A stretch of DNA of 63,410 nucleotides from Methanomassiliicoccus luminyensis B10 (GTDB lineage: Archaea; Thermoplasmatota; Thermoplasmata; Methanomassiliicoccales; Methanomassiliicoccaceae): NCBI RefSeq assembly GCF_000308215.1, contig NZ_CAJE01000005.1, positions 1 to 63,410 on the forward strand, given 5' to 3'. The position numbers and the translations under genes were made by a program. Below, one piece after another: positions 1 through 63,410 of this stretch (the first letter of the stretch is position 1; each line of letters starts with the position of its first letter). The notes under the pieces were generated by a model. It had not been told where the DNA came from. It was given only the letters and a program-made list of their open reading frames with translations, and searched no databases.

Positions 1-858
1 CATCTCCTCCGCCAGGCCGGAGGAGTCGACCCCGCAGTTGCTCTTCAGCGGACCGTCGATGTCCTCGGTGGAGATGTTCTCGCTCCTCCCTTCCATCAGC
101 TCAGCGGCCCGATCTCTCAGCAGCTCCAGGTCCTGAGTGAAGTGCCGGAGGCCGGGGAATGAGAGCGCCAGGTCGAGGTCCCGGGCCGCCAAGGATGCCG
201 AGAAGTTCTCCATCGTTCTGGCGGGAAGGTTGTGGGCCTCGTCGATCACCAGGACCGCGTCCTTCCCCGGGCGCCCCAGGCGGTCCAGGAGGTCGGCGGA
301 CCGGGAGAACATCTGGTTGTAGTCGGCCACGATCACGGTGGCCTTGCCCGCGGCCCTGAGGGCGGCGTGGTACGGGCACACCCCCGCCCTCAGGCAGGAG
401 CGCATGGACTCCTGGGCATGCAGGGGGTACTCCAGCAGCGTCCCGGCCGCTTCGTCCACGGGGGCGGGGGCGAAGTAGCAGGCCTGCCCCTTGGCGCAGG
501 GGGCGCGGCCGTCCTTCCTGGCCAGGCACATGTCGTCCCTGCCGATGAGGTCCACCGCCCCGATCCTCTGCTTGCGCCAGATCGCCCGCAGGGTGTCCAC
601 GGCGATGGCATGCTGGCTCTGGCGGGGGGTGAGGAACAGCACCGTCCCGTTGGACGGGAGGACCGTCTCCACCGCCGCGGTGAGGGAGACGGCGGTCTTG
701 CCCAGCCCGGTGGGCGCGTACGCCAGCAGATGCGTTCGTTGGCTCAGGCACATGCGGGCATCCTCGAGGAAACGCTCCTGCCCTTCGCGGATGGTCGAAT
801 GGGGGAACAGGCCGCCGGCCCTGCCCCCCGGACTAATATGCACATCAGATGACTCCAT
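1..858 (-). CDS. XPD/Rad3-DinG family DNA helicase, N-terminal part (runs off the window)
   Basis: Superfamily 2 5'-3' DNA helicase of the XPD/Rad3 type, cut by the left edge of the window; 286 codons are visible. Walker A APTGLGKT lies at residues 48-55 and the DEAH box at 206-209. Between them are five cysteines (C111, C121, C127, C155, C161), placed as in the iron-sulfur domain of XPD helicases, four of which normally bind a 4Fe-4S cluster. The start is taken as ATG at 858; GTG at 843 is in frame and also possible. It is divergent from the MFS gene. The helicase C-terminal domain lies outside the window. Confidence 0.85.
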   Translation of the reverse strand, partial: MESSDVHISPGGRAGGLFPHSTIREGQERFLEDARMCLSQRTHLLAYAPTGLGKTAVSLTAAVETVLPSNGTVLFLTPRQSQHAIAVDTLRAIWRKQRIGAVDLIGRDDMCLARKDGRAPCAKGQACYFAPAPVDEAAGTLLEYPLHAQESMRSCLRAGVCPYHAALRAAGKATVIVADYNQMFSRSADLLDRLGRPGKDAVLVIDEAHNLPARTMENFSASLAARDLDLALSFPGLRHFTQDLELLRDRAAELMEGRSENISTEDIDGPLKSNCGVDSSGLAEEM

Positions 859-942
859 GGCCCGCCTATGCGCCGGTGCATTGGCAATCGCTTGCACTAA
901 CCGCAGCCTACATCCGGGGGTGCCGGGAGGCCCGGACCCCCC

Positions 943-2256
943 ATGCAAAAGGAGATAAACGACGGATTGGCAGGAATGTGGACGATGGAGCTGAACGTTG
1001 GCGGGCGCCGGCGCTATGAGGCGATCATCGCCATCATCCTGTTCCTCACCGTTCTGTCCGCCTATCTCACCAGGGTCTCCCTGTCGGTCGCGATGCCGTA
1101 CGTCGCGGAAACCTTCCAGTGGGACCAGGAACAGCTGGGCGGCCTGGGCGGCGTGCTGCTGGGCATATTCTTGGTGGGGTACGGGCTGTCCAACATCTTC
1201 ATCAGCCCGCTGGTGGACTGCTACGGTCCGAGAAAGAGCCTGCTGGTGGCGGTGTCGGTTTGGTCGGTGTTCACGCTCCTCACCGGCATCATCGGGGTGT
1301 ACTTCTCGGTGTTCGTCCTGCTGCGCGTGCTGCTCGGCCTGTCGCAAGGCATCGCGTTCCCGTCCGCCAGCAGCGTCACCCAGGCGTGGTTCCCGCCGGA
1401 GAAGAGGTCGCGGATGAACTCCATCTATTACAGCTCCATCGCCTTCGCCAACCTCCTGTCCCCGCTCCTGCTCCTGCCGCTCATCATGGTCACCAGCTGG
1501 AACATAATGTTCGTGGTCCTATCCCTTCTGGGGTTCGCCATTCTGGTGCCCATCTTCTTCCTGCTCAAGGACAGCCCGGAGGGCCCCCCGGACTGCGAGA
1601 AGAAGACCCTGAGGGACAACCTCCGGCTCACCCGGGACAATCTCAAGGAATCGCTGAGGATCAAGGGCATCTTCACCCTGACGCTGTCGCAGACCCTGGA
1701 GGTCCTGGTGTTCTGGGGCATATCGCTGTGGCTGCCTACCTTCCTGGTCCTGGCCAGGGGGTTCACGACCAGCGAGCTGGTTTGGGCCGCCGCGCTGCCG
1801 TACGTCGGGTACATCGTCGGCCTGCTGGTCGGCTCGTGGATCAGCGACCGGGTGGGGCGGCGCTCCACGGTCACCGCCGCATTCTCCTTCGCCGGCGCGG
1901 TCATGATCGTGATAGTGAACTTCATTCACGGCAGGTGGGAGACGCTGGTCTCCCTGGGCGGCCTGTTCTTCTTCCTCGCCTTGCTGAGCCCGAACATCAC
2001 CACCCTGCTGCAGGGCTGCTGCGTTAACCGGCTCACTTGCTCGGCTACCGGGATAGTGAACGGCTTCTCCAACGGCGCCGGGGCCCTGGGGCCGATAATC
2101 TTCGGTGTCCTTGCCGCATACACCGGTTCGTACGATTCCGCGCTCCCGTTGATGACCGTGATGATGATAGCCAGCGGACTGGTCATACTTCGATTTAGAG
2201 TGTACGAGGTGCCGGTGGTGTGCCCCCTGCCCGAAACGCCGGACGAGAAGGAATAA
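943..2256 (+). CDS. MFS transporter
   Basis: Integral membrane permease of the major facilitator superfamily, about 437 residues with roughly 12 hydrophobic segments. The loop after TM2 has a modified MFS signature (DCYGPRKS), and the matching loop in the second half reads SDRVGRRS, as in two-fold repeated MFS proteins. A charged cytoplasmic segment near residues 200-230 separates the halves. The substrate cannot be read; the pattern resembles anion:cation or sugar-acid symporters. Start is uncertain: GGAGAT at 951-956 better fits TTG 967 or ATG 976 than ATG 943. Confidence 0.85.
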   Translation: MQKEINDGLAGMWTMELNVGGRRRYEAIIAIILFLTVLSAYLTRVSLSVAMPYVAETFQWDQEQLGGLGGVLLGIFLVGYGLSNIFISPLVDCYGPRKSLLVAVSVWSVFTLLTGIIGVYFSVFVLLRVLLGLSQGIAFPSASSVTQAWFPPEKRSRMNSIYYSSIAFANLLSPLLLLPLIMVTSWNIMFVVLSLLGFAILVPIFFLLKDSPEGPPDCEKKTLRDNLRLTRDNLKESLRIKGIFTLTLSQTLEVLVFWGISLWLPTFLVLARGFTTSELVWAAALPYVGYIVGLLVGSWISDRVGRRSTVTAAFSFAGAVMIVIVNFIHGRWETLVSLGGLFFFLALLSPNITTLLQGCCVNRLTCSATGIVNGFSNGAGALGPIIFGVLAAYTGSYDSALPLMTVMMIASGLVILRFRVYEVPVVCPLPETPDEKE

Positions 2257-2292
2257 GAAAGATTATCATAATTGAACCCCTTCTTTCAGGAT

Positions 2293-2961
2293 ATGGACAA
2301 GTTGCCGTTCGGCTGCAAGAACCTCGACGACATGTTGGACGGGGGCGTGGAGGCCGGATGCGTCACTCTTCTTTATGGGGAGGCGGGGACGGGAAAGACC
2401 ACCCTGTGCCTCCTGCTGGCGAGGGATGTGGCCAGGAGCGGCAAGAAGGTCATCTATCTTGATACCGAGGGAGTGTCCATGAGCCGCCTGCGCCAAGTGG
2501 TGGGGGCGGATTACGAGGCGGTGGCCAAGAACATCCTGTTCTCGTCGATCAGCAGCTTTGACGAGCAGGAGCGGATGGTGGACAAGGCCATCAAGCTGGC
2601 CCAGAGCAACGTGGACGTGGGCATGATAATCATCGACTCCATCAGCATGCACTATCGACTCACCTCCCGGGAGGAGGACCGGGGCGAGAGGAAATCGCTG
2701 GCGGGGCAGTCCACCAAGCTGACCAACATCGCCAGGGAGAAGAACCTGCCCATCCTGGTGACGTCTCAGGTGTACACCGACGTGGAGACCGGGACCTATG
2801 AGGCCCTGGGAGGGCATGCCCTGCACCACAACTCCAAGGTCATCATCCGGCTGGACCGCGTGTCCACCGGCGTGCGCAGGGCCGTGCTGATGAAGCACCG
2901 CTCCCTGCCCGAGGGCCTGGTGGCGGACTTCAAGTTCACCCTCGAAGGAATCACCTGTTAG
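2293..2961 (+). CDS. radB: DNA repair and recombination protein RadB
   Basis: Archaeal RecA/RadA paralogue acting in homologous recombination, about 222 residues as expected for RadB, which lacks the N-terminal helix-hairpin-helix domain of RadA. Walker A GEAGTGKT is at residues 29-36 and a Walker B strand MIIID follows near residue 115. The N-terminus (LPFGCKNLDDML) matches the family opening. ATG 2293 is chosen because a TATA-like GATTATCAT near 2264 would place transcription start almost on it. TTG 2272 is in frame but has no ribosome binding site. Ends in TAG. Confidence 0.9.
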   Translation: MDKLPFGCKNLDDMLDGGVEAGCVTLLYGEAGTGKTTLCLLLARDVARSGKKVIYLDTEGVSMSRLRQVVGADYEAVAKNILFSSISSFDEQERMVDKAIKLAQSNVDVGMIIIDSISMHYRLTSREEDRGERKSLAGQSTKLTNIAREKNLPILVTSQVYTDVETGTYEALGGHALHHNSKVIIRLDRVSTGVRRAVLMKHRSLPEGLVADFKFTLEGITC

Positions 2962-3026
2962 TTTGGGCAGGAGGCCCCACGGGATCGGCCGCGGGACGCC
3001 CCTTTCGCGCTGACCGGGCGAGCCCG

Positions 3027-4025
3027 TCAGGTCTTCCTGCTGCCGACGGCGAAGTCGATGAGCCCCTTCAGGAACTCCTTGTCCTCGCTCTCCTCGAGGA
3101 CATCCAGCTCCTTCCTGGCCTGGGCGGCGTAGTCGAGCGCCAGTTTCTTGGCGTACTCGATGCTGCCGCTGTCATCCAGCGCCCTGATGGCCGCCTTGAT
3201 CTCTTCAGGGGTCGCGCCGTCGTTGCCGAGCGCCTTCTCCAGGGTCCTGCGGCGGGGATCCGACGCGTCAAGGGAATGCAGGGCATGGAGCACTATGAGG
3301 GTCCTCTTGCCGTTCCGGATGTCGCTGCCCACGGGCTTCCCCAGCACCTCCTCGCTGCTGGTGAGGGCGAGAACATCGTCATGGATCTGGAACCCCAGGC
3401 CCAGGAGGCGGGCGTACTCCTTCATGGCGGCGACCTGCTTCTCGGTGCCGCCGGCGATGAGGGTGCCGCCCTCGGCGGCACACTCGAACAGCACGGCGGT
3501 CTTCTTGTGGATCATGCGCATGTAGTCATCGATGGCGAGGTCCGCGGCGGGCATGTGCTCGAAGTCCATGTCCTCCTGCTGGCCCTCGGCGATCAGCCAC
3601 ACCGTGTTGGCGGTGATCCTGAACAGCCGCTTGACGTGCTGGGGCGGGACGTCGGTCTCGGTCAGCACCTCGAAGGCACGGGCGAATTGGGCATCGCCGG
3701 CGATGATGGCGGTGGGCATGTCGAAGAGGACGTGCACCGCTGGCCGTCCGCGCCGCACGGGGTCGTTGTCCATGACATCATCGTGGACCAGGGTGAAGTT
3801 GTGGATTATCTCCAGGGAGCAGCCGAACGGCATGGCCTTCTTACCTGCCCCGCTGACCGCGTTGGCGACCGCGATCGCCAGTACCGGCCGCAGCCTCTTT
3901 CCCCCGGCGGCGGGATAGTGCTTCACCGCTTCCATGAGCTTCGGTACATCGCCTTCCTGGAGGTAGGACATGACCGCCCCGTCCACTTCCTTCGCGCGCT
4001 TTGAGATCTCCTTCAGAACATCCAT
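3027..4025 (-). CDS. Polyprenyl synthetase (geranylgeranyl/farnesyl diphosphate synthase type)
   Basis: Trans-prenyltransferase that condenses IPP with allylic diphosphates to make archaeal lipid precursors. The protein has 332 residues. It shows GKRLRP (residues 42-47) and the first Asp-rich motif DDVMD (82-86). The second Asp-rich motif reads DDVLA (216-220), so the last Asp of DDxxD is replaced by Ala. ATG 4025 is preceded by AAGGAGGGT at good spacing. It overlaps the 3' end of fni by 13 nt, pointing to translational coupling in an isoprenoid operon. Chain length is not predictable here. Confidence 0.92.
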   Translation of the reverse strand: MDVLKEISKRAKEVDGAVMSYLQEGDVPKLMEAVKHYPAAGGKRLRPVLAIAVANAVSGAGKKAMPFGCSLEIIHNFTLVHDDVMDNDPVRRGRPAVHVLFDMPTAIIAGDAQFARAFEVLTETDVPPQHVKRLFRITANTVWLIAEGQQEDMDFEHMPAADLAIDDYMRMIHKKTAVLFECAAEGGTLIAGGTEKQVAAMKEYARLLGLGFQIHDDVLALTSSEEVLGKPVGSDIRNGKRTLIVLHALHSLDASDPRRRTLEKALGNDGATPEEIKAAIRALDDSGSIEYAKKLALDYAAQARKELDVLEESEDKEFLKGLIDFAVGSRKT

Positions 4026-5089
4026 TGTTGACCCTCCTTGATGCACGAGGCCCACTCCCGAGCGGCCCCGGTCAAAATGAAATCCTTGGACGCCAGCTCG
4101 TTGACGTTAGCTGACCCCGTCAGGAACATCGCCGCCCTGAGCTCGTCGAGCATGAGGCGGAGCTTGTCCTCCACCGCCTTGGACGAGACCAGGGCCTCCT
4201 TCAGCACCGCCCTGGCGGTGCCGGCGCACTGCGCCCCCACCACGATGCTCTTGGCCGCCTGGAGGCCGTCGACGACGCCTCCGCTGGCTATGATCGGCAG
4301 CCCCACGTTCGCCCACATCACCGAAACGGGCGCGGGTATCCCCCATTCCCCGAAGGTCTCGCCGATGGCGGAGCACCTCTGGTCCCCCATGGCCCGGGAC
4401 CTTACCGCCTCCACCTTAGAGAAGCTGGTGCCTCCGGTGCCGGAGATGTCCAGTCCCCTGATCCCGATGCCCTTGAGGCGCATTGCCACGTCCCTCGATA
4501 TGCCCGCCCCGGTCTCCTTCACCATGATGGGGACCTCCCTCGCCAGGGACCTTATGGCGTCGTAGCACCCCTTGGCCCTGGTGTCGCCCTCGGGCTGGGC
4601 AACCTCTTGAAGGAAGTTGAAATGGACCGCCACGACGTCCGCCCCGATCATGTCCATGGCCTTTCTGGCATCCTCCGCCCCGAAGGCCCTCTTGTTCTTC
4701 TGGGCGATGAGCTGGGGCGCCCCGATGTTGCCGACCTTGAGCGGGACGTCATAGTCCTTGATGATAGCGTAGCTCTTCCGGTCCCCCTTTTCCAGGGCGG
4801 CCCTCTGGCTCCCTATGCCCAGGCCGATCCTCAGCTCCGCGCATGCTTCCGCCAGGTTGCGGTTGATCTTCTCGGCCTCTGAATAGCCGCCGGTGATGGC
4901 GGTGACCATGAGCGGGGCGGAGAGCTTCTTGCCCAGCACTATCGCGGAGGTATCGATCTCGTCCAGGTCCACCTCCGGCAGGGCGTCGTGGACCAGCTTG
5001 ATGTCGTCCCAATAATTGTGCGATGACGCGACATCCCCTTCCAGGGTGGCCTGGATGTGGTCCGCCTTCCTCTTCTCTATCTTTTTCAT
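4013..5089 (-). CDS. fni: Type 2 isopentenyl-diphosphate delta-isomerase
   Basis: FMN- and NADPH-dependent IPP/DMAPP isomerase (type 2), 358 residues, the usual length. Family features include the opening KRKADHI, the TAITGG strand, the Gln/Glu segment around NFLQE, and the glycine-rich FMN phosphate loop DISGTGGTS. The start ATG 5089 overlaps the upstream kinase stop as ATGA. It converts the IPP made by the neighbouring isopentenyl phosphate kinase into DMAPP for the downstream prenyltransferase, so the three genes form consecutive steps of one pathway. Confidence 0.93.
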   Translation of the reverse strand: MKKIEKRKADHIQATLEGDVASSHNYWDDIKLVHDALPEVDLDEIDTSAIVLGKKLSAPLMVTAITGGYSEAEKINRNLAEACAELRIGLGIGSQRAALEKGDRKSYAIIKDYDVPLKVGNIGAPQLIAQKNKRAFGAEDARKAMDMIGADVVAVHFNFLQEVAQPEGDTRAKGCYDAIRSLAREVPIMVKETGAGISRDVAMRLKGIGIRGLDISGTGGTSFSKVEAVRSRAMGDQRCSAIGETFGEWGIPAPVSVMWANVGLPIIASGGVVDGLQAAKSIVVGAQCAGTARAVLKEALVSSKAVEDKLRLMLDELRAAMFLTGSANVNELASKDFILTGAAREWASCIKEGQQWMF

Positions 5090-5865
5090 TCCGCACCGCC
5101 CACGACCTTCGAGCCAATAACCCTTTGGCCCCTCAGGGCCGCCTCCAGGCGGCCGGGCGCTAGCCCGTTGATGGCCACGGCATCGCCCCCGTGGGAGGCG
5201 ATCCTCATCATGACCTCGATCTTGCCGAAGATGCTGCCGGTGACGTCGGCGTTCCGCTGGGAGCGGGGGAGAGCATCCAAGGCCGCCCGGTCCACGTTCT
5301 CGATCAGGCTGGCCCGGGGGTCGGAATGGGGGTCCGCCGTGAACACGCCGTCCACGTCGGTGACGAATATGATCCTTTCCGGCCTGAACCGCTCGGCCAG
5401 CGATTCCATGAGCTGGTCCCCCGAGCATATGCCGAACTTCCGCTTCGAATCTAGGGCGACGTCCCCGAAGGTCACAGGCACGATGCCTAGATCATTGTAC
5501 CTCCCGAACCGGTCCAGGTCGAGCCCGGAGAGCGCGCCGCCGCTGAGTTCGGCGACGGCGCTGGGGGGGAGGGAGACCGAGGCGACCCCGGCCCGGTTGA
5601 GGCGGGACACCACCTCCAGGTTCAGGGCGCGCACGTCCTCCATCACCTGGGCCGCCCCCTTGATCTGGGAGGGGTTCGAGTATCCTTTCTGGAGCTGGTG
5701 CCTCGCGGCGACGATGTGCCCGTACGAGCCAGCGCCGTGCACTATCATGACGGCCGCGCCGGAGGCCTTGATCTCCTGGGCCAATCGAGAGAGCGCGTCG
5801 GCGCGCAGGGTGCGGTAGCTGCCCTTCTCGGTGATCACGCTTCCGCCCAATTTGACCAGCATCAT
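5086..5865 (-). CDS. Isopentenyl phosphate kinase
   Basis: Amino-acid-kinase-fold enzyme that phosphorylates isopentenyl phosphate to IPP, the last step of the archaeal mevalonate route. The N-terminal strand LVKLGGSVIT and the HGAGSYGH motif with the substrate-binding His at residue 50 are present, as is the ICSGDQL region. The protein has about 259 residues. ATG 5865 (or 5862) is preferred because a TATA box at 5893-5901 puts transcription start near 5872; ATG 5883 is in frame but would lie upstream of that point. First gene of the operon with fni and the prenyltransferase. Confidence 0.9.
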   Translation of the reverse strand: MMLVKLGGSVITEKGSYRTLRADALSRLAQEIKASGAAVMIVHGAGSYGHIVAARHQLQKGYSNPSQIKGAAQVMEDVRALNLEVVSRLNRAGVASVSLPPSAVAELSGGALSGLDLDRFGRYNDLGIVPVTFGDVALDSKRKFGICSGDQLMESLAERFRPERIIFVTDVDGVFTADPHSDPRASLIENVDRAALDALPRSQRNADVTGSIFGKIEVMMRIASHGGDAVAINGLAPGRLEAALRGQRVIGSKVVGGAE

Positions 5866-5892
5866 GGACAACGGCGGGAACATGAGGCGGTT

Positions 5893-5901
5893 GATATAAA
5901 A
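5893..5901 (-). promoter_or_regulatory. TATA box of the isoprenoid operon
   Basis: On the minus strand the AT-rich TTTTATAT element lies about 25 nt upstream of the predicted transcription start near 5872. It would yield a short-leader or leaderless mRNA beginning at the isopentenyl phosphate kinase gene. Inferred from spacing only. Confidence 0.55.
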
Positions 5902-5967
5902 ACCTATACGAGTGTGTTGGAGGCGCGGGACGGCGGCCGTCGTAGATGGGGCGGCGAGACGGATGTC

Positions 5968-6816
5968 TCACACCTCTATCCTGGTCCCGCACTTTCGGCA
6001 GAACGCGTCGTCCTCGGCCACTTCCTTGGAGCAGGACGGGCAGACCTTCGGGCCCTGTCTCTTGCCGCAGGCGAAGCAGAACCCGTCCTCGGGCCCCACC
6101 GCCGCGCCGCAGTTCTCGCACTTTGTCACCTCGGCTGCGGCCTCCTCTGCCGGTCTTTCTTCCTTCTTCTTGGGCAGGACGAGGACCTCAGCGTTCGCGA
6201 AAGCCCTCCCCTTCTGCTTCCCGGCGCTTCCCTCGATGGCTCTCTTCGCCCTCATGGCCGACCTCAGCGCCGCAGTGTAGTCGCCGGCCTCGAAGGCCCC
6301 CTTGGCCTCCTGGCAGAGCAGCTCCGCCTCGGTCCTGGCCTCCTCGCCGGCGGCCTGGACCATTCCATCCGCGGTCTCGATGATGAACTTGGACTCCAGG
6401 TAGTTCGCCGGCATCTTCTTCGTCATGTTGGCCGGCACCTCGGTGCTCAGCTTCTCTACCGTGGTGGGGGCGGGCGGTTCGGACATGTCCGCGAGGTCGT
6501 TCTTGGACTTGCTCCTGAGGAGGGACGATCTGGCCTGGTCAGCGAACTCCTTGCACTCCGCATAGTTGCCGCTCTCATAGGCGCTCTCGGCGCGGTAGAT
6601 GATCATCTCCGCCTCCATGACCTCGCGACCGTTGTCGCGCAGGGACGAGGCCACCGCCTTGATGGTGGCCACGGCGTTGTACGCATCATCCCTGATGATG
6701 CCAACATCCACCTGGTCCTTCCTCCGCTTTTTCATATGGCGGATCTCCAGCCATCCGACCAGCACGATTATCAGCGCCACCGCGACGATCAGGATAAAGT
6801 TGTCCACAATGTCCAT
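5968..6816 (-). CDS. Membrane-anchored protein with C-terminal double zinc ribbon
   Basis: About 282 residues. One N-terminal transmembrane helix (about residues 5-25) is followed by a basic stretch, two helical segments resembling TPR-like repeats, and a Lys/Glu/Ala-rich linker. The C-terminus carries two zinc ribbons with CxxC pairs: CENCG/CFACG and CPSCS/CRKCG. The ribbons should face the cytoplasm. ATG 6816 is chosen because AGGTG sits 7 nt upstream; GTG 6825 would overlap that site. Function unknown. Such zinc-ribbon membrane proteins are common in Thermoplasmata. Confidence 0.8.
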   Translation of the reverse strand: MDIVDNFILIVAVALIIVLVGWLEIRHMKKRRKDQVDVGIIRDDAYNAVATIKAVASSLRDNGREVMEAEMIIYRAESAYESGNYAECKEFADQARSSLLRSKSKNDLADMSEPPAPTTVEKLSTEVPANMTKKMPANYLESKFIIETADGMVQAAGEEARTEAELLCQEAKGAFEAGDYTAALRSAMRAKRAIEGSAGKQKGRAFANAEVLVLPKKKEERPAEEAAAEVTKCENCGAAVGPEDGFCFACGKRQGPKVCPSCSKEVAEDDAFCRKCGTRIEV

Positions 6817-6985
6817 CTTCCACACCTGGATGAAAGGTAGACCCCGTGGTATCGATAAAACGATTTCTCTTACAGATACACTATCCGGTAGTGAGGCCCC
6901 GGCAGCTCATCCGGGAGGGATTGGCCGTGGGTGATGTTGGGGTTGGAATAAAAGGAAAGGAGGGGGAGGTCCCCCTCGTTCGGGA

Positions 6986-8506
6986 TCACTTCTTCCTGCG
7001 CAGGAAGAACGCCCCTACGGCCGCAAGGGCCACGATGGCCACTATCCCCATGTATAGTATGGCGTTGTCCGGGGTGTCGGCCTTGCCGGCGGTCTCCTCC
7101 GCGGTGGTGAAGGACCAGCTCGTTGCCGCCAGTGAGTTGCCGGCGACATCCTTCCCGCTTACCGTCACGGTGTAGGTGGTGCCGTAGGCCAGCTCCGAGG
7201 ACGGGATGAACTTGGCGGTGTTGCCACTCCAAGATATCTGCCCGTCGACGCCGCTGACGACCATGCTGAAGGAGCCCTGGTCCATGGCCTCGGAGAAGGT
7301 GACGCTGATCGCGCTGCCGATGACGGCGCCGGTCCCCTCGGGGGAACGAACGATCACGGTCGGGGCGGCCACGTCAGGAAGACCTTCCAGCGGGGTGGCG
7401 GTGGCGGTACTGGACTTCTGCCCGATGCCAGCGGTGTTGCGGGCCGCGACGCTGAACGAGTACTCCTGGTCATTGCTGAGCCCGGTCACCGTCAGGCTGG
7501 TGGAAGCGACGGTCTGGCGCTCCGCGCCGTCAACGTACAAGACATACTCCTCGACAGCAGGGCTGCCTGGGTGGCTGGGAGCGCTCCATATCAGGGTCAC
7601 CACCCCGTCGCCCGGGATCGCCACGAGGGCGTTGGGGGCTGTGGCGGTCGCTCCCAGCACGGATGTGGTCACTCCCTTCCACACGGGGGTGAAGCCGGCG
7701 GCGCCTTCGTAGTAGTATGCGATGAGCCCGGGATTGTGGTTGGCGGCCCAGGTGCCGATCATGTACTCATCGTCCGGCGCGTCGCCCTTGAAGATGACCG
7801 TCATCAGGTTGGGGCAGCTGCCGGTGGCGTTGTCGTAGACGGCGAGGATGCTGCTGGGCATCACCAGAGAGGTGAGGCCGGTGGAGCCGAAGAAAGCGTA
7901 GCCATTGATGGCAGTGATGCCGTTGGGCACCGTGAACGCTCCTGCCCTCCCTCCCGGGTACATCATGAGCCGGGTGTTGTCCTCGTTGTACAGCACGCCG
8001 TTGACGCTGTTGTAGACGGGATTGACGTTATCGACGTTTATGGCGGTCAGGAGCGAGCAGTAGGCGAACGCTCCGCCTCCCACGCTGACCACGCTCTTGG
8101 GTATGGTCACGGAGGTAAGATTGGTCCGGTAGAACGCCCAGCTCCCGATCTCCTCGACCCCGTCGCCGATGGTCACGGAGGCCAGAGCGGTGCACTGCGC
8201 GAACGCCTGGATGCCGACGGTCCTGACACTGCCCGGTATCGTCACGGAAGTGATGGCGAACTCGCTGAAGAACGAGTTGTTCCCTATTCCGGTGACCGGC
8301 AGCCCGTTGATCTTAGCCGGTATCGATATGGCCCCGCCCGGGCCGTTGTACCCCGTGATGTTGACCTCGGCACCGTCGTTCACCACTTCGTATTCGAAGG
8401 CCCCGTACTCGAGGGCGGACACCGTGCCGATAGGCACCGTGGCGGCTACGGTCGCGGAAAAAAGGATCGCCATAGCTAACGCTAATGTCAATATGTTCTT
8501 CCTCAT
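6986..8506 (-). CDS. Secreted, membrane-anchored BspA-type leucine-rich-repeat surface protein
   Basis: Surface protein of 506 residues. An N-terminal signal peptide (about residues 1-30) precedes several BspA/LRR_5 repeats (about 45-240, with recurring SVTIP and AFxxC/S units). A fibronectin type III domain (about 285-370) and an SbsA-type Ig-like domain (about 375-465) follow. The C-terminus has one transmembrane helix and a short basic tail RRKK, so most of the protein is outside the cell. GGAGGT lies 7 nt before ATG 8506. Such proteins usually serve adhesion; the ligand is unknown. Confidence 0.85.
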   Translation of the reverse strand: MRKNILTLALAMAILFSATVAATVPIGTVSALEYGAFEYEVVNDGAEVNITGYNGPGGAISIPAKINGLPVTGIGNNSFFSEFAITSVTIPGSVRTVGIQAFAQCTALASVTIGDGVEEIGSWAFYRTNLTSVTIPKSVVSVGGGAFAYCSLLTAINVDNVNPVYNSVNGVLYNEDNTRLMMYPGGRAGAFTVPNGITAINGYAFFGSTGLTSLVMPSSILAVYDNATGSCPNLMTVIFKGDAPDDEYMIGTWAANHNPGLIAYYYEGAAGFTPVWKGVTTSVLGATATAPNALVAIPGDGVVTLIWSAPSHPGSPAVEEYVLYVDGAERQTVASTSLTVTGLSNDQEYSFSVAARNTAGIGQKSSTATATPLEGLPDVAAPTVIVRSPEGTGAVIGSAISVTFSEAMDQGSFSMVVSGVDGQISWSGNTAKFIPSSELAYGTTYTVTVSGKDVAGNSLAATSWSFTTAEETAGKADTPDNAILYMGIVAIVALAAVGAFFLRRKK

Positions 8507-8733
8507 TCTCGAACCTCCAACTTAATTTATTCGGATGAAAAATTTGAACCCGGCCGTATATTATGGTTGCGATATTCTTGACAGAAAAGTCATCCAATGC
8601 CGTAGCAAGGCCGGATCGCTGAGGGAATGGCCGCAAGACTGCTGGGGCGGGAGGGCGACCAGAACGGGCGTACCAGGGATGGCTCGAAGGAAATGCTTAC
8701 CTTTGCGTACTGTGCGCTGAACAGCGAGAATGT

Positions 8734-8738
8734 AAAAA
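8734..8738 (-). terminator. T-run terminator of the 5S rRNA gene
   Basis: On the minus strand five consecutive T directly follow the 3' strand of 5S helix I, as expected for oligo-T termination of archaeal stable RNA genes. Confidence 0.5.
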
Positions 8739-8864
8739 GTGGCTGACAGCGTCTCGTGGTTCCCGCGGGCTCGCGCACCGCAGTACAGCACGAAACGCGG
8801 GCGGGCTTAACTTCCGGGTTCGAATGGGACCGGGTGTATCCCCGCCGCTGTGGCCGTCACACCA
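8739..8864 (-). rRNA. 5S ribosomal RNA, solitary gene
   Basis: The minus strand carries the archaeal 5S consensus, including GGAAGTTAAGC and CCCGGTCCCAT. Terminal helix I pairs TGACGGC near the 5' end with GCTGTCA near the 3' end, extended outside by TGG/CCA. Length is about 126 nt. A palindromic TATA box lies 23 nt upstream and a T-run follows directly. No 16S, 23S or tRNA gene is adjacent. Loop C reads CATTCGAAC, one base shorter than the usual CATNCCGAAC. End points are accurate to a few bases. Confidence 0.88.
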
Positions 8865-8882
8865 AATCCTCGAAAGAACTTG

Positions 8883-8892
8883 TTATATATAA
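8883..8892 (-). promoter_or_regulatory. Palindromic TATA box of the 5S rRNA gene
   Basis: TTATATATAA is centred about 23 nt before the 5S 5' end. It lies between the 3' end of the DUF92 gene and the 5S gene, giving the rRNA its own promoter. Confidence 0.65.
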
Positions 8893-8929
8893 CCCTTTTC
8901 CAACCTCCCCATACAGATAGATGGGAAGG

Positions 8930-9658
8930 TCACAGGGCCAGGTAGATCGCGGCGGCCAGCAGGGTGCCCGCGACCATGGACAGGATGTTGGTCCCCAGCT
9001 TGGTCACCACATGCTTTCTCTCCAGGGTCGCTCCGATGACGCTGTCGGCCATGCAGCCGAACACGCCCATCGCGATGGGTATGATCAACAGGGGATCGAG
9101 GATGCGCTGATACACCACCAGCCAGCCGATGCCCGAGGCAAAGACGGAGGCTACTATGCACCAGAAGGTCCCTTGGATGGAGATGCCGCCGTCAGTGCCG
9201 GGGGGAACGCGCTCCCATGTGGTTATTAGCCGCACGTCGGGGTCGAGAACGCCGAGCTCGCTGGCAGTGGTGTCAGAGGCGGCCACCGCCACCGCGGAGA
9301 TGTACGCGATGTTGGCCAGCATGGAGTCCTGCTCGCCGTACGCGAAGGACACGATCGCCACCAGGGCAGGGACGAGGCCGTTGGCCAGGACGTTCTTGTA
9401 GGTCCTTTCGCCCCTCCGCCCCTCCTGCAGCCCCTTCTTCTGCTTCACCTGCATTCGGAACTTGGTAACAAAGAAGCCGAGGAAAGTGAACACGATGAGG
9501 AGGAAAAGCCACTCTATGGAGCCTAGGACACCTATCAACATCCCCACCGCGAAGGATGCCATCGCGCCGCTGGAGGTCAGAAGACCAAAGCGATACGACA
9601 GCACGGAAAGGATGCTGCACAAGGCCAAGATGATGGCCAGGCCCTCCCAGCTGAACAT
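8930..9658 (-). CDS. DUF92 family integral membrane protein
   Basis: Polytopic membrane protein of 242 residues with about six hydrophobic segments. It has the conserved DUF92 features: basic loop EGRRGERTYKNVLANG near residue 80, the segment ASDTTASELG, and the glycine/Asp-rich end with ADSVIGATLERK. The family includes plant VTE6 phytyl-phosphate kinase, so a CTP-dependent prenyl-phosphate kinase role is possible but unproven in archaea. A TATA-like ATTATAT about 26 nt upstream of ATG 9658 suggests a leaderless transcript. Confidence 0.8.
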   Translation of the reverse strand: MFSWEGLAIILALCSILSVLSYRFGLLTSSGAMASFAVGMLIGVLGSIEWLFLLIVFTFLGFFVTKFRMQVKQKKGLQEGRRGERTYKNVLANGLVPALVAIVSFAYGEQDSMLANIAYISAVAVAASDTTASELGVLDPDVRLITTWERVPPGTDGGISIQGTFWCIVASVFASGIGWLVVYQRILDPLLIIPIAMGVFGCMADSVIGATLERKHVVTKLGTNILSMVAGTLLAAAIYLAL

Positions 9659-9983
9659 AGGTGGTCGAATGGGTACGGTTCATATAATAATAGTGCAGCA
9701 ATTTATCGTCCCCTCCCGACCCACTGCGGGGCCATCCACTTGTTCAAGGCAGCATTATTAACTGCCGCGGTGGAGCAGCAGAACGTCCCTCATCGAGATC
9801 CCGCCCCCTATCTGTCTGGTCGAGTATTCATTGTTTTTATATAATTTATCATATGGAATGATATTTGTAGAAATGATTCTAAGCCGCCCGTCGAACTGGA
9901 CGGAGGTGGGGGTACTCATTGAAATCATAAAAGATAATCTGAGACCAACCGCTTTATATGCATCTACACGTGGCTTTTCCAGG

Positions 9984-10382
9984 ATGGGAAAAATGTACTT
10001 TGACATCGCGCAACTGACCTGCGATATAGACCGCAGGCGAATCCTTTCGGCAACCGACGTTCGGCCAAGGTCGGTAAAGGATATCGCCAAGGCCTGCCAC
10101 CTATCCCTCTCCCGTTGCTACCGCCTCATCAAGGAGATGGAGGAGAGCGCGATCATCAGGCGTGCGGGCGTGGACAAGCGGGAGGCGATGTACATATCCA
10201 ACCTGCGCTCGGTGGAGATGTCCCTGGAGGACGACAGGCTGTCCCTGAGCGTGGTGTTCAGGGACGGGACCGAGGATCGCAAGGACTTCACCCCCCAGGA
10301 CCTTGAGAGGGGGACCATCCGAAACATCCCTCAGGAGCTGCTGAGCGGGGAGCCTTCCCGCGAGCCTTCCACCGCTGCGTAG
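9984..10382 (+). CDS. Winged-helix (ArsR-like) transcriptional regulator
   Basis: Small DNA-binding protein. The helix-turn-helix lies in the first 60 residues (RSVKDIAKACHLSLSRCYRL, then a wing ending RRAGVDKR); the C-terminal part is beta-rich and acidic. ATG 9984 is chosen because the TTTATAT element at 9952-9958 lies about 28 nt upstream. Upstream in-frame ATGs at 9858 and 9873, under a second TATA box near 9840, would add about 40 residues that look unlike a folded domain. The 3' end overlaps the convergent gene by 52 nt. Target unknown. Confidence 0.75.
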   Translation: MGKMYFDIAQLTCDIDRRRILSATDVRPRSVKDIAKACHLSLSRCYRLIKEMEESAIIRRAGVDKREAMYISNLRSVEMSLEDDRLSLSVVFRDGTEDRKDFTPQDLERGTIRNIPQELLSGEPSREPSTAA

Positions 10383-10630
10383 ATGGCCTCAGCGATCTCC
10401 TTAGCCTGTTCTTTCGATCCCACCTGCGAGATCAGCATCCTTCCGTTGCGGTAGAAGGTGACCTCGCCGCCGTCCTTCCTGGCGACGACCATGACCTCCT
10501 TCGTCTCCACCGAGTAGCCGCTCGCGGACAGCAGCCCGGCCGCCTTCTCCAGATCGAAGCGCACTATCTCCGAGGGCGCTATGGACATGGCCTCCTGCTT
10601 GCACAGGCGTACTACTTTGAACTTCACCAT
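10331..10630 (-). CDS. Small protein resembling a single TBP-like repeat
   Basis: 99 residues. The segment with GEVTFYRNGRMLISQ followed by the helix SKEQAKEIAEAI matches, in order and spacing, the strand-strand-helix end of one TATA-binding-protein repeat. The upstream helix FDLEKAAGLL and following strands fit the first half of that repeat. It is therefore perhaps a half-TBP fold; a role is not known. ATG 10630 overlaps the stop of the upstream kinase-like gene, indicating coupling. Its 3' end overlaps the convergent wHTH gene. The fold call is inference by eye. Confidence 0.65.
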   Translation of the reverse strand: MVKFKVVRLCKQEAMSIAPSEIVRFDLEKAAGLLSASGYSVETKEVMVVARKDGGEVTFYRNGRMLISQVGSKEQAKEIAEAIYAAVEGSREGSPLSSS

Positions 10631-11163
10631 GGCCGGTCCAGCTCCTTCGCCGCCAGGGCCCGGAACTCCTCCAGGGCGCCTTCGTTCACGAGCATGACAT
10701 CGGCCAGGGCTATGAGCGAGCCGAGCCCCCACCCGAGCTCCCGGGTGTCCCTTGCCTCAAACTCCTCCAGGCTCCCGGGGGCGTCATAGCGCCCCCTTTT
10801 CTGGAGGCGCTCGAACCGCAGGCGCGGGGAGGTGTGAACCGCGATCAGGCGGACCTGGTCGCCGAGCTCCCTCCTGAACACGCCCATCTCCGCCGTGCTC
10901 CGGGAGCCGTCTATCACTGCGCAACCGTCGCCCAGCAGGGGAACGCAACGGCTGGCCCATATCCCGGGACCGTGGACCTCCCTCTCCGAGCTGGCGAACC
11001 CGCCCACTCCGCGATCGTCCATCTCGATGCCGCGCTTCCCGGCCTCGGAGCGCACCACGTCGCCCATGCGGACCACCGAGCACCCTCTGTCCAGGGCCAC
11101 CTGGACGAACTCCTCCTTGCCCGCTCCGGGCATCCCGGTCAGCACGTACACCTTGGATGGCAT
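10624..11163 (-). CDS. UPF0200 family nucleotide kinase-like protein
   Basis: P-loop protein of 179 residues of the archaeal UPF0200/dephospho-CoA-kinase-like family. It starts with strand VYVLTGMPGAGK (Walker A GMPGAGKE, residues 10-17), followed by VRMGDVVR, a region typical of adenylate-kinase-like substrate sites, and the lid-like segment RLQKRGRYD. The substrate is not known for the family. It is co-transcribed with the small TBP-repeat-like gene, whose start lies inside its last codons. Confidence 0.82.
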   Translation of the reverse strand: MPSKVYVLTGMPGAGKEEFVQVALDRGCSVVRMGDVVRSEAGKRGIEMDDRGVGGFASSEREVHGPGIWASRCVPLLGDGCAVIDGSRSTAEMGVFRRELGDQVRLIAVHTSPRLRFERLQKRGRYDAPGSLEEFEARDTRELGWGLGSLIALADVMLVNEGALEEFRALAAKELDRPW

Positions 11164-11316
11164 TGTCGTTCCGCCCCGCCAGCCGTTAATCCCTCTCCCC
11201 TTATGTAGCTTATCATAATGGGGGCCAGGTCAGGGCGGTCCCATCCTCTGGCGGCCGATAATGATATATCGCATCTGCTCAGCATAGTATCTCGGGACTA
11301 ACCGTGAAGGGCGTGT

Positions 11317-11721
11317 ATGGGAGGCATGATTTTGCAGGACGCTAAGTCGGTGGAGAGCGCATTGGAGGAGATAATCTACGGGGAGTTCCCCCAGGGGAAG
11401 ACCGTCCAGAGCGTTTCCATTGTTTCCAAGAGCGGCCTGCTGGTGGCGGGGAAGGCCGCCTCTCCGTCGAGGACGGAGACGTTCTCTGCGATGTCCGCGA
11501 TCATGTACTCTGCCGCCGAGGCCACCAAGAACGATGTGTTCAAGGACGGCATCGACTACCTGATGGCAGCGTTCCACAACACCAAGCTGTTCATAACCGA
11601 GCTGTCTCCCAGTCTGCTCCTGGTGGCCTCGGCGGACCGGGACACCGAGGACTCCGCGATCTTGGAGAGCATGGAAAAGGTGGTCTCCAGGACCAAGGCG
11701 GACATGTCCTGGCTGCGCTGA
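11317..11721 (+). CDS. Roadblock/LC7 domain protein
   Basis: 134-residue single-domain protein with the roadblock/LC7 (MglB-like) pattern: N-terminal helix VESALEEI, strand VSIVSKSGLLVAG, a long helix SAMSAIMYSAAEAT, and strand LFITELSPSLLLVASA. Members dimerise and regulate small Ras/Rag-like GTPases or act as scaffolds in archaea; no GTPase is adjacent here. ATG 11326 is an alternative start. A TATA-like ATGATATAT near 11265 precedes it. It converges on pyrI with a 2-nt gap. Confidence 0.82.
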   Translation: MGGMILQDAKSVESALEEIIYGEFPQGKTVQSVSIVSKSGLLVAGKAASPSRTETFSAMSAIMYSAAEATKNDVFKDGIDYLMAAFHNTKLFITELSPSLLLVASADRDTEDSAILESMEKVVSRTKADMSWLR

Positions 11722-11723
11722 CT

Positions 11724-12179
11724 TCACGCCAGCCGGTCGGCGAAGTTCTCCTGGATGCGGTCGCAATAGAGGCAGCGGATGATCACTGGCCTCTTCGACT
11801 CCACCACGAACTCCGTCTCTACCGGCTCGCCCTTGTTGGTGATGCAGTTGGGATTGTCGCAATGGACGATGCCCTTCACCACCTCGGGCATTTTGACCGT
11901 GTATTTCTCGGCTACGTTGAAGTCGCGGATGATGTTGATCGTCGCCTTGGGCGCGATGAGGGAGATCTTGTCCACCTCCTTGGGGTCGAGCTCGCGGTCC
12001 TCTACCTTGACCACGTCCTTCCAACCCTCCTTCTTCGACGGAACGTGCATGAGCACCGACACGGTCGACTGAACGTTCTCGTTCACCCTGATGATCCGTA
12101 GCACCTTGAGGGCCATGCCGGGGTCGATGTGGTCGATGACCGTACCGTTCCTGATCGGGGTCACTCTGAAGTCCTTCAT
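11724..12179 (-). CDS. pyrI: Aspartate carbamoyltransferase regulatory chain
   Basis: Regulatory subunit of aspartate transcarbamylase, 151 residues, the expected length. The N-terminal allosteric domain (VTPIRNGTVIDHI) would bind CTP/ATP. The C-terminal zinc domain has four cysteines in the pairs CDNPNC and CLYC. ATG 12179 overlaps the pyrB stop as ATGA, so the two chains are translationally coupled for assembly of the holoenzyme. Confidence 0.95.
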   Translation of the reverse strand: MKDFRVTPIRNGTVIDHIDPGMALKVLRIIRVNENVQSTVSVLMHVPSKKEGWKDVVKVEDRELDPKEVDKISLIAPKATINIIRDFNVAEKYTVKMPEVVKGIVHCDNPNCITNKGEPVETEFVVESKRPVIIRCLYCDRIQENFADRLA

Positions 12180-13108
12180 TGCAGCTCTCCTCCCAGCACC
12201 ATGTTGAGGAGCGCCATTCTCACCGGCACCCCGTTGAACGCCTGAACGAAGTATTTCGCGTTCTCGGTATGGTCGACCTCGGGAGCGATCTCGTCCACCC
12301 TGGGCAGGGGGTGCATGATCACCAGGTCCTTCTTGGCCTCCCTCAGCAGGGCATTGTCGATGCGGTAGCTGCCCGCCACCTTGGCGTACTCCGAGGGGTC
12401 GGGGAACCTTTCCCGCTGTATCCTGGTGACGTACAGCACGTCGGCGTCGGCGATGACGTCGTCGAGCTTGGAGCACAGGCGGGCCTTGATGCCCTGCTTC
12501 TCCAGCTCCTTGGCCGTCTCCTTGGGCATCTGCAGGATGGGCGGGGCCACGAACGTCAGGTCGGCCCCGAACATCGCCAGCGCTTCGGCCAGGGAGTGGG
12601 CGGTGCGGCCGTATTTTAGGTCCCCGACCAGCACTACCTTCTTTCCTGCGATGCTCCCGCTCTGCTGCTTGATGGTGAAGAGGTCCAGCAGGGTCTGGGT
12701 GGGGTGCTGCCCCGCGCCGTCCCCGGCGTTGATGACCGGCTTCTCCGAGAAGTGGGCCGCCAGCCTCGCCGCTCCCTCGTGAGGGTGGCGTAGCACGATG
12801 GCGTCGGCATAGCCCTCCACCATGCGTATGGTGTCCGCCAGCGTCTCTCCCTTGACGGTGGAGCAGCTCTGGGGCTGGGCGATCTCTATGAACCTCCCCC
12901 CCATACGCACCATGGCACTCTCGAAGGAGAGCCTGGTCCTGGTGGATGGCTCGAAGAACAGGTTGGCCAGGATGCGCCCGTCCAGTGCCTTGGTGGTCTT
13001 CTCGCCCTTGGCGTACGGGACCATCTTCTGTGCGAGGTCCAGCACCTGTTCGATCTGCTCCCTTGAAAGATCGCGGATAGAAACTATGTCCATGCCCTTG
13101 AAGCTCAT
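12176..13108 (-). CDS. pyrB: Aspartate carbamoyltransferase catalytic chain
   Basis: Catalyses carbamoyl phosphate plus aspartate to carbamoyl aspartate, the committed step of pyrimidine synthesis. About 310 residues. The carbamoyl phosphate loop FEPSTRTR, the HPTQTLLDL motif and the aspartate-binding HPLPRVDEI motif are all intact. ATG 13108 is preferred; TTG 13117 is in frame. A TATA-like GATTAATA near 13141 would start transcription a few bases upstream. Operon with pyrI. Confidence 0.96.
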   Translation of the reverse strand: MSFKGMDIVSIRDLSREQIEQVLDLAQKMVPYAKGEKTTKALDGRILANLFFEPSTRTRLSFESAMVRMGGRFIEIAQPQSCSTVKGETLADTIRMVEGYADAIVLRHPHEGAARLAAHFSEKPVINAGDGAGQHPTQTLLDLFTIKQQSGSIAGKKVVLVGDLKYGRTAHSLAEALAMFGADLTFVAPPILQMPKETAKELEKQGIKARLCSKLDDVIADADVLYVTRIQRERFPDPSEYAKVAGSYRIDNALLREAKKDLVIMHPLPRVDEIAPEVDHTENAKYFVQAFNGVPVRMALLNMVLGGELQ

Positions 13109-13233
13109 GGCGGTCAATTGAGAATGACCAACGGTGCTATTAATCTATGCCAATAAAGGCCTCCCAGCCCCAGGATGTGTGGTGTCAGTCGATCAGGGGG
13201 TCTCGCTCCGCTCTCAATCGCAGGTGGTCGGGC

Positions 13234-13593
13234 TCACAGCTGGTCCTCGAACCGGGCCAGGGCGTCGTGCATGCGCCTGTTCCAATCATCCACGCACTGC
13301 TCGAGCTTTGATCTAAGTATGCCCATGTCGATGGCCTCGTACACGTGGTAGTAGCCGCCCTTCTCCAGGCTCCTGGTGTCCCGGTGCACCATCCCGCAGC
13401 TCATCAGCTTCTGAAGGGCCCGGTACACTGTGGAGCGGTCCCTTCCCATGCCATCGGCGAGTTCGTCCGCCCGCACCGGACCGTGCTTGCTGGCGGCGCG
13501 GAAGACCTCCACCTCGAAATCGTTCAGGCTGAATGCGCACTGCACGATATCCTTGCAATCAGAAATGGACGCGAACGATTTCTGTGCCCTCAT
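13234..13593 (-). CDS. TrmB-like transcriptional regulator
   Basis: 119-residue winged-helix protein. The HTH is around residues 35-70 (GPVRADELADGMGRDRSTVY) with a wing including KGGYYHVYEA, followed by a C-terminal helix. It looks like the DNA-binding part of TrmB without the sugar-binding domain. It is divergent from the TusA/DsrE operon and shares a palindromic TATA box with it, so it may control that operon and itself. Ligand unknown. Confidence 0.78.
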   Translation of the reverse strand: MRAQKSFASISDCKDIVQCAFSLNDFEVEVFRAASKHGPVRADELADGMGRDRSTVYRALQKLMSCGMVHRDTRSLEKGGYYHVYEAIDMGILRSKLEQCVDDWNRRMHDALARFEDQL

Positions 13594-13634
13594 AGGCCCC
13601 CCACTCGACCTAGGAAATCATTATCAATCGCGAG

Positions 13635-13644
13635 TTATATATAG
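13635..13644. promoter_or_regulatory. Bidirectional palindromic TATA box between trmB-like and tusA-like genes
   Basis: TTATATATAG serves both strands. A start about 26 nt downstream falls near 13665 for the sulfur-relay operon and near 13613 for the regulator. The second position coincides with the AAATCATTATCA element at 13615-13626, a possible operator. Confidence 0.5.
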
Positions 13645-13683
13645 TTAGTGAACAACCGTGCAAAACCGCTAGGATGTGTTCTT

Positions 13684-13908
13684 ATGACCGAGGTCGTTGA
13701 CTGCAGGGGATTGGCATGCCCCATGCCCGTCGTACAGCTAGCTAAGAGACTGAAAGTAATGAAGGCCGGGGAGGAAGTAGAATTGCTGGCTGACGCGCCC
13801 GGCTCCAAGACCGACGTGCTGGCGTGGTGCCGAAGGACCGGCAATACCCTTGTGGAGTTCCAGGACAACGGCGGGTTCTTCAGCTACCTGGTAAGGAAAT
13901 CGGAGTGA
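13684..13908 (+). CDS. TusA-like sulfurtransferase
   Basis: About 74 residues from ATG 13684. It has the TusA/SirA signature DCRGLACPMPVV with the persulfide-carrying cysteine in CPMP, near residue 11. TusA proteins pass sulfane sulfur to partner DsrE-type proteins for tRNA thiolation or sulfur metabolism. GTG 13648 is in frame but lies at or before the predicted transcription start. It leads a tight four-gene operon with three DsrE-superfamily genes. Confidence 0.88.
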   Translation: MTEVVDCRGLACPMPVVQLAKRLKVMKAGEEVELLADAPGSKTDVLAWCRRTGNTLVEFQDNGGFFSYLVRKSE

Positions 13909-13912
13909 TGCT

Positions 13913-14215
13913 GTGGTATCGAAGCTGTTCATACTCCTGAAGTCGCCCACCGAGTACCCAGACCTGGACAACCTTACTGCCTTGGGCGGTGAGGACAAGA
14001 TCGGCGTGCTGCTGTTCGAGGACGCCGTCCTGTTCGCGGTGTTCGAGGGCAAGAGGGCTGAGCTGCAGAACGCGGCCGACATCATCTATGTGATGCGCGA
14101 CGACCTTGAGGCAAGGGGTTTCGCGGGGATAGCCGGGGAAGGGTTCGAGGAGATAGATTATCCGAGGGCGGTCGATCTGATAATGGATGAGTACGACCGC
14201 ACTATCACGCTGTAG
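13913..14215 (+). CDS. DsrH/TusB-like protein
   Basis: 100 residues from a GTG start, 4 nt after the tusA-like stop. It is small and of the DsrE superfamily size; the order of strands (LFILLKS, IGVLLFEDAVLFAVF, IIYVMRDDLEARG) resembles DsrH/TusB. It lacks the conserved cysteine seen in many DsrE proteins. It probably forms part of a heteromeric sulfur-relay complex with the next two gene products. Ends in TAG. Confidence 0.7.
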   Translation: MVSKLFILLKSPTEYPDLDNLTALGGEDKIGVLLFEDAVLFAVFEGKRAELQNAADIIYVMRDDLEARGFAGIAGEGFEEIDYPRAVDLIMDEYDRTITL

Positions 14216-14223
14216 GTGGGTAC

Positions 14224-14580
14224 ATGGGAACGCTGACGATCATATTGCGGTCGGGGACGATGATGAACATGGACCCCAATGTGGCGATAAAGCTCGCCCA
14301 TGCGGCCATGTGGAAGGGGCACAGGGTGAAGCTGGTCTGCTACGGAGAAGGGGCCACCGTGGTCAAGGATGGGCAGGACCCTAAGCGGTTCCCCAATATC
14401 GGGGAAATCCTTGAGGTGATGGTGGAGGACGGCCTGGAGGTGGCGGCTTGCGAGGCCTGCTGCTCCGCCCGCGGAATCCACAGGGGCGAGGTCATCAACG
14501 GGGCCAGAATAGGCAGCTTGATTAATGACCTCTCTCGTTTCGCTTCCGAGAGCGATAAAATGGTGACGATCGCGAGGTGA
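14224..14580 (+). CDS. DsrE family sulfur-relay protein
   Basis: 118 residues, DsrE/TusD-like Rossmann-type fold with strand LTIILRSG, helix NVAIKLAHAAMWKGH, strand VKLVCYGEGA. A cysteine cluster EACCSARG sits where DsrE/TusD carries its sulfur-accepting cysteine. The next gene begins across its stop codon, so the pair is translationally coupled. It probably receives sulfur from the TusA-like protein. Confidence 0.82.
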   Translation: MGTLTIILRSGTMMNMDPNVAIKLAHAAMWKGHRVKLVCYGEGATVVKDGQDPKRFPNIGEILEVMVEDGLEVAACEACCSARGIHRGEVINGARIGSLINDLSRFASESDKMVTIAR

Positions 14581-14582
14581 CC

Positions 14583-14942
14583 ATGGCCGAAAGCATCATG
14601 GTGCTGATAACCAGGGGACCCTACGGGACCGAGGACGCTTTCGCCGGACTGACGCTCGCGCTGGCCAGCAAGGTCAGCCACTACGTGCCCCGGGTCGGCG
14701 TACTGCTCGTCGGCGACGGCACCCTGAACGGCCTGTGGGCCCAGAGCTCTGAGGCGATAGACATGCCCACCAACTTGGAGTACCTGCTAGACCTCCTAGA
14801 CCTGGACGTCGAGGTATGCTGCGTGAAGGAGGACCTCCGCTCCCGTGTCGGGGGAATGAAGATCCTGGACGGGATCAAGTTCGTCGACTGGGCGGAGGCG
14901 CGCAGGATGATGGAGCAATACCAGCTCGTGACCACATTTTGA
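14583..14942 (+). CDS. DsrF/TusC-like protein
   Basis: About 119 residues. N-terminal strand SIMVLITRGPYGTEDAFAGL and the following helix fit the DsrF/TusC branch of the DsrE superfamily. Two adjacent cysteines occur in EVCCVKED near residue 78. The GAGGTGA site just before ATG 14583 overlaps the stop of the preceding gene. Last gene of the tusA-like operon. Confidence 0.8.
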   Translation: MAESIMVLITRGPYGTEDAFAGLTLALASKVSHYVPRVGVLLVGDGTLNGLWAQSSEAIDMPTNLEYLLDLLDLDVEVCCVKEDLRSRVGGMKILDGIKFVDWAEARRMMEQYQLVTTF

Positions 14943-14987
14943 CGCGGCCTACCATTGTTTTTTAAGGGGCCTTTCTAATCAGCGTTC

Positions 14988-16715
14988 ATGCTCGAGGTCA
15001 CCGACCGCTCTGGCCTGGCCCGCGCCGGCAGATGGCTTGCCGGCCAGTCCAAGGCCGCCTTCCCCAATGTGCTATTCCATCACTCACCAGTGTTCCCCGC
15101 CCCTCAGTACGCGGAGATGACCATCTCCCGCCATGAGGGACTGAGGATCGACCTGCCCAGCCAGGAGGGCGCGGCCTGGATGCCGGAAGAGATGCTGGTC
15201 CCTCTCGATCAGCTCCGCGACCGCGGCTCGGTCCAGGAAGGGAGCAACGCGGTCATTGTCCGCGGCTCCCCTTGCGGTCTTAATGGCCGGGACGAGGACC
15301 TGTTCGTGCTCGGGAACGCCTTCGAGCTGCGCAGGGACGCCCGGGCCTTCGTGGAAGCGGTGACGGCGCTGCGCGAGGTGGTGGGCTACCACCGTCTGAT
15401 CTACGCACCTGGCATCATGGATCCCAGCAACCTCGCCCTCTTGGTGTACTGCGGAATCGACCTGTTCGACTCATCCCTCCTTCTTTATCAGGCCTCTCGC
15501 GGGCGCGCTCTTATGGTGGAGGGCTCGGTCCAGGCAGAAGAGGCGCCATGGCTGGTCCCTGAGGGCGGCGACATCGCGCGTTACAATCTCGACGCCGCGT
15601 GGAAGGAGCTGCAGCTGGTCCGCCATATGGTCAAGGTCGGCCGGCTCCGCGAGCTGGTGGAGACCAGGGTCAACGCCACTCCCTGGGCCGTGGCGGCCCT
15701 GCGCATCATGGACCTGGAGCACTATGGTCCCCAGGAAAGATATGCTCCGGTGGTGGGGCCGTCGTTCTACTGCAACTCCAAGGCCTCGCTGCTACGTCCT
15801 GACGTGTGGAGGTTCCGCCGCAGGGTCGTGGAGAGGTGGGAGCCGGCCCCCCACAAGAAGGTGCTTTTGTTGATCCCCTGCTCGGCCAAGAAGCCATACT
15901 ATACCTCGAAGAGCCACCGCATGTTCGAGGAGGTCCTGCTCTCGGTGCCGAACTCCTGCGCGGTGCAGGAGCTGATCATCACCTCGCCCCTGGGGGCGGT
16001 GCCCCGGGAGGTGGAGACCCTATATCCAGCCGCGCAGTACGACATCCCGGTCACTGGCAACTGGGACCGCGAGGAGGTGGCCATGGTGCAGAACATGGTG
16101 CGCAAGGCCGCGTCCTTCGGGTTCACCAAGGTCATCTGCCATCTCGGGGCGGAGAGCGGGTTCGTGCAGGATGCCATAGAAGGCGACTGCGTGGACACCA
16201 CCGAGGGCGAGAGCGTCACCGCGCCGGCGGCCCTGGAGCGCATGAGGAACGCGCTGGTGGCGGCGTGCGAGGCAGTGGAGAAGGTCCCCCGGGCGGTGGA
16301 CCGGGTGGAGATGATGCGCTCCGTGGCCAGGTTCCAGTTCGGGAAGGAGGGCGAAGCGCTGCTGGACGGCACCGGTATAGTCGGCAAGTATCCCTTCTTG
16401 AAGATCATGAAGGGGAACGCCCAGCTCGGGATGCTGACCCCGGACCGCGGAATGATCTCCCTGACCATGGACGGCGGAAAGATCCTCATGGAGCGGCAGC
16501 TCAATCAGGTGTGCATGGGCGATTTCGACCTGACCGGGAACCTGTTCGCCGTAGGCGTGACCTCCGCGGACGAGCGCATCCGGCCGGGCGACGAGGCCGT
16601 GATCGTGCGCAACGGCGAGATCGAGGGGGTCGGCGTGGCGGTTATGTCTGGCGCGGAGATGGCCGAGGCCAAGAGGGGAGAGGCCGTGAGGATGCGGCAC
16701 AAGCGGAAGAGGTAA
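14988..16715 (+). CDS. arcS: Archaeosine synthase, alpha subunit type (ArcS)
   Basis: 575-residue enzyme of the TGT-like ArcS family that completes archaeosine (G+) at tRNA position 15 by amidinating preQ0, using lysine with a radical SAM partner in some lineages. The N-terminal half is TGT-like (YCGIDLFDSS region). The central domain has the ArcS motif IPCSAKKPYY. The C-terminus (about 485-575) is a PUA RNA-binding domain (RPGDEAVIVRNGEI). A TTTTTTAA element about 30 nt before ATG 14988 suggests a leaderless mRNA. Confidence 0.88.
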   Translation: MLEVTDRSGLARAGRWLAGQSKAAFPNVLFHHSPVFPAPQYAEMTISRHEGLRIDLPSQEGAAWMPEEMLVPLDQLRDRGSVQEGSNAVIVRGSPCGLNGRDEDLFVLGNAFELRRDARAFVEAVTALREVVGYHRLIYAPGIMDPSNLALLVYCGIDLFDSSLLLYQASRGRALMVEGSVQAEEAPWLVPEGGDIARYNLDAAWKELQLVRHMVKVGRLRELVETRVNATPWAVAALRIMDLEHYGPQERYAPVVGPSFYCNSKASLLRPDVWRFRRRVVERWEPAPHKKVLLLIPCSAKKPYYTSKSHRMFEEVLLSVPNSCAVQELIITSPLGAVPREVETLYPAAQYDIPVTGNWDREEVAMVQNMVRKAASFGFTKVICHLGAESGFVQDAIEGDCVDTTEGESVTAPAALERMRNALVAACEAVEKVPRAVDRVEMMRSVARFQFGKEGEALLDGTGIVGKYPFLKIMKGNAQLGMLTPDRGMISLTMDGGKILMERQLNQVCMGDFDLTGNLFAVGVTSADERIRPGDEAVIVRNGEIEGVGVAVMSGAEMAEAKRGEAVRMRHKRKR

Positions 16716-17102
16716 ACTTCACTTTCGCTCCCTATCTTTTATTGCCAGGTAGAAATATGATGTTCCGGTTTTCGGACACCTCTCCCCCCTCGGGATATAA
16801 ATGGGGCCGCGCATCACAGCATCAGTGATGTGACGATGCAGACCTGCGAGGATGATTGCGGTTGGGAAGAAGTCTACCGCGCCTGCGGAGTGCGTTGTGA
16901 CATCGAAGATGTGTCATCCCCGGGTGAGCAGGGGGTTTGCCCGACCCCCCTCACCAATTCTTTCTTCGCCCCTAAGGCCCGGTCGGAGCGCTGGACGGAG
17001 AAGAGCAGCCTCCCTCTGGAAGCTTTTGCATGAGCTTCCGGCTAACCATCGTTAAGAGGGCCAGGCATAAGGATAATCACTGTGTGGATGCATGTCGCCC
17101 TC
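16716..17102. other. Intergenic region with TATA box and small dyad
   Basis: 387 nt between arcS and the peroxiredoxin-like gene. A clear TATA element lies at 16792-16800 (GATATAAAT), followed at 16813-16831 by a dyad CATCAC/GTGATG with a 7-nt loop. A short cysteine-rich reading frame at 16836-17033 is listed separately with low confidence; the transcript could instead be noncoding. Confidence 0.4.
16836..17033 (+). CDS. Possible small cysteine-rich protein
   Basis: 65 codons starting MQTCEDDCGW with five cysteines in the first 36 codons. It is positioned about 40 nt after a good TATA box. The C-terminal half is unremarkable and another frame is also open here. No family is recognised. Reported because of the promoter and cysteine spacing only. 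Confidence 0.25.
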   Translation: MQTCEDDCGWEEVYRACGVRCDIEDVSSPGEQGVCPTPLTNSFFAPKARSERWTEKSSLPLEAFA

Positions 17103-26871: not shown

Positions 26872-27144
26872 CTACTTCTGCTTGTCCAGCTTGTCGAGCG
26901 CTTCCTTGTACTCATTGGAGATGGTCTTGGACGCCCTCTTCAGGGCGGTCTGGGGCTTTCCGCTCTTAACGCGGATGTAGAGCACGGGAATGTCGAGTTC
27001 GGGGTGGCCGGTGATGTACTTCACCTCGGATACCCCCTCATCCGACAGAAGCTCGCTGATGAGCGGCTGGATCAGGGTCATGTCGGCATCTCGGATCTGG
27101 ACCTTGATGGAGTCCTTATCCTTATGGAGGAGCTGAAGTTCCAT
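26872..27144 (-). CDS. rpoL: DNA-directed RNA polymerase subunit L
   Basis: 90-residue Rpb11/RpoL subunit, partner of RpoD in archaeal RNA polymerase assembly. The HPELDIPVLYIRVKSG segment with the following helix is characteristic. ATG 27144 is chosen because the TATA box at 27169-27176 sits about 28 nt upstream, giving a leaderless mRNA; GTG/ATG 27156 would lie at or before that point. Ends in TAG. First gene of a pair with truD. Confidence 0.93.
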   Translation of the reverse strand: MELQLLHKDKDSIKVQIRDADMTLIQPLISELLSDEGVSEVKYITGHPELDIPVLYIRVKSGKPQTALKRASKTISNEYKEALDKLDKQK

Positions 27145-27168
27145 GAACCCGCTCAATGCTCCAACTTA

Positions 27169-27176
27169 CTATAAAT
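27169..27176 (-). promoter_or_regulatory. TATA box of rpoL-truD
   Basis: Minus-strand ATTTATAG, centred about 28 nt upstream of the rpoL ATG at 27144. Confidence 0.55.
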
Positions 27177-27255
27177 GTTTTCTTCGCGCCCCGACTGGCA
27201 TCGTGGCGATGGTTTATCTGGTCAGCACGCGTTCCCTCCGCCGAGAGGCAAGCAG

Positions 27256-27435
27256 ATGGAAGAGGTCAGGATCTGCCCGTTCACCCTGTCAAAAGGCCCC
27301 GTGGAGCCAGGGTCCCCGTGCATAAAGGAGAAGTGCGCCTGGTGGATAATGATGACCGCGAGGAAGCCGTTCGCGTCCGTATCGGGGGAGAAGGAAGGCG
27401 TGTGCGCGGTCGTATACTTTGCCAGAAGACCTTAG
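27256..27435 (+). CDS. Small cysteine protein with KEKCAWW motif
   Basis: 59 residues. Cysteines at CPF (residue 7), PCIKEKCAWW (two Cys) and GVCAVV form a four-Cys pattern suited to metal binding. The CxxxxCAWW block is seen in many short, uncharacterised archaeal and bacterial proteins. GAGAGG lies 6-7 nt before ATG 27256. An upstream in-frame ATG at 27175 gives an implausible N-terminus. Function unknown. Confidence 0.7.
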   Translation: MEEVRICPFTLSKGPVEPGSPCIKEKCAWWIMMTARKPFASVSGEKEGVCAVVYFARRP

Positions 27436-27521
27436 CCCGCAAGGGCCAGCGCCATATCGTTCGACAGGAAGCGAACCGTTCTCAGACATAAATAAAATAT
27501 CCATAGATATTTCGTCTGGAC

Positions 27522-28436
27522 ATGATCGCTGTTCTCCTTCTCGACGACGATCACGGGCTATCTGAGCTGTGCAGGGCCTTCCTGGAAAGCTGTGGGGATA
27601 TCCGGGTCCAGACCGCGGCCACCGTGAAAGAGGCCTTGGATGCCATCGCCTCGGCCTCGTACGACGCGATAATCTCTGATTACCACCTCCCTGACGGTGA
27701 CGGCCTGGACCTCCTTCGCCGGCTACGGGAGACGGAAAAGCGCGTCCCCTTCATAATGTTCACCGGAACGCGCCGGGAGGACGTGGTGGCGGAGGCGTAC
27801 GCGCTGGGGGCGGACCTGTCCCTCCAGAAGGGATACGACCTGGAAGCCCAGTGCGCCGAGATCGGGCACCTGCTGAGGAATATGGTGAAGGGGCGGGAGG
27901 TCGAGGAAGAGCTGTTCATGGCCCGGCTCCAGGTCAGGCTGGTCTCGGCCTCCAATGTGACCTGCTGGTACCTGGACGACGCCACCGGCCTGTTCCGGTT
28001 CGATGGTAACTTCTCCGATTTCTTCGGCAGCGAGGCCTCCGGAGAGGACGGCCGCTCGTTGTCGAAGGAGGAGTACGTCCGCCGGTTCGTGCATCCCGAT
28101 GACGCCACCATGGTGCGGGAATGGATAGGGAGCGGCGGCGCCAGGCTCCTAGGGCCAGGCGAGTTCCTGCAGACCGAGCACCGTTTCGTGCGGGGGGACG
28201 GCGAGGTGCGCTACCTCCTGGTAAGGGTCGCCTACTTCAGCGGGGGCGACGGGCGCAAGGCCAGGGTCTACGGGCTCAACCAGGACATCACCGACCTGGT
28301 GCGGTCGTTGGAGCAGGTGAAAAAGGCCGGGGCAGCCCCCCGCCCCGGGGACGGGGGGCCGCGAATAGGACTTTGCTTCCTGGACGGCGGCCCCGAGAGG
28401 CCGCAGAGCTTCCGGGTGTCGGGGATGGAGGTCTGA
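27522..28436 (+). CDS. Response regulator receiver protein with PAS domain
   Basis: 304 residues. Receiver domain 1-120: DDD near residues 8-10, phosphoacceptor Asp in ISDYHLPDGDG (residue ~53), Thr in MFTGT and Lys in SLQKGYD. A PAS domain follows (about 140-270, including FVHPDD and GDGEVRYLLVRVAY). There is no kinase or DNA-binding output domain, so it may act by protein contact or as a phosphorelay intermediate. The promoter region has ACATAAATAAAATAT at 27485-27500. Confidence 0.85.
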   Translation: MIAVLLLDDDHGLSELCRAFLESCGDIRVQTAATVKEALDAIASASYDAIISDYHLPDGDGLDLLRRLRETEKRVPFIMFTGTRREDVVAEAYALGADLSLQKGYDLEAQCAEIGHLLRNMVKGREVEEELFMARLQVRLVSASNVTCWYLDDATGLFRFDGNFSDFFGSEASGEDGRSLSKEEYVRRFVHPDDATMVREWIGSGGARLLGPGEFLQTEHRFVRGDGEVRYLLVRVAYFSGGDGRKARVYGLNQDITDLVRSLEQVKKAGAAPRPGDGGPRIGLCFLDGGPERPQSFRVSGMEV

Positions 28437-28453
28437 GGGCCGCTCCCGGATCC

Positions 28454-28630
28454 TCAACCCTGACCTTCCTGGCGCTTCATCAAGGTGTGCAGGTGGTGCC
28501 GCTCCCGGCGCTCCGCCCGGAGGTGCTTGGTCATCTCGTGATTGTGCGCCTTGCGCGCCTCCACCAAGGGCGCCGCGTGCGTCTTCCTTTCCTCAAATCC
28601 CTTTTGGTCGCCTACCAAACCTTTGGTCAT
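28454..28630 (-). CDS. Small basic His-rich protein, unknown
   Basis: 58 codons, rich in His, Arg, Lys and Glu (e.g. HNHEMTKHLRAERRERHHLH), predicted as one long helix. GAGGAG lies about 9 nt before ATG 28630, which supports translation. ATG 28654 is in frame. No family recognised. Could be a shadow frame in a GC-rich gap, so only moderate support. Confidence 0.4.
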   Translation of the reverse strand: MTKGLVGDQKGFEERKTHAAPLVEARKAHNHEMTKHLRAERRERHHLHTLMKRQEGQG

Positions 28631-28862
28631 TCCAGCACTCTCCTCATCTCCCATAATGGCGTGTTGTTCCGGAGCGGCCGGTCCCATGGAGAACAGGCCT
28701 CTCCCGGGCCGGGGAGGACGTGGTCGCCGAACGTTGAAAAACGTTGTGTCCTCGATTCGGTGTCATCCTTGGCTCGATGGCCGCCGAAATGTCGGTCCCG
28801 GCCGGTGTCAACAATTTATAGGCGGTCTCCCCATCCCTATCGATAAGATCTGAGGTGGAAAT

Positions 28863-29267
28863 ATGGCCAAAAAAGGTTTCTCGATCGACATTGAGTCGGA
28901 AACGCTGAAGAACACTGATTTCCGCAGGGTCCTCTACACCGGAAAGTACAGCCAGCTTGTCCTCATGTGCCTAAAGCCTGGGGAAGAGATAGGCGAAGAG
29001 GTCCACGACACTGTTGACCAGTTCTTCCGGTTCGAGCAGGGCGAGGGGATCGTCACCGTCGACGACATGAAGTACAGCGTCAAGGACGGCAGCGCGGCGA
29101 TAGTCCCGTCCGGCGCCAGGCACAACTGCGTCAATACCTCCAAGACCGCCGACCTCAAGCTGTACACCATCTACTCTCCGCCGGAGCACATCGACAAGAC
29201 GGTACGCCGCACCAAGGCCCAGGCGGAGGCGGAGCCGGAAGAGTACGACGGCAGGCCCACGGAGTGA
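28863..29267 (+). CDS. Cupin domain protein
   Basis: 134 residues with the double-stranded beta-helix pattern: motif 1 around GEEIGEEVHDTVDQFFRFEQGEG and motif 2 around IVPSGARHNCVNTS. Metal ligands would be H, Q/E and the second H. A TATA-like AATTTATAGG at 28811-28820 and GAGGTGG before ATG 28863 are present. The C-terminal 25 residues are charged and probably disordered. Substrate unknown. Confidence 0.88.
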   Translation: MAKKGFSIDIESETLKNTDFRRVLYTGKYSQLVLMCLKPGEEIGEEVHDTVDQFFRFEQGEGIVTVDDMKYSVKDGSAAIVPSGARHNCVNTSKTADLKLYTIYSPPEHIDKTVRRTKAQAEAEPEEYDGRPTE

Positions 29268-29336
29268 GCCGAGCTCGCTCCAACTTTTTCCTTATTATTG
29301 CCTTCTATACTGTCGGGCGCGCCCGACCGGAAGGCC

Positions 29337-31097
29337 TCAGCCCTCGATCCTCTTGAGCTGCTTCTTGTACATGTCCACCAGCTCCTGGGTGGTGGTGGCG
29401 TCCCGGGGCTTTTTGTCGTCGCGGAACGCGCCGGTGAAGCGGGGGAAGCGGATCGCCAGCCCTGACGCCTCCCTGATCTTCCCATGGCCACAGGTGTGGA
29501 TGGGGGAGATGCTTATCTCGGCGCCCAGCACCTCCAGCACCACCGTGGGGGTGAACCACACGTCCGCCTCCATCTTCGACTCCACGGTCCCGTGGGCCTT
29601 GGGAAGGCGGTACGGGTCAAGCTTCTCCGGCAGCGCCGCCAGGGTGGCGTCGTCGAAGCCGGAGCCGAGCTTGCACACTGTTTCGAAGCGGTCCTCTTCC
29701 GAGTTATAGGTCGCCATCAGCAGAGCGCCGTACACCCCGCCTCTCTTGCCCCGGCCGTGGAACGCGCCTACCGCCACCAGGTCCACGGTGTCGTTCATCT
29801 CCGACCGGTACTCCTTCTTGTACTTGATCCACAGGTAGCCCCGGGAGCCGGCGCGATAGACCGAGTCATCATTGAGCGATTTGGCCATCACGCCCTCGCA
29901 TCCGGCCTGGAGCGCTTCCTGGAAGAACCCCTGCACTTTCGCCGGGTCGTCCAGGACCCTGGCCTCGGAGAACCTGACCCGGTCGGTGATGCTCACGCTC
30001 CTGGTGAGGGCGGATCGGCGGTCCGGCAGCGGCCTCAGGGTGAGGTCCTCCCCGTCCAGGTACAGGCAGTCGAACAGCTGTACTCTTACGGGGTACCCCT
30101 CGATGGCCTCGGTGAGCTCGTGCTTCCTGCCCCGGCGGTGGGAGACCTCCTGGAATGGGAGCATCTCCCCGGTGTCGATGTCCACCGGGACGCACTCCCC
30201 CTCGAAGATGGCGCTCTCCCCTTCGAAGGCCTCCCTCAGCGCCTTGGCCACGTCGGGGAACTGATTGGTGAGGTCCTCCAGCCGGCGGGAGTACAATCGT
30301 ACCGCGTCCTTGGAGATATGGGCCTGGACCCTCAGCCCGTCGTACTTGTACTCGAACATGGCCCGGCCGCCCATGCGCTCCAGGATCTCCTCCGGCGACG
30401 GCAGGCGCTCGGCGAGCATGGCCCTAATGGGGTTCCCTACCCGCACGCGCATCTCCCTCAACCCCTCCAGCCCCTTCTTGCACAGCGTCTCCCCTACCAG
30501 TCCCAGGTCGGAAGTGATGTTGAAGGCCCTCTCCACCTCGGGCTTGTCCGCCTTGGTGGCGAACGCCTGGGCCAGCGAGTCGATCACCGTCTGCGACGCC
30601 ACTCCCAGGCGCATCCGCCCGGTCACGATGCGGGCGATGTACTTGGCCTCGTTGGGCTTGGCGTCGTGCAGTATGTCCGCCAGCAGGCGCATCTTCAGCT
30701 CCTGGGAGCCGCTGCCCTCGGCCCGGGCGATCTTCAGAAGCGCGTCGTATACCCGGTCGAGCGTCAGCGGCTGGGAGAACAAGGTGGTCTGCTTCTTGTT
30801 CTCGAATACCTTCTGGGTGACGGTGCCGGGATCCCCCTCCCGGGCCCACAGATCGCGGATGCTGGCCTCGTTCCCCCCGGTGGCGGCGACCAGGGTGCGC
30901 AGGTACAGCTTGTCGGCGAGGCCGAGCTTTTCGGGGAAGAAGTCCGGGACTATGCCTCCCTGGGTCATGTACACTATCTTCTTGATGTGCGAGCAGTCGG
31001 TGGAACGGAACAGCGAGGCCAGGATCTGGGTCATCTCCAGGCGGGACGCCGTCGACTCCAGGGCCTCATAGACCTTCACCAGGTCCTGATACTGCAT
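29337..31097 (-). CDS. lig: ATP-dependent DNA ligase
   Basis: 586 residues from ATG 31097. N-terminal DNA-binding domain, adenylation domain with the nucleotidyl lysine in EYKYDGLR (KxDG, motif I, about residue 250), motif III-like FEGECVPVD and motif V WIKYKKEY, then an OB domain. Seals nicks in replication and repair. In-frame codons up to 31196 are not needed; the family starts at MQYQDLVKVYE. It follows the Hef-type helicase by 43 nt on the same strand, suggesting a repair operon. Confidence 0.95.
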   Translation of the reverse strand: MQYQDLVKVYEALESTASRLEMTQILASLFRSTDCSHIKKIVYMTQGGIVPDFFPEKLGLADKLYLRTLVAATGGNEASIRDLWAREGDPGTVTQKVFENKKQTTLFSQPLTLDRVYDALLKIARAEGSGSQELKMRLLADILHDAKPNEAKYIARIVTGRMRLGVASQTVIDSLAQAFATKADKPEVERAFNITSDLGLVGETLCKKGLEGLREMRVRVGNPIRAMLAERLPSPEEILERMGGRAMFEYKYDGLRVQAHISKDAVRLYSRRLEDLTNQFPDVAKALREAFEGESAIFEGECVPVDIDTGEMLPFQEVSHRRGRKHELTEAIEGYPVRVQLFDCLYLDGEDLTLRPLPDRRSALTRSVSITDRVRFSEARVLDDPAKVQGFFQEALQAGCEGVMAKSLNDDSVYRAGSRGYLWIKYKKEYRSEMNDTVDLVAVGAFHGRGKRGGVYGALLMATYNSEEDRFETVCKLGSGFDDATLAALPEKLDPYRLPKAHGTVESKMEADVWFTPTVVLEVLGAEISISPIHTCGHGKIREASGLAIRFPRFTGAFRDDKKPRDATTTQELVDMYKKQLKRIEG

Positions 31098-31140
31098 GCC
31101 ACGGGGTAGGCACTCGGGGATATTAATCAAATGGGGGGCG

Positions 31141-32739
31141 TCAGGAAGCCTGGTAATCGCCGAGCTCGGTCTGCCCTTTCTTTTGGACCTTGGCAACTTC
31201 CTTCTTCACCTTGTTCTCGCGGTCCCATTGGTCCTTCAGCGAGTACAGCCGCTTGCGCATCTCCCTCTCCTTCTTCTCGCTGGAGTACAGGGAAGCCTCG
31301 TCCCTGGTCCCCGCGGTCACCAGCACCACCACCCGCCCGGCGCGGCTGCGACCTGTTCGCCCCCTGCGCTGGATGCTTCGTATCTCCGACGGCACCGGCT
31401 CGTAGAAGATCACCAGGTCGGTGTTGGCGACGTCGAGGCCCTCCTCGCCGACCGAGGTGGCGACCAGCACGTTGAACTCACCCTCGCGGAAGCGCTGCAG
31501 CACCCCGATCTGCTCCTTCTGCTTCAGCCCCTTGTCCATCCCCCTGCCGGACTGCCCGATCAGCTTGGTCACCCTCGCTCCCTCGATCTTCGACAGGTAG
31601 TTGATGACCATGTCGCAGGTGTCGCGGTACTGGGTGAACACGATCACCCTGGAATCGGGCTTCTCGATGAGCTGATGGCTGACGATGCTCATGACCCGGG
31701 AGATCTTGGGGTGCTCCATCTTCAGGTTGCCCAGCAGCTCCACTATCTCCTTGAACTCGTCAGAGGCGACGATGGCCCGGGACGCCTTGGAGCCCTCCGG
31801 GGACAGCGCCTCCTCCTGCAGCTTCTCCAGGTAGCTGGTGAGAGAGCTGACCCCCTGGGTCTCGGCGAGCTCGAGGGCGTGCCCGAGCTTGATGGCCCTC
31901 GCCTGGACGGACAGCGCGTTGTACAAGGTGTGGCTCTTCTCCCCTTGGTTGAGCTTGAACTGGATGGCCTTCTGCACCTCCAGGAGGTACTTCGTCGAGG
32001 GCGGCCTCCCTCTCGTCATCACCCCCATGGCGATGAGCTCCTTGATGCACTGGTCGTACATCTTGCGCAGCTTGTCCGCCAGCCTGCGCATGCTGACGGG
32101 GACGTCCACCTCCACGCAGTCCATGTGGATGTCGTGGACGTACTTCGACACGTCCGGGTCGCTCTCCGACCGGACCTCGATGTTGTCGATGTCCAGGTTG
32201 CCGCAGACCTCCTTGATCTTGGCCATGCTGGAGCCCGGTGAGGCGGTCATGCCCATGACCAGGCCGCCGGGGACGCCCCGGTACTCCTGGGCGATGCTGA
32301 CGTACGCGTAGTTCCCCACGCCCCGGTGCGCTTCATCGAATATGATGAGCCGGACGTCCTTCAGGGAGATGCGCTCGGTGCGGAGGTCGTTGGCGATGAC
32401 CTGGGGAGTGGAGGCGACGACGTCGCTTTGGATCCACTCCACCTCCCTCTCCTCGGGATCTATTTCGCCGGTCAGAACGCACACCTTCTTCCCCACCAGG
32501 GTCTGCTTCAGGAACAGGGCGTGCTGCTCCACCAAGGGCTTGGTGGGTGCGAGGAGCAGCACCTTGCCCCTCCTCTTCTCCAGCACGTCCGCGATGACCA
32601 GGAGCGCCACCACGGTCTTGCCCATGCCCGTCGGCAGCACCACCAGGGTGGAGGAGTGCAGGCAAGCGTCCGCCAAAGCGCGCTGGTAGTCCCTCGCCTG
32701 GATGCGGTCCTTCTGGATGAGGGGATGCTCGACGAACAC
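31141..32739 (-). CDS. Hef-type (FANCM-like) helicase without nuclease domain
   Basis: 532 residues. SF2 helicase with Q-motif-like RDYQRALA, Walker A LPTGMGKT (near residue 32), DEAH box, TAS motif and C-terminal QRRGRTGR (motif VI). The insert between the RecA domains is typical of Hef/MPH1 proteins, which act at stalled forks. The C-terminal XPF-type nuclease of euryarchaeal Hef is missing; the protein ends in a charged tail. GTG 32739 is chosen: a TATA box at 32763-32771 lies 28 nt upstream. Confidence 0.9.
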   Translation of the reverse strand: MFVEHPLIQKDRIQARDYQRALADACLHSSTLVVLPTGMGKTVVALLVIADVLEKRRGKVLLLAPTKPLVEQHALFLKQTLVGKKVCVLTGEIDPEEREVEWIQSDVVASTPQVIANDLRTERISLKDVRLIIFDEAHRGVGNYAYVSIAQEYRGVPGGLVMGMTASPGSSMAKIKEVCGNLDIDNIEVRSESDPDVSKYVHDIHMDCVEVDVPVSMRRLADKLRKMYDQCIKELIAMGVMTRGRPPSTKYLLEVQKAIQFKLNQGEKSHTLYNALSVQARAIKLGHALELAETQGVSSLTSYLEKLQEEALSPEGSKASRAIVASDEFKEIVELLGNLKMEHPKISRVMSIVSHQLIEKPDSRVIVFTQYRDTCDMVINYLSKIEGARVTKLIGQSGRGMDKGLKQKEQIGVLQRFREGEFNVLVATSVGEEGLDVANTDLVIFYEPVPSEIRSIQRRGRTGRSRAGRVVVLVTAGTRDEASLYSSEKKEREMRKRLYSLKDQWDRENKVKKEVAKVQKKGQTELGDYQAS

Positions 32740-32762
32740 GCCGGCTTGATACCCGGGACCGT

Positions 32763-32771
32763 CTAAATAAC
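32763..32771 (-). promoter_or_regulatory. TATA box of the helicase-ligase operon
   Basis: Minus-strand GTTATTTAG about 28 nt before GTG 32739, consistent with a leaderless mRNA. Confidence 0.5.
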
Positions 32772-32815
32772 CTTGCGGTGGGCTCGCCGAGTCCACGTTG
32801 CTGGACCGGCCGGGA

Positions 32816-33208
32816 TCAGAGCACCCGCTCCTCATTCCCCTCCCGATCGTACCTGAACCCATGTACGGTTATGGGCCAGACGCCGTTATCCTCCAGTGCC
32901 GCCCGCCGGATTTTGTACGCCCTCTCTTCCAGCTCCCCCGCCTCGCACTTCCAGGCAGGGCAGTGGATGGCAATGTGCCTCAGCTCCAGTAGCGACCTCA
33001 CCATCACCTCGCAGGGCCCACCGAGCTCGGGAACGATGAACTCCCGGAAAACAGGCCTGCCGGCCACCTCCACGGTCAGAGCCACCTGCCCCTCTTCGGC
33101 CTGAAAACTCACCTTGGACATGGGCACCTCGGCCAATATCTCCCTGGAGCGGCGCTCGGTCACATCGTTCATGAGCTGGACGGTCGGACCGCCCTCCGTC
33201 TTCTGCAT
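32816..33208 (-). CDS. Conserved-looking protein of unknown function
   Basis: 130 residues, alternating strand-helix pattern with one HCPAWKC segment (two Cys, His) near residue 82-88. No family recognised. An AATATAT element about 27 nt upstream of ATG 33208 supports this start. It sits between the SRAP gene and the helicase-ligase pair, all on the same strand, so a link to DNA repair is possible but unproven. Confidence 0.65.
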   Translation of the reverse strand: MQKTEGGPTVQLMNDVTERRSREILAEVPMSKVSFQAEEGQVALTVEVAGRPVFREFIVPELGGPCEVMVRSLLELRHIAIHCPAWKCEAGELEERAYKIRRAALEDNGVWPITVHGFRYDREGNEERVL

Positions 33209-33251
33209 GTGAGATATGACTGCACTATCGGCATATATTGGCGGTGCTAGC

Positions 33252-33941
33252 TCAGAATAGGGTCCGCTGCCTGACCTCTCCCGCCGGCCTGATCAGTTCA
33301 TCGGAGTCCTTGCTCAGGTCGTTGACCTCCCGGGAGACCCGGTACAGCTCCATCCTCTCTGACGGGAAAGGCTTGCCGATGCGCTCCAGCTCGCCGTCCC
33401 CCAGGGGGACCGGGGCAGCCCATTCCTTCTCGTCCTCGATATTCAGTATCACCGGCATGCGGTCGTGGATGGGGGCCATGAGGTCGTTGGCGGAAGTGGT
33501 CAGTATAGTGAAGCTGTGCACCAGGTCCCCGCGGGGGTCCATCCAGTGATCGTACAGCCCGGCCATGGCGAACAGCTTCTCGCTCTTGAGGCGGACGAAG
33601 TAGGGCTCCCTGCCCCGGGCGGACGGCCCCCATTCGTAGAACCCGGTGGTGGGCACCAGGCACCGGCGGTCCTCCAGGCAGGACCGGAACACCGGCTTCT
33701 CCTTCGCCGTCTCCACCCTGGCGTTGATAAGGCGGACGCCGATCCTGGCATCCTTCGACCAGAATGGGATGAGCCCGAAGCGCATCATCAGAAGCTGCCG
33801 GTGCCTGTGATCTATGACGATGGGGGCGTCCTGCGTCGGCGCGATATTGTACCGCGGCCTGGGCATGTCGGCGATGGGGGAGTCTATCGAGAACCGGGGA
33901 ACAAGGTCCCTGATCTCGCCGATGGCGAAGCGTCCGCACAC
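33252..33941 (-). CDS. SRAP domain protein (HMCES/YedK family)
   Basis: 229 residues. SRAP proteins protect abasic sites in single-stranded DNA by a thiazolidine crosslink through Cys2. Key residues: Cys directly after the start (GTG TGC GGA, VCGRF), Asn in RYNIAPTQ, Glu in TTGFYEW and His in IHDRMP. The start is set at GTG 33941 because Cys must become residue 2; in-frame upstream codons would bury it. Close to the Hef helicase and ligase. Confidence 0.93.
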   Translation of the reverse strand: MCGRFAIGEIRDLVPRFSIDSPIADMPRPRYNIAPTQDAPIVIDHRHRQLLMMRFGLIPFWSKDARIGVRLINARVETAKEKPVFRSCLEDRRCLVPTTGFYEWGPSARGREPYFVRLKSEKLFAMAGLYDHWMDPRGDLVHSFTILTTSANDLMAPIHDRMPVILNIEDEKEWAAPVPLGDGELERIGKPFPSERMELYRVSREVNDLSKDSDELIRPAGEVRQRTLF

Positions 33942-34067
33942 GGATATATCAGATGAACGCCGGGGCGGATAATCGTTGCCATCAGGCGCGATGGCCCTGC
34001 CTGACCAGGGCATCGTGAAGCAAAGGGAAAGGGAACGCCCTTCCCGCGCGGGAAGGGAAATGCCGGT

Positions 34068-34391
34068 TTAGTGGCAGCCGGAGCAGCCGGCGCCGCAGGC
34101 GGACTTGATGTTGGGGTTGTTGACGATGAGCCCCGCGCCGCTGGGGGTCTCAATGTAGTCCACGGTGGAACCCTCCAGAAGCTCCTTGGTCTCGCCGTCG
34201 TAGAAGAAGGAGAACCCGTTGGCCTTCTGCTCGCTGTCCCCGTCCTTCAGCTTCTCCTGAAAGGCCATGCCGAACTGGGGGCCGGAGCATCCCATGCCAG
34301 CCAGGTAGATCCTGATGCCGTAGCCCTTCTTGTCGTTCTTCTCCAGCAGATCGTTGATGAACTTGATAGCCTCAGCGCTGACCTCTACCAT
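34068..34391 (-). CDS. IscA/HesB-like iron-sulfur protein
   Basis: 107 residues of the A-type carrier/HesB fold: AEAIKFINDLLEK, RIYLAGMGCSGPQFGMAF, and a C-terminal cysteine cluster CGAGCSGC. The Cys spacing differs from IscA (C..CxC), as in many archaeal HesB-like proteins. It may carry iron or Fe-S clusters. ATG 34391 is used. Confidence 0.85.
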   Translation of the reverse strand: MVEVSAEAIKFINDLLEKNDKKGYGIRIYLAGMGCSGPQFGMAFQEKLKDGDSEQKANGFSFFYDGETKELLEGSTVDYIETPSGAGLIVNNPNIKSACGAGCSGCH

Positions 34392-34531
34392 GTGAATTCA
34401 CCTGAACTCTTGAGCCTCATCAACCTATTTAAGATATGTGCCGTATATTTTCGTGCCACCCGTTGGATCCATCGGGCCCGTGGCGATGCGCGAAGGGTTT
34501 ATTCCGAAGGGCGACATTGGCTGAAGCAGCC

Positions 34532-35029
34532 ATGATCGAGACCGTCTCCAGGGAGATGACCCGCCGGGACCTGCCCCAGGTCCTCAACATGAGCAGGGAG
34601 AACATGGCCCACATAATCTTCACCTCCTGGGGAGTGGAGTGGAGGGACGAGGACCTGCTGCGCATACTGCTGGAGCCCAGCGCCTTCACCGAGGTCCTGG
34701 AGGCCGACGGCAGGATCATCGCCTATTATTCCGTGGACGTCCGCAACGACAACCTCTTCATCAACTCCATACAGGTCCTGCGGGGCTACCAAGGCCTCGG
34801 CCTGGGCGGGGAGATGATGCAACGGATCGAGGCCATCGCTCATGCCAGGGGCCTGCTGGCCATCGAACTGTGGGTGCAGATCACCAACCGGGAGGCCACC
34901 CGGTTCTATCGCCACACCGGGTACAAGCTCATCTCCCGCCAGGGCAACAACTATCTCATGCGAAAGGTGCTGGAGGGCCCCTATCGGCGGCCGTCGGAGC
35001 CCCCAACACAGGACCGGTGCAACTATTAA
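34532..35029 (+). CDS. GNAT family N-acetyltransferase
   Basis: 165 residues. The acetyl-CoA loop is modified (RGYQGLGLGGEM, matching Q/RxxGxG/A), followed by a helix and the FYRHTGYKLI strand-helix typical of GNAT enzymes. The layout resembles ribosomal-protein or small-molecule acetyltransferases; the substrate is not readable. A GTTTATT element near 34498 places transcription start close to ATG 34532. Confidence 0.85.
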   Translation: MIETVSREMTRRDLPQVLNMSRENMAHIIFTSWGVEWRDEDLLRILLEPSAFTEVLEADGRIIAYYSVDVRNDNLFINSIQVLRGYQGLGLGGEMMQRIEAIAHARGLLAIELWVQITNREATRFYRHTGYKLISRQGNNYLMRKVLEGPYRRPSEPPTQDRCNY

Positions 35030-35059
35030 CCCCCGGCGCCTGCAATCTTGCTGTAGCAT

Positions 35060-37315
35060 ATGCCTGCCGATCATCCGCCCCAATCCAACGGCGTGGAGGT
35101 AACTCTAAGCCGCGACCTCGGTCTCGCCGAGGTCCTAATGATAGGACTAGGGCCCAACATCGGCTCCACGATATTCCTCCTGATCGGCTTCGCCGCGGGC
35201 ATAGCCGGCCCCGCGCTCATACTGGCCTTCGTCCTGAACTTCATCGTGACGCTGTTCACGGCGATGGCCTACGCCGAGCTGTCCAGCGCCTACCCCGAGA
35301 CGGGCGGCGGGTACCTGTGGATCAAGGAAGGCCTTTTCCCTCCCCTGGGGTTCCTGGGCGGCTGGATGTCCTGGGTGGGCCATTGCATCGCCTGCAGCGT
35401 CTACGCCATAGGGTTCGGCCTAGGCATCCAGCAGCTGGTGGTGCAGTACGGCCTGGACATCCTCGGCATATCCCCCGACCTGATACGGACGGCCGCCACC
35501 GTGCTCATAGCGGTGGCGTTCTGCTACCTCAACTACCGCGGGGTGAAGGGGGCGGGGCGCTCCGAGATAATGATCGCCATGTTCCTCATCGGCATCATCG
35601 TCCTGTTCATCGCCTTCTGCGCGGTGGCGCTCCTCACCGACCCCGCCGTGCCCGGGGCCGGGGGCTTCGTGCCCTTCCTTCCGTTCGGCTACGTCAGCGT
35701 GGCCGTGGCCATGGGCTTCACCTTCATGATCTTCGAGGGGTACGAGGTGGTGGCCCAGACCGGAGAGGAGGCCAAGGACCCCGAGAGGACCGTGCCCCGG
35801 GCCATGTTCCTGTGCATCGCCATCAGCGCGGTGCTCTTCGTGGCGGTGGCCGCCTTCACCTTCGCCGTCATCGGCTGGGAAGGCGCCGCGCAGGCCGAGG
35901 ACGGAGCGCTGGCGGTCGCGGCGGAGAGGGTCGTCCCCTTCGTCGGGGGAGCCCTGATGGCGGTCGGCGTGATCGTCGGCTCGGTGGCCGCGGTCAACTC
36001 CATAGTGTTCTCCGCCTCCCGCGTCTCCTTTGCCATGGGGCGGGACGGCAATCTCCCCGCGATGTTCGGGAAGCTGCACCCGAAGACCCATACTCCCGCG
36101 GCGGCCATCCTTCTGAGCGGGGTGATAATCGTGTTCATGGCGGTGGCCCTGCCCATCAACGCGGTGGCTGCGGTGGCCGACCTCCTCATCCTCATGCTCT
36201 TCGTCCTGGTGAACCTCTCCGCCATAAGCCTCCGCCGCAAGCACCCCGAGGTCAAGCGCCACTTCCGCACCCCGTTCTTCCCCTGGATACCCATCATCGG
36301 GGCGGTCTCCAAGATGTTCCTGGCCCTGATGCTGTTCAACTACGACCCGCTGGCATGGTACGTGGCCCTGGCGGTCATCTTCGGCGGCCTCCTGGTGCAC
36401 TACTTCGTCAAGGCCAGGGAGGAGATCGAGCGCATCCCCGCTCCCGCCCCGGCCCCCTTGTCCGAGGAGGCCAAGGCCCGCTACCGCGTGCTGATACCCA
36501 TAGATGATCCCAAGAACGAGGCGCTGGTGGACCTGGGGGTCATCATGGCCGCCCGGCAGGACGGCGAGCTGCTGCTGACCACGGTGCTGGAGGTGCCGTC
36601 CGGCGTCCCGCTCACCGCGGTGGAGAAGCGGAGGATAGATGAGCGCAAGAAGATGCTGGAGAGGCTGAAGGTCCACGCTGAGAAGAGGGGGGTGAGGACC
36701 CGGGCCATCGTCCAGCTGTCCCACGATGTGGTCACCAGCATCATCGATACCGCCAGGGAGCAGGGGGCCAACTTCATCATCGTGGGGTGGAAGGGCTACA
36801 CCAACACCCAGAAGAGGATACTGGGCCGCAAGCTCGACGACATCGTGCGGCGGACCCCCTGCGACATCATCGTGCTCAAGGCCGAAGGCCACCTCAAGCC
36901 GGACAACATCCTGGTCCTATCTGGGGGACTGTGGCACGTCAGCAAGGCCACTGAGGTGGCGGCGGAGATCGCCAAGGCCGAGAACGCCCGGGTCACCATC
37001 CTGAACGTCATCGTCAACGAGCGCTACCTCATCAAGGCGGCGGAGTACTCCAAGCGCCTCAAGAGGATCGTGGAGCTGAGGAAGGTCCCGGTCATCGTGA
37101 AGGAGACCCGGCCGGAATCGATAATCGGCGGGGTGGTGGCGGAGTCGGTGAACTACGACCTTCTGGTCATCGGATCCTCCGCGGCGAAGAGGCTGACCCC
37201 GTTCGCCTTCGGGGCCCTCCAGGACGTCATCGCCAAGAACGCCAAGTGCCCGGTGCTGGTGTATAAGCGGGTCGGGCCCAACGAGCCGGAGGCCATGGAG
37301 GCCGAGGAGGACTGA
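35060..37315 (+). CDS. APC family amino acid permease fused to two universal stress domains
   Basis: 751 residues. Residues 1-450 form a 12-TM APC-type permease opening with IGLGPNIGSTIFLLIG, the family's glycine-rich TM1. Residues 475-620 and 625-745 are two UspA-like domains; the first keeps the nucleotide-binding style IIVGWKG, the second VIGSSAAKRL. The stress domains probably regulate transport by nucleotide binding in the cytoplasm. The stop abuts the convergent DHH gene. Confidence 0.92.
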   Translation: MPADHPPQSNGVEVTLSRDLGLAEVLMIGLGPNIGSTIFLLIGFAAGIAGPALILAFVLNFIVTLFTAMAYAELSSAYPETGGGYLWIKEGLFPPLGFLGGWMSWVGHCIACSVYAIGFGLGIQQLVVQYGLDILGISPDLIRTAATVLIAVAFCYLNYRGVKGAGRSEIMIAMFLIGIIVLFIAFCAVALLTDPAVPGAGGFVPFLPFGYVSVAVAMGFTFMIFEGYEVVAQTGEEAKDPERTVPRAMFLCIAISAVLFVAVAAFTFAVIGWEGAAQAEDGALAVAAERVVPFVGGALMAVGVIVGSVAAVNSIVFSASRVSFAMGRDGNLPAMFGKLHPKTHTPAAAILLSGVIIVFMAVALPINAVAAVADLLILMLFVLVNLSAISLRRKHPEVKRHFRTPFFPWIPIIGAVSKMFLALMLFNYDPLAWYVALAVIFGGLLVHYFVKAREEIERIPAPAPAPLSEEAKARYRVLIPIDDPKNEALVDLGVIMAARQDGELLLTTVLEVPSGVPLTAVEKRRIDERKKMLERLKVHAEKRGVRTRAIVQLSHDVVTSIIDTAREQGANFIIVGWKGYTNTQKRILGRKLDDIVRRTPCDIIVLKAEGHLKPDNILVLSGGLWHVSKATEVAAEIAKAENARVTILNVIVNERYLIKAAEYSKRLKRIVELRKVPVIVKETRPESIIGGVVAESVNYDLLVIGSSAAKRLTPFAFGALQDVIAKNAKCPVLVYKRVGPNEPEAMEAEED

Positions 37316-38266
37316 TCAGGCCGATGCCCTCTCCAGCTCATCGATCATGAGGGCGGCCGCTTCCCGAGCTATCCTGGCGCCGGCGCTGGCGGGATGGCCG
37401 CCCCCGCCCATGCCGTGCCTGCTGGCGAACTCCTCGGCGAACTGGCCGAGGTCGATCCCGTGAGGATCGACGGCGCGGAGGGATACCACGGCAGCATCGT
37501 TCCTGCCGTGGATGAGCACGGCGTACCGGCACTCCTGCTCCCTCGCCACTTCCAGAAGGGCCTTGGAGCCGAAACCGTGCAGGGACGTCCTACCCGACCT
37601 CAGATCGAGGATGCCTACCGCTCCTCTTCTCTCCAGGCGGGCGCGGACCGTATCCAGGGCCTTGTTCCAGCGGCCGCTTTCCTTGACCCTCCTGTATTTC
37701 TCCATGACCGCGGGGACCTCCGAGGGCCACAGGCCCTTGGCGAGCTCGGCGGCGGCATGGAGCCTGAAGCCGTCGTCCTCCACGTTGTGGCGCCAGGCGA
37801 AGTCCTGGATGGTGCACTCCTCCTCCAGGCGCTCCCGGCCGTGCTCCCGGACGGCATCCCTGAGGACGTCGGTGCCGCTCATCTCGTACAGGTCGGCCAG
37901 CGCAACAATGTTACGCACACGCCCGGAGGAGCCGAGGCACCGGTGGAGGATGCCCGCGGCGCTCCTGCCCTCGTCGATGATGGCGTTCTCGACCGCTTCG
38001 CCGATGGGGTGGTGGTCGGCGACAATGATCTCGCGCCTCCCCGCCTCGGAGCGGACCGCAGCGGCCAGCTCGCCGGTCAGGGAGAGGTCGGCGATATATA
38101 CGCAGGACGGGGCGGTGCCCTCGCGGAGCGCCCTGGCCGCCGCGGGCGGCGAGGTGACGAAAGTTACCTCGGCCCCCGGAAACCTATCCAGGAAGACCGC
38201 GGCGGACATTATGCCGTCCAGGTTGCCCCGCGTGATGAGCCTGACCCCTCCGATCTCCTCCTTCAT
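37316..38266 (-). CDS. DHH family phosphoesterase
   Basis: 316 residues. N-terminal DHH domain: RGNLDGIMSA (motif I), DLS, then ADHHP (DHH motif) near residue 83. The C-terminal DHHA1 domain ends with GMGGGGHPASAG, the RNA/nucleotide-binding GGGH motif. Related enzymes cleave short oligonucleotides or cyclic dinucleotides using Mn. The substrate here is unknown. Confidence 0.88.
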   Translation of the reverse strand: MKEEIGGVRLITRGNLDGIMSAAVFLDRFPGAEVTFVTSPPAAARALREGTAPSCVYIADLSLTGELAAAVRSEAGRREIIVADHHPIGEAVENAIIDEGRSAAGILHRCLGSSGRVRNIVALADLYEMSGTDVLRDAVREHGRERLEEECTIQDFAWRHNVEDDGFRLHAAAELAKGLWPSEVPAVMEKYRRVKESGRWNKALDTVRARLERRGAVGILDLRSGRTSLHGFGSKALLEVAREQECRYAVLIHGRNDAAVVSLRAVDPHGIDLGQFAEEFASRHGMGGGGHPASAGARIAREAAALMIDELERASA

Positions 38267-38555
38267 TCGAGATATCTGTTAGTTCGAGCTTATTTGAACG
38301 TCCCCAGCCAGTTATCACAATAGATAACCAGAGCAGAAGGGGGAAAAGGCCCGGCCAGATGGTGATGGCGGACGAGCGACAGCTGGGTTGGCGCGACGTC
38401 GTTCCGAAGAACCGTACCCGCACCTTCAATAGCGGGTCCGGCGATTGCCTCCCGCGGATGGGATGGGGCGGCAGGGCCGATGCGCCACGCTAAGCCTGAT
38501 TGTATCAACAGCGCCTATACCGCAGGGAACGGTTCGTGGCTGTCGGAGAAAAACC

Positions 38556-39281
38556 ATGGATACTACATATTGCCGCACAGGGATAGGGAGCGTGGCCTCC
38601 GACCACGATCTTCTGGTAGCTTCGTTCCGATCGGTCGGGAAGACCTTCGGGTTCGAGGACGTGGAGGCCGGCTTCACCCCCTTTAAAGAGTTCAAGAGCT
38701 GCTGGTACAGGTCCGGGAAGAGCGTCACCTTCGAGATCTCCGACTACCTGAAGGGAGCGGACCAGGAGGTGCTGGTGGACTTCGCGCAGTCCCTGTTCTC
38801 CAGGGTGGCCCTCAAGGGGGAGCGGGAGATATACACTGACCGCATGCGCTCCTGGCTGGAGTCGCCGGCGTTCCTAAGGCGCAATCAGCCATTATACCTG
38901 AAGCGCAGCCGGAACCTCTCCCTCACCCATGAGGGGGAGGTGTACGACCTGCAGGATGCCTACCTCAAGCTCAAGGACCAGGGCCTGGTGCACGACTGCC
39001 GGGACGCCGTGTTCAACTGGACAAAACGGGGCAACCGCCTGAGGGTGGGGTACTGCAGCGTGCTCATGAAGGTGGTGGCCATCTCCTCCATAATGGACTC
39101 GGAAAAGGTGCCCGACTTCGTGCACGAGTACGTGCTGTACCACGAGATCCTGCACTTGGAGGAGGGCCTCAAGTCGGGGAACCGCCATCACACTGATGAG
39201 TTCAGAGAGGCCGAGAGGCAGCATCCCCGGTGGGCGGAATCGGAGGCGTGGCTGAAGAGGCTCGCCTTCAAGAGGCCCTGA
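38556..39281 (+). CDS. SprT-like predicted metalloprotease (zincin)
   Basis: 241 residues. The C-terminal part has HEILH (HExxH) in VLYHEILHLEEG, with a third His in the following HHTDEFREAE segment, as in SprT/WLM-type zincins and YgjP-like metal-dependent hydrolases. The N-terminal half is uncharacterised. ATG 38556 is chosen; the in-frame extension to 38445 looks noncoding. No signal peptide, so cytoplasmic. Confidence 0.82.
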   Translation: MDTTYCRTGIGSVASDHDLLVASFRSVGKTFGFEDVEAGFTPFKEFKSCWYRSGKSVTFEISDYLKGADQEVLVDFAQSLFSRVALKGEREIYTDRMRSWLESPAFLRRNQPLYLKRSRNLSLTHEGEVYDLQDAYLKLKDQGLVHDCRDAVFNWTKRGNRLRVGYCSVLMKVVAISSIMDSEKVPDFVHEYVLYHEILHLEEGLKSGNRHHTDEFREAERQHPRWAESEAWLKRLAFKRP

Positions 39282-39357
39282 CTCTCTCCTCGGCAGATAA
39301 TCCTGGCCTCATTTTATAATAATCCGTTCATCCTTTACTCCCACAGGAGGAACAAGG

Positions 39358-40338
39358 GTGGAGGCGGGGCGCCGGCGGGTCTGTGACATCTGCGAGAAGG
39401 GAATGGACGTGAACGAGGTGTTCTCCGTCCGCAAGAAAGATCCTCCACGCAAGGGCAAGAACGCCGGCCATTTCTTCTCTCTCAACGTCACCGACGCCAC
39501 CGGCGAGATCAGGGTCAACTTCTGGGGTGGACCGGACGAGGCGCTGGTAAGGCGCACCTTCGAGTCGATCCGAGAGGGGGAAGTGGTCCGCATCAGGGGG
39601 GTGAGCGGGCAATGGGAGGACAGCATGGTCCTTCAGGTGAACCACGCCACCGGCGGGTCCATCAGGGCCGCCCGGCCCGATGAGTACGCCCTCTCCGAGC
39701 TGATCCCCTGTACCGATAAGGACCCCCAGGAGATGATGGCCGAGGTGCGTTCGTACATCGAGGGAATGCGAGATCCCGACATCCGAGGCCTGTTGGAACG
39801 CATGTTCTCGGACCGGGCGTTCGCGGAGAGCTTCAGCAGCTCCCCCGCCTCGGTCTCCTGGCACTGCGCCTGGGTCGGGGGGCTGCTGGAGCACACCCTC
39901 AACGTGCTGCGGATCTGCGACCACATCTCCCAGCTGTACTCGGCCCTGGACCGCGACCTCCTGCTGGCGTCGGCCATACTGCACGATGTGGGCAAGGTGC
40001 GGTGCTACAACGTATCCACCACCATCGCCGAGTCGGTGGACGGCCGGCTGAAGGGGCATATCGTCATAGGCGCGCAGATGGTGGAGGATGCCTGCTCATC
40101 CTTCCCCGACTTCCCCGGCCCACTGAGGGCAAAGCTTGTTCACATGGTGCTGGCCAGCCACGGGAGCAACGATAAGGGCTCGCCGGTCGGTCCGGCCCTC
40201 CCCGAGGCGGTGGCGCTGAACTACGCCGACGAGATCGATGCCCGCCTGGAGCGGTTCATAATCGCCCGGGACAGCGGGGGGCCCGACGACGTGTTCGTCA
40301 TGGACCCCAAGCTGAGGACCAAGGTCTTCACCGGGTGA
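39358..40338 (+). CDS. OB-fold plus HD domain protein (YhaM-like 3'-5' exonuclease)
   Basis: 326 residues. Two N-terminal Cys (CDIC), an OB nucleic-acid-binding domain (about 30-100), then an HD hydrolase domain with LEHTLNVLRICDH, AILHDVGKV and later conserved His/Asp. The combination is that of YhaM/CBF1-type 3'-5' exoribonucleases. GGAGG lies 8 nt before GTG 39358, and TTTTATAATAA at 39312-39322 is the likely TATA box. Confidence 0.87.
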   Translation: MEAGRRRVCDICEKGMDVNEVFSVRKKDPPRKGKNAGHFFSLNVTDATGEIRVNFWGGPDEALVRRTFESIREGEVVRIRGVSGQWEDSMVLQVNHATGGSIRAARPDEYALSELIPCTDKDPQEMMAEVRSYIEGMRDPDIRGLLERMFSDRAFAESFSSSPASVSWHCAWVGGLLEHTLNVLRICDHISQLYSALDRDLLLASAILHDVGKVRCYNVSTTIAESVDGRLKGHIVIGAQMVEDACSSFPDFPGPLRAKLVHMVLASHGSNDKGSPVGPALPEAVALNYADEIDARLERFIIARDSGGPDDVFVMDPKLRTKVFTG

Positions 40339-40408
40339 TTTTCTCGACGCTAGGCCCGGACGGCGCGGTTAGCCTAAGTGTAGCGGTCAGGTACGTCAAG
40401 CACCCCGG

Positions 40409-40420
40409 GGATCATGATCC
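40409..40420. repeat. 12-bp perfect palindrome before a membrane-protein gene
   Basis: GGATCATGATCC ends 9 nt before ATG 40430. It could be an operator or an mRNA hairpin; no matching copy was noticed elsewhere. Confidence 0.35.
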
Positions 40421-40429
40421 GGGATAACA

Positions 40430-41266
40430 ATGGGACTTTCGAAGATACTGCAAAGTTCGACCGCAATGCAAAAGGTGCTATCCGCCGCATCGACCGCCAG
40501 CATATTCCTTCCCTGGGTGCAGATCAGCCTGTTCATGTCGACCACGTCCATGAACTTGCTGTCGCTCATCCTCAGCTGGGACATAAGGTCGCACATCCTG
40601 ATGTGCCTCGGGGGAGTTCTGTTCATCGCAGGCTCCCTCGCCCTGTTCATATGGAAGAAGGCTCCTCTCCTGCAGGTCGCCGGCTTGATCTTGGTCCCCC
40701 TGGGCTTCATGACCCTCGCGGTGGATGCCAGCGCCGGGACCGTAAGCTACGGGGAGGCTTTCCAGGCCCTCCAGATGTTCACGGGCGTAGGAGTTTACGC
40801 CGGATGGGCCGCGGCCATCTGCGGAGTGATGTTCATGCTGCTGGGCTGGCCTACTCCCCGCTTCCTCCAGGGAGCATCCATATTCCCGCCCCGGGGGCTT
40901 CGCGGCGGTGAGGCCTCCGTTCCGGCGGTCCACTGCCGGCCAGCTCCCCTTGTCCCGGTCCGTGCCGCTCTTCCCCCGATGTCGTTCTCCGCCGCCATCG
41001 AGATGGCGGAGAGGCACCTGGCCGGTGGGGACCTGAACGCCGCCCTGACCTGGTACGGCCGGGCCCTGGGTATCAGCAGGGACGATGAGGAGAGGGCCAT
41101 CAGCAAGGTCCGGATCGCCTCGGTGCTGAACTCCCTGGGAAAAGAATGGGAGGCCCAGATGTTCATCGATGAGGCCAAGCAGATCGACCCGGAGGACGTT
41201 TCGGGGTGGTCCGTGCCCCTGCCGGACACCTCCTGGCCGATGGCGCCGAGGGCGTGGGAAGCTTAA
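40430..41266 (+). CDS. Membrane protein with C-terminal TPR-like segment
   Basis: 278 residues. Four hydrophobic segments in the first 150 residues, a proline-rich linker, then a TPR-like pair of helices (MAERHLAGGDLNAALTWYGRALGI) facing the cytoplasm. No known family. Possible anchoring protein for a complex. Confidence 0.72.
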   Translation: MGLSKILQSSTAMQKVLSAASTASIFLPWVQISLFMSTTSMNLLSLILSWDIRSHILMCLGGVLFIAGSLALFIWKKAPLLQVAGLILVPLGFMTLAVDASAGTVSYGEAFQALQMFTGVGVYAGWAAAICGVMFMLLGWPTPRFLQGASIFPPRGLRGGEASVPAVHCRPAPLVPVRAALPPMSFSAAIEMAERHLAGGDLNAALTWYGRALGISRDDEERAISKVRIASVLNSLGKEWEAQMFIDEAKQIDPEDVSGWSVPLPDTSWPMAPRAWEA

Positions 41267-41581
41267 CCGAACAAATGCGGAGAACAGGCATAAGTGTCCC
41301 CCGAGCCCTAACAGATTGGTTCATGGACGGCGTGCGCCTGTTCTCCCCACACTGACCCAGGCCGGGGGTTTATTGTCGTGCGTCGGGGTTGTTTCCCAAT
41401 CATGACCCGATGTCACATCGTTGTTCATGGAAAGACCCATAATAACGACACACTGTGCGCCCCTAGCTTGCAAGGGGAATCACGGATCCTCCCCGGTTTC
41501 TAAGGGCGGTTGAACTAACGGCGTTCTGCATTTAAGCGTTTGCACCGAGATCGGAGCTGGGCCGAACGGTCCTCCCCTGGA
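41267..41581. other. Intergenic region without a supported gene
   Basis: 315 nt between convergent genes. A hairpin CCCCT/AGGGG with an 8-nt loop lies at 41460-41477 and could terminate transcription. A TATA-like GGTTTATTG near 41366 has no gene behind it. No coding or RNA gene recognised. Confidence 0.4.
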
Positions 41582-42160
41582 TCAACCTTTGTTCCGCCCC
41601 CGCCTCTCCCCCAGGGCCATCGATATCGTGCCCTCGATGCGCCTGGTCCGGGTCTCCGGGCGCTTTGCCTCTTTTATCCAGAAGAGGTACCGCTTCCTGT
41701 GCGAAGAGGGCATGCCGAAGAAGGCGTCCTTCGCTCCCGGGGCATTCTCCAGTGCCTTCATGAGGTCCTCCGGTACGACCTCCTGCTCTACCCCTTCAAG
41801 CAGGTACCAGGAGCCGTCCAGCTTGGCCGCCTCCACCTTGGCCATCCCCGCAGGGGCCATCAGCCCCCTCTCGATGAGGCCCTCGACCCGGTGCTTGTTG
41901 GGCCCGGACCACTGGCTCCCTCGCCGCCGGGGAGTGAACATGACCTTATAGCTCCCCTCGTCCCCTCTGTTGGCCCGGCCGTCTATCCACCCGAACGAGA
42001 GCGCTTCCTCCAGAGCGTCCCCATAGGCTATCCCCTTGCCGCCGGACCGCTTCTTGGCGAGCACCAGCCAGACACCCGGCGATATGGAGTGGTTGGCCTC
42101 CAGCCATCTGTGCCAGTCGGCCCGACCGTTCACCCTGAGGACCTTCTTTTCGTCCGCCAT
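41582..42160 (-). CDS. YdeI/OmpD-associated family protein
   Basis: 192 residues. WLEANHSISPGVWLVLAKKRSG, ALSFGWIDGRA, FTPRRRGSQWS and the C-terminal RRIEGTISMAL block are characteristic of the YdeI (bacteriocin-protection) family. Biochemical role unknown; many homologues are bacterial. Divergent from the DUF72 gene. Confidence 0.88.
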   Translation of the reverse strand: MADEKKVLRVNGRADWHRWLEANHSISPGVWLVLAKKRSGGKGIAYGDALEEALSFGWIDGRANRGDEGSYKVMFTPRRRGSQWSGPNKHRVEGLIERGLMAPAGMAKVEAAKLDGSWYLLEGVEQEVVPEDLMKALENAPGAKDAFFGMPSSHRKRYLFWIKEAKRPETRTRRIEGTISMALGERRGRNKG

Positions 42161-42295
42161 GCTGTCCCTTCCGATACCGCGTCGGGGGAAGAACTAACCT
42201 TTGGCGGCCTCAGCGCGGCGTACGTTCTGTCGTCTGGAGCATGGATTCTCGGCAAGGAAAATATATATGTAGGCCAGGATGAAATCAATACATCG

Positions 42296-43198
42296 GTGTC
42301 CGTGCTCATTGGTTGCAGTGGTTGGTCCTACGAGGATTGGGTAGGCAGGTTCTACCCTGTAGCTTTGGCTAAGAAGAAAGAGGAATGGCTCCGTTATTAC
42401 GCATCGTACTTCAGCACGGTGGAGATCAACAGCACCTTCTACCACCCTCCCAACGAGTTCATGGTGAACGGGTGGATCAAGAAAGGGCAGGCCTTCAAGA
42501 GCTTCGAGTACTCGGTGAAAATGCCGCAGCAGGTGACGCACGAGACCCTGTCCAACGGGGAGGCGGACAAGGCCGCGGTCCTGGCCACCGCCTTCGAGGG
42601 CCACTGCATCAAGCCGCTGGCCGACAACGGCCTTTTCGGCTCCGGGCTCATCCAGCTCTCCCCGTCCTTTCGCAACGGGGACGGGAGCATCAGACAGCTG
42701 CGCACCGTCCTGGAGGCGCTGGACACCGACAAGTATCGCTATGCCGTGGAGTTCCGGCACCGCTCGTGGCTGGACGAGGTAAAGGGAAAGCTCGACCCCC
42801 CGGTGGCGAAGCTCCTCGCCGAGCTTAACGTGGCCAACGTCATCGTGGACGGACCGGACCTCCCCATGGTCCGGGACATCACCGCCGATCACGCCTACCT
42901 GCGCCTGCATGGCCGGAGCAGAGAGACGTGGTCTGACGACGAGCGGGAGGAAGATGCCCACATCAGCCGCTCCGACTACCTGTACTCCGAGGAGGAGCTG
43001 TCGATATGGAAGGAAGCCATCGAGAAGCTGGACGGCCTCACCGGCAGCGTGCGAGTGTACTTCAACAACAACGGCCGGGCCAAGGGGGCCAAGAACGCCT
43101 TCCAGCTCATGGATATGATGAGCATCCCTCACCGAGAGAAGGAGATATCGGTGCAGGACCAGACCACCCTGGGCAACTTCCTGATGCTCCAGAGATGA
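42296..43198 (+). CDS. DUF72 (YecE-like) TIM-barrel protein
   Basis: 300 residues. Opens with LIGCSGWSYEDW, then EINSTFYHPP, the segment FEYSVKMPQQVTHE, AVEFRHRSW and VYFNNNGRAKGAKNA, all hallmarks of DUF72. Function unknown; a TIM-barrel fold resembling sugar-phosphate enzymes is known. GTG 42296 (or 42302) is chosen: the AATATATAT element at 42260-42268 lies about 30 nt upstream, while the open frame further upstream overlaps the divergent gene. Confidence 0.88.
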   Translation: MSVLIGCSGWSYEDWVGRFYPVALAKKKEEWLRYYASYFSTVEINSTFYHPPNEFMVNGWIKKGQAFKSFEYSVKMPQQVTHETLSNGEADKAAVLATAFEGHCIKPLADNGLFGSGLIQLSPSFRNGDGSIRQLRTVLEALDTDKYRYAVEFRHRSWLDEVKGKLDPPVAKLLAELNVANVIVDGPDLPMVRDITADHAYLRLHGRSRETWSDDEREEDAHISRSDYLYSEEELSIWKEAIEKLDGLTGSVRVYFNNNGRAKGAKNAFQLMDMMSIPHREKEISVQDQTTLGNFLMLQR

Positions 43199-43310
43199 GC
43201 GGCGGGGCCGCCAGGGCCTCTGGCCGGATTTTTTCTAAAATCCATAATAAATCCATTAATGAGGAATAGTTTTAATTCCATGTTGAGATTGTCCCCATAG
43301 AGATACTCCG

Positions 43311-45086
43311 ATGGAAGCAGAGGTCGAGTTGCTCTTCAACATCGCCATGGTACTGGTCCTGGGCGGTGCAATGTCGATTTTGATGAAGCGGATCAAGTTG
43401 CCCACTCTGTTCGGCTATATCGTGGCCGGCATGTTGCTGGGGCCCTATATTTTCACCCAAGTGATCGTTCCCGAAGAGACCGTCGAGGTCTTTTCCAGCA
43501 TGGGCATAGTCCTGCTGATGTTCTACATCGGCCTGGAGCTGAACCTGGCCGGTCTGAAGAAGATCGCCTCCTACGCCGTGATCGTGGTGGGCATCGAAAT
43601 GGTCCTGATGGTCGTCGTCGGCTATCTCCTCGGCACCACCCTGGGCCTGGGCGGCGCCCAGGCGCTGTTCCTGGGTGTGACCATCTCCTGCGCCAGCACT
43701 GCGTTCTCGCTAAGCGTGGCCAAGGGCGACAAGCACTTCCAGGGGAGGACATTCCAGACCCTCATGGGCCTCCACATCATGGAGGACGTGGGCATCGTCA
43801 TAATCCTTGCCATCTCGGCCCCCATGATGGGAATGCACTCTGCCGGCTCGCTCACCGAGACGCTCATCATCATCGTGGTCTTCCTGGCCCTAACCATGGT
43901 ACTCGGTCTCGCCGTCTTCCCTCGCTTCGTCGACTGGGTCGACAAGCACTATTCGGGGGAGACGCTGTTCATCGTCGCGCTGGGCCTCGCTTTCGCCCTG
44001 TCGTTCCTTTCCTCCTATCTGGGCCTGTCCGAGGCCATAGGGGCCTTCCTGGCAGGCATCATAATCTCCCAGGCCCGCTGCTCCCATTCCATCATGGAGA
44101 AGGTGGAGCCGATGAAGGAGCTGTTCATGGCCATCTTCTTCCTGTCCATCGGCCTGCAGCTGGACCCCTCCCTTATGCTGAGCGGGCTCCCCCTGGCGCT
44201 CGTCATCGCGGTGGTCTTCATCGCGGCGAAGACGCTCAGTGTTAGCATCGGGTGCATCGCCGCGAACTTCAAGATCCGCACGTCATTCTACATCGCCGCG
44301 AGCATGGCCGCCATGGGCGAGTTCACTTTCGTTACTGCTAAGATCGCCTTCGACGCCAGTGTAATCGACAACGCCCTGTACTCATCAGTGGTGGGGGCTG
44401 CGGTCATCACCATGGTGGTGCTTCCTGCCTTCTTCAAGGCGGCCCCCAAGATATTCGACACGGCGGCGGCGAAGATGCCCCGGCGCCTGTACGAGAAGCT
44501 GGACCACGTCGAGAACGTCCGCATGGAGGTCCGGAGAAAGATGGACCATTCGGCGGATACCAAGAACATCATCAAGCACCAGGTGATGTCCGTGTTCATC
44601 GACTTCGTCATCATCCTGACCGTCCTCATAGTGATGAACGTGCTTAGCTCGCTGGACCAGGTGATGAACAACGGCATCATCGGGGACGCCGTGGTGGTGT
44701 CCCTTATATTGTTCGTCGTCTCGGTGATCATGATCATGCCTGCGATCATCCACATCGTCAAGCGGCTGGGAGTGATGTCCGAGGCCCTGGCCAACGCGCA
44801 TGCCGGGGAAGAGAGGGCGGAGAACCTCAAGAAGAGCGCCACTTACCGGATTTTCAAGGCCATCACCTCTGCCATCATCTACATCCTCCTGATGGCCGTA
44901 ATACTCCCCCTGCTCCCCCGGGTGGCGGTCTCCATCCCCATATTCGAGCTGATGGCCGGCCTGTTCATCCTCATCTGGATGTTCTGGGACAACATAGAGG
45001 CCTGGTACGCGAAACTGTCCGGCACGCTGTCAAAGGGCATCTCGGAGACCGCGCCGGAGGACGATGACAAGGGCCAAGCGCACTGA
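43311..45086 (+). CDS. Kef-type monovalent cation/H+ antiporter (CPA2 family)
   Basis: 591 residues. N-terminal 12-13 TM antiporter domain with LPTLFGYIVAGMLLGP, FYIGLEL and a helix with the ion-site motif LHIMEDVG (Glu-Asp). After residue 390 a soluble helical segment is followed by four further TM helices (430-570), an extra C-terminal membrane module not usual for KefB-type proteins, in place of the Rossmann RCK domain. Probably exchanges K+ or Na+ for protons. Confidence 0.88.
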   Translation: MEAEVELLFNIAMVLVLGGAMSILMKRIKLPTLFGYIVAGMLLGPYIFTQVIVPEETVEVFSSMGIVLLMFYIGLELNLAGLKKIASYAVIVVGIEMVLMVVVGYLLGTTLGLGGAQALFLGVTISCASTAFSLSVAKGDKHFQGRTFQTLMGLHIMEDVGIVIILAISAPMMGMHSAGSLTETLIIIVVFLALTMVLGLAVFPRFVDWVDKHYSGETLFIVALGLAFALSFLSSYLGLSEAIGAFLAGIIISQARCSHSIMEKVEPMKELFMAIFFLSIGLQLDPSLMLSGLPLALVIAVVFIAAKTLSVSIGCIAANFKIRTSFYIAASMAAMGEFTFVTAKIAFDASVIDNALYSSVVGAAVITMVVLPAFFKAAPKIFDTAAAKMPRRLYEKLDHVENVRMEVRRKMDHSADTKNIIKHQVMSVFIDFVIILTVLIVMNVLSSLDQVMNNGIIGDAVVVSLILFVVSVIMIMPAIIHIVKRLGVMSEALANAHAGEERAENLKKSATYRIFKAITSAIIYILLMAVILPLLPRVAVSIPIFELMAGLFILIWMFWDNIEAWYAKLSGTLSKGISETAPEDDDKGQAH

Positions 45087-45158
45087 GCTCGCCAACGGTA
45101 GAATGAAGAGAATGGGGTAAAAGGGGCCTCCGGAGAGGCCTTTGCTGCCCGGGCGGGC

Positions 45159-46223
45159 TTACTTGCGCCGAGGCTTCCTCTTGACCTCGGCCGGGGCGGC
45201 GGCCGCGCCGTCCAGGTACTTAGTCCACTCGAACTTGCGGCGCTTCTGCAGGTCCACATTGTGATAGATGTAGCTGAAGATCAGCGGCACCACGGTGGTG
45301 GCCTCGGCGTAGACCATCTGCTCGTAGGTGGTGTCGACCTTTCCCCATGAGGACGCCTCCTTGAGGGTGGAGCTGGAGCAGGCGCCGTCGCGGACGTCGG
45401 CCACGGTTATCTGGATGGCATACTGGTGCATCGGCACTTCCTTGCCCAGGCACTCGGCGCACACCACGGTGTCCTGCGCGAAGTTCTTCGGCACCCCCCC
45501 TCCGACCATGAACAGGCCGGAGGTCTTAGCGGCCATCTTGATCTTGGTAAGCTCGTAGAAATCCTTCACCGAGTCGATGGATACGTGCTTCTCGGGATTG
45601 GCATGCTGGTGCATTACCAGCCCGAAGCCGGCGCTGGAATCGGAGAAGGCCGGGCAGAATATGGGTACGTTGTGCTCGTACGCCAGCTGCACCAGGGACC
45701 CCTTCTTCTTGGAGTTCTTGGTGAGGTACTTGCCCATCTCCCTGATGAACTCGCGGGAGGAGTAGGGCCTGGGCTCGAGGCCGTCAGCGATCTTCCTGAT
45801 GGTGGCGTCGCACACCTGGAGCTGCTCCTCGTCGATGAAGGTGTCGTAGATGCGGTCGACATAGTTGTCGCGCAGCATGTTGTCGTCGACGAACGGCGTT
45901 CCCCGGTAGTGTTTGAACCCCAAGGCCTCGAAGAAGTCCATGTCGACGATGGACGCGCCGGTAGCTACGACCGCATCGATCATGTTGTAGCGGATCATGT
46001 CAGCGTAGACCTGCATGCATCCGGCCGCACTGCTGCTGCCGGCCAGGGTCAAGATGGATGTACAGTCCTTGTTCTTCAGCATCATCGCCATGATGTCCGC
46101 CGCCCTGGCGGTGTCGCGTGAGCTGAAGGACATCTCGCGCATGCTGTCGATGATGGGAGTGGCATCGTACTTGGTCGCGTCCACGTGCTTGATCGTCTTC
46201 TTCAACAGGTCCTTCTTTGCCAT
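45159..46223 (-). CDS. Deoxyhypusine synthase-like protein
   Basis: 354 residues, NAD-binding DHS fold: LAGSSSAAG, VVATGASIVDMD, PIFCPAFSDSSAG, MVGGGVPKN and ASSWGKV. Compared by eye with human DHS, the catalytic Lys in VKVYADA is Met here (QMVYAEA, residue 303), and the HH pair in VKHHIAN is replaced (PKNFAQD). It therefore belongs to the DHS-like branch, which may make homospermidine or another product rather than hypusine. Lys-rich C-terminal tail. TATA-like ATTATAAT near 46275. Confidence 0.85.
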   Translation of the reverse strand: MAKKDLLKKTIKHVDATKYDATPIIDSMREMSFSSRDTARAADIMAMMLKNKDCTSILTLAGSSSAAGCMQVYADMIRYNMIDAVVATGASIVDMDFFEALGFKHYRGTPFVDDNMLRDNYVDRIYDTFIDEEQLQVCDATIRKIADGLEPRPYSSREFIREMGKYLTKNSKKKGSLVQLAYEHNVPIFCPAFSDSSAGFGLVMHQHANPEKHVSIDSVKDFYELTKIKMAAKTSGLFMVGGGVPKNFAQDTVVCAECLGKEVPMHQYAIQITVADVRDGACSSSTLKEASSWGKVDTTYEQMVYAEATTVVPLIFSYIYHNVDLQKRRKFEWTKYLDGAAAAPAEVKRKPRRK

Positions 46224-46336
46224 GGCTTTTCACTCGTTACGATTTGATTTTCCTATGCAACAGTAATCTATTATAATTAGTATCGCCAGAAACCCCACTT
46301 TTTCGAAGAGGGATTACATGTGGTCCGAAGTACTAA

Positions 46337-46627
46337 TTGCATAGTCAGCGATTCCTATCCAGATGTTCCTCACTATCTCGATACGCTTGTAGCGCACTCA
46401 ACCCGGCGTGCCGGCGTATCTTGGATCGAGGTCAGGAGAACAGGGACCATGCTAAGTATATGGACGCCGACTTGAACGCCTCAAGGAACATCGCCGCCTT
46501 CTCTGCACGGAAAGACGGCAGGCTCCGCGTCAGCGAGCCGAATGCGGCGGATGATGAGGCCGAAGGTCATTGGACAATCGAGGCCGATCTCAGCTGCAAG
46601 CCCATGAACGGGTTCGTGAGCGGCTGA
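46337..46627 (+). pseudogene. Relic of an IS200/IS605-type TnpB (C-terminal end)
   Basis: The reading frame ends with the TnpB RuvC-III signature DADLNASRNIA (Asp is catalytic) and a typical TnpB C-terminal tail. The zinc-finger CxxC pairs that should lie just before it, and the whole N-terminal body, are absent or out of frame. No TnpA or left-end hairpin is seen. It is a decayed mobile-element fragment in the 550-nt gap between the DHS-like and acyl-CoA synthetase genes. Confidence 0.7.
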
Positions 46628-46776
46628 CTTATTCTATCTTCAGAAAGCCCATTATTTCGACCGTTTGACCGCACGCGTCCAGCTGTCATCTCGGTGATGC
46701 GGCTGGCGCGGACCCTCTCAGAAACGACTAAGAGCTGACAGAGCCATAGGCCGAGCGTACACGGGGAATACGATAG

Positions 46777-48876
46777 ATGAGGGAACTGTTCGAGGCCAGG
46801 ACGATCGCCGTGGTGGGAGCGTCCCCCAAGGAAGGCAAGGTCGGCAATGTCATCGTGAAGAACCTCATCGCTTCTGGATTCTCCGGCGGACTGTACCCGG
46901 TGAACCCCAAGGCCACTGAGATACTCGGGCTGAGATGCTACCCCGACCTCGCGTCCATCCCCGGCGAGGTGGAGATGATCGTTGTGGCGGTGCCCAGCAT
47001 GGTGGTGCCAACGGTCATGGAAGAGGCGGGGGGGAAGGGGGTAAAGGTCGCCGTGGTGATATCCGCCGGCTTCAAGGAGATCGGCAAGGAAGGGGCGGAG
47101 CTGGAGAGGGAGGTCGGAAGGATAGCCAGGCGCTGGGGCATCAGGGTCCTGGGGCCCAACTGCCTGGGCGTCATAAGCACCCAGAACCGCATGAACGCCA
47201 CCTTCACTAACGTCTATCCCCGAGAGGGCAGCGTGGCCATAACGTCGCAGTCCGGCGCCATCAACTCGGTGGTGCTGGACTGGGCAAGGGCGACCAGCAT
47301 CGGGTTCTCCAAGTTCGTCTCGGTGGGGAACAAGCTGGACATCGATGAGGCCGACCTGTTGACATATCTGAGGGACGATGAGCGTACCAGCGTCATCGGC
47401 ATGTACATCGAGGGCATCGACCGGGGCAAGGAGTTCATGGCCCAGGCCAGGGAGGCCTCCATGACCAAGCCGATCATCGCCCTCAAGGCCGGCCGGACCG
47501 GCTCCGGGGCCAAGGCCGCCTCCTCGCACACCGGCGCTTTGTCCGGCAGCGACAAGGTGTACGACGCGGCCATGGCACAGTCGGGAGTGATGCGCGTAAA
47601 GACCGTGGAGGAGCTGTTCGACCTCCTGCAGGTCTTCTCCTCCATGCCCCTCCCCAAGGGCGACGGGCTGGCAATAGTCACCAACGCCGGCGGCCTGGGG
47701 GTGATGGCCGCCGACGCCGCCTCGGATGGCGGGCTCACCCTGGCATCGTTCGCCAAGGCCACCACGGACAAGCTGAGAGCGAGCCTTCCGGAAGAGGCCA
47801 ACATCTACAATCCCGTGGACGTTATCGGCGATGCCGACGCCGCCAGGTTCGAGGGGGCCATCCGCACGGTGATGGACGATCCGAACGTCCACATGGTAGT
47901 GGCGATGGTCGCTCCGACGGACCTTCTGGACATCACCGCGGTGGCGAGGACCATCGCCTCCTTCGCAGGCAAGGTGGACATACCCATCGCCACCGCGTTG
48001 GTGGGCGGCCAGAACATGGCCGAGGGCGCAGCCCTGCTCCGCGCCGCCGGCGTTCCCAACTATGATTCCCCGGACCGCGCGGTATGGGCGCTGGGGGCGA
48101 TGGACAGGTATCGCGAGATGCGCGGCCGTCCCGCCCCCTCTCCGGCGCCGGCGGTGGAAGGGGACCGGGACGCGGTGCGCAAGGTGCTCGAAAAGGCCAA
48201 AGCGGAGGAGCGGACCGGCCTCAGCGAGGAGGAAGGAAAGTCCATACTGACCGCGTACGGCGTCCCCGTGCCCGCGGAAGGCCATGCCGCCTCCGCCGAC
48301 GAGGCTGTGCACATCGCCGGCACCATCGGGTACCCCGTGGTGCTGAAAGTATCATCCCCGGACATCGCTCACAAGACCGACGTGGGCGGCGTCGCCGTCA
48401 ACCTTCGCGACGACGAGGAGGTGCGGCGCGCGTACCAGCTCATGATGTCTCGGGTGAAGGACCGCATGCCCCAGGCCCGGGTGGAGGGGGCGCTGGTGGA
48501 GAAGATGTTCCAGGGCCGGGAAGTGATCGTGGGGATGGTCCGGGACGCCCAGTTCGGCCCGGTCATAACCTTCGGCCTGGGCGGGATATTCGTGGAGATC
48601 ATGAAGGACGTCAGCCAGAGGATCGCCCCGCTGACGCCGGAGGGGGTCGACGAGATGGTCCGGTCCATCAAAGCGTACCCCATCCTTACTGGGGCTAGGG
48701 GGAGGAGGCCGGCCGACCTGGCCGCCCTGAAGGACGTCATCTTCAGGGTGGCGAAGATCGCCGAGGACTTCCCCGAGATAACGGAGCTGGAGATCAACCC
48801 CGTCATGGTGGGGGATGAGGGAGAAGGGGTCGGCGCGGTGGACGCACTGGCCACCATAAGGAGGGAGAAGAGATGA
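46777..48876 (+). CDS. ADP-forming acetate/acyl-CoA synthetase (fused alpha-beta)
   Basis: 699 residues. The alpha part has a CoA-binding Rossmann domain (AVVGASPKEGKVG), LGPNCLGVI and the phosphorylated-loop His in SSHTGALSG (about residue 250). The beta part (after about 460) is an ATP-grasp domain with GYPVVLKVSSPDIAHKTDVGG. It converts acyl-CoA plus ADP plus Pi to acid plus ATP, or the reverse. It overlaps the next gene as ATGA, so the two are coupled. Confidence 0.94.
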   Translation: MRELFEARTIAVVGASPKEGKVGNVIVKNLIASGFSGGLYPVNPKATEILGLRCYPDLASIPGEVEMIVVAVPSMVVPTVMEEAGGKGVKVAVVISAGFKEIGKEGAELEREVGRIARRWGIRVLGPNCLGVISTQNRMNATFTNVYPREGSVAITSQSGAINSVVLDWARATSIGFSKFVSVGNKLDIDEADLLTYLRDDERTSVIGMYIEGIDRGKEFMAQAREASMTKPIIALKAGRTGSGAKAASSHTGALSGSDKVYDAAMAQSGVMRVKTVEELFDLLQVFSSMPLPKGDGLAIVTNAGGLGVMAADAASDGGLTLASFAKATTDKLRASLPEEANIYNPVDVIGDADAARFEGAIRTVMDDPNVHMVVAMVAPTDLLDITAVARTIASFAGKVDIPIATALVGGQNMAEGAALLRAAGVPNYDSPDRAVWALGAMDRYREMRGRPAPSPAPAVEGDRDAVRKVLEKAKAEERTGLSEEEGKSILTAYGVPVPAEGHAASADEAVHIAGTIGYPVVLKVSSPDIAHKTDVGGVAVNLRDDEEVRRAYQLMMSRVKDRMPQARVEGALVEKMFQGREVIVGMVRDAQFGPVITFGLGGIFVEIMKDVSQRIAPLTPEGVDEMVRSIKAYPILTGARGRRPADLAALKDVIFRVAKIAEDFPEITELEINPVMVGDEGEGVGAVDALATIRREKR

Positions 48877-49877
48877 AAGCCTTGTTTCTGGGTTCGGTAG
48901 TGGAGAGGTCGGGTAAGAGCATGGTGACGCTGGGGCTGGCCAAGAACTACCCCCGCAGGGTCGGCTACTTCAAGCCGTTCAAGGAAGTGGTCATGAGCGT
49001 GGAGGACCGTGTAGTGGACCAGGACGCCTATCTCATGCACGAGGCGCTGGGGCTGCCGTTCGGTCCCGAGGCGCTCTCGCCATTCACCTACGACGTGTTC
49101 GAGCCGGTGGGCATGGCCTCCATACTGGAGGAGTACCGCAAGCTCAGTGCCGGCGCCGACCTGATGCTGGTCGAGGGCACTCGTGACATCACCACTGGCT
49201 GCATGGGCAGCGTGTCCGGCATGGCTATCGCCCAAAAGGTGCAGGCGGACGTGGTGCTGGTCTCATCGGCGCAGATCTCCGCCTTGGATAAGATATGCAT
49301 GCTGCGCTCCTACATGGACCAGTACCCTCTTTCATTCAAGGGGGTCGTCCTCAACCAGGTCGAGGACGCGCGGATGCCCCGCCTGCTGGAGCGCAGGGGC
49401 ATCAGGGTCCTCGGCTCCATCCCGCCGCTCCGGGAGCTGAAGAGGTTCAGCGTGCGCGAGGTCGCCGACGCCGTGGGCGCGGAGGTCCTGGTGGGCGGGG
49501 CTGGCATGGACGATCCGGTGGAACGGGTGATGGTCGGAGCAATGACCCCGGAGACCGCACTGGACCAGATGCGGCGAGTCTCCAGGAAGGCCATCATCAC
49601 CGGCGGGGACCGCGCCGACATACAGATGGCCGCGCTGTCCACCGATACCTCGTGCCTCGTTCTGACGGGCGGGCTGTACCCTGCCAGGTCGGTGGTGAAC
49701 AGGGCGTCCGAGGCCGGGGTGCCGGTGCTCGTCACTCCGCTGAACACCCTGGAGGCATCGGAGGCAGTGGACCACCTCATCGCCCGTATCGACCCTCTCG
49801 ACCCGGGGAAGATCGACCTCATCGCCAAGGTGGTGAGGGAGAACGTGGACCTCGACGCAGTATACGGAGAGGGGTGA
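48873..49877 (+). CDS. Phosphotransacetylase N-terminal-like P-loop protein with DRTGG domain
   Basis: 334 residues. N-terminal BioD-like P-loop domain (FLGSVVERSGKS, residues 5-16), LVEGTRD, then a DRTGG domain (about 215-320, with ITGGDRADIQMAA). This is the regulatory N-terminal half of some phosphotransacetylases, encoded here as a separate protein without the catalytic half. Coupled to the ADP-forming synthetase, suggesting control of acetyl-CoA/acetate flux by a nucleotide ligand. Confidence 0.87.
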   Translation: MKALFLGSVVERSGKSMVTLGLAKNYPRRVGYFKPFKEVVMSVEDRVVDQDAYLMHEALGLPFGPEALSPFTYDVFEPVGMASILEEYRKLSAGADLMLVEGTRDITTGCMGSVSGMAIAQKVQADVVLVSSAQISALDKICMLRSYMDQYPLSFKGVVLNQVEDARMPRLLERRGIRVLGSIPPLRELKRFSVREVADAVGAEVLVGGAGMDDPVERVMVGAMTPETALDQMRRVSRKAIITGGDRADIQMAALSTDTSCLVLTGGLYPARSVVNRASEAGVPVLVTPLNTLEASEAVDHLIARIDPLDPGKIDLIAKVVRENVDLDAVYGEG

Positions 49878-49944
49878 GCGTTCCGCGCTTGAATAATACT
49901 CTAGATATACTGCCTGATGGATTCATGTCATCGCCGATTCAGGC

Positions 49945-50862
49945 ATGGGAGTGAAATCGATGGCGGTTCCGTCAGGCGGGCCGGTCACGGTGCACCGGGG
50001 CTCGTTCCCCACCAGGCACCTCATACCCGAGGAGAGGATACTGTGGGAGGGCCGGCCCTCCCGGATCGTGTACTTCGTGCGGTCCATGCTCATGTTCATC
50101 TTCGGCCTGGCGTTCAGCGCGCTGGCGTGGGGCCTCCACCGTGGGGATCTGCACACCGACGACCCGGTCACCTTCGTGCCCCTCATCGTGATGCTGGCGT
50201 TGATGGGCCTGATGGTCCTCCTGGACCGCCGCTGGGGGATCGTGGAGACCATCGCCGGCCTGGCGGTCATAGGCGCGGTCCTGGCCTTCGATGACATAAC
50301 CCGCTGGATCACACTAGTCCCGGCCGTGATCGGGCTGGCCTTCTTCCTGTTCGACTACATCGTGTGGTCTCACACCTACTTCGCCATCTCGGACCGCCGC
50401 ATCATGACGCAGTATGGGATCTTCAACCTCATGTTCGTGGATACCCAGATCGACAGGATCCAGAACGTCACGGTGGTACAACCCCTCCTGGAGAGGATCT
50501 TCGGCTACGGGGACGTCATGTTCGCCACCGCTGGGAGCATGGGCGGCATCAGGAGCGACGACCCCGCTGAGGGGATGAGGAAGGGCGGGGCGTTGGTATG
50601 GGAAAACATCCCCCGGCCGTTCGAGGTGCGGAGGATCGCCGAGGACATCATAAACCGGGCGACCGCCCCGCCGGCCTATGTCGCCGCCCCAGCCTATGTA
50701 CCGCCGGTCGCGGCCCCCGCATCGCCCCCCGCGCCCGCGGCTCCGATATCCAGCTTCGAGGCGGAGGAGCGCCTGACCAAGCTTAAGGAGCTGAACGAGA
50801 GGGGGCTGATATCCGACCAGGAGTACGCGCAGAAGAGGAAGGAGATCCTCGGGCAGATGTAA
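49945..50862 (+). CDS. Membrane protein with bacterial PH (bPH2/YdbT-like) domain and SHOCT motif
   Basis: 305 residues. EERILWEGRPS opening typical of YdbT/bPH2 proteins, four hydrophobic segments (about 45-140), a PH-like beta domain (HTYFAISDRRIMTQYGIF), an Ala/Pro-rich linker and a C-terminal SHOCT helix pair (LKELNERGLISDQEYAQKR). Cytoplasmic PH and SHOCT parts. Function unknown; the SHOCT motif often mediates oligomerisation. Confidence 0.85.
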   Translation: MGVKSMAVPSGGPVTVHRGSFPTRHLIPEERILWEGRPSRIVYFVRSMLMFIFGLAFSALAWGLHRGDLHTDDPVTFVPLIVMLALMGLMVLLDRRWGIVETIAGLAVIGAVLAFDDITRWITLVPAVIGLAFFLFDYIVWSHTYFAISDRRIMTQYGIFNLMFVDTQIDRIQNVTVVQPLLERIFGYGDVMFATAGSMGGIRSDDPAEGMRKGGALVWENIPRPFEVRRIAEDIINRATAPPAYVAAPAYVPPVAAPASPPAPAAPISSFEAEERLTKLKELNERGLISDQEYAQKRKEILGQM

Positions 50863-50901
50863 GGGGCCAGCATCTCCGATGCCTTTAATGAATTGTTAAG
50901 A

Positions 50902-51495
50902 TCACAGTTTAGCTCCCTTCTGCTTTGTACCCGGCGGGGGCTCATTCCGCTCCGCATTTGAGAACATATCCAGATATCTCACATACTGCATCAAGTTCCC
51001 GCTTTCATTCATCTGGACGAATTTGAACCCGTTATTTTCGTAAAATGAGGTCAACTTGCCGTTGTCCTTGCAGTCTACCCTGACAAATCCGCCCCCGGCG
51101 ATCATATGCGATCTCAGGATGTAACTCATCGCATTCTCAATGATCTCGGAACCAAAGATTTCGTGCCGATGGTCTTCATTCTTACCTAACTGACCTAGAA
51201 CGTAGCATGGGACAGTCGGTTTCCTAAGCATGACATTCAATTTTCTGCGCATGTTGCTTGGCACCTCCGGTCGAATGGCCATGTAGCTTATGTCGATGGA
51301 AAAGAATGCCATGATGCCTGACCTGTCGCGCCCAATGGCATTGGTGTCCATGATCAGATATGTTCTGGCAATGGCGCGTTTCTAGTAATTTATCGCCTTG
51401 CTCCTGATGAAATCCTGAATGTCCGGCTCTTTAGTGCAAACGAAAGCCGAGAGGTCCCGGGTGATTATCGGAACGTTGCGAGGATTGCGGATCAA
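50902..51495 (-). CDS. GNAT toxin-like acetyltransferase, frame crossed by an in-frame TAG
   Basis: The 198-codon frame runs from TTG 51495 to the stop at 50902 but has a TAG at 51384-51382, between AINY and KRAIARTYLI. Residues before the TAG (ITRDLSAFVCTKEPDIQDFI) and after it join into the normal start of a GNAT-type toxin; the C-terminal GGGFVRVDCKDN and FYENNGFKF complete the domain. ATG 51351 would give a 149-residue form lacking the first strands. Either the gene is dead or UAG is read through, for example as pyrrolysine. Downstream of the antitoxin; lower GC than neighbours. Confidence 0.7.
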
Positions 51496-51500
51496 TGCAG

Positions 51501-51671
51501 CTAAAGGTAGTATCTCTTTCTGAAGAATGGAAGACCACGCTCAAACTCCGCAGAGATGTCGCGTTCTTCAATTGGTTTTTGACTACCCTTATCCTTCACT
51601 ATATGCAGTAGCCTTTTGGCTGCCTCGTCATCTCTTATCTCCATGCCTTCGTGAAATGATTGGGTCGCCAT
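51501..51671 (-). CDS. Putative antitoxin of the GNAT toxin
   Basis: 56 residues starting MATQSFHEGMEIRDDE, with GGGGGAG about 7 nt upstream of ATG 51671. It is short, charged and helical, and ends FERGLPFFRKRYYL. Size, charge and position 5 nt before the toxin frame fit a type II antitoxin; no named family is certain. TTATAAAAGG near 51745-51754 may be the TATA box. Ends in TAG. The same region is AT-rich, suggesting acquisition with the toxin. Confidence 0.62.
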   Translation of the reverse strand: MATQSFHEGMEIRDDEAAKRLLHIVKDKGSQKPIEERDISAEFERGLPFFRKRYYL

Positions 51672-51900
51672 AGCTGCTCCCCCGTATCGTGTCTATTTGT
51701 CAAATCAGAGTTGGACGGAAAGGAGTATCCCTTTGGACCTTTTATAATTTTTATCACTTCTAGGAGCCTTCGCGCTTCTCGCCTCTGCTTGCACCCAGAG
51801 TGCTGGGAGCAAACATCGACCGGGCCGGGATGACGAGGGCATCGTTCCTGCTGAGAGGCGATGGGCCCGACAAGGAGAAGCTACTGAGGTAATGATATGC

Positions 51901-52329
51901 CTACAGCATCCCTCTGGCGATCTGGATGGCGCGGCACACCAGCCCCGCGCACCTGGTCTCGAACAGGTTCTCTTCCAGTATCTTCTCCATCCCCTCCGGG
52001 GTGGAGATGTCATAGCCCATTATGTCACGGCAGACGATGGAGCCGTACTCGGCCTCGAACCTCTTCTTGAACTCGTGCATCTTCGTTATGCTAAGCTCCC
52101 TGCCGCTCAAATCGTTGGGCTCGCAATTGCCGTACCTCAGTCCGAGGGCCATGATGCAGCCTGATACGGCCCCGCACATCTCCCCGGACCACGCGCCCCC
52201 GCCGAACAGGGCCGCGATCCTTTTCGCTAATGCCTGGTCGATGCCCACCTCCTCGGAAAGCTCGGAGAGGCATATCTGCGAGCACGCGAAGCCTTCGTTG
52301 AACATCCTGCACACGGTCCTTTCGTCCAT
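51901..52329 (-). CDS. C-GCAxxG-C-C family redox protein
   Basis: 142 residues. Cysteine pattern of the family: C..C in CRMFNEGFACSQ, then GGGAWSGEMCGAVSGC, a middle C, and CAGLVC at the C-terminus. These proteins are thought to hold metal or Fe-S cofactors and often neighbour redox enzymes. ATG 52329 is used. Divergent from the G3E-radical SAM operon with about 120 nt between, so possibly coregulated. Confidence 0.85.
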   Translation of the reverse strand: MDERTVCRMFNEGFACSQICLSELSEEVGIDQALAKRIAALFGGGAWSGEMCGAVSGCIMALGLRYGNCEPNDLSGRELSITKMHEFKKRFEAEYGSIVCRDIMGYDISTPEGMEKILEENLFETRCAGLVCRAIQIARGML

Positions 52330-52375
52330 TTCATCCCGCCAGTCGATCGGTCCTCGACGATTCTCCAAATTATTA

Positions 52376-52385
52376 TTTAAATATT
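52376..52385 (+). promoter_or_regulatory. TATA box of the G3E-radical SAM operon
   Basis: TTTAAATATT centred near 52380. Transcription would start near 52406, just before ATG 52412 and 45 nt before ATG 52451. Confidence 0.55.
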
Positions 52386-52450
52386 GGATTTGTAAGTTAA
52401 GCATAAATGCTATGGGGCGATTTGATACTTCGGACTTGAATGGTGTAGAC

Positions 52451-54607
52451 ATGGCAAGGACCACGCGCTTTGTGATATTGGGCGGCTATCTTGGAGCGGG
52501 AAAGACCACGCTGGCCACGGCATTGGCGAGAGAACTGAGCGCCGAGAAAGGACTGTCCGTGGCGGTGATAACGAACGACCAGGGCGAGCTGCTGGTCGAC
52601 ACCGAGTTCGTGAGGAACGCCGGGTTCGACGTCAGGAGCGTCATGGGGGGCTGCTTCTGCTCCGACCTGCCCCAGTTCATCAAGAGCGCCCGCAGCCTGG
52701 TCAGCATGGAGCGGCCCGACATCATCATCGTAGAGCCCATCGGCACTTCTACCAACATAATATCCTCCGTCATCCTCCCCATGCGCTCCATGTGCCCCGG
52801 GGAGTTCAGCATCGCCCCGCTGCTCATCGTCCTCGACGGGACCCGTGTGGACGAGCTGCTGGCAAGGCCGCAGGGCTTCGGCCTCGGCGGGGGGCGCATG
52901 ATCCCCCGGAACCAGGTCAACGAGGCGGAGATGGTCCTCATATCGAAGTCTGATCTCTTGGACAGCGGGACCGTGGACCGGGTCAGGGAGCGCCTGCGCT
53001 CCGAGGTCCCCGACGCGGAGGTCGTGGCGCTGTCGTCGCGCACCGGGGCAGGCATGAGCGAGATCGTCAGGGTAATCCTGTCGGAACGCGAGAGCACCAA
53101 GGTCCGCGAGGCCGAGGACGGCCGCCTGTTCGCTACTGAGCGGGCCGACCTGGGATGGTACAACGCGAACGCCGCGTTCGACGCGAAGGAGCGGTCGGAC
53201 ATGTACGCGTTCATCACCGCGATAATGCGGAAAGTGTCGGAGCGGTTCGACAGCGACAGGATTGCGCACGTCAAGGTTCTGATCGAATCGGACAGCATAG
53301 CGATGAAGATGAGCCTGGTGGGCAGGTCATTGCAGACCGACGGGGTCAGGGGAGGACGCTACCTGACGGGGAGGGGCAAGGTCGTCCTCAATGCCCGGGT
53401 CCAGGGAACGCCCCAGGAGCTGAGGGAAGCGCTCTCCGCGGCCATCCGGTCCGCGGCGGACGAGGTTGGCATAACGTTAGACCAGATGTCGGAAGCGTCG
53501 TTCCAGCCAAAGCCGGAACGGCCCACCATGATCCTGAACATGCCCGCGGAAGAGGCTGTCGGCCCCGAGATCAAGAAGCTCATCGACAAGGCCAAGGAGG
53601 ATTCTCTCGGCGGGGCGGACGTGGACCGGGCCACCCTCAAGAAGCTGCTGGAGATCGACCCCCGATCGAAAGAGGGGGAGTACCTCGGACAGGCCGCCCG
53701 GGACATCTCGAGGAAGTTCTTCGGGAACAAGGTGAAGATCGGCTCGTCCATAGGCATAGACATCAGCCCCTGCACCATGAACTGCAAGTTCTGCTCGCTG
53801 GGCGAGGAATGGGGGCTGGTGAAAGGGAACAACGAGCTCCCTGGCGATGTGATAGTGGGCCTGGTGCGGGAGGTCCTGTCAAAAGGCTTTTTCCAGGTAA
53901 CCCTGCGGACCACGGAGTTCTACGACCTCGACAGGCTGTGCGTCCTCGGGAGGAAGATAAGGACGGAGGTGCCGGGACAGTACCTGCTCACCGCCAACAC
54001 CGGGGAGCTGACGGATGAGGGCGCTCTCAAGCTGTACCGGTCGGGGTTCACCGGCGTCTACCACACTGTGCGCTTGAGGGAGGGCGTGGACACGCCCTTC
54101 GATCCCGAGGTGAGGCTAGCCTCGATGAGGGCCGTGCTGGCATCCCCGCTCATGCTGTCGGTGGGGGTGGAGCCGATAGGGTCCGAGCATACCAACGACG
54201 AGATCCTGGACCGGATCGAGCTGTTCAGGGCCATCGGGCCGGCGCAGGTGTGCGTGATGAGGCGGGAGAACGTGAAGGGGACGCCGCTGGCCGAGCACGA
54301 TGAGATCGACGACTATCGGCTGGCACAGATCGTGGCGGTGACCAGGATCGCCGGGGGGAAGAGGTGGGGGATCGCCAGCCACCCGCTCACGCGGAAGGCC
54401 GTCGAATGGGGCGCCAATCACGTCACCGTGGAAACGGGGGCCAATCCCCGAGAGGACGTCCATGAGGTCGGGGTATGGAAGGTCTGCGACCATGATGCCG
54501 CAAGGCAGATCGTCCACGACGCCGGCTGCGAGGTAAGCACCGTCTCCGACCTAAGGTGCCAGAAGTGCGGCCGGGTCCTGAAGGCCGGCGACATTGCGGC
54601 GGTGTGA
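52451..54607 (+). CDS. Fusion of a G3E-type GTPase and a BioB/HydE-like radical SAM enzyme
   Basis: 718 residues. N-terminal G3E GTPase: Walker A GGYLGAGKTT, metal-site-like GGCFCS (CxC rather than CxCC), switch EPIGT, and SKSD for base recognition. After about residue 350 comes a BioB/HydE/PylB-type lead-in (EGEYLGQAARDISRKFFGN) and the radical SAM cluster motif CTMNCKFC (C441, C445, C448). A barrel with a BATS-like C-terminus and a final CQKC pair follows. ATG 52412 is an alternative start. Product and substrate unknown; it heads a three-gene operon. Confidence 0.9.
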   Translation: MARTTRFVILGGYLGAGKTTLATALARELSAEKGLSVAVITNDQGELLVDTEFVRNAGFDVRSVMGGCFCSDLPQFIKSARSLVSMERPDIIIVEPIGTSTNIISSVILPMRSMCPGEFSIAPLLIVLDGTRVDELLARPQGFGLGGGRMIPRNQVNEAEMVLISKSDLLDSGTVDRVRERLRSEVPDAEVVALSSRTGAGMSEIVRVILSERESTKVREAEDGRLFATERADLGWYNANAAFDAKERSDMYAFITAIMRKVSERFDSDRIAHVKVLIESDSIAMKMSLVGRSLQTDGVRGGRYLTGRGKVVLNARVQGTPQELREALSAAIRSAADEVGITLDQMSEASFQPKPERPTMILNMPAEEAVGPEIKKLIDKAKEDSLGGADVDRATLKKLLEIDPRSKEGEYLGQAARDISRKFFGNKVKIGSSIGIDISPCTMNCKFCSLGEEWGLVKGNNELPGDVIVGLVREVLSKGFFQVTLRTTEFYDLDRLCVLGRKIRTEVPGQYLLTANTGELTDEGALKLYRSGFTGVYHTVRLREGVDTPFDPEVRLASMRAVLASPLMLSVGVEPIGSEHTNDEILDRIELFRAIGPAQVCVMRRENVKGTPLAEHDEIDDYRLAQIVAVTRIAGGKRWGIASHPLTRKAVEWGANHVTVETGANPREDVHEVGVWKVCDHDAARQIVHDAGCEVSTVSDLRCQKCGRVLKAGDIAAV

Positions 54608-54641
54608 GGCGCGCCGTGAACGGTCCCCTCATGGTGAGCCG

Positions 54642-55700
54642 ATGACGATACCTCACAAGGATGCCTTCCTGTCCAGGGTCCGCAACGACCGCTCCGGGCC
54701 CCTGCCAGTCTTCCTGCGGGACCTGACGCTCGGCCTGGACGTCATCAATGCCAGGACCACCGATGTCTTCACCTCGTCCTATGACCACGAGCTCGCCGCG
54801 AAAGCGGTGGCGGCGTTCCAGAGGCTGACCGGCCAGGATGCGGTAGTGGGCTGCATACATTCTGCGGCCTTCGCGGTCGAATCGTTCGGGGGCGTCATGA
54901 AGTACCCGGAGTATGGGGTGCCCAGCGTATCAAGGCCCCCGCTGGGGGACCTTGACGATCTGCCCCGTGACGTGAGCATCGATCCTGTCGGAAAGGCCGT
55001 GGGAGCGATAAGGTCGTATTCGGCGGTGCGGGCCATGCTGCCGGACGTCGCGGTGGTGGCCAACGTGGCCGCCCCGCTGACCAAAGCAGGCGTCCTGATG
55101 GGGATGACGAAGCTGGCATTATGCCTGGAGACCGACAGGTCGTTCGTGGAGGAGGTCGTCGGGCTGTCCGTCGCCCACACCAAGGCCTGCATCGAAAGGC
55201 TGCATGATGACGGGTCCATCGACTGCGTGTTCCTGGCGGGCGCATCGGACAACCCCGACCTGTTCGGACCGGGGGTGTACCGGGAGCTGTCGCTGAGATG
55301 GCTGAGAGTGCTGGTGGACCATTGCCACCGCCTGGGATATCCGATCATCTTCCACCCCCATGGCGTGTTCACCTCGGCGGGGACGGAGGAGCTGATAGGC
55401 GAGACCGTGGCCACGGGGATCGACGGGTTCCAGTTCGCCGAGGACAACGACCCGGCCAAGATTACCTCGCTCATCGGCGGGAGATGCTCCGTCCTGGGGG
55501 GCACCAATGTCGTGCCCACCCTGATCGAGGGTACCGAGGACCAGGTGCGGTCCGAAACAAAGATGTACATCGATGCCTGCAGGTCTGGGAGCCACGTGTT
55601 CATGTGCTCATGCTCTTTGCACCGCGGGACCGACCTGCACAGGGTGTGCGCAATGGTGGACGAGGCGAGGAATCGGGGAACGAACGGGAATGTGGCTTGA
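54642..55700 (+). CDS. Uroporphyrinogen decarboxylase/MtaA-like methyltransferase
   Basis: 352 residues from ATG 54642 (GGTGA 5 nt upstream). UroD/MtaA/CmuA fold: PVFLRDLTLGLDVINA, ANVAAPLT, LAGASDNPDLFGPGVY and C-terminal GTNVVPTLIEGT. In MtaA/MtbA the zinc-binding HxC and a later Cys activate the thiol of coenzyme M. Here the region reads HPHG (no Cys) while MCSCSLH keeps cysteines. It could transfer a methyl group from a corrinoid or act on another acceptor. 34 nt after the radical SAM gene. Confidence 0.85.
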   Translation: MTIPHKDAFLSRVRNDRSGPLPVFLRDLTLGLDVINARTTDVFTSSYDHELAAKAVAAFQRLTGQDAVVGCIHSAAFAVESFGGVMKYPEYGVPSVSRPPLGDLDDLPRDVSIDPVGKAVGAIRSYSAVRAMLPDVAVVANVAAPLTKAGVLMGMTKLALCLETDRSFVEEVVGLSVAHTKACIERLHDDGSIDCVFLAGASDNPDLFGPGVYRELSLRWLRVLVDHCHRLGYPIIFHPHGVFTSAGTEELIGETVATGIDGFQFAEDNDPAKITSLIGGRCSVLGGTNVVPTLIEGTEDQVRSETKMYIDACRSGSHVFMCSCSLHRGTDLHRVCAMVDEARNRGTNGNVA

Positions 55701-55710
55701 GGTGTTTTGA

Positions 55711-56205
55711 ATGTCCAAGGAACTGTCCAAATTGTCGGTCGGGGACGCTGCGCCCGACTTCACGATGCCGAGCACGGTGAGGGGCCGCTACACTCTGTCC
55801 GAGGAGGCCGGGAAGGGGCCGGTATTGCTGTACTTCTACGTGATGAACTTCGGCCATACCTGCACATGGTATATTGCTGACATGATCGAAGCGAGGCCAA
55901 GGTTCCAGGACCTCGGAGTGACGATGGTGCACGTCAACCCGGCCAGCGTGGAGGAGCACAAGGAATGGGTCGAGACGACCGGTTCGCCGTTCGAGCACAT
56001 CTCCGATGTCGATCAGGAGGTCAGCAAGAGATACGGCGCCATAGTGACCAACGAGAAGGCGCCGAAGGTCCTGGGGTACACCAACCGGGAGTTCTACCTG
56101 GTCGATGAGAAGATGATCATAAGGTATATATGGTGCGCGGAGATGCCGGCCGATGCGATACCGATCGCCGCGCTTCTCGATGAGCTGAAAGCGGCCCTCC
56201 GCTGA
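55711..56205 (+). CDS. Atypical peroxiredoxin-like protein
   Basis: 164 residues, thioredoxin fold with APDFTMPS and FYVMNFGHTCTW at the active-site position. Relative to peroxiredoxins the Pro and Thr of PxxxTxxC are Val and Gly, while Cys is kept; a second Cys is at IWCAEM near residue 145. It resembles the gene at 17103. It follows the methyltransferase by 10 nt, so is cotranscribed. It may act as a thiol carrier or reductase for the pathway rather than a peroxidase. Confidence 0.82.
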   Translation: MSKELSKLSVGDAAPDFTMPSTVRGRYTLSEEAGKGPVLLYFYVMNFGHTCTWYIADMIEARPRFQDLGVTMVHVNPASVEEHKEWVETTGSPFEHISDVDQEVSKRYGAIVTNEKAPKVLGYTNREFYLVDEKMIIRYIWCAEMPADAIPIAALLDELKAALR

Positions 56206-56481
56206 CCGACGGGGCCGCGGTGGAGCGGCCGGTGGCTTTCCCCCGCCGCACCCTGGAGGCATTCTGCATGCTCTCACCCATTGTTGAATCACTCCTTGCT
56301 ATTGTCCGTCGAGTTCGGTTATGCCGATCGCCGCCGCCCCCGTTCGATCGTATCGCGACTTCGGTGACATCGAAATGCAGGCGCCAAATCCGTTTAACTG
56401 CGATTACATATTTTATATTTTTAAATTTACTAATTGATTTTGTACTAAAATTTCATATACTTTTCATAAAATGCCAACCCG

Positions 56482-57378
56482 ATGGATGCGGGCCAACTGT
56501 TCCGAGCCAGAGATAAAAAAATCTTAGCAATTGTTAATAGCAGTGAGGAAAATATTTTTCAGATAAAAGATAATAAATATAGTAGTTCTGCAAAGAAATT
56601 ACTAATATTCATATCTGGAATTTTATTCGTCATTTTCATCTGGTATCTGGTTGCTGGGATATACAATGCTTTTTTCAGCGTGTCGGTCAACTTCCCTGAC
56701 CCGGCAACAACCTTCGAGAGGTTGTGGAAGTTCCTTTCAACGAACTACAAGATCCTCGGGGCGAGCATCTACACGCATCTGACGGCCAGCTTGGGGAGGT
56801 GGTTCCAGGGGTTCCTGACCGCGTTCGCCATCGGGATGGTGCTCGGGACCGTGCTGGGAAGCAATGAGCGGCTGTACCAGTTCGGCATTGTTCCGGTGAA
56901 CGTCCTGCAGCTGATCCCCGGCCTTGCGTGGTACCCGGTCACCATCCTCCTCTTCGGGTTCGGGGAGGATTCCGCGATATTCATCATAGCGATCACCGCC
57001 ATATCGCCCATCGCTATCAACATCGCCAACGGGTTCAGGCGCGTCCCCAAGGTCAACATGCGCGTTGCCAGGATGTCCGGGAGGTCCAGGCTTGAGACGT
57101 TCACCGAGGTCCTGATCCCCTTTTCCGCGCTGGACATCCTGGCGGGGCTGCGCATCGGGATGGCCAATGGATGGAGGATGCTCATAACCGCCGAAATGAT
57201 CGTGGGGGTCGCGGTCGGCCTCGGCTATGCCATCCAGACGACCACGGCATATCTTGACTACCCAGCGGCCTTTGCCAGCATCGTTCTGATCTGCGTGATC
57301 GGACTGCTGATCGACAAGGTCATCCTGGCTCCCATGGAATCGTACGTGCGCCGCAAGGTCGGTGCCGAGGGGGCATGA
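56482..57378 (+). CDS. ABC transporter permease (SsuC/TauC/NMT1-associated type)
   Basis: 298 residues with about six TM helices and the EAA-loop segment RMSGRSRLETFTEVLIPFSA, as in nitrate/sulfonate/pyrimidine-precursor importers. The first 60 codons are strikingly AT-rich compared with the rest of the gene. It lies 276 nt after the peroxiredoxin-like gene, behind an AT-rich stretch (56396-56475) that should hold its own promoter. Overlaps the ATPase gene by 4 nt. Confidence 0.88.
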   Translation: MDAGQLFRARDKKILAIVNSSEENIFQIKDNKYSSSAKKLLIFISGILFVIFIWYLVAGIYNAFFSVSVNFPDPATTFERLWKFLSTNYKILGASIYTHLTASLGRWFQGFLTAFAIGMVLGTVLGSNERLYQFGIVPVNVLQLIPGLAWYPVTILLFGFGEDSAIFIIAITAISPIAINIANGFRRVPKVNMRVARMSGRSRLETFTEVLIPFSALDILAGLRIGMANGWRMLITAEMIVGVAVGLGYAIQTTTAYLDYPAAFASIVLICVIGLLIDKVILAPMESYVRRKVGAEGA

Positions 57379-58145
57379 GCATGAGCGTTCTCGAGGCCAA
57401 ACATGTTTACAAGACCTATCTGAACCAGAAAGGTGACAAGGTAAGGGTCGTTCTGAGGGACGTTTCGTTATCTATCGAGGAGAACGAGTTCGTCTGCCTC
57501 CTCGGCCCGTCCGGTTGCGGCAAGACCACGCTGCTCAATATTTTTGCCGGGTTCGAGACACCTCTCCAGGGGGACGTGCTGTATCGGGGCGAGAGGATCG
57601 ACGGGCCCTCCCCGAAACGCGCCGTCATATTCCAGGAGTACAGCCTACTCCCGTGGAAGAGCGTGCTGGAGAACGTCGAGTTCTCGCTGGACCGAAATGA
57701 CCTGTCCAAGAAACAAAGGGAGGAAACGGCAAGGAAATACATCGAACTGGTAGGGCTCACCGAATTCAGCGATCAAACGCCCCACTCGCTCTCCGGCGGC
57801 ATGAAGCAGCGCGTGGCCATAGCGAGAACGCTCGCCATGCGGCCGGACGTCATGCTGATGGACGAGCCCTTCTCGAGCCTGGACGAGCAAACGAAAAAGC
57901 ACCTCGACCAGGAGATATTGGATATCTGGGACAAGGAGAAGAGGACCGTGCTGTTCATCACCCACAGCATCGACGAAGCATTGCTGTTGGGTACGAGGAT
58001 CCTTCTGATGGCGCCGTCGCCCGGAAGGATCGTGAAGGAATGGACCATCGGGTCAGGCGTCGAGCGCGACCTGTTGTCCGACGATTTCATCCATCTGAAA
58101 AGGGAGATCCTGGGCGAACTGAAGAAGCACTCCGGGGCCGCCTGA
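57375..58145 (+). CDS. ABC transporter ATP-binding protein (SsuB/TauB type)
   Basis: 256 residues. Walker A GPSGCGKTT, Q-loop EYSLLPWKS, signature LSGGMKQR, Walker B MLMDEPFSSLDE and H-loop THS in order. It energises import with the adjacent permease. ATG 57381 is an alternative start six bases on. Confidence 0.94.
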   Translation: MSMSVLEAKHVYKTYLNQKGDKVRVVLRDVSLSIEENEFVCLLGPSGCGKTTLLNIFAGFETPLQGDVLYRGERIDGPSPKRAVIFQEYSLLPWKSVLENVEFSLDRNDLSKKQREETARKYIELVGLTEFSDQTPHSLSGGMKQRVAIARTLAMRPDVMLMDEPFSSLDEQTKKHLDQEILDIWDKEKRTVLFITHSIDEALLLGTRILLMAPSPGRIVKEWTIGSGVERDLLSDDFIHLKREILGELKKHSGAA

Positions 58146-58172
58146 GAAGCAGGAGATTTGGAAGGGGATTCT

Positions 58173-59309
58173 ATGAAAAAGAATACGACAAAAATGATAG
58201 CGATCGCGGCGGTCGGAATACTGCTGGTAGCCGGGATCGGAGCTGCGTACATGGTCATCAGAGGCAGCGGTGACAAAGCAGACATCACCATTGCGGTCGG
58301 CACAAAGAACTACTACGAGCCGTTTTGGATCGCCGATCACTATGGTCTTTTCAAGGATGAAGGGATCAATGTCGATCTGATGTTGGTCAGCGGAGGAGGC
58401 GCTGCTTGCACTGCGCTCCTTTCGGGACAGGTCGATACATGTCTGGTCGGGGCTTCTGATCCAACGGTTCGGCTGATGGAGGAATCGAAAGACGGCAAGA
58501 TAATATCCGGGATCACAACGCCCACTTCGGTCAGCGGGATCGAGTTCGCGATAAGGGACGATGCTATTGCTGCCGGTCTCAATCTATCGCAGCCCAACAC
58601 CTTCTTCGTCAACGGGGCGAACGGCGGGACGGAGGTAAAGTATCACGTCGGATTGGATACCACGACCGGCTATAGATCGAACGTCATTACGTACTTCTAT
58701 CGTGCCTGGCAGAATGGAACCCTGACGGATGAGCAATACGCCGTGGCCTCCACCGTCAGGGGAACGACCGACGGGGTGCTGGTCCATATGGAGTTCGACA
58801 ATCAGGTGATAGGGATCGTCAACGGAGGGGTGGACGCGATAATCGGGGGCAACACCAATGTGCTCGCGGCTAGTCATGACGGCATCTCCCTTCATGTAGC
58901 GCCTTCAGAATATACGGTTGGCATAGCATGCGTCATTCTAGCCTCCGGACAGGCGGTCGAGGAGAAGCGTGACGCGCTCGTCAAGATGCTGAGGGCGTTG
59001 GACAAGGCCTGCGCGATGATCGAGAACCCCGAGACGGTCGATGAGGTCGCGGATTATTGCGTCGAGTTCTATGGTGCTGCTACTTGGGATAAGACCTCTC
59101 AAATGAAATTTTTCGATTTGATCAATTGGGATGTAAACAGGATCGTCGGCATAGAGGACACCGTGGAGTTCAACGCGTACCTGCTTGGCTATGATGATCG
59201 GGACTATAGTGGCCGCTTCGATTGGTCATTTGTGGCAGAAGCGCACGACGAAGGGGAGCTATACATATATGATCCTGAGACCAAGCAGCTGATGGCGAGC
59301 ATGCCGTAG
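58173..59309 (+). CDS. ABC transporter substrate-binding protein (NMT1/SsuA-like)
   Basis: 378 residues. The N-terminal hydrophobic segment (about residues 8-30) is a signal anchor, with no lipobox cysteine. NMT1/SsuA-like domain: YYEPFWIADHYGLFKDEGINVDL, SGGGAACTALLSGQVD, VGASDP and VRLMEESK. Family ligands include sulfonates, nitrate, thiamine-pyrimidine precursors and phthalate. The ligand here is not predicted. It is 27 nt after the ATPase gene and ends in TAG. Confidence 0.88.
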   Translation: MKKNTTKMIAIAAVGILLVAGIGAAYMVIRGSGDKADITIAVGTKNYYEPFWIADHYGLFKDEGINVDLMLVSGGGAACTALLSGQVDTCLVGASDPTVRLMEESKDGKIISGITTPTSVSGIEFAIRDDAIAAGLNLSQPNTFFVNGANGGTEVKYHVGLDTTTGYRSNVITYFYRAWQNGTLTDEQYAVASTVRGTTDGVLVHMEFDNQVIGIVNGGVDAIIGGNTNVLAASHDGISLHVAPSEYTVGIACVILASGQAVEEKRDALVKMLRALDKACAMIENPETVDEVADYCVEFYGAATWDKTSQMKFFDLINWDVNRIVGIEDTVEFNAYLLGYDDRDYSGRFDWSFVAEAHDEGELYIYDPETKQLMASMP

Positions 59310-59551
59310 TAACCCGCGATCACCCGGGGTTGGTCGAGAACATCTGCACCGTGCGAACTGCGCGATGCGGTACTTTTTTCATTCTTATTTTTTTGAAATG
59401 AACCGGACCAATTAGCACAGTCTATTTTTCTCTCGCCAAGGCAACAATTTGAAGTCATTATTATGATTGAATCTCAACAAGCTGTCACGGTCTTTGCAGT
59501 CAGCCCTGGCGAACCTTCCCTCACGCATTTGTGCGCATCCAATTTGCTGGC
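59310..59551. other. Short intergenic region
   Basis: 242 nt between the convergent ABC binding-protein gene and rad50. A T-rich stretch at 59371-59395 could terminate the ABC operon. Nothing else recognised. Confidence 0.35.
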
Positions 59552-61960
59552 TCATATCTCTAAGGTGCTGGTGCCGTCCTCCAGCTCCTTGACCGTGATG
59601 ACGCTGCTCATGAGGTCCTTGGTGTCGTCGATATGCGTTATCAGAATGATCTGGTGGAACTGCTTCTCCAGCTGGTTCAGCGAGGACATGATGTTGCGCT
59701 TGCGCACCTGGTCCTGGGAGCCGAAGATCTCGTCGAGGATGAGGAAGTTAATGTCGTTCCCGGAGCGGTCCGCCAGCAGGCGAGAGATCGCCAGGCGCAG
59801 GCACAGGTTCGCCAGGTCGCCCTCGCCCCCGGAGAAGCGGCTCAACGGGTACTTCACCCCTCCGTCGTATATCTCCATCTCATAGTCCTCGTCGAGCTCG
59901 ATGCCGCCGTACTTGGAGTCGGTCATGTCGGTGAAGAGCTGCGATGATATCTCCGACAGCGTTGGTACCACGCGGTCCATTACGTTCTGCTTGAAGTCGA
60001 TCATCACCTTCTCGAGAATGCCCAGCTCCTCGACCTTTCTGGTCCGCTCGGCAATGCTCTTCTCCAGGGCGTCGACCTCTTCCAGCGCTTTCCTCTTGTC
60101 AGCTACGCGGCCCTCCGCCAGCTCCAGGGAAGAGGCCTTCCTGGACACCTCATTATAGGCCGTCTCGCGGGCCGACCGAGCGTCCTCGTAGGCCTGCTGC
60201 GCCCTCTTGAGGTCCCCCTCGGCGTAGCCGATCTCGGCGAGTTCGGCCTGGGCGTCTGCCAGCTCCTTCTCCCGGAGGCCGATGTTCTTCACGCACTCCT
60301 GCGATCGGATCTCCAGGTCCGGCAGCCTTGACCCCTCGCCGCGCAGGACCTTGTACCTTGTTGAGAAGGGCTTGAGCGAGGCGATCCTTTTCTTGAGATC
60401 GCTGTACTGCCCCTCGTCGAACTCCACAGTTCCCAGCGTGGCGAGCTGCTGCTCGAACGAGATCTTGTCCGCCGCCAGGGCCGCAAGCCTGCTGTCGAAC
60501 CCCTCGATCGAGGCCGACAGGCGTTCGGCCCTCTTCACCTCCTCGGCCAACTTCTTCTTCCGCTCTTCCAGGGCCTTTCGGCGGCGGGAGTCGACCTCCA
60601 TCTCTTCCCTGAGCTTGATGCACTCGTGCACCATCGGCTCGGCCTGGGTGCTCTTCTCCTTGGCCTCCTTCTCCAGCTTGGACAGGAGATAGTGGTGCTG
60701 CTCACCAAGCTTCCTCTCGCAGGCGGGGCAGTGGCTTTCCGGCCCCATCTCGGCCACCTCGTCCCTCTTTCTGGCGAGCTCGCCGATCTCCTTGTGGAGC
60801 CGCTTGACCTCGGAGTCCAGCAGCGCTGAGCGGCTGGAACGCTCGGCGTTCTCCCTGGTAAGCTTCTCCAGGTTGGCGGTGACGGCATCGAGGCTTTCCT
60901 GGGAGTTCTTCAGCTTGGTCAGCTCCTCGGCGGCCTTGGCCGAATCGTTCATCACCTGCCGTGTCTCGTTGGCATTGCCGGCGAGGCTGGCGGCGATGGA
61001 CATGCGCTCCTGGAACGGCCCCCTGTTCTCTTCCATCTGCCCCCGGAGCGCCTCCGCCTCCTCGTACTCCTTGTCCTTGGCCTCGAGGGCGGGAAGCTCC
61101 GCCAGCTTCGTCCTGAGGGCCCGCAGGTCCCCTTCCACGGTGGCGGCGGCGCGGCGCGCTTCGTCCAGGGCAGTGCTCTTCTCCATGCGCCTCCGGTCAT
61201 GGCGGCGGTACTCCTCTTCCTTGAGGGCGGCCCAATCCTTCTGCCCCTTGGCCGCTTCAAGCCCCTTCTCCCTGGCTGCCACGACCTCATTGCCGGCGGC
61301 GAGATCGGACCGCAGCTGCGCCGCCTCAGCCTCCAGGAGCGCGATCTCCTCGGCGATGATCGCCTTCTTGGAGCGCCCGTCGGGGGCCTGGAGCTGCTGG
61401 GTGACGAAATCCAGGCTCTTCCTCTCGTCGCGCCAGTCGCTCCTGATGTCCTCCTGTACCTTCTGCAGGACATCGAGCTCGAGCATGCGCATGATGAGCT
61501 TCTTGCGGTCGGCGGGGTTGAGCACCGACAGCGCGGAGAGGTCCTTCTGCCTGGCGAATACCGAGATGAAGAAGGCCCGGTGATCCATTCCAAGTATCCT
61601 CTCTATCTCCGCGGTCACCGCCTTGTCGGTGGACGCCGCCACGCCGCCGTTGGCCAGGAGCTCGGCGTCGATCTTGAGGTCCTTGCCCCTCATGGCCCTC
61701 TTGACCTGGTACTGCACTCCTCCGACGTCGAAGATGAGCTGCACCGAGCACTCCTCGTGCGTCCCCGCCCCGGAGCGCCTGATCCCCTCCTTCCCGCTGC
61801 GGATTATCTCGCTCTTGTTGCCGTAGAGGGCCCACGATACCGCCTCGATGAGAGTGCTCTTCCCCGCCCCGTTCGGCCCCATGATGCCGATGACCCCGTC
61901 GGGGAACTCCACCTTGGCGGTCCGGAAGCGGCGGTAGTTCTGCAGCTCCAGATAGATCAG
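59552..61960 (-). CDS. rad50: DNA double-strand break repair ATPase Rad50
   Basis: SMC-like ATPase, about 802 residues: Walker A GPNGAGKST, long coiled-coil arms meeting at the zinc hook CPAC, then signature LSRFSGGE and Walker B FLILDEIFGSQD. The first strand of the fold (LIYLELQNYRRFRTAKVEF) has no ATG, GTG or TTG in frame: the only in-frame GTG falls within VEF and would delete this strand. Translation is therefore taken to start at CTG 61960, overlapping the mre11 stop as CTGA. Works with Mre11 in end resection. Confidence 0.92.
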   Translation of the reverse strand: MIYLELQNYRRFRTAKVEFPDGVIGIMGPNGAGKSTLIEAVSWALYGNKSEIIRSGKEGIRRSGAGTHEECSVQLIFDVGGVQYQVKRAMRGKDLKIDAELLANGGVAASTDKAVTAEIERILGMDHRAFFISVFARQKDLSALSVLNPADRKKLIMRMLELDVLQKVQEDIRSDWRDERKSLDFVTQQLQAPDGRSKKAIIAEEIALLEAEAAQLRSDLAAGNEVVAAREKGLEAAKGQKDWAALKEEEYRRHDRRRMEKSTALDEARRAAATVEGDLRALRTKLAELPALEAKDKEYEEAEALRGQMEENRGPFQERMSIAASLAGNANETRQVMNDSAKAAEELTKLKNSQESLDAVTANLEKLTRENAERSSRSALLDSEVKRLHKEIGELARKRDEVAEMGPESHCPACERKLGEQHHYLLSKLEKEAKEKSTQAEPMVHECIKLREEMEVDSRRRKALEERKKKLAEEVKRAERLSASIEGFDSRLAALAADKISFEQQLATLGTVEFDEGQYSDLKKRIASLKPFSTRYKVLRGEGSRLPDLEIRSQECVKNIGLREKELADAQAELAEIGYAEGDLKRAQQAYEDARSARETAYNEVSRKASSLELAEGRVADKRKALEEVDALEKSIAERTRKVEELGILEKVMIDFKQNVMDRVVPTLSEISSQLFTDMTDSKYGGIELDEDYEMEIYDGGVKYPLSRFSGGEGDLANLCLRLAISRLLADRSGNDINFLILDEIFGSQDQVRKRNIMSSLNQLEKQFHQIILITHIDDTKDLMSSVITVKELEDGTSTLEI

Positions 61961-63087
61961 CCTGATCCTTCCAGCCCCCTTTTCAGGTATTCCAGGCCCC
62001 TGGCGCGCAGAGCGTCCTTGTCGGCCCGCTCCACCGGGTAGCGCTCCAAGAAGGAGACGAACTCCTGCTCCAGCGAGGTCAGGGTAGGTGAGCCGAACTG
62101 CACCGATACGTTCTCCCGCGTTATCTCGAACTTCGGCTCGAAGTGCGTCGCGGAGGATGCCAGTTCTCTCACCCGCCGGAAGTTCAGGGCCTCGTACGTC
62201 AGCCTCGGCAGGTTCTTCACCGACAGGCGCACGATCTTGCCCGCGAGATCCTGCGACAGCAGCTCCTCGATCTCCCCCATGAGCGACACCGCATCCATGC
62301 GGTGCGCGTCGATCGGCCCAAGGTCCAGCATCGGCCGGGTAGGGAGCTCGATGAACCTGTTCTTCTTGGCGTCAAGGTCGATCTCGATGAACCCCTTCCT
62401 GCTCTTGGCCTCGGCGAAGGAGAAGTGCTCGGTCGAGCCGGAATAGAACGCGTTCCCGGCGATCTGGTGGTGATTATGGTAGTGTCCCATGGCGATGTAG
62501 TCCATGTTCTCCTTTAGGTAGCAGGAATCCACCAGCTGCTCGTTGAACTCGTTCATGCGGAACTCTGCGAAGCCCACCACCCCGGCGTGCAGCATCGCCA
62601 CGTTGAACTTGGTCTCCCCGCTCGGCTCCAGCAGCGGAAGCTGCTCCTTGAACGACTCGCCGTCGGAGTGGGGGACGGCGTGCACGGTCATATCGCCGAG
62701 CACCACCTGCTCGTACGCCCCGCGGTACACTGGGTGGATATATTCAAGGTGTTCGAACAGGCGGAACGCGCTCCCCGTCTCCCTCAGCCGGGGAGTGGAG
62801 TGGTTCCCGGCGATGATGACCACCGGGATCTTCGCCTCGTTCAGCCGCACCATCTGCTCCAGCGCGAAGCTCAATGCGCGGTTGGACGGGCGGACCGTGT
62901 CGAAGAGGTCCCCGGCGTGCAGGACCGCGTCCGGACGCATCTCCAGCATCCTGTCGACAAAGGCCTCGAAGGAGAGGTAGGCGTCCACCTCTCTCTGGTT
63001 CAGGCCGCGGTACGGGGAGTCGTCCTCGCACACCTTGCGGTACGCCGAGTATCCCAGGTGAGTGTCGGCGACATGGACGATCCTCAA
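61957..63087 (-). CDS. mre11: DNA double-strand break repair nuclease Mre11
   Basis: 376-residue phosphoesterase with the Mn-binding motifs ADTHLG, HAGDLFD, AGNHSTPR, AMLHAGV and AMGHYHNHH in order. 3'-5' exonuclease and endonuclease partner of Rad50. The start is TTG 63087, with the ribosome binding site AGGAGGAG 6 nt upstream. Its stop overlaps the rad50 start codon. Confidence 0.95.
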   Translation of the reverse strand: MRIVHVADTHLGYSAYRKVCEDDSPYRGLNQREVDAYLSFEAFVDRMLEMRPDAVLHAGDLFDTVRPSNRALSFALEQMVRLNEAKIPVVIIAGNHSTPRLRETGSAFRLFEHLEYIHPVYRGAYEQVVLGDMTVHAVPHSDGESFKEQLPLLEPSGETKFNVAMLHAGVVGFAEFRMNEFNEQLVDSCYLKENMDYIAMGHYHNHHQIAGNAFYSGSTEHFSFAEAKSRKGFIEIDLDAKKNRFIELPTRPMLDLGPIDAHRMDAVSLMGEIEELLSQDLAGKIVRLSVKNLPRLTYEALNFRRVRELASSATHFEPKFEITRENVSVQFGSPTLTSLEQEFVSFLERYPVERADKDALRARGLEYLKRGLEGSG

Positions 63088-63410
63088 CCAGTGCTCCTCC
63101 TAAATCTCTGCATCTAGCGCTCCGTTTCATGAAAGCGCACGTGCTCTTTTTACCTTTCCTCCTACAGGCACTATTTGGTTTGCTTTCTCCTGCGTGCTCC
63201 CGGGCCGCGCGCCGTTCCACGTACTTGCGGCCAAGAGCCCGTGTGCACTCATGCCGGAGCGCTGAAACCGACCGAGCAATCGAAAATCATTATCATTAAC
63301 CCAGCAAAGATATAGCATCATCTCGCCATGGGGCTTCGATAACATGCGAAACCTAATATACGGTATAGGGGTATGGGGTATAACAACAGACGAGGTGATC
63401 TCCTGAAGGA
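63088..63410. other. Intergenic region with a promoter for a gene beyond the window
   Basis: 323 nt. On the plus strand AAATCATTATCATT lies at 63284-63297, and two TATA-like elements occur near 63303-63315 and 63352-63360. GAGGTGATC at 63392-63400, a near-full match to the 16S anti-Shine-Dalgarno, lies just before the right edge, so a gene probably starts immediately outside the window. Confidence 0.4.

Follow-up and report, generated by a model that had tools for sequence, protein, structure and literature searches.

A G3E GTPase-radical SAM fusion gene and its conserved gene neighbourhood in Methanomassiliicoccus luminyensis B10

We analysed a stretch of 63,410 nt from the genome of the gut-type methanogen M. 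luminyensis B10 (contig NZ_CAJE01000005.1), hereafter called the window, in which an initial annotation had pointed out an operon for a G3E GTPase-radical SAM fusion, a UroD-family methyltransferase-like protein and an atypical peroxiredoxin. The features considered are listed in Table 1. The operon was confirmed, its coordinates and the gaps of 34 nt (fusion to UroD gene) and 10 nt (UroD to peroxiredoxin-like gene) being exact. The divergent C-GCAxxG-C-C gene upstream of the fusion gene was also found where it had been placed, and its product exceeds both the Pfam and the NCBIfam cut-offs. As for the importer, the NMT1/SsuABC genes do lie downstream, but their membership of the same operon is insecure. 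Precisely, the 276-nt gap that precedes them has 50% GC overall and is AT-rich and TATA-like at about 56390-56470; because of this gap the importer is perhaps a separate transcription unit, and hence the secure single operon consists of three genes, not six.

Table 1. Genes, domains and candidate promoter regions of the locus (window positions)
Feature	Position	Strand	Evidence
C-GCAxxG-C-C family protein, 142 aa	51901..52329	-	PF09719 8e-26; TIGR01909 65 bits (cut-off 47)
TATA-like AT-rich stretch, candidate promoter common to the divergent pair	52366..52390		inference from sequence
Fusion of G3E (COG0523-type) GTPase and BioB/HydE/PylB-fold radical SAM enzyme, 718 aa	52451..54607	+	
GTPase half, residues 1-361	52451..53533	+	PF02492 3e-24; P-loop GYLGAGKT, GCFC metal-type motif, ExxG (EPIG), SKSD
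Radical SAM half, about residues 373-718	53567..54604	+	CTMNCKFC (CxxxCxxC) at 53771-53794, Cys 441/445/448
UroD/MtaA-fold protein, 352 aa	54642..55700	+	PF01208 1e-27
Peroxiredoxin-like protein, 164 aa	55711..56205	+	PF00578 2e-26
Intergenic gap with AT-rich stretch, candidate own promoter of the importer	56206..56481		inference
ABC permease, SsuC/TauC type	56482..57378	+	PF00528 6e-15; best NCBIfam SaoP NF040733, 127.5 bits (cut-off 295)
ABC ATPase	57375..58145	+	best NCBIfam SaoA NF040729, 237 bits (cut-off 360)
ABC substrate-binding protein, NMT1/SsuA family	58173..59309	+	PF09084 1.5e-10

The first gene does encode the fusion that had been claimed, with a cobW domain (PF02492, residues 8-192, E=3e-24) followed by the radical SAM half. 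The gene lies in an open frame of 861 codons and shows a coding signal along its whole length, and phmmer and profile searches matched each half to separate stand-alone genes; the GTPase half is 53% identical to a stand-alone GTPase of the same genome (C17:39783-40850). The protein shares PF02492, the P-loop and ExxG with G3E (COG0523) GTPases such as CobW, ZigA and YjiA. The usual GCxCC metal motif of these proteins reads instead GCFCS, with two of the three Cys, and the protein also differs from CobW and ZigA in scoring under both cut-offs and in its radical SAM partner. A search of 147 genomes of the order and of the 80 homologue loci listed turned up no further fusion of a G3E GTPase with a radical SAM domain; one candidate, from Gordonibacter (L080), was rejected, its frame merely passing through masked N bases. 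The fusion itself is thus idiosyncratic.

The radical SAM half had been described as of BioB/HydE/PylB type, and at the level of fold this holds. Its AlphaFold (AF2) model has a pLDDT of 90.4, and the nearest folds by Foldseek are BioB (TMq 0.81), HydE (0.79, range 0.78-0.79) and PylB (0.79), with which it has in common the TIM-barrel layout and the CxxxCxxC motif of the SAM cluster. The Pfam Radical_SAM model did not match the window protein; the domain was recognised by the profile and by the AlphaFold model. By sequence, however, it stands at only 17-20% identity to the group and far under every NCBIfam cut-off: 38.8 bits for PylB (TIGR03910, cut-off 348), 38.0 bits for BioB (TIGR00433, cut-off 225), no match to HydE (TIGR03956) at E 1e-3 and no HmdB among the NCBIfam matches. 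In the family alignment no Cys is invariant except those three of the SAM cluster, the ligands of the BioB auxiliary cluster not being conserved, and the neighbouring genes differ from those of the BioB/HydE/PylB group. A phylogenetic comparison had been suggested, and in our tree, which took in BioB, HydE and PylB, the family forms a single clade apart from all three (SH-aLRT 99, long stem). HydE sequences make up another clade and the PylB copies of the same genome fall elsewhere, so that no clustering with a characterised enzyme was seen. The radical SAM enzyme belongs to a distinct family that the libraries searched do not name.

The second gene belongs to the UroD family (PF01208), as annotated, with an altered metal triad. 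Its nearest solved structure is MtaA (4ay7, profile E=1e-30), on which His238 (55353), His240 and Cys324 (55611) align with the metal ligands. The His-x-Cys ... Cys pattern of MtaA/CmuA is absent and is replaced by His-x-His ... Cys in the window protein and in all 28 of the 28 members of its Methanomassiliicoccales clade. The methylcobamide:CoM methyltransferases MtaA, MtbA and CmuA share the UroD fold, but the window protein belongs to a clade of its own, scores 85.3 bits against TIGR01463 (MtaA/CmuA, cut-off 235.4), and its clade is linked to importers without an adjacent corrinoid protein. In fact, a corrinoid query found no such protein in the window, and Pfam and NCBIfam profiles found no Ram activase among the neighbour genes scanned. 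Genes of this UroD clade are often members of importer operons or translationally coupled to small G3E GTPases. They occur in importer operons even in the absence of the radical enzyme (L310, L313-L315); they overlap small G3E GTPase genes by 4 nt (L043, L045, L303, L312), and a large G3E GTPase lies nearby in L302-L304, an arrangement that would suit a metalloenzyme served by a G-protein. In the third protein the noted alteration of the peroxiredoxin active site is real: by alignment P-x-x-x-T/S-x-x-C reads V-x-x-x-G-x-x-C, the peroxidatic Cys (Cys51) and Arg126 being kept and the motif Pro and Thr lost.

The gene set is conserved and not accidental, because these gene families co-occur again, both elsewhere in the M. 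luminyensis genome and in numerous other genomes. An unfused paralogous set (C-GCAxxG, UroD, radical SAM, ABC importer and GTPase genes) lies on contig C17, and radical SAM, importer, UroD, peroxiredoxin and G3E genes recur in varying combinations in genomes G015, G109, G111, G112 and G114. From a scan of genome contigs we also listed 40 loci of closer homologues, from Methanosarcinaceae, Firmicutes, Bacteroidota, Actinomycetota and Desulfobacterota. In 37 of them the radical SAM gene adjoins an importer or C-GCAxxG-C-C gene (the latter in 16), in agreement with a functional set and not with scattered homologues. The pathway inferred in the initial annotation, which would import a small precursor, apply radical chemistry coupled to metal or GTP handling and move a methyl or thiol group, is supported in part, as a conserved set that includes UroD/MtaA-type enzymes linked to import. 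The bacterial relatives have the importer and the radical enzyme without the Methanomassiliicoccales UroD clade, and importer types vary, being SsuABC-like in the window and YnjBCD/Pot-like in L009, L042 and L273.

The initial annotation knew of no described system with this set, and we found no description of it in the literature searched, where selenoprotein papers were covered incompletely. The importer subunits resemble SaoP, SaoA and SaoX of the SAO (Sec-assisted organometallic) system, but membership was rejected: every Sao score is under its cut-off (Table 1) and the window frames have no in-frame TGA of a selenoprotein. In Methanolobus the radical SAM family adjoins TrsS (of the Trs radical SAM cluster) and DVU_1553- and DVU_1557-like genes. 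TrsS is encoded elsewhere in the M. luminyensis genome as well (C24), but the window family is not TrsS. TrsS passes its cut-off in 55/147 genomes and in 6/7 of those with a window-type radical enzyme, suggestive figures but confounded by kinship, and a tight functional tie within Methanomassiliicoccales was therefore rejected. The Type 1 mlp clusters of Kountz and Balskus also have UroD-superfamily proteins of anaerobes with a proposed S/Se-methyl chemistry, but they differ from the window in having a corrinoid protein, a Ram activase and a His-Cys-Cys site instead of His-His-Cys, and, as far as the text consulted goes (PMC10418091), their core set includes neither a G3E GTPase nor a radical SAM enzyme. 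Arsenosugar biosynthesis does not hold up as a general label: of the 8 genomes whose loci have TIGR04282/TIGR04283-type genes, only 1 encodes an ArsS (TIGR04167) above cut-off.

Starting from these gene identities, neighbourhoods, triad and clades, and drawing each reaction from knowledge of the families, we tentatively propose, as a joint model that is possible but falls short of probable, that the locus is an accessory module by which a methylotrophic methanogen imports and dismantles one small, probably methylated, heteroatom-containing compound. The SsuABC-type importer would bring the compound into the cell, where the radical SAM enzyme would use its single [4Fe-4S] cluster to generate a 5'-deoxyadenosyl radical and would then rearrange or cleave the compound. 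The UroD/MtaA-like enzyme would accept the methyl (or another C1 unit) at its His-His-Cys metal site and hand it to an acceptor, a corrinoid or a thiol, whose gene lies elsewhere. The G3E GTPase may load or repair a metal site, either that of the UroD-like enzyme or that of the radical enzyme, and the peroxiredoxin-like and C-GCAxxG-C-C proteins may hold thiols or clusters reduced. Since the window has no corrinoid protein or activase and the bacterial loci lack the UroD clade, methyl transfer is perhaps a side branch; since importer types differ, the substrate is possibly not identical everywhere. The importer may have its own promoter, which we counted against a single module.

Part of this evidence can be read otherwise. 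As a family, G3E GTPases are metallocentre chaperones, and the GTPase and radical SAM enzyme could assemble a metal cofactor or put it in place, in the manner of HydE and HydF, for the UroD-like protein or an unseen client. The fusion, the pairing of UroD with small G3E GTPases and the presence of HydE among the nearest structures are consistent with this; we considered it unlikely, given that it leaves unexplained a dedicated importer present in about half of the loci, that bacterial loci have no conserved client metalloenzyme and that the family falls outside the HydE clade. Salvage of a vitamin- or coenzyme-like compound (either a thiamine-type heterocycle or a sulfonate, for instance coenzyme M), with incidental methyl transfer, would suit importers of sulfonate/NMT1 or YnjBCD type and the nucleoside hydrolase that in L273 and L274 accompanies a radical enzyme of C17 type. 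This is the least likely of the functional alternatives, as we saw no gene for the synthesis of a vitamin or of coenzyme M conserved next to the set and, to our knowledge, Acetobacterium, Desulfosporosinus and Alistipes do not use coenzyme M. Lastly, the neighbours could be coincidental and the fusion a sequencing or annotation accident, as the lack of a second fusion among the 147 genomes and 80 loci might suggest; this is highly improbable in view of the long coding frame and the co-occurrence of the unfused halves at C17 and elsewhere, and is already contradicted by the recurring set.

The substrate could also contain a soft element (arsenic, selenium or mercury), methylated or bound in organic form; the module would then take up a metalloid or chalcogen in its methylated form and strip off the methyl. 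This accords with the SaoP and SaoA matches of the permease and ATPase and with a related Methanolobus binding protein that best matches SsuA and then SaoX, all below cut-off, and with several neighbours: an ArsR metalloregulator, which in L085 and L098 adjoins the radical SAM gene and in L312 lies 2 kb from a UroD/GTPase pair, PadR-family regulators in 7 loci (with a CxC motif in most; in L108 such a regulator is fused to the radical enzyme) and DUF5714 (MbdU-like metal-binding) genes. Moreover, M. luminyensis CZDD1 demethylates dimethylarsenic(III), an activity whose enzyme was not identified and to which no gene was linked (PMC10579292). However, ArsR genes are common in general, ArsS passes its cut-off in only one of the eight genomes whose loci bear 'arsenosugar' glycosyltransferases, and the harder His-His-Cys site has no obvious preference for a soft element. 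We considered this explanation unlikely too, slightly less likely than cofactor assembly and slightly more likely than salvage.

We thus keep the import and dismantling of a small methylated compound as our working model. A distinct radical SAM family with neighbours conserved in many anaerobes indicates an unexplored pathway. More doubtfully, it could be an undescribed anaerobic pathway spanning archaea and bacteria, in which a dedicated ABC importer would feed the new radical SAM family, whose partner is a C-GCAxxG-C-C protein. To this pathway methylotrophic methanogens would have added the His-His-Cys UroD-type methyltransferase and its G3E GTPase, and methanogenesis would thereby receive methyl groups from a compound not yet recognised, possibly a methylated metalloid. 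Two groups emerge from the analysis: a radical SAM family separate from BioB/HydE/PylB whose partners are strongly conserved, and a clade of methyltransferase-like proteins in which the metal site is systematically changed. The gene set is, with others, a testable candidate for the demethylation of dimethylarsenic(III) reported for M. luminyensis (PMC10579292), and, if the module does channel methyl groups into methanogenesis, it would be an added source of methane in gut and wetland methanogens.

The three-gene operon placed here by the initial annotation was borne out exactly when its coordinates and gaps were recomputed (see table). Pfam gave a C_GCAxxG_C_C match at the locus (8e-26) and, downstream, a permease, an ATPase and an NMT1 binding protein. 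Since 276 nt, including an AT-rich, TATA-like stretch, separate the peroxiredoxin-like gene from this importer, the latter may form its own transcription unit. The radical SAM half of the fusion protein matched weakly the models of PylB (38.8 bits, cut-off 348) and BioB (38.0 bits, cut-off 225). Elsewhere in the window, small TusA-like and DsrE-like genes are followed by genes for a 575-aa protein and for a further peroxiredoxin-like protein (30% identity to that of the operon). The window also encodes another small protein, of which copies at L009, L309 and L311 lie close to ABC importer genes, the L009 copy having no family match.

Coordinates of the operon and of other features mentioned in the text
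Feature	Position	Length	Spacing	Match
Fusion gene	52451-54607	718 aa		cobW (Pfam), residues 8-192, 3e-24
UroD-like gene	start 54642		34-nt gap after fusion gene	URO-D (Pfam), 1e-27
Peroxiredoxin-like gene	start 55711		10-nt gap after UroD-like gene	AhpC-TSA (Pfam), 2e-26
TusA-like to second peroxiredoxin-like gene	13684-17579			
Small protein	10331-10630 (-)	about 90-100 aa		
Small-protein copies	L009:6692-6979; L309:751-1020; L311:3630-3905			
Trs-type cluster, contig 24	L154:10714-18480			
Nucleoside hydrolase loci	L273:3017-9295; L274:59-2433			PF01156
Decayed radical SAM gene (G110)	L305:12007-12411	134 aa		
PadR-type fusion (Mailhella)	L108:8317-9978			

The comparison by phylogeny that had been proposed set the radical SAM family apart: in a quick tree with long branches and no HmdB sequence, its 89 members were split off from 11 PylB, 7 HydE and 5 BioB sequences by a single branch (SH-aLRT 99, stem length 2.0), the window protein grouping with six Methanomassiliicoccales sequences. 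Among solved structures, those closest to the AlphaFold model of the domain (mean pLDDT 90.4) were BioB of V. parvula (TM 0.81, 17% identity), HydE (TM 0.78-0.79) and PylB (TM 0.79). In the family alignment the three cysteines of the SAM cluster are the only invariant ones, which gives no hint of an auxiliary cluster conserved across the family. At L089, L100, L102, L103, L114 and L080 two divergent members adjoin each other, in the first four with a C-GCAxxG-C-C gene between them, which suggests a two-enzyme step.

The genome (2,620,233 bases, 26 contigs, the window being contig 5) holds two PylB genes and related gene sets. Contig 17 carries an unfused version, namely a C-GCAxxG-C-C gene, a UroD paralogue (36% identity), a radical SAM paralogue, a four-gene ABC importer of a different type and a stand-alone GTPase with 53% identity to the first half of the fusion. 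On contig 13 a third radical SAM gene adjoins a UroD gene whose motif is the usual His-x-Cys, and on contig 12 permease, ATPase, binding protein and UroD genes form an operon that lacks radical SAM. Contig 24 holds an archaeal Trs-type cluster, with a TrsS radical SAM protein (over cut-off), DVU_1557-like protein, UroD (HxC), corrinoid protein and DVU_1553-like CoA ligase.

A homologue scan across 84,980 species genomes yielded 80 loci, and no second G3E-radical SAM fusion was seen among these or in the order's 147 genomes; one other fusion of the radical SAM enzyme, in-frame with a CxC PadR-type regulator, was found in Mailhella. Within Methanomassiliicoccales the radical SAM gene occurs in varying combinations with UroD, importer, peroxiredoxin, small G3E GTPase and C-GCAxxG genes. 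Of the 40 closer loci, 37 have an adjoining C-GCAxxG gene or a permease no more than 3 kb away, but only 5 of the 32 more distant ones do; the latter often have TIGR04282/TIGR04283 glycosyltransferase, VTT and rhodanese genes instead. In detail, 21 of the closer loci have a permease or ATPase gene within 3 kb; within 300 nt, 18 have a binding protein gene and 16 a C-GCAxxG-C-C gene. The radical SAM-importer operon of Methanolobus and related loci is downstream of UroD, DVU_1557-, TrsS- and DVU_1553-like genes, with one exception in which it is divergent from them; Sporomusa, Acetobacterium, Desulfosporosinus, Desulfobulbus and others have TrsS at another genome site. The contig 17-type radical SAM gene accompanies a nucleoside hydrolase at L273 and L274, the former also with a YnjBCD-like importer, and at L305 the radical SAM gene has decayed to a remnant between retained binding protein and UroD genes. 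Distant members at L116, L119, L129, L126, L137 and L140 cluster with 'arsenosugar' TIGR04282/TIGR04283 glycosyltransferases, and most of these genomes are missing ArsS; an alternative enzyme may serve the arsenosugar pathway, or a family may be mislabelled.

In alignment with MtaA (4ay7), the window UroD has His-x-His (HPHG) for the His-x-Cys ligand motif and retains the distal Cys. All 28 such His-His-Cys sequences fell together in a clade (support 100) that excludes 33 His-Cys-Cys relatives, and its outermost members in the midpoint-rooted tree (L310, L313, L314, L315) belong to importer operons without radical SAM. Because the UroD and small G3E GTPase genes overlap by 4 nt at L043, L045, L303 and L312, we read the pair as a putative metalloenzyme with its dedicated GTPase. 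An O- or N-methyl substrate is possible, since a rule quoted in PMC10418091 fits His-Cys-Cys to S/Se substrates and Cys substitution to harder atoms; the residue considered in that paper, however, is a carboxylate, whereas here it is His.

We tentatively favour, at somewhat less than even chance, a pathway in which the importer would take a substrate into the cell, the radical SAM enzyme would open it and the His-His-Cys UroD-like enzyme, serviced by the GTPase, would remove a C1 unit. That the genes instead build a cofactor is unlikely. Also unlikely, and ranked next, is that the substrate is specifically a methylated metalloid or chalcogen. The metalloid version has its appeal, since DMAs(III) is demethylated by M. 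luminyensis CZDD1 through an enzyme not named in that report (PMC10579292); ArsR beside two radical SAM loci, a Cys-rich PadR and a Sao-like importer point the same way, but indirectly. Salvage of a coenzyme-like compound is the least likely of these. The individual parts have known folds, and no name was found in the libraries searched for the gene combination, the radical SAM clade or the His-His-Cys UroD clade; there is a fair chance of the gene set belonging to a pathway that is entirely undescribed.
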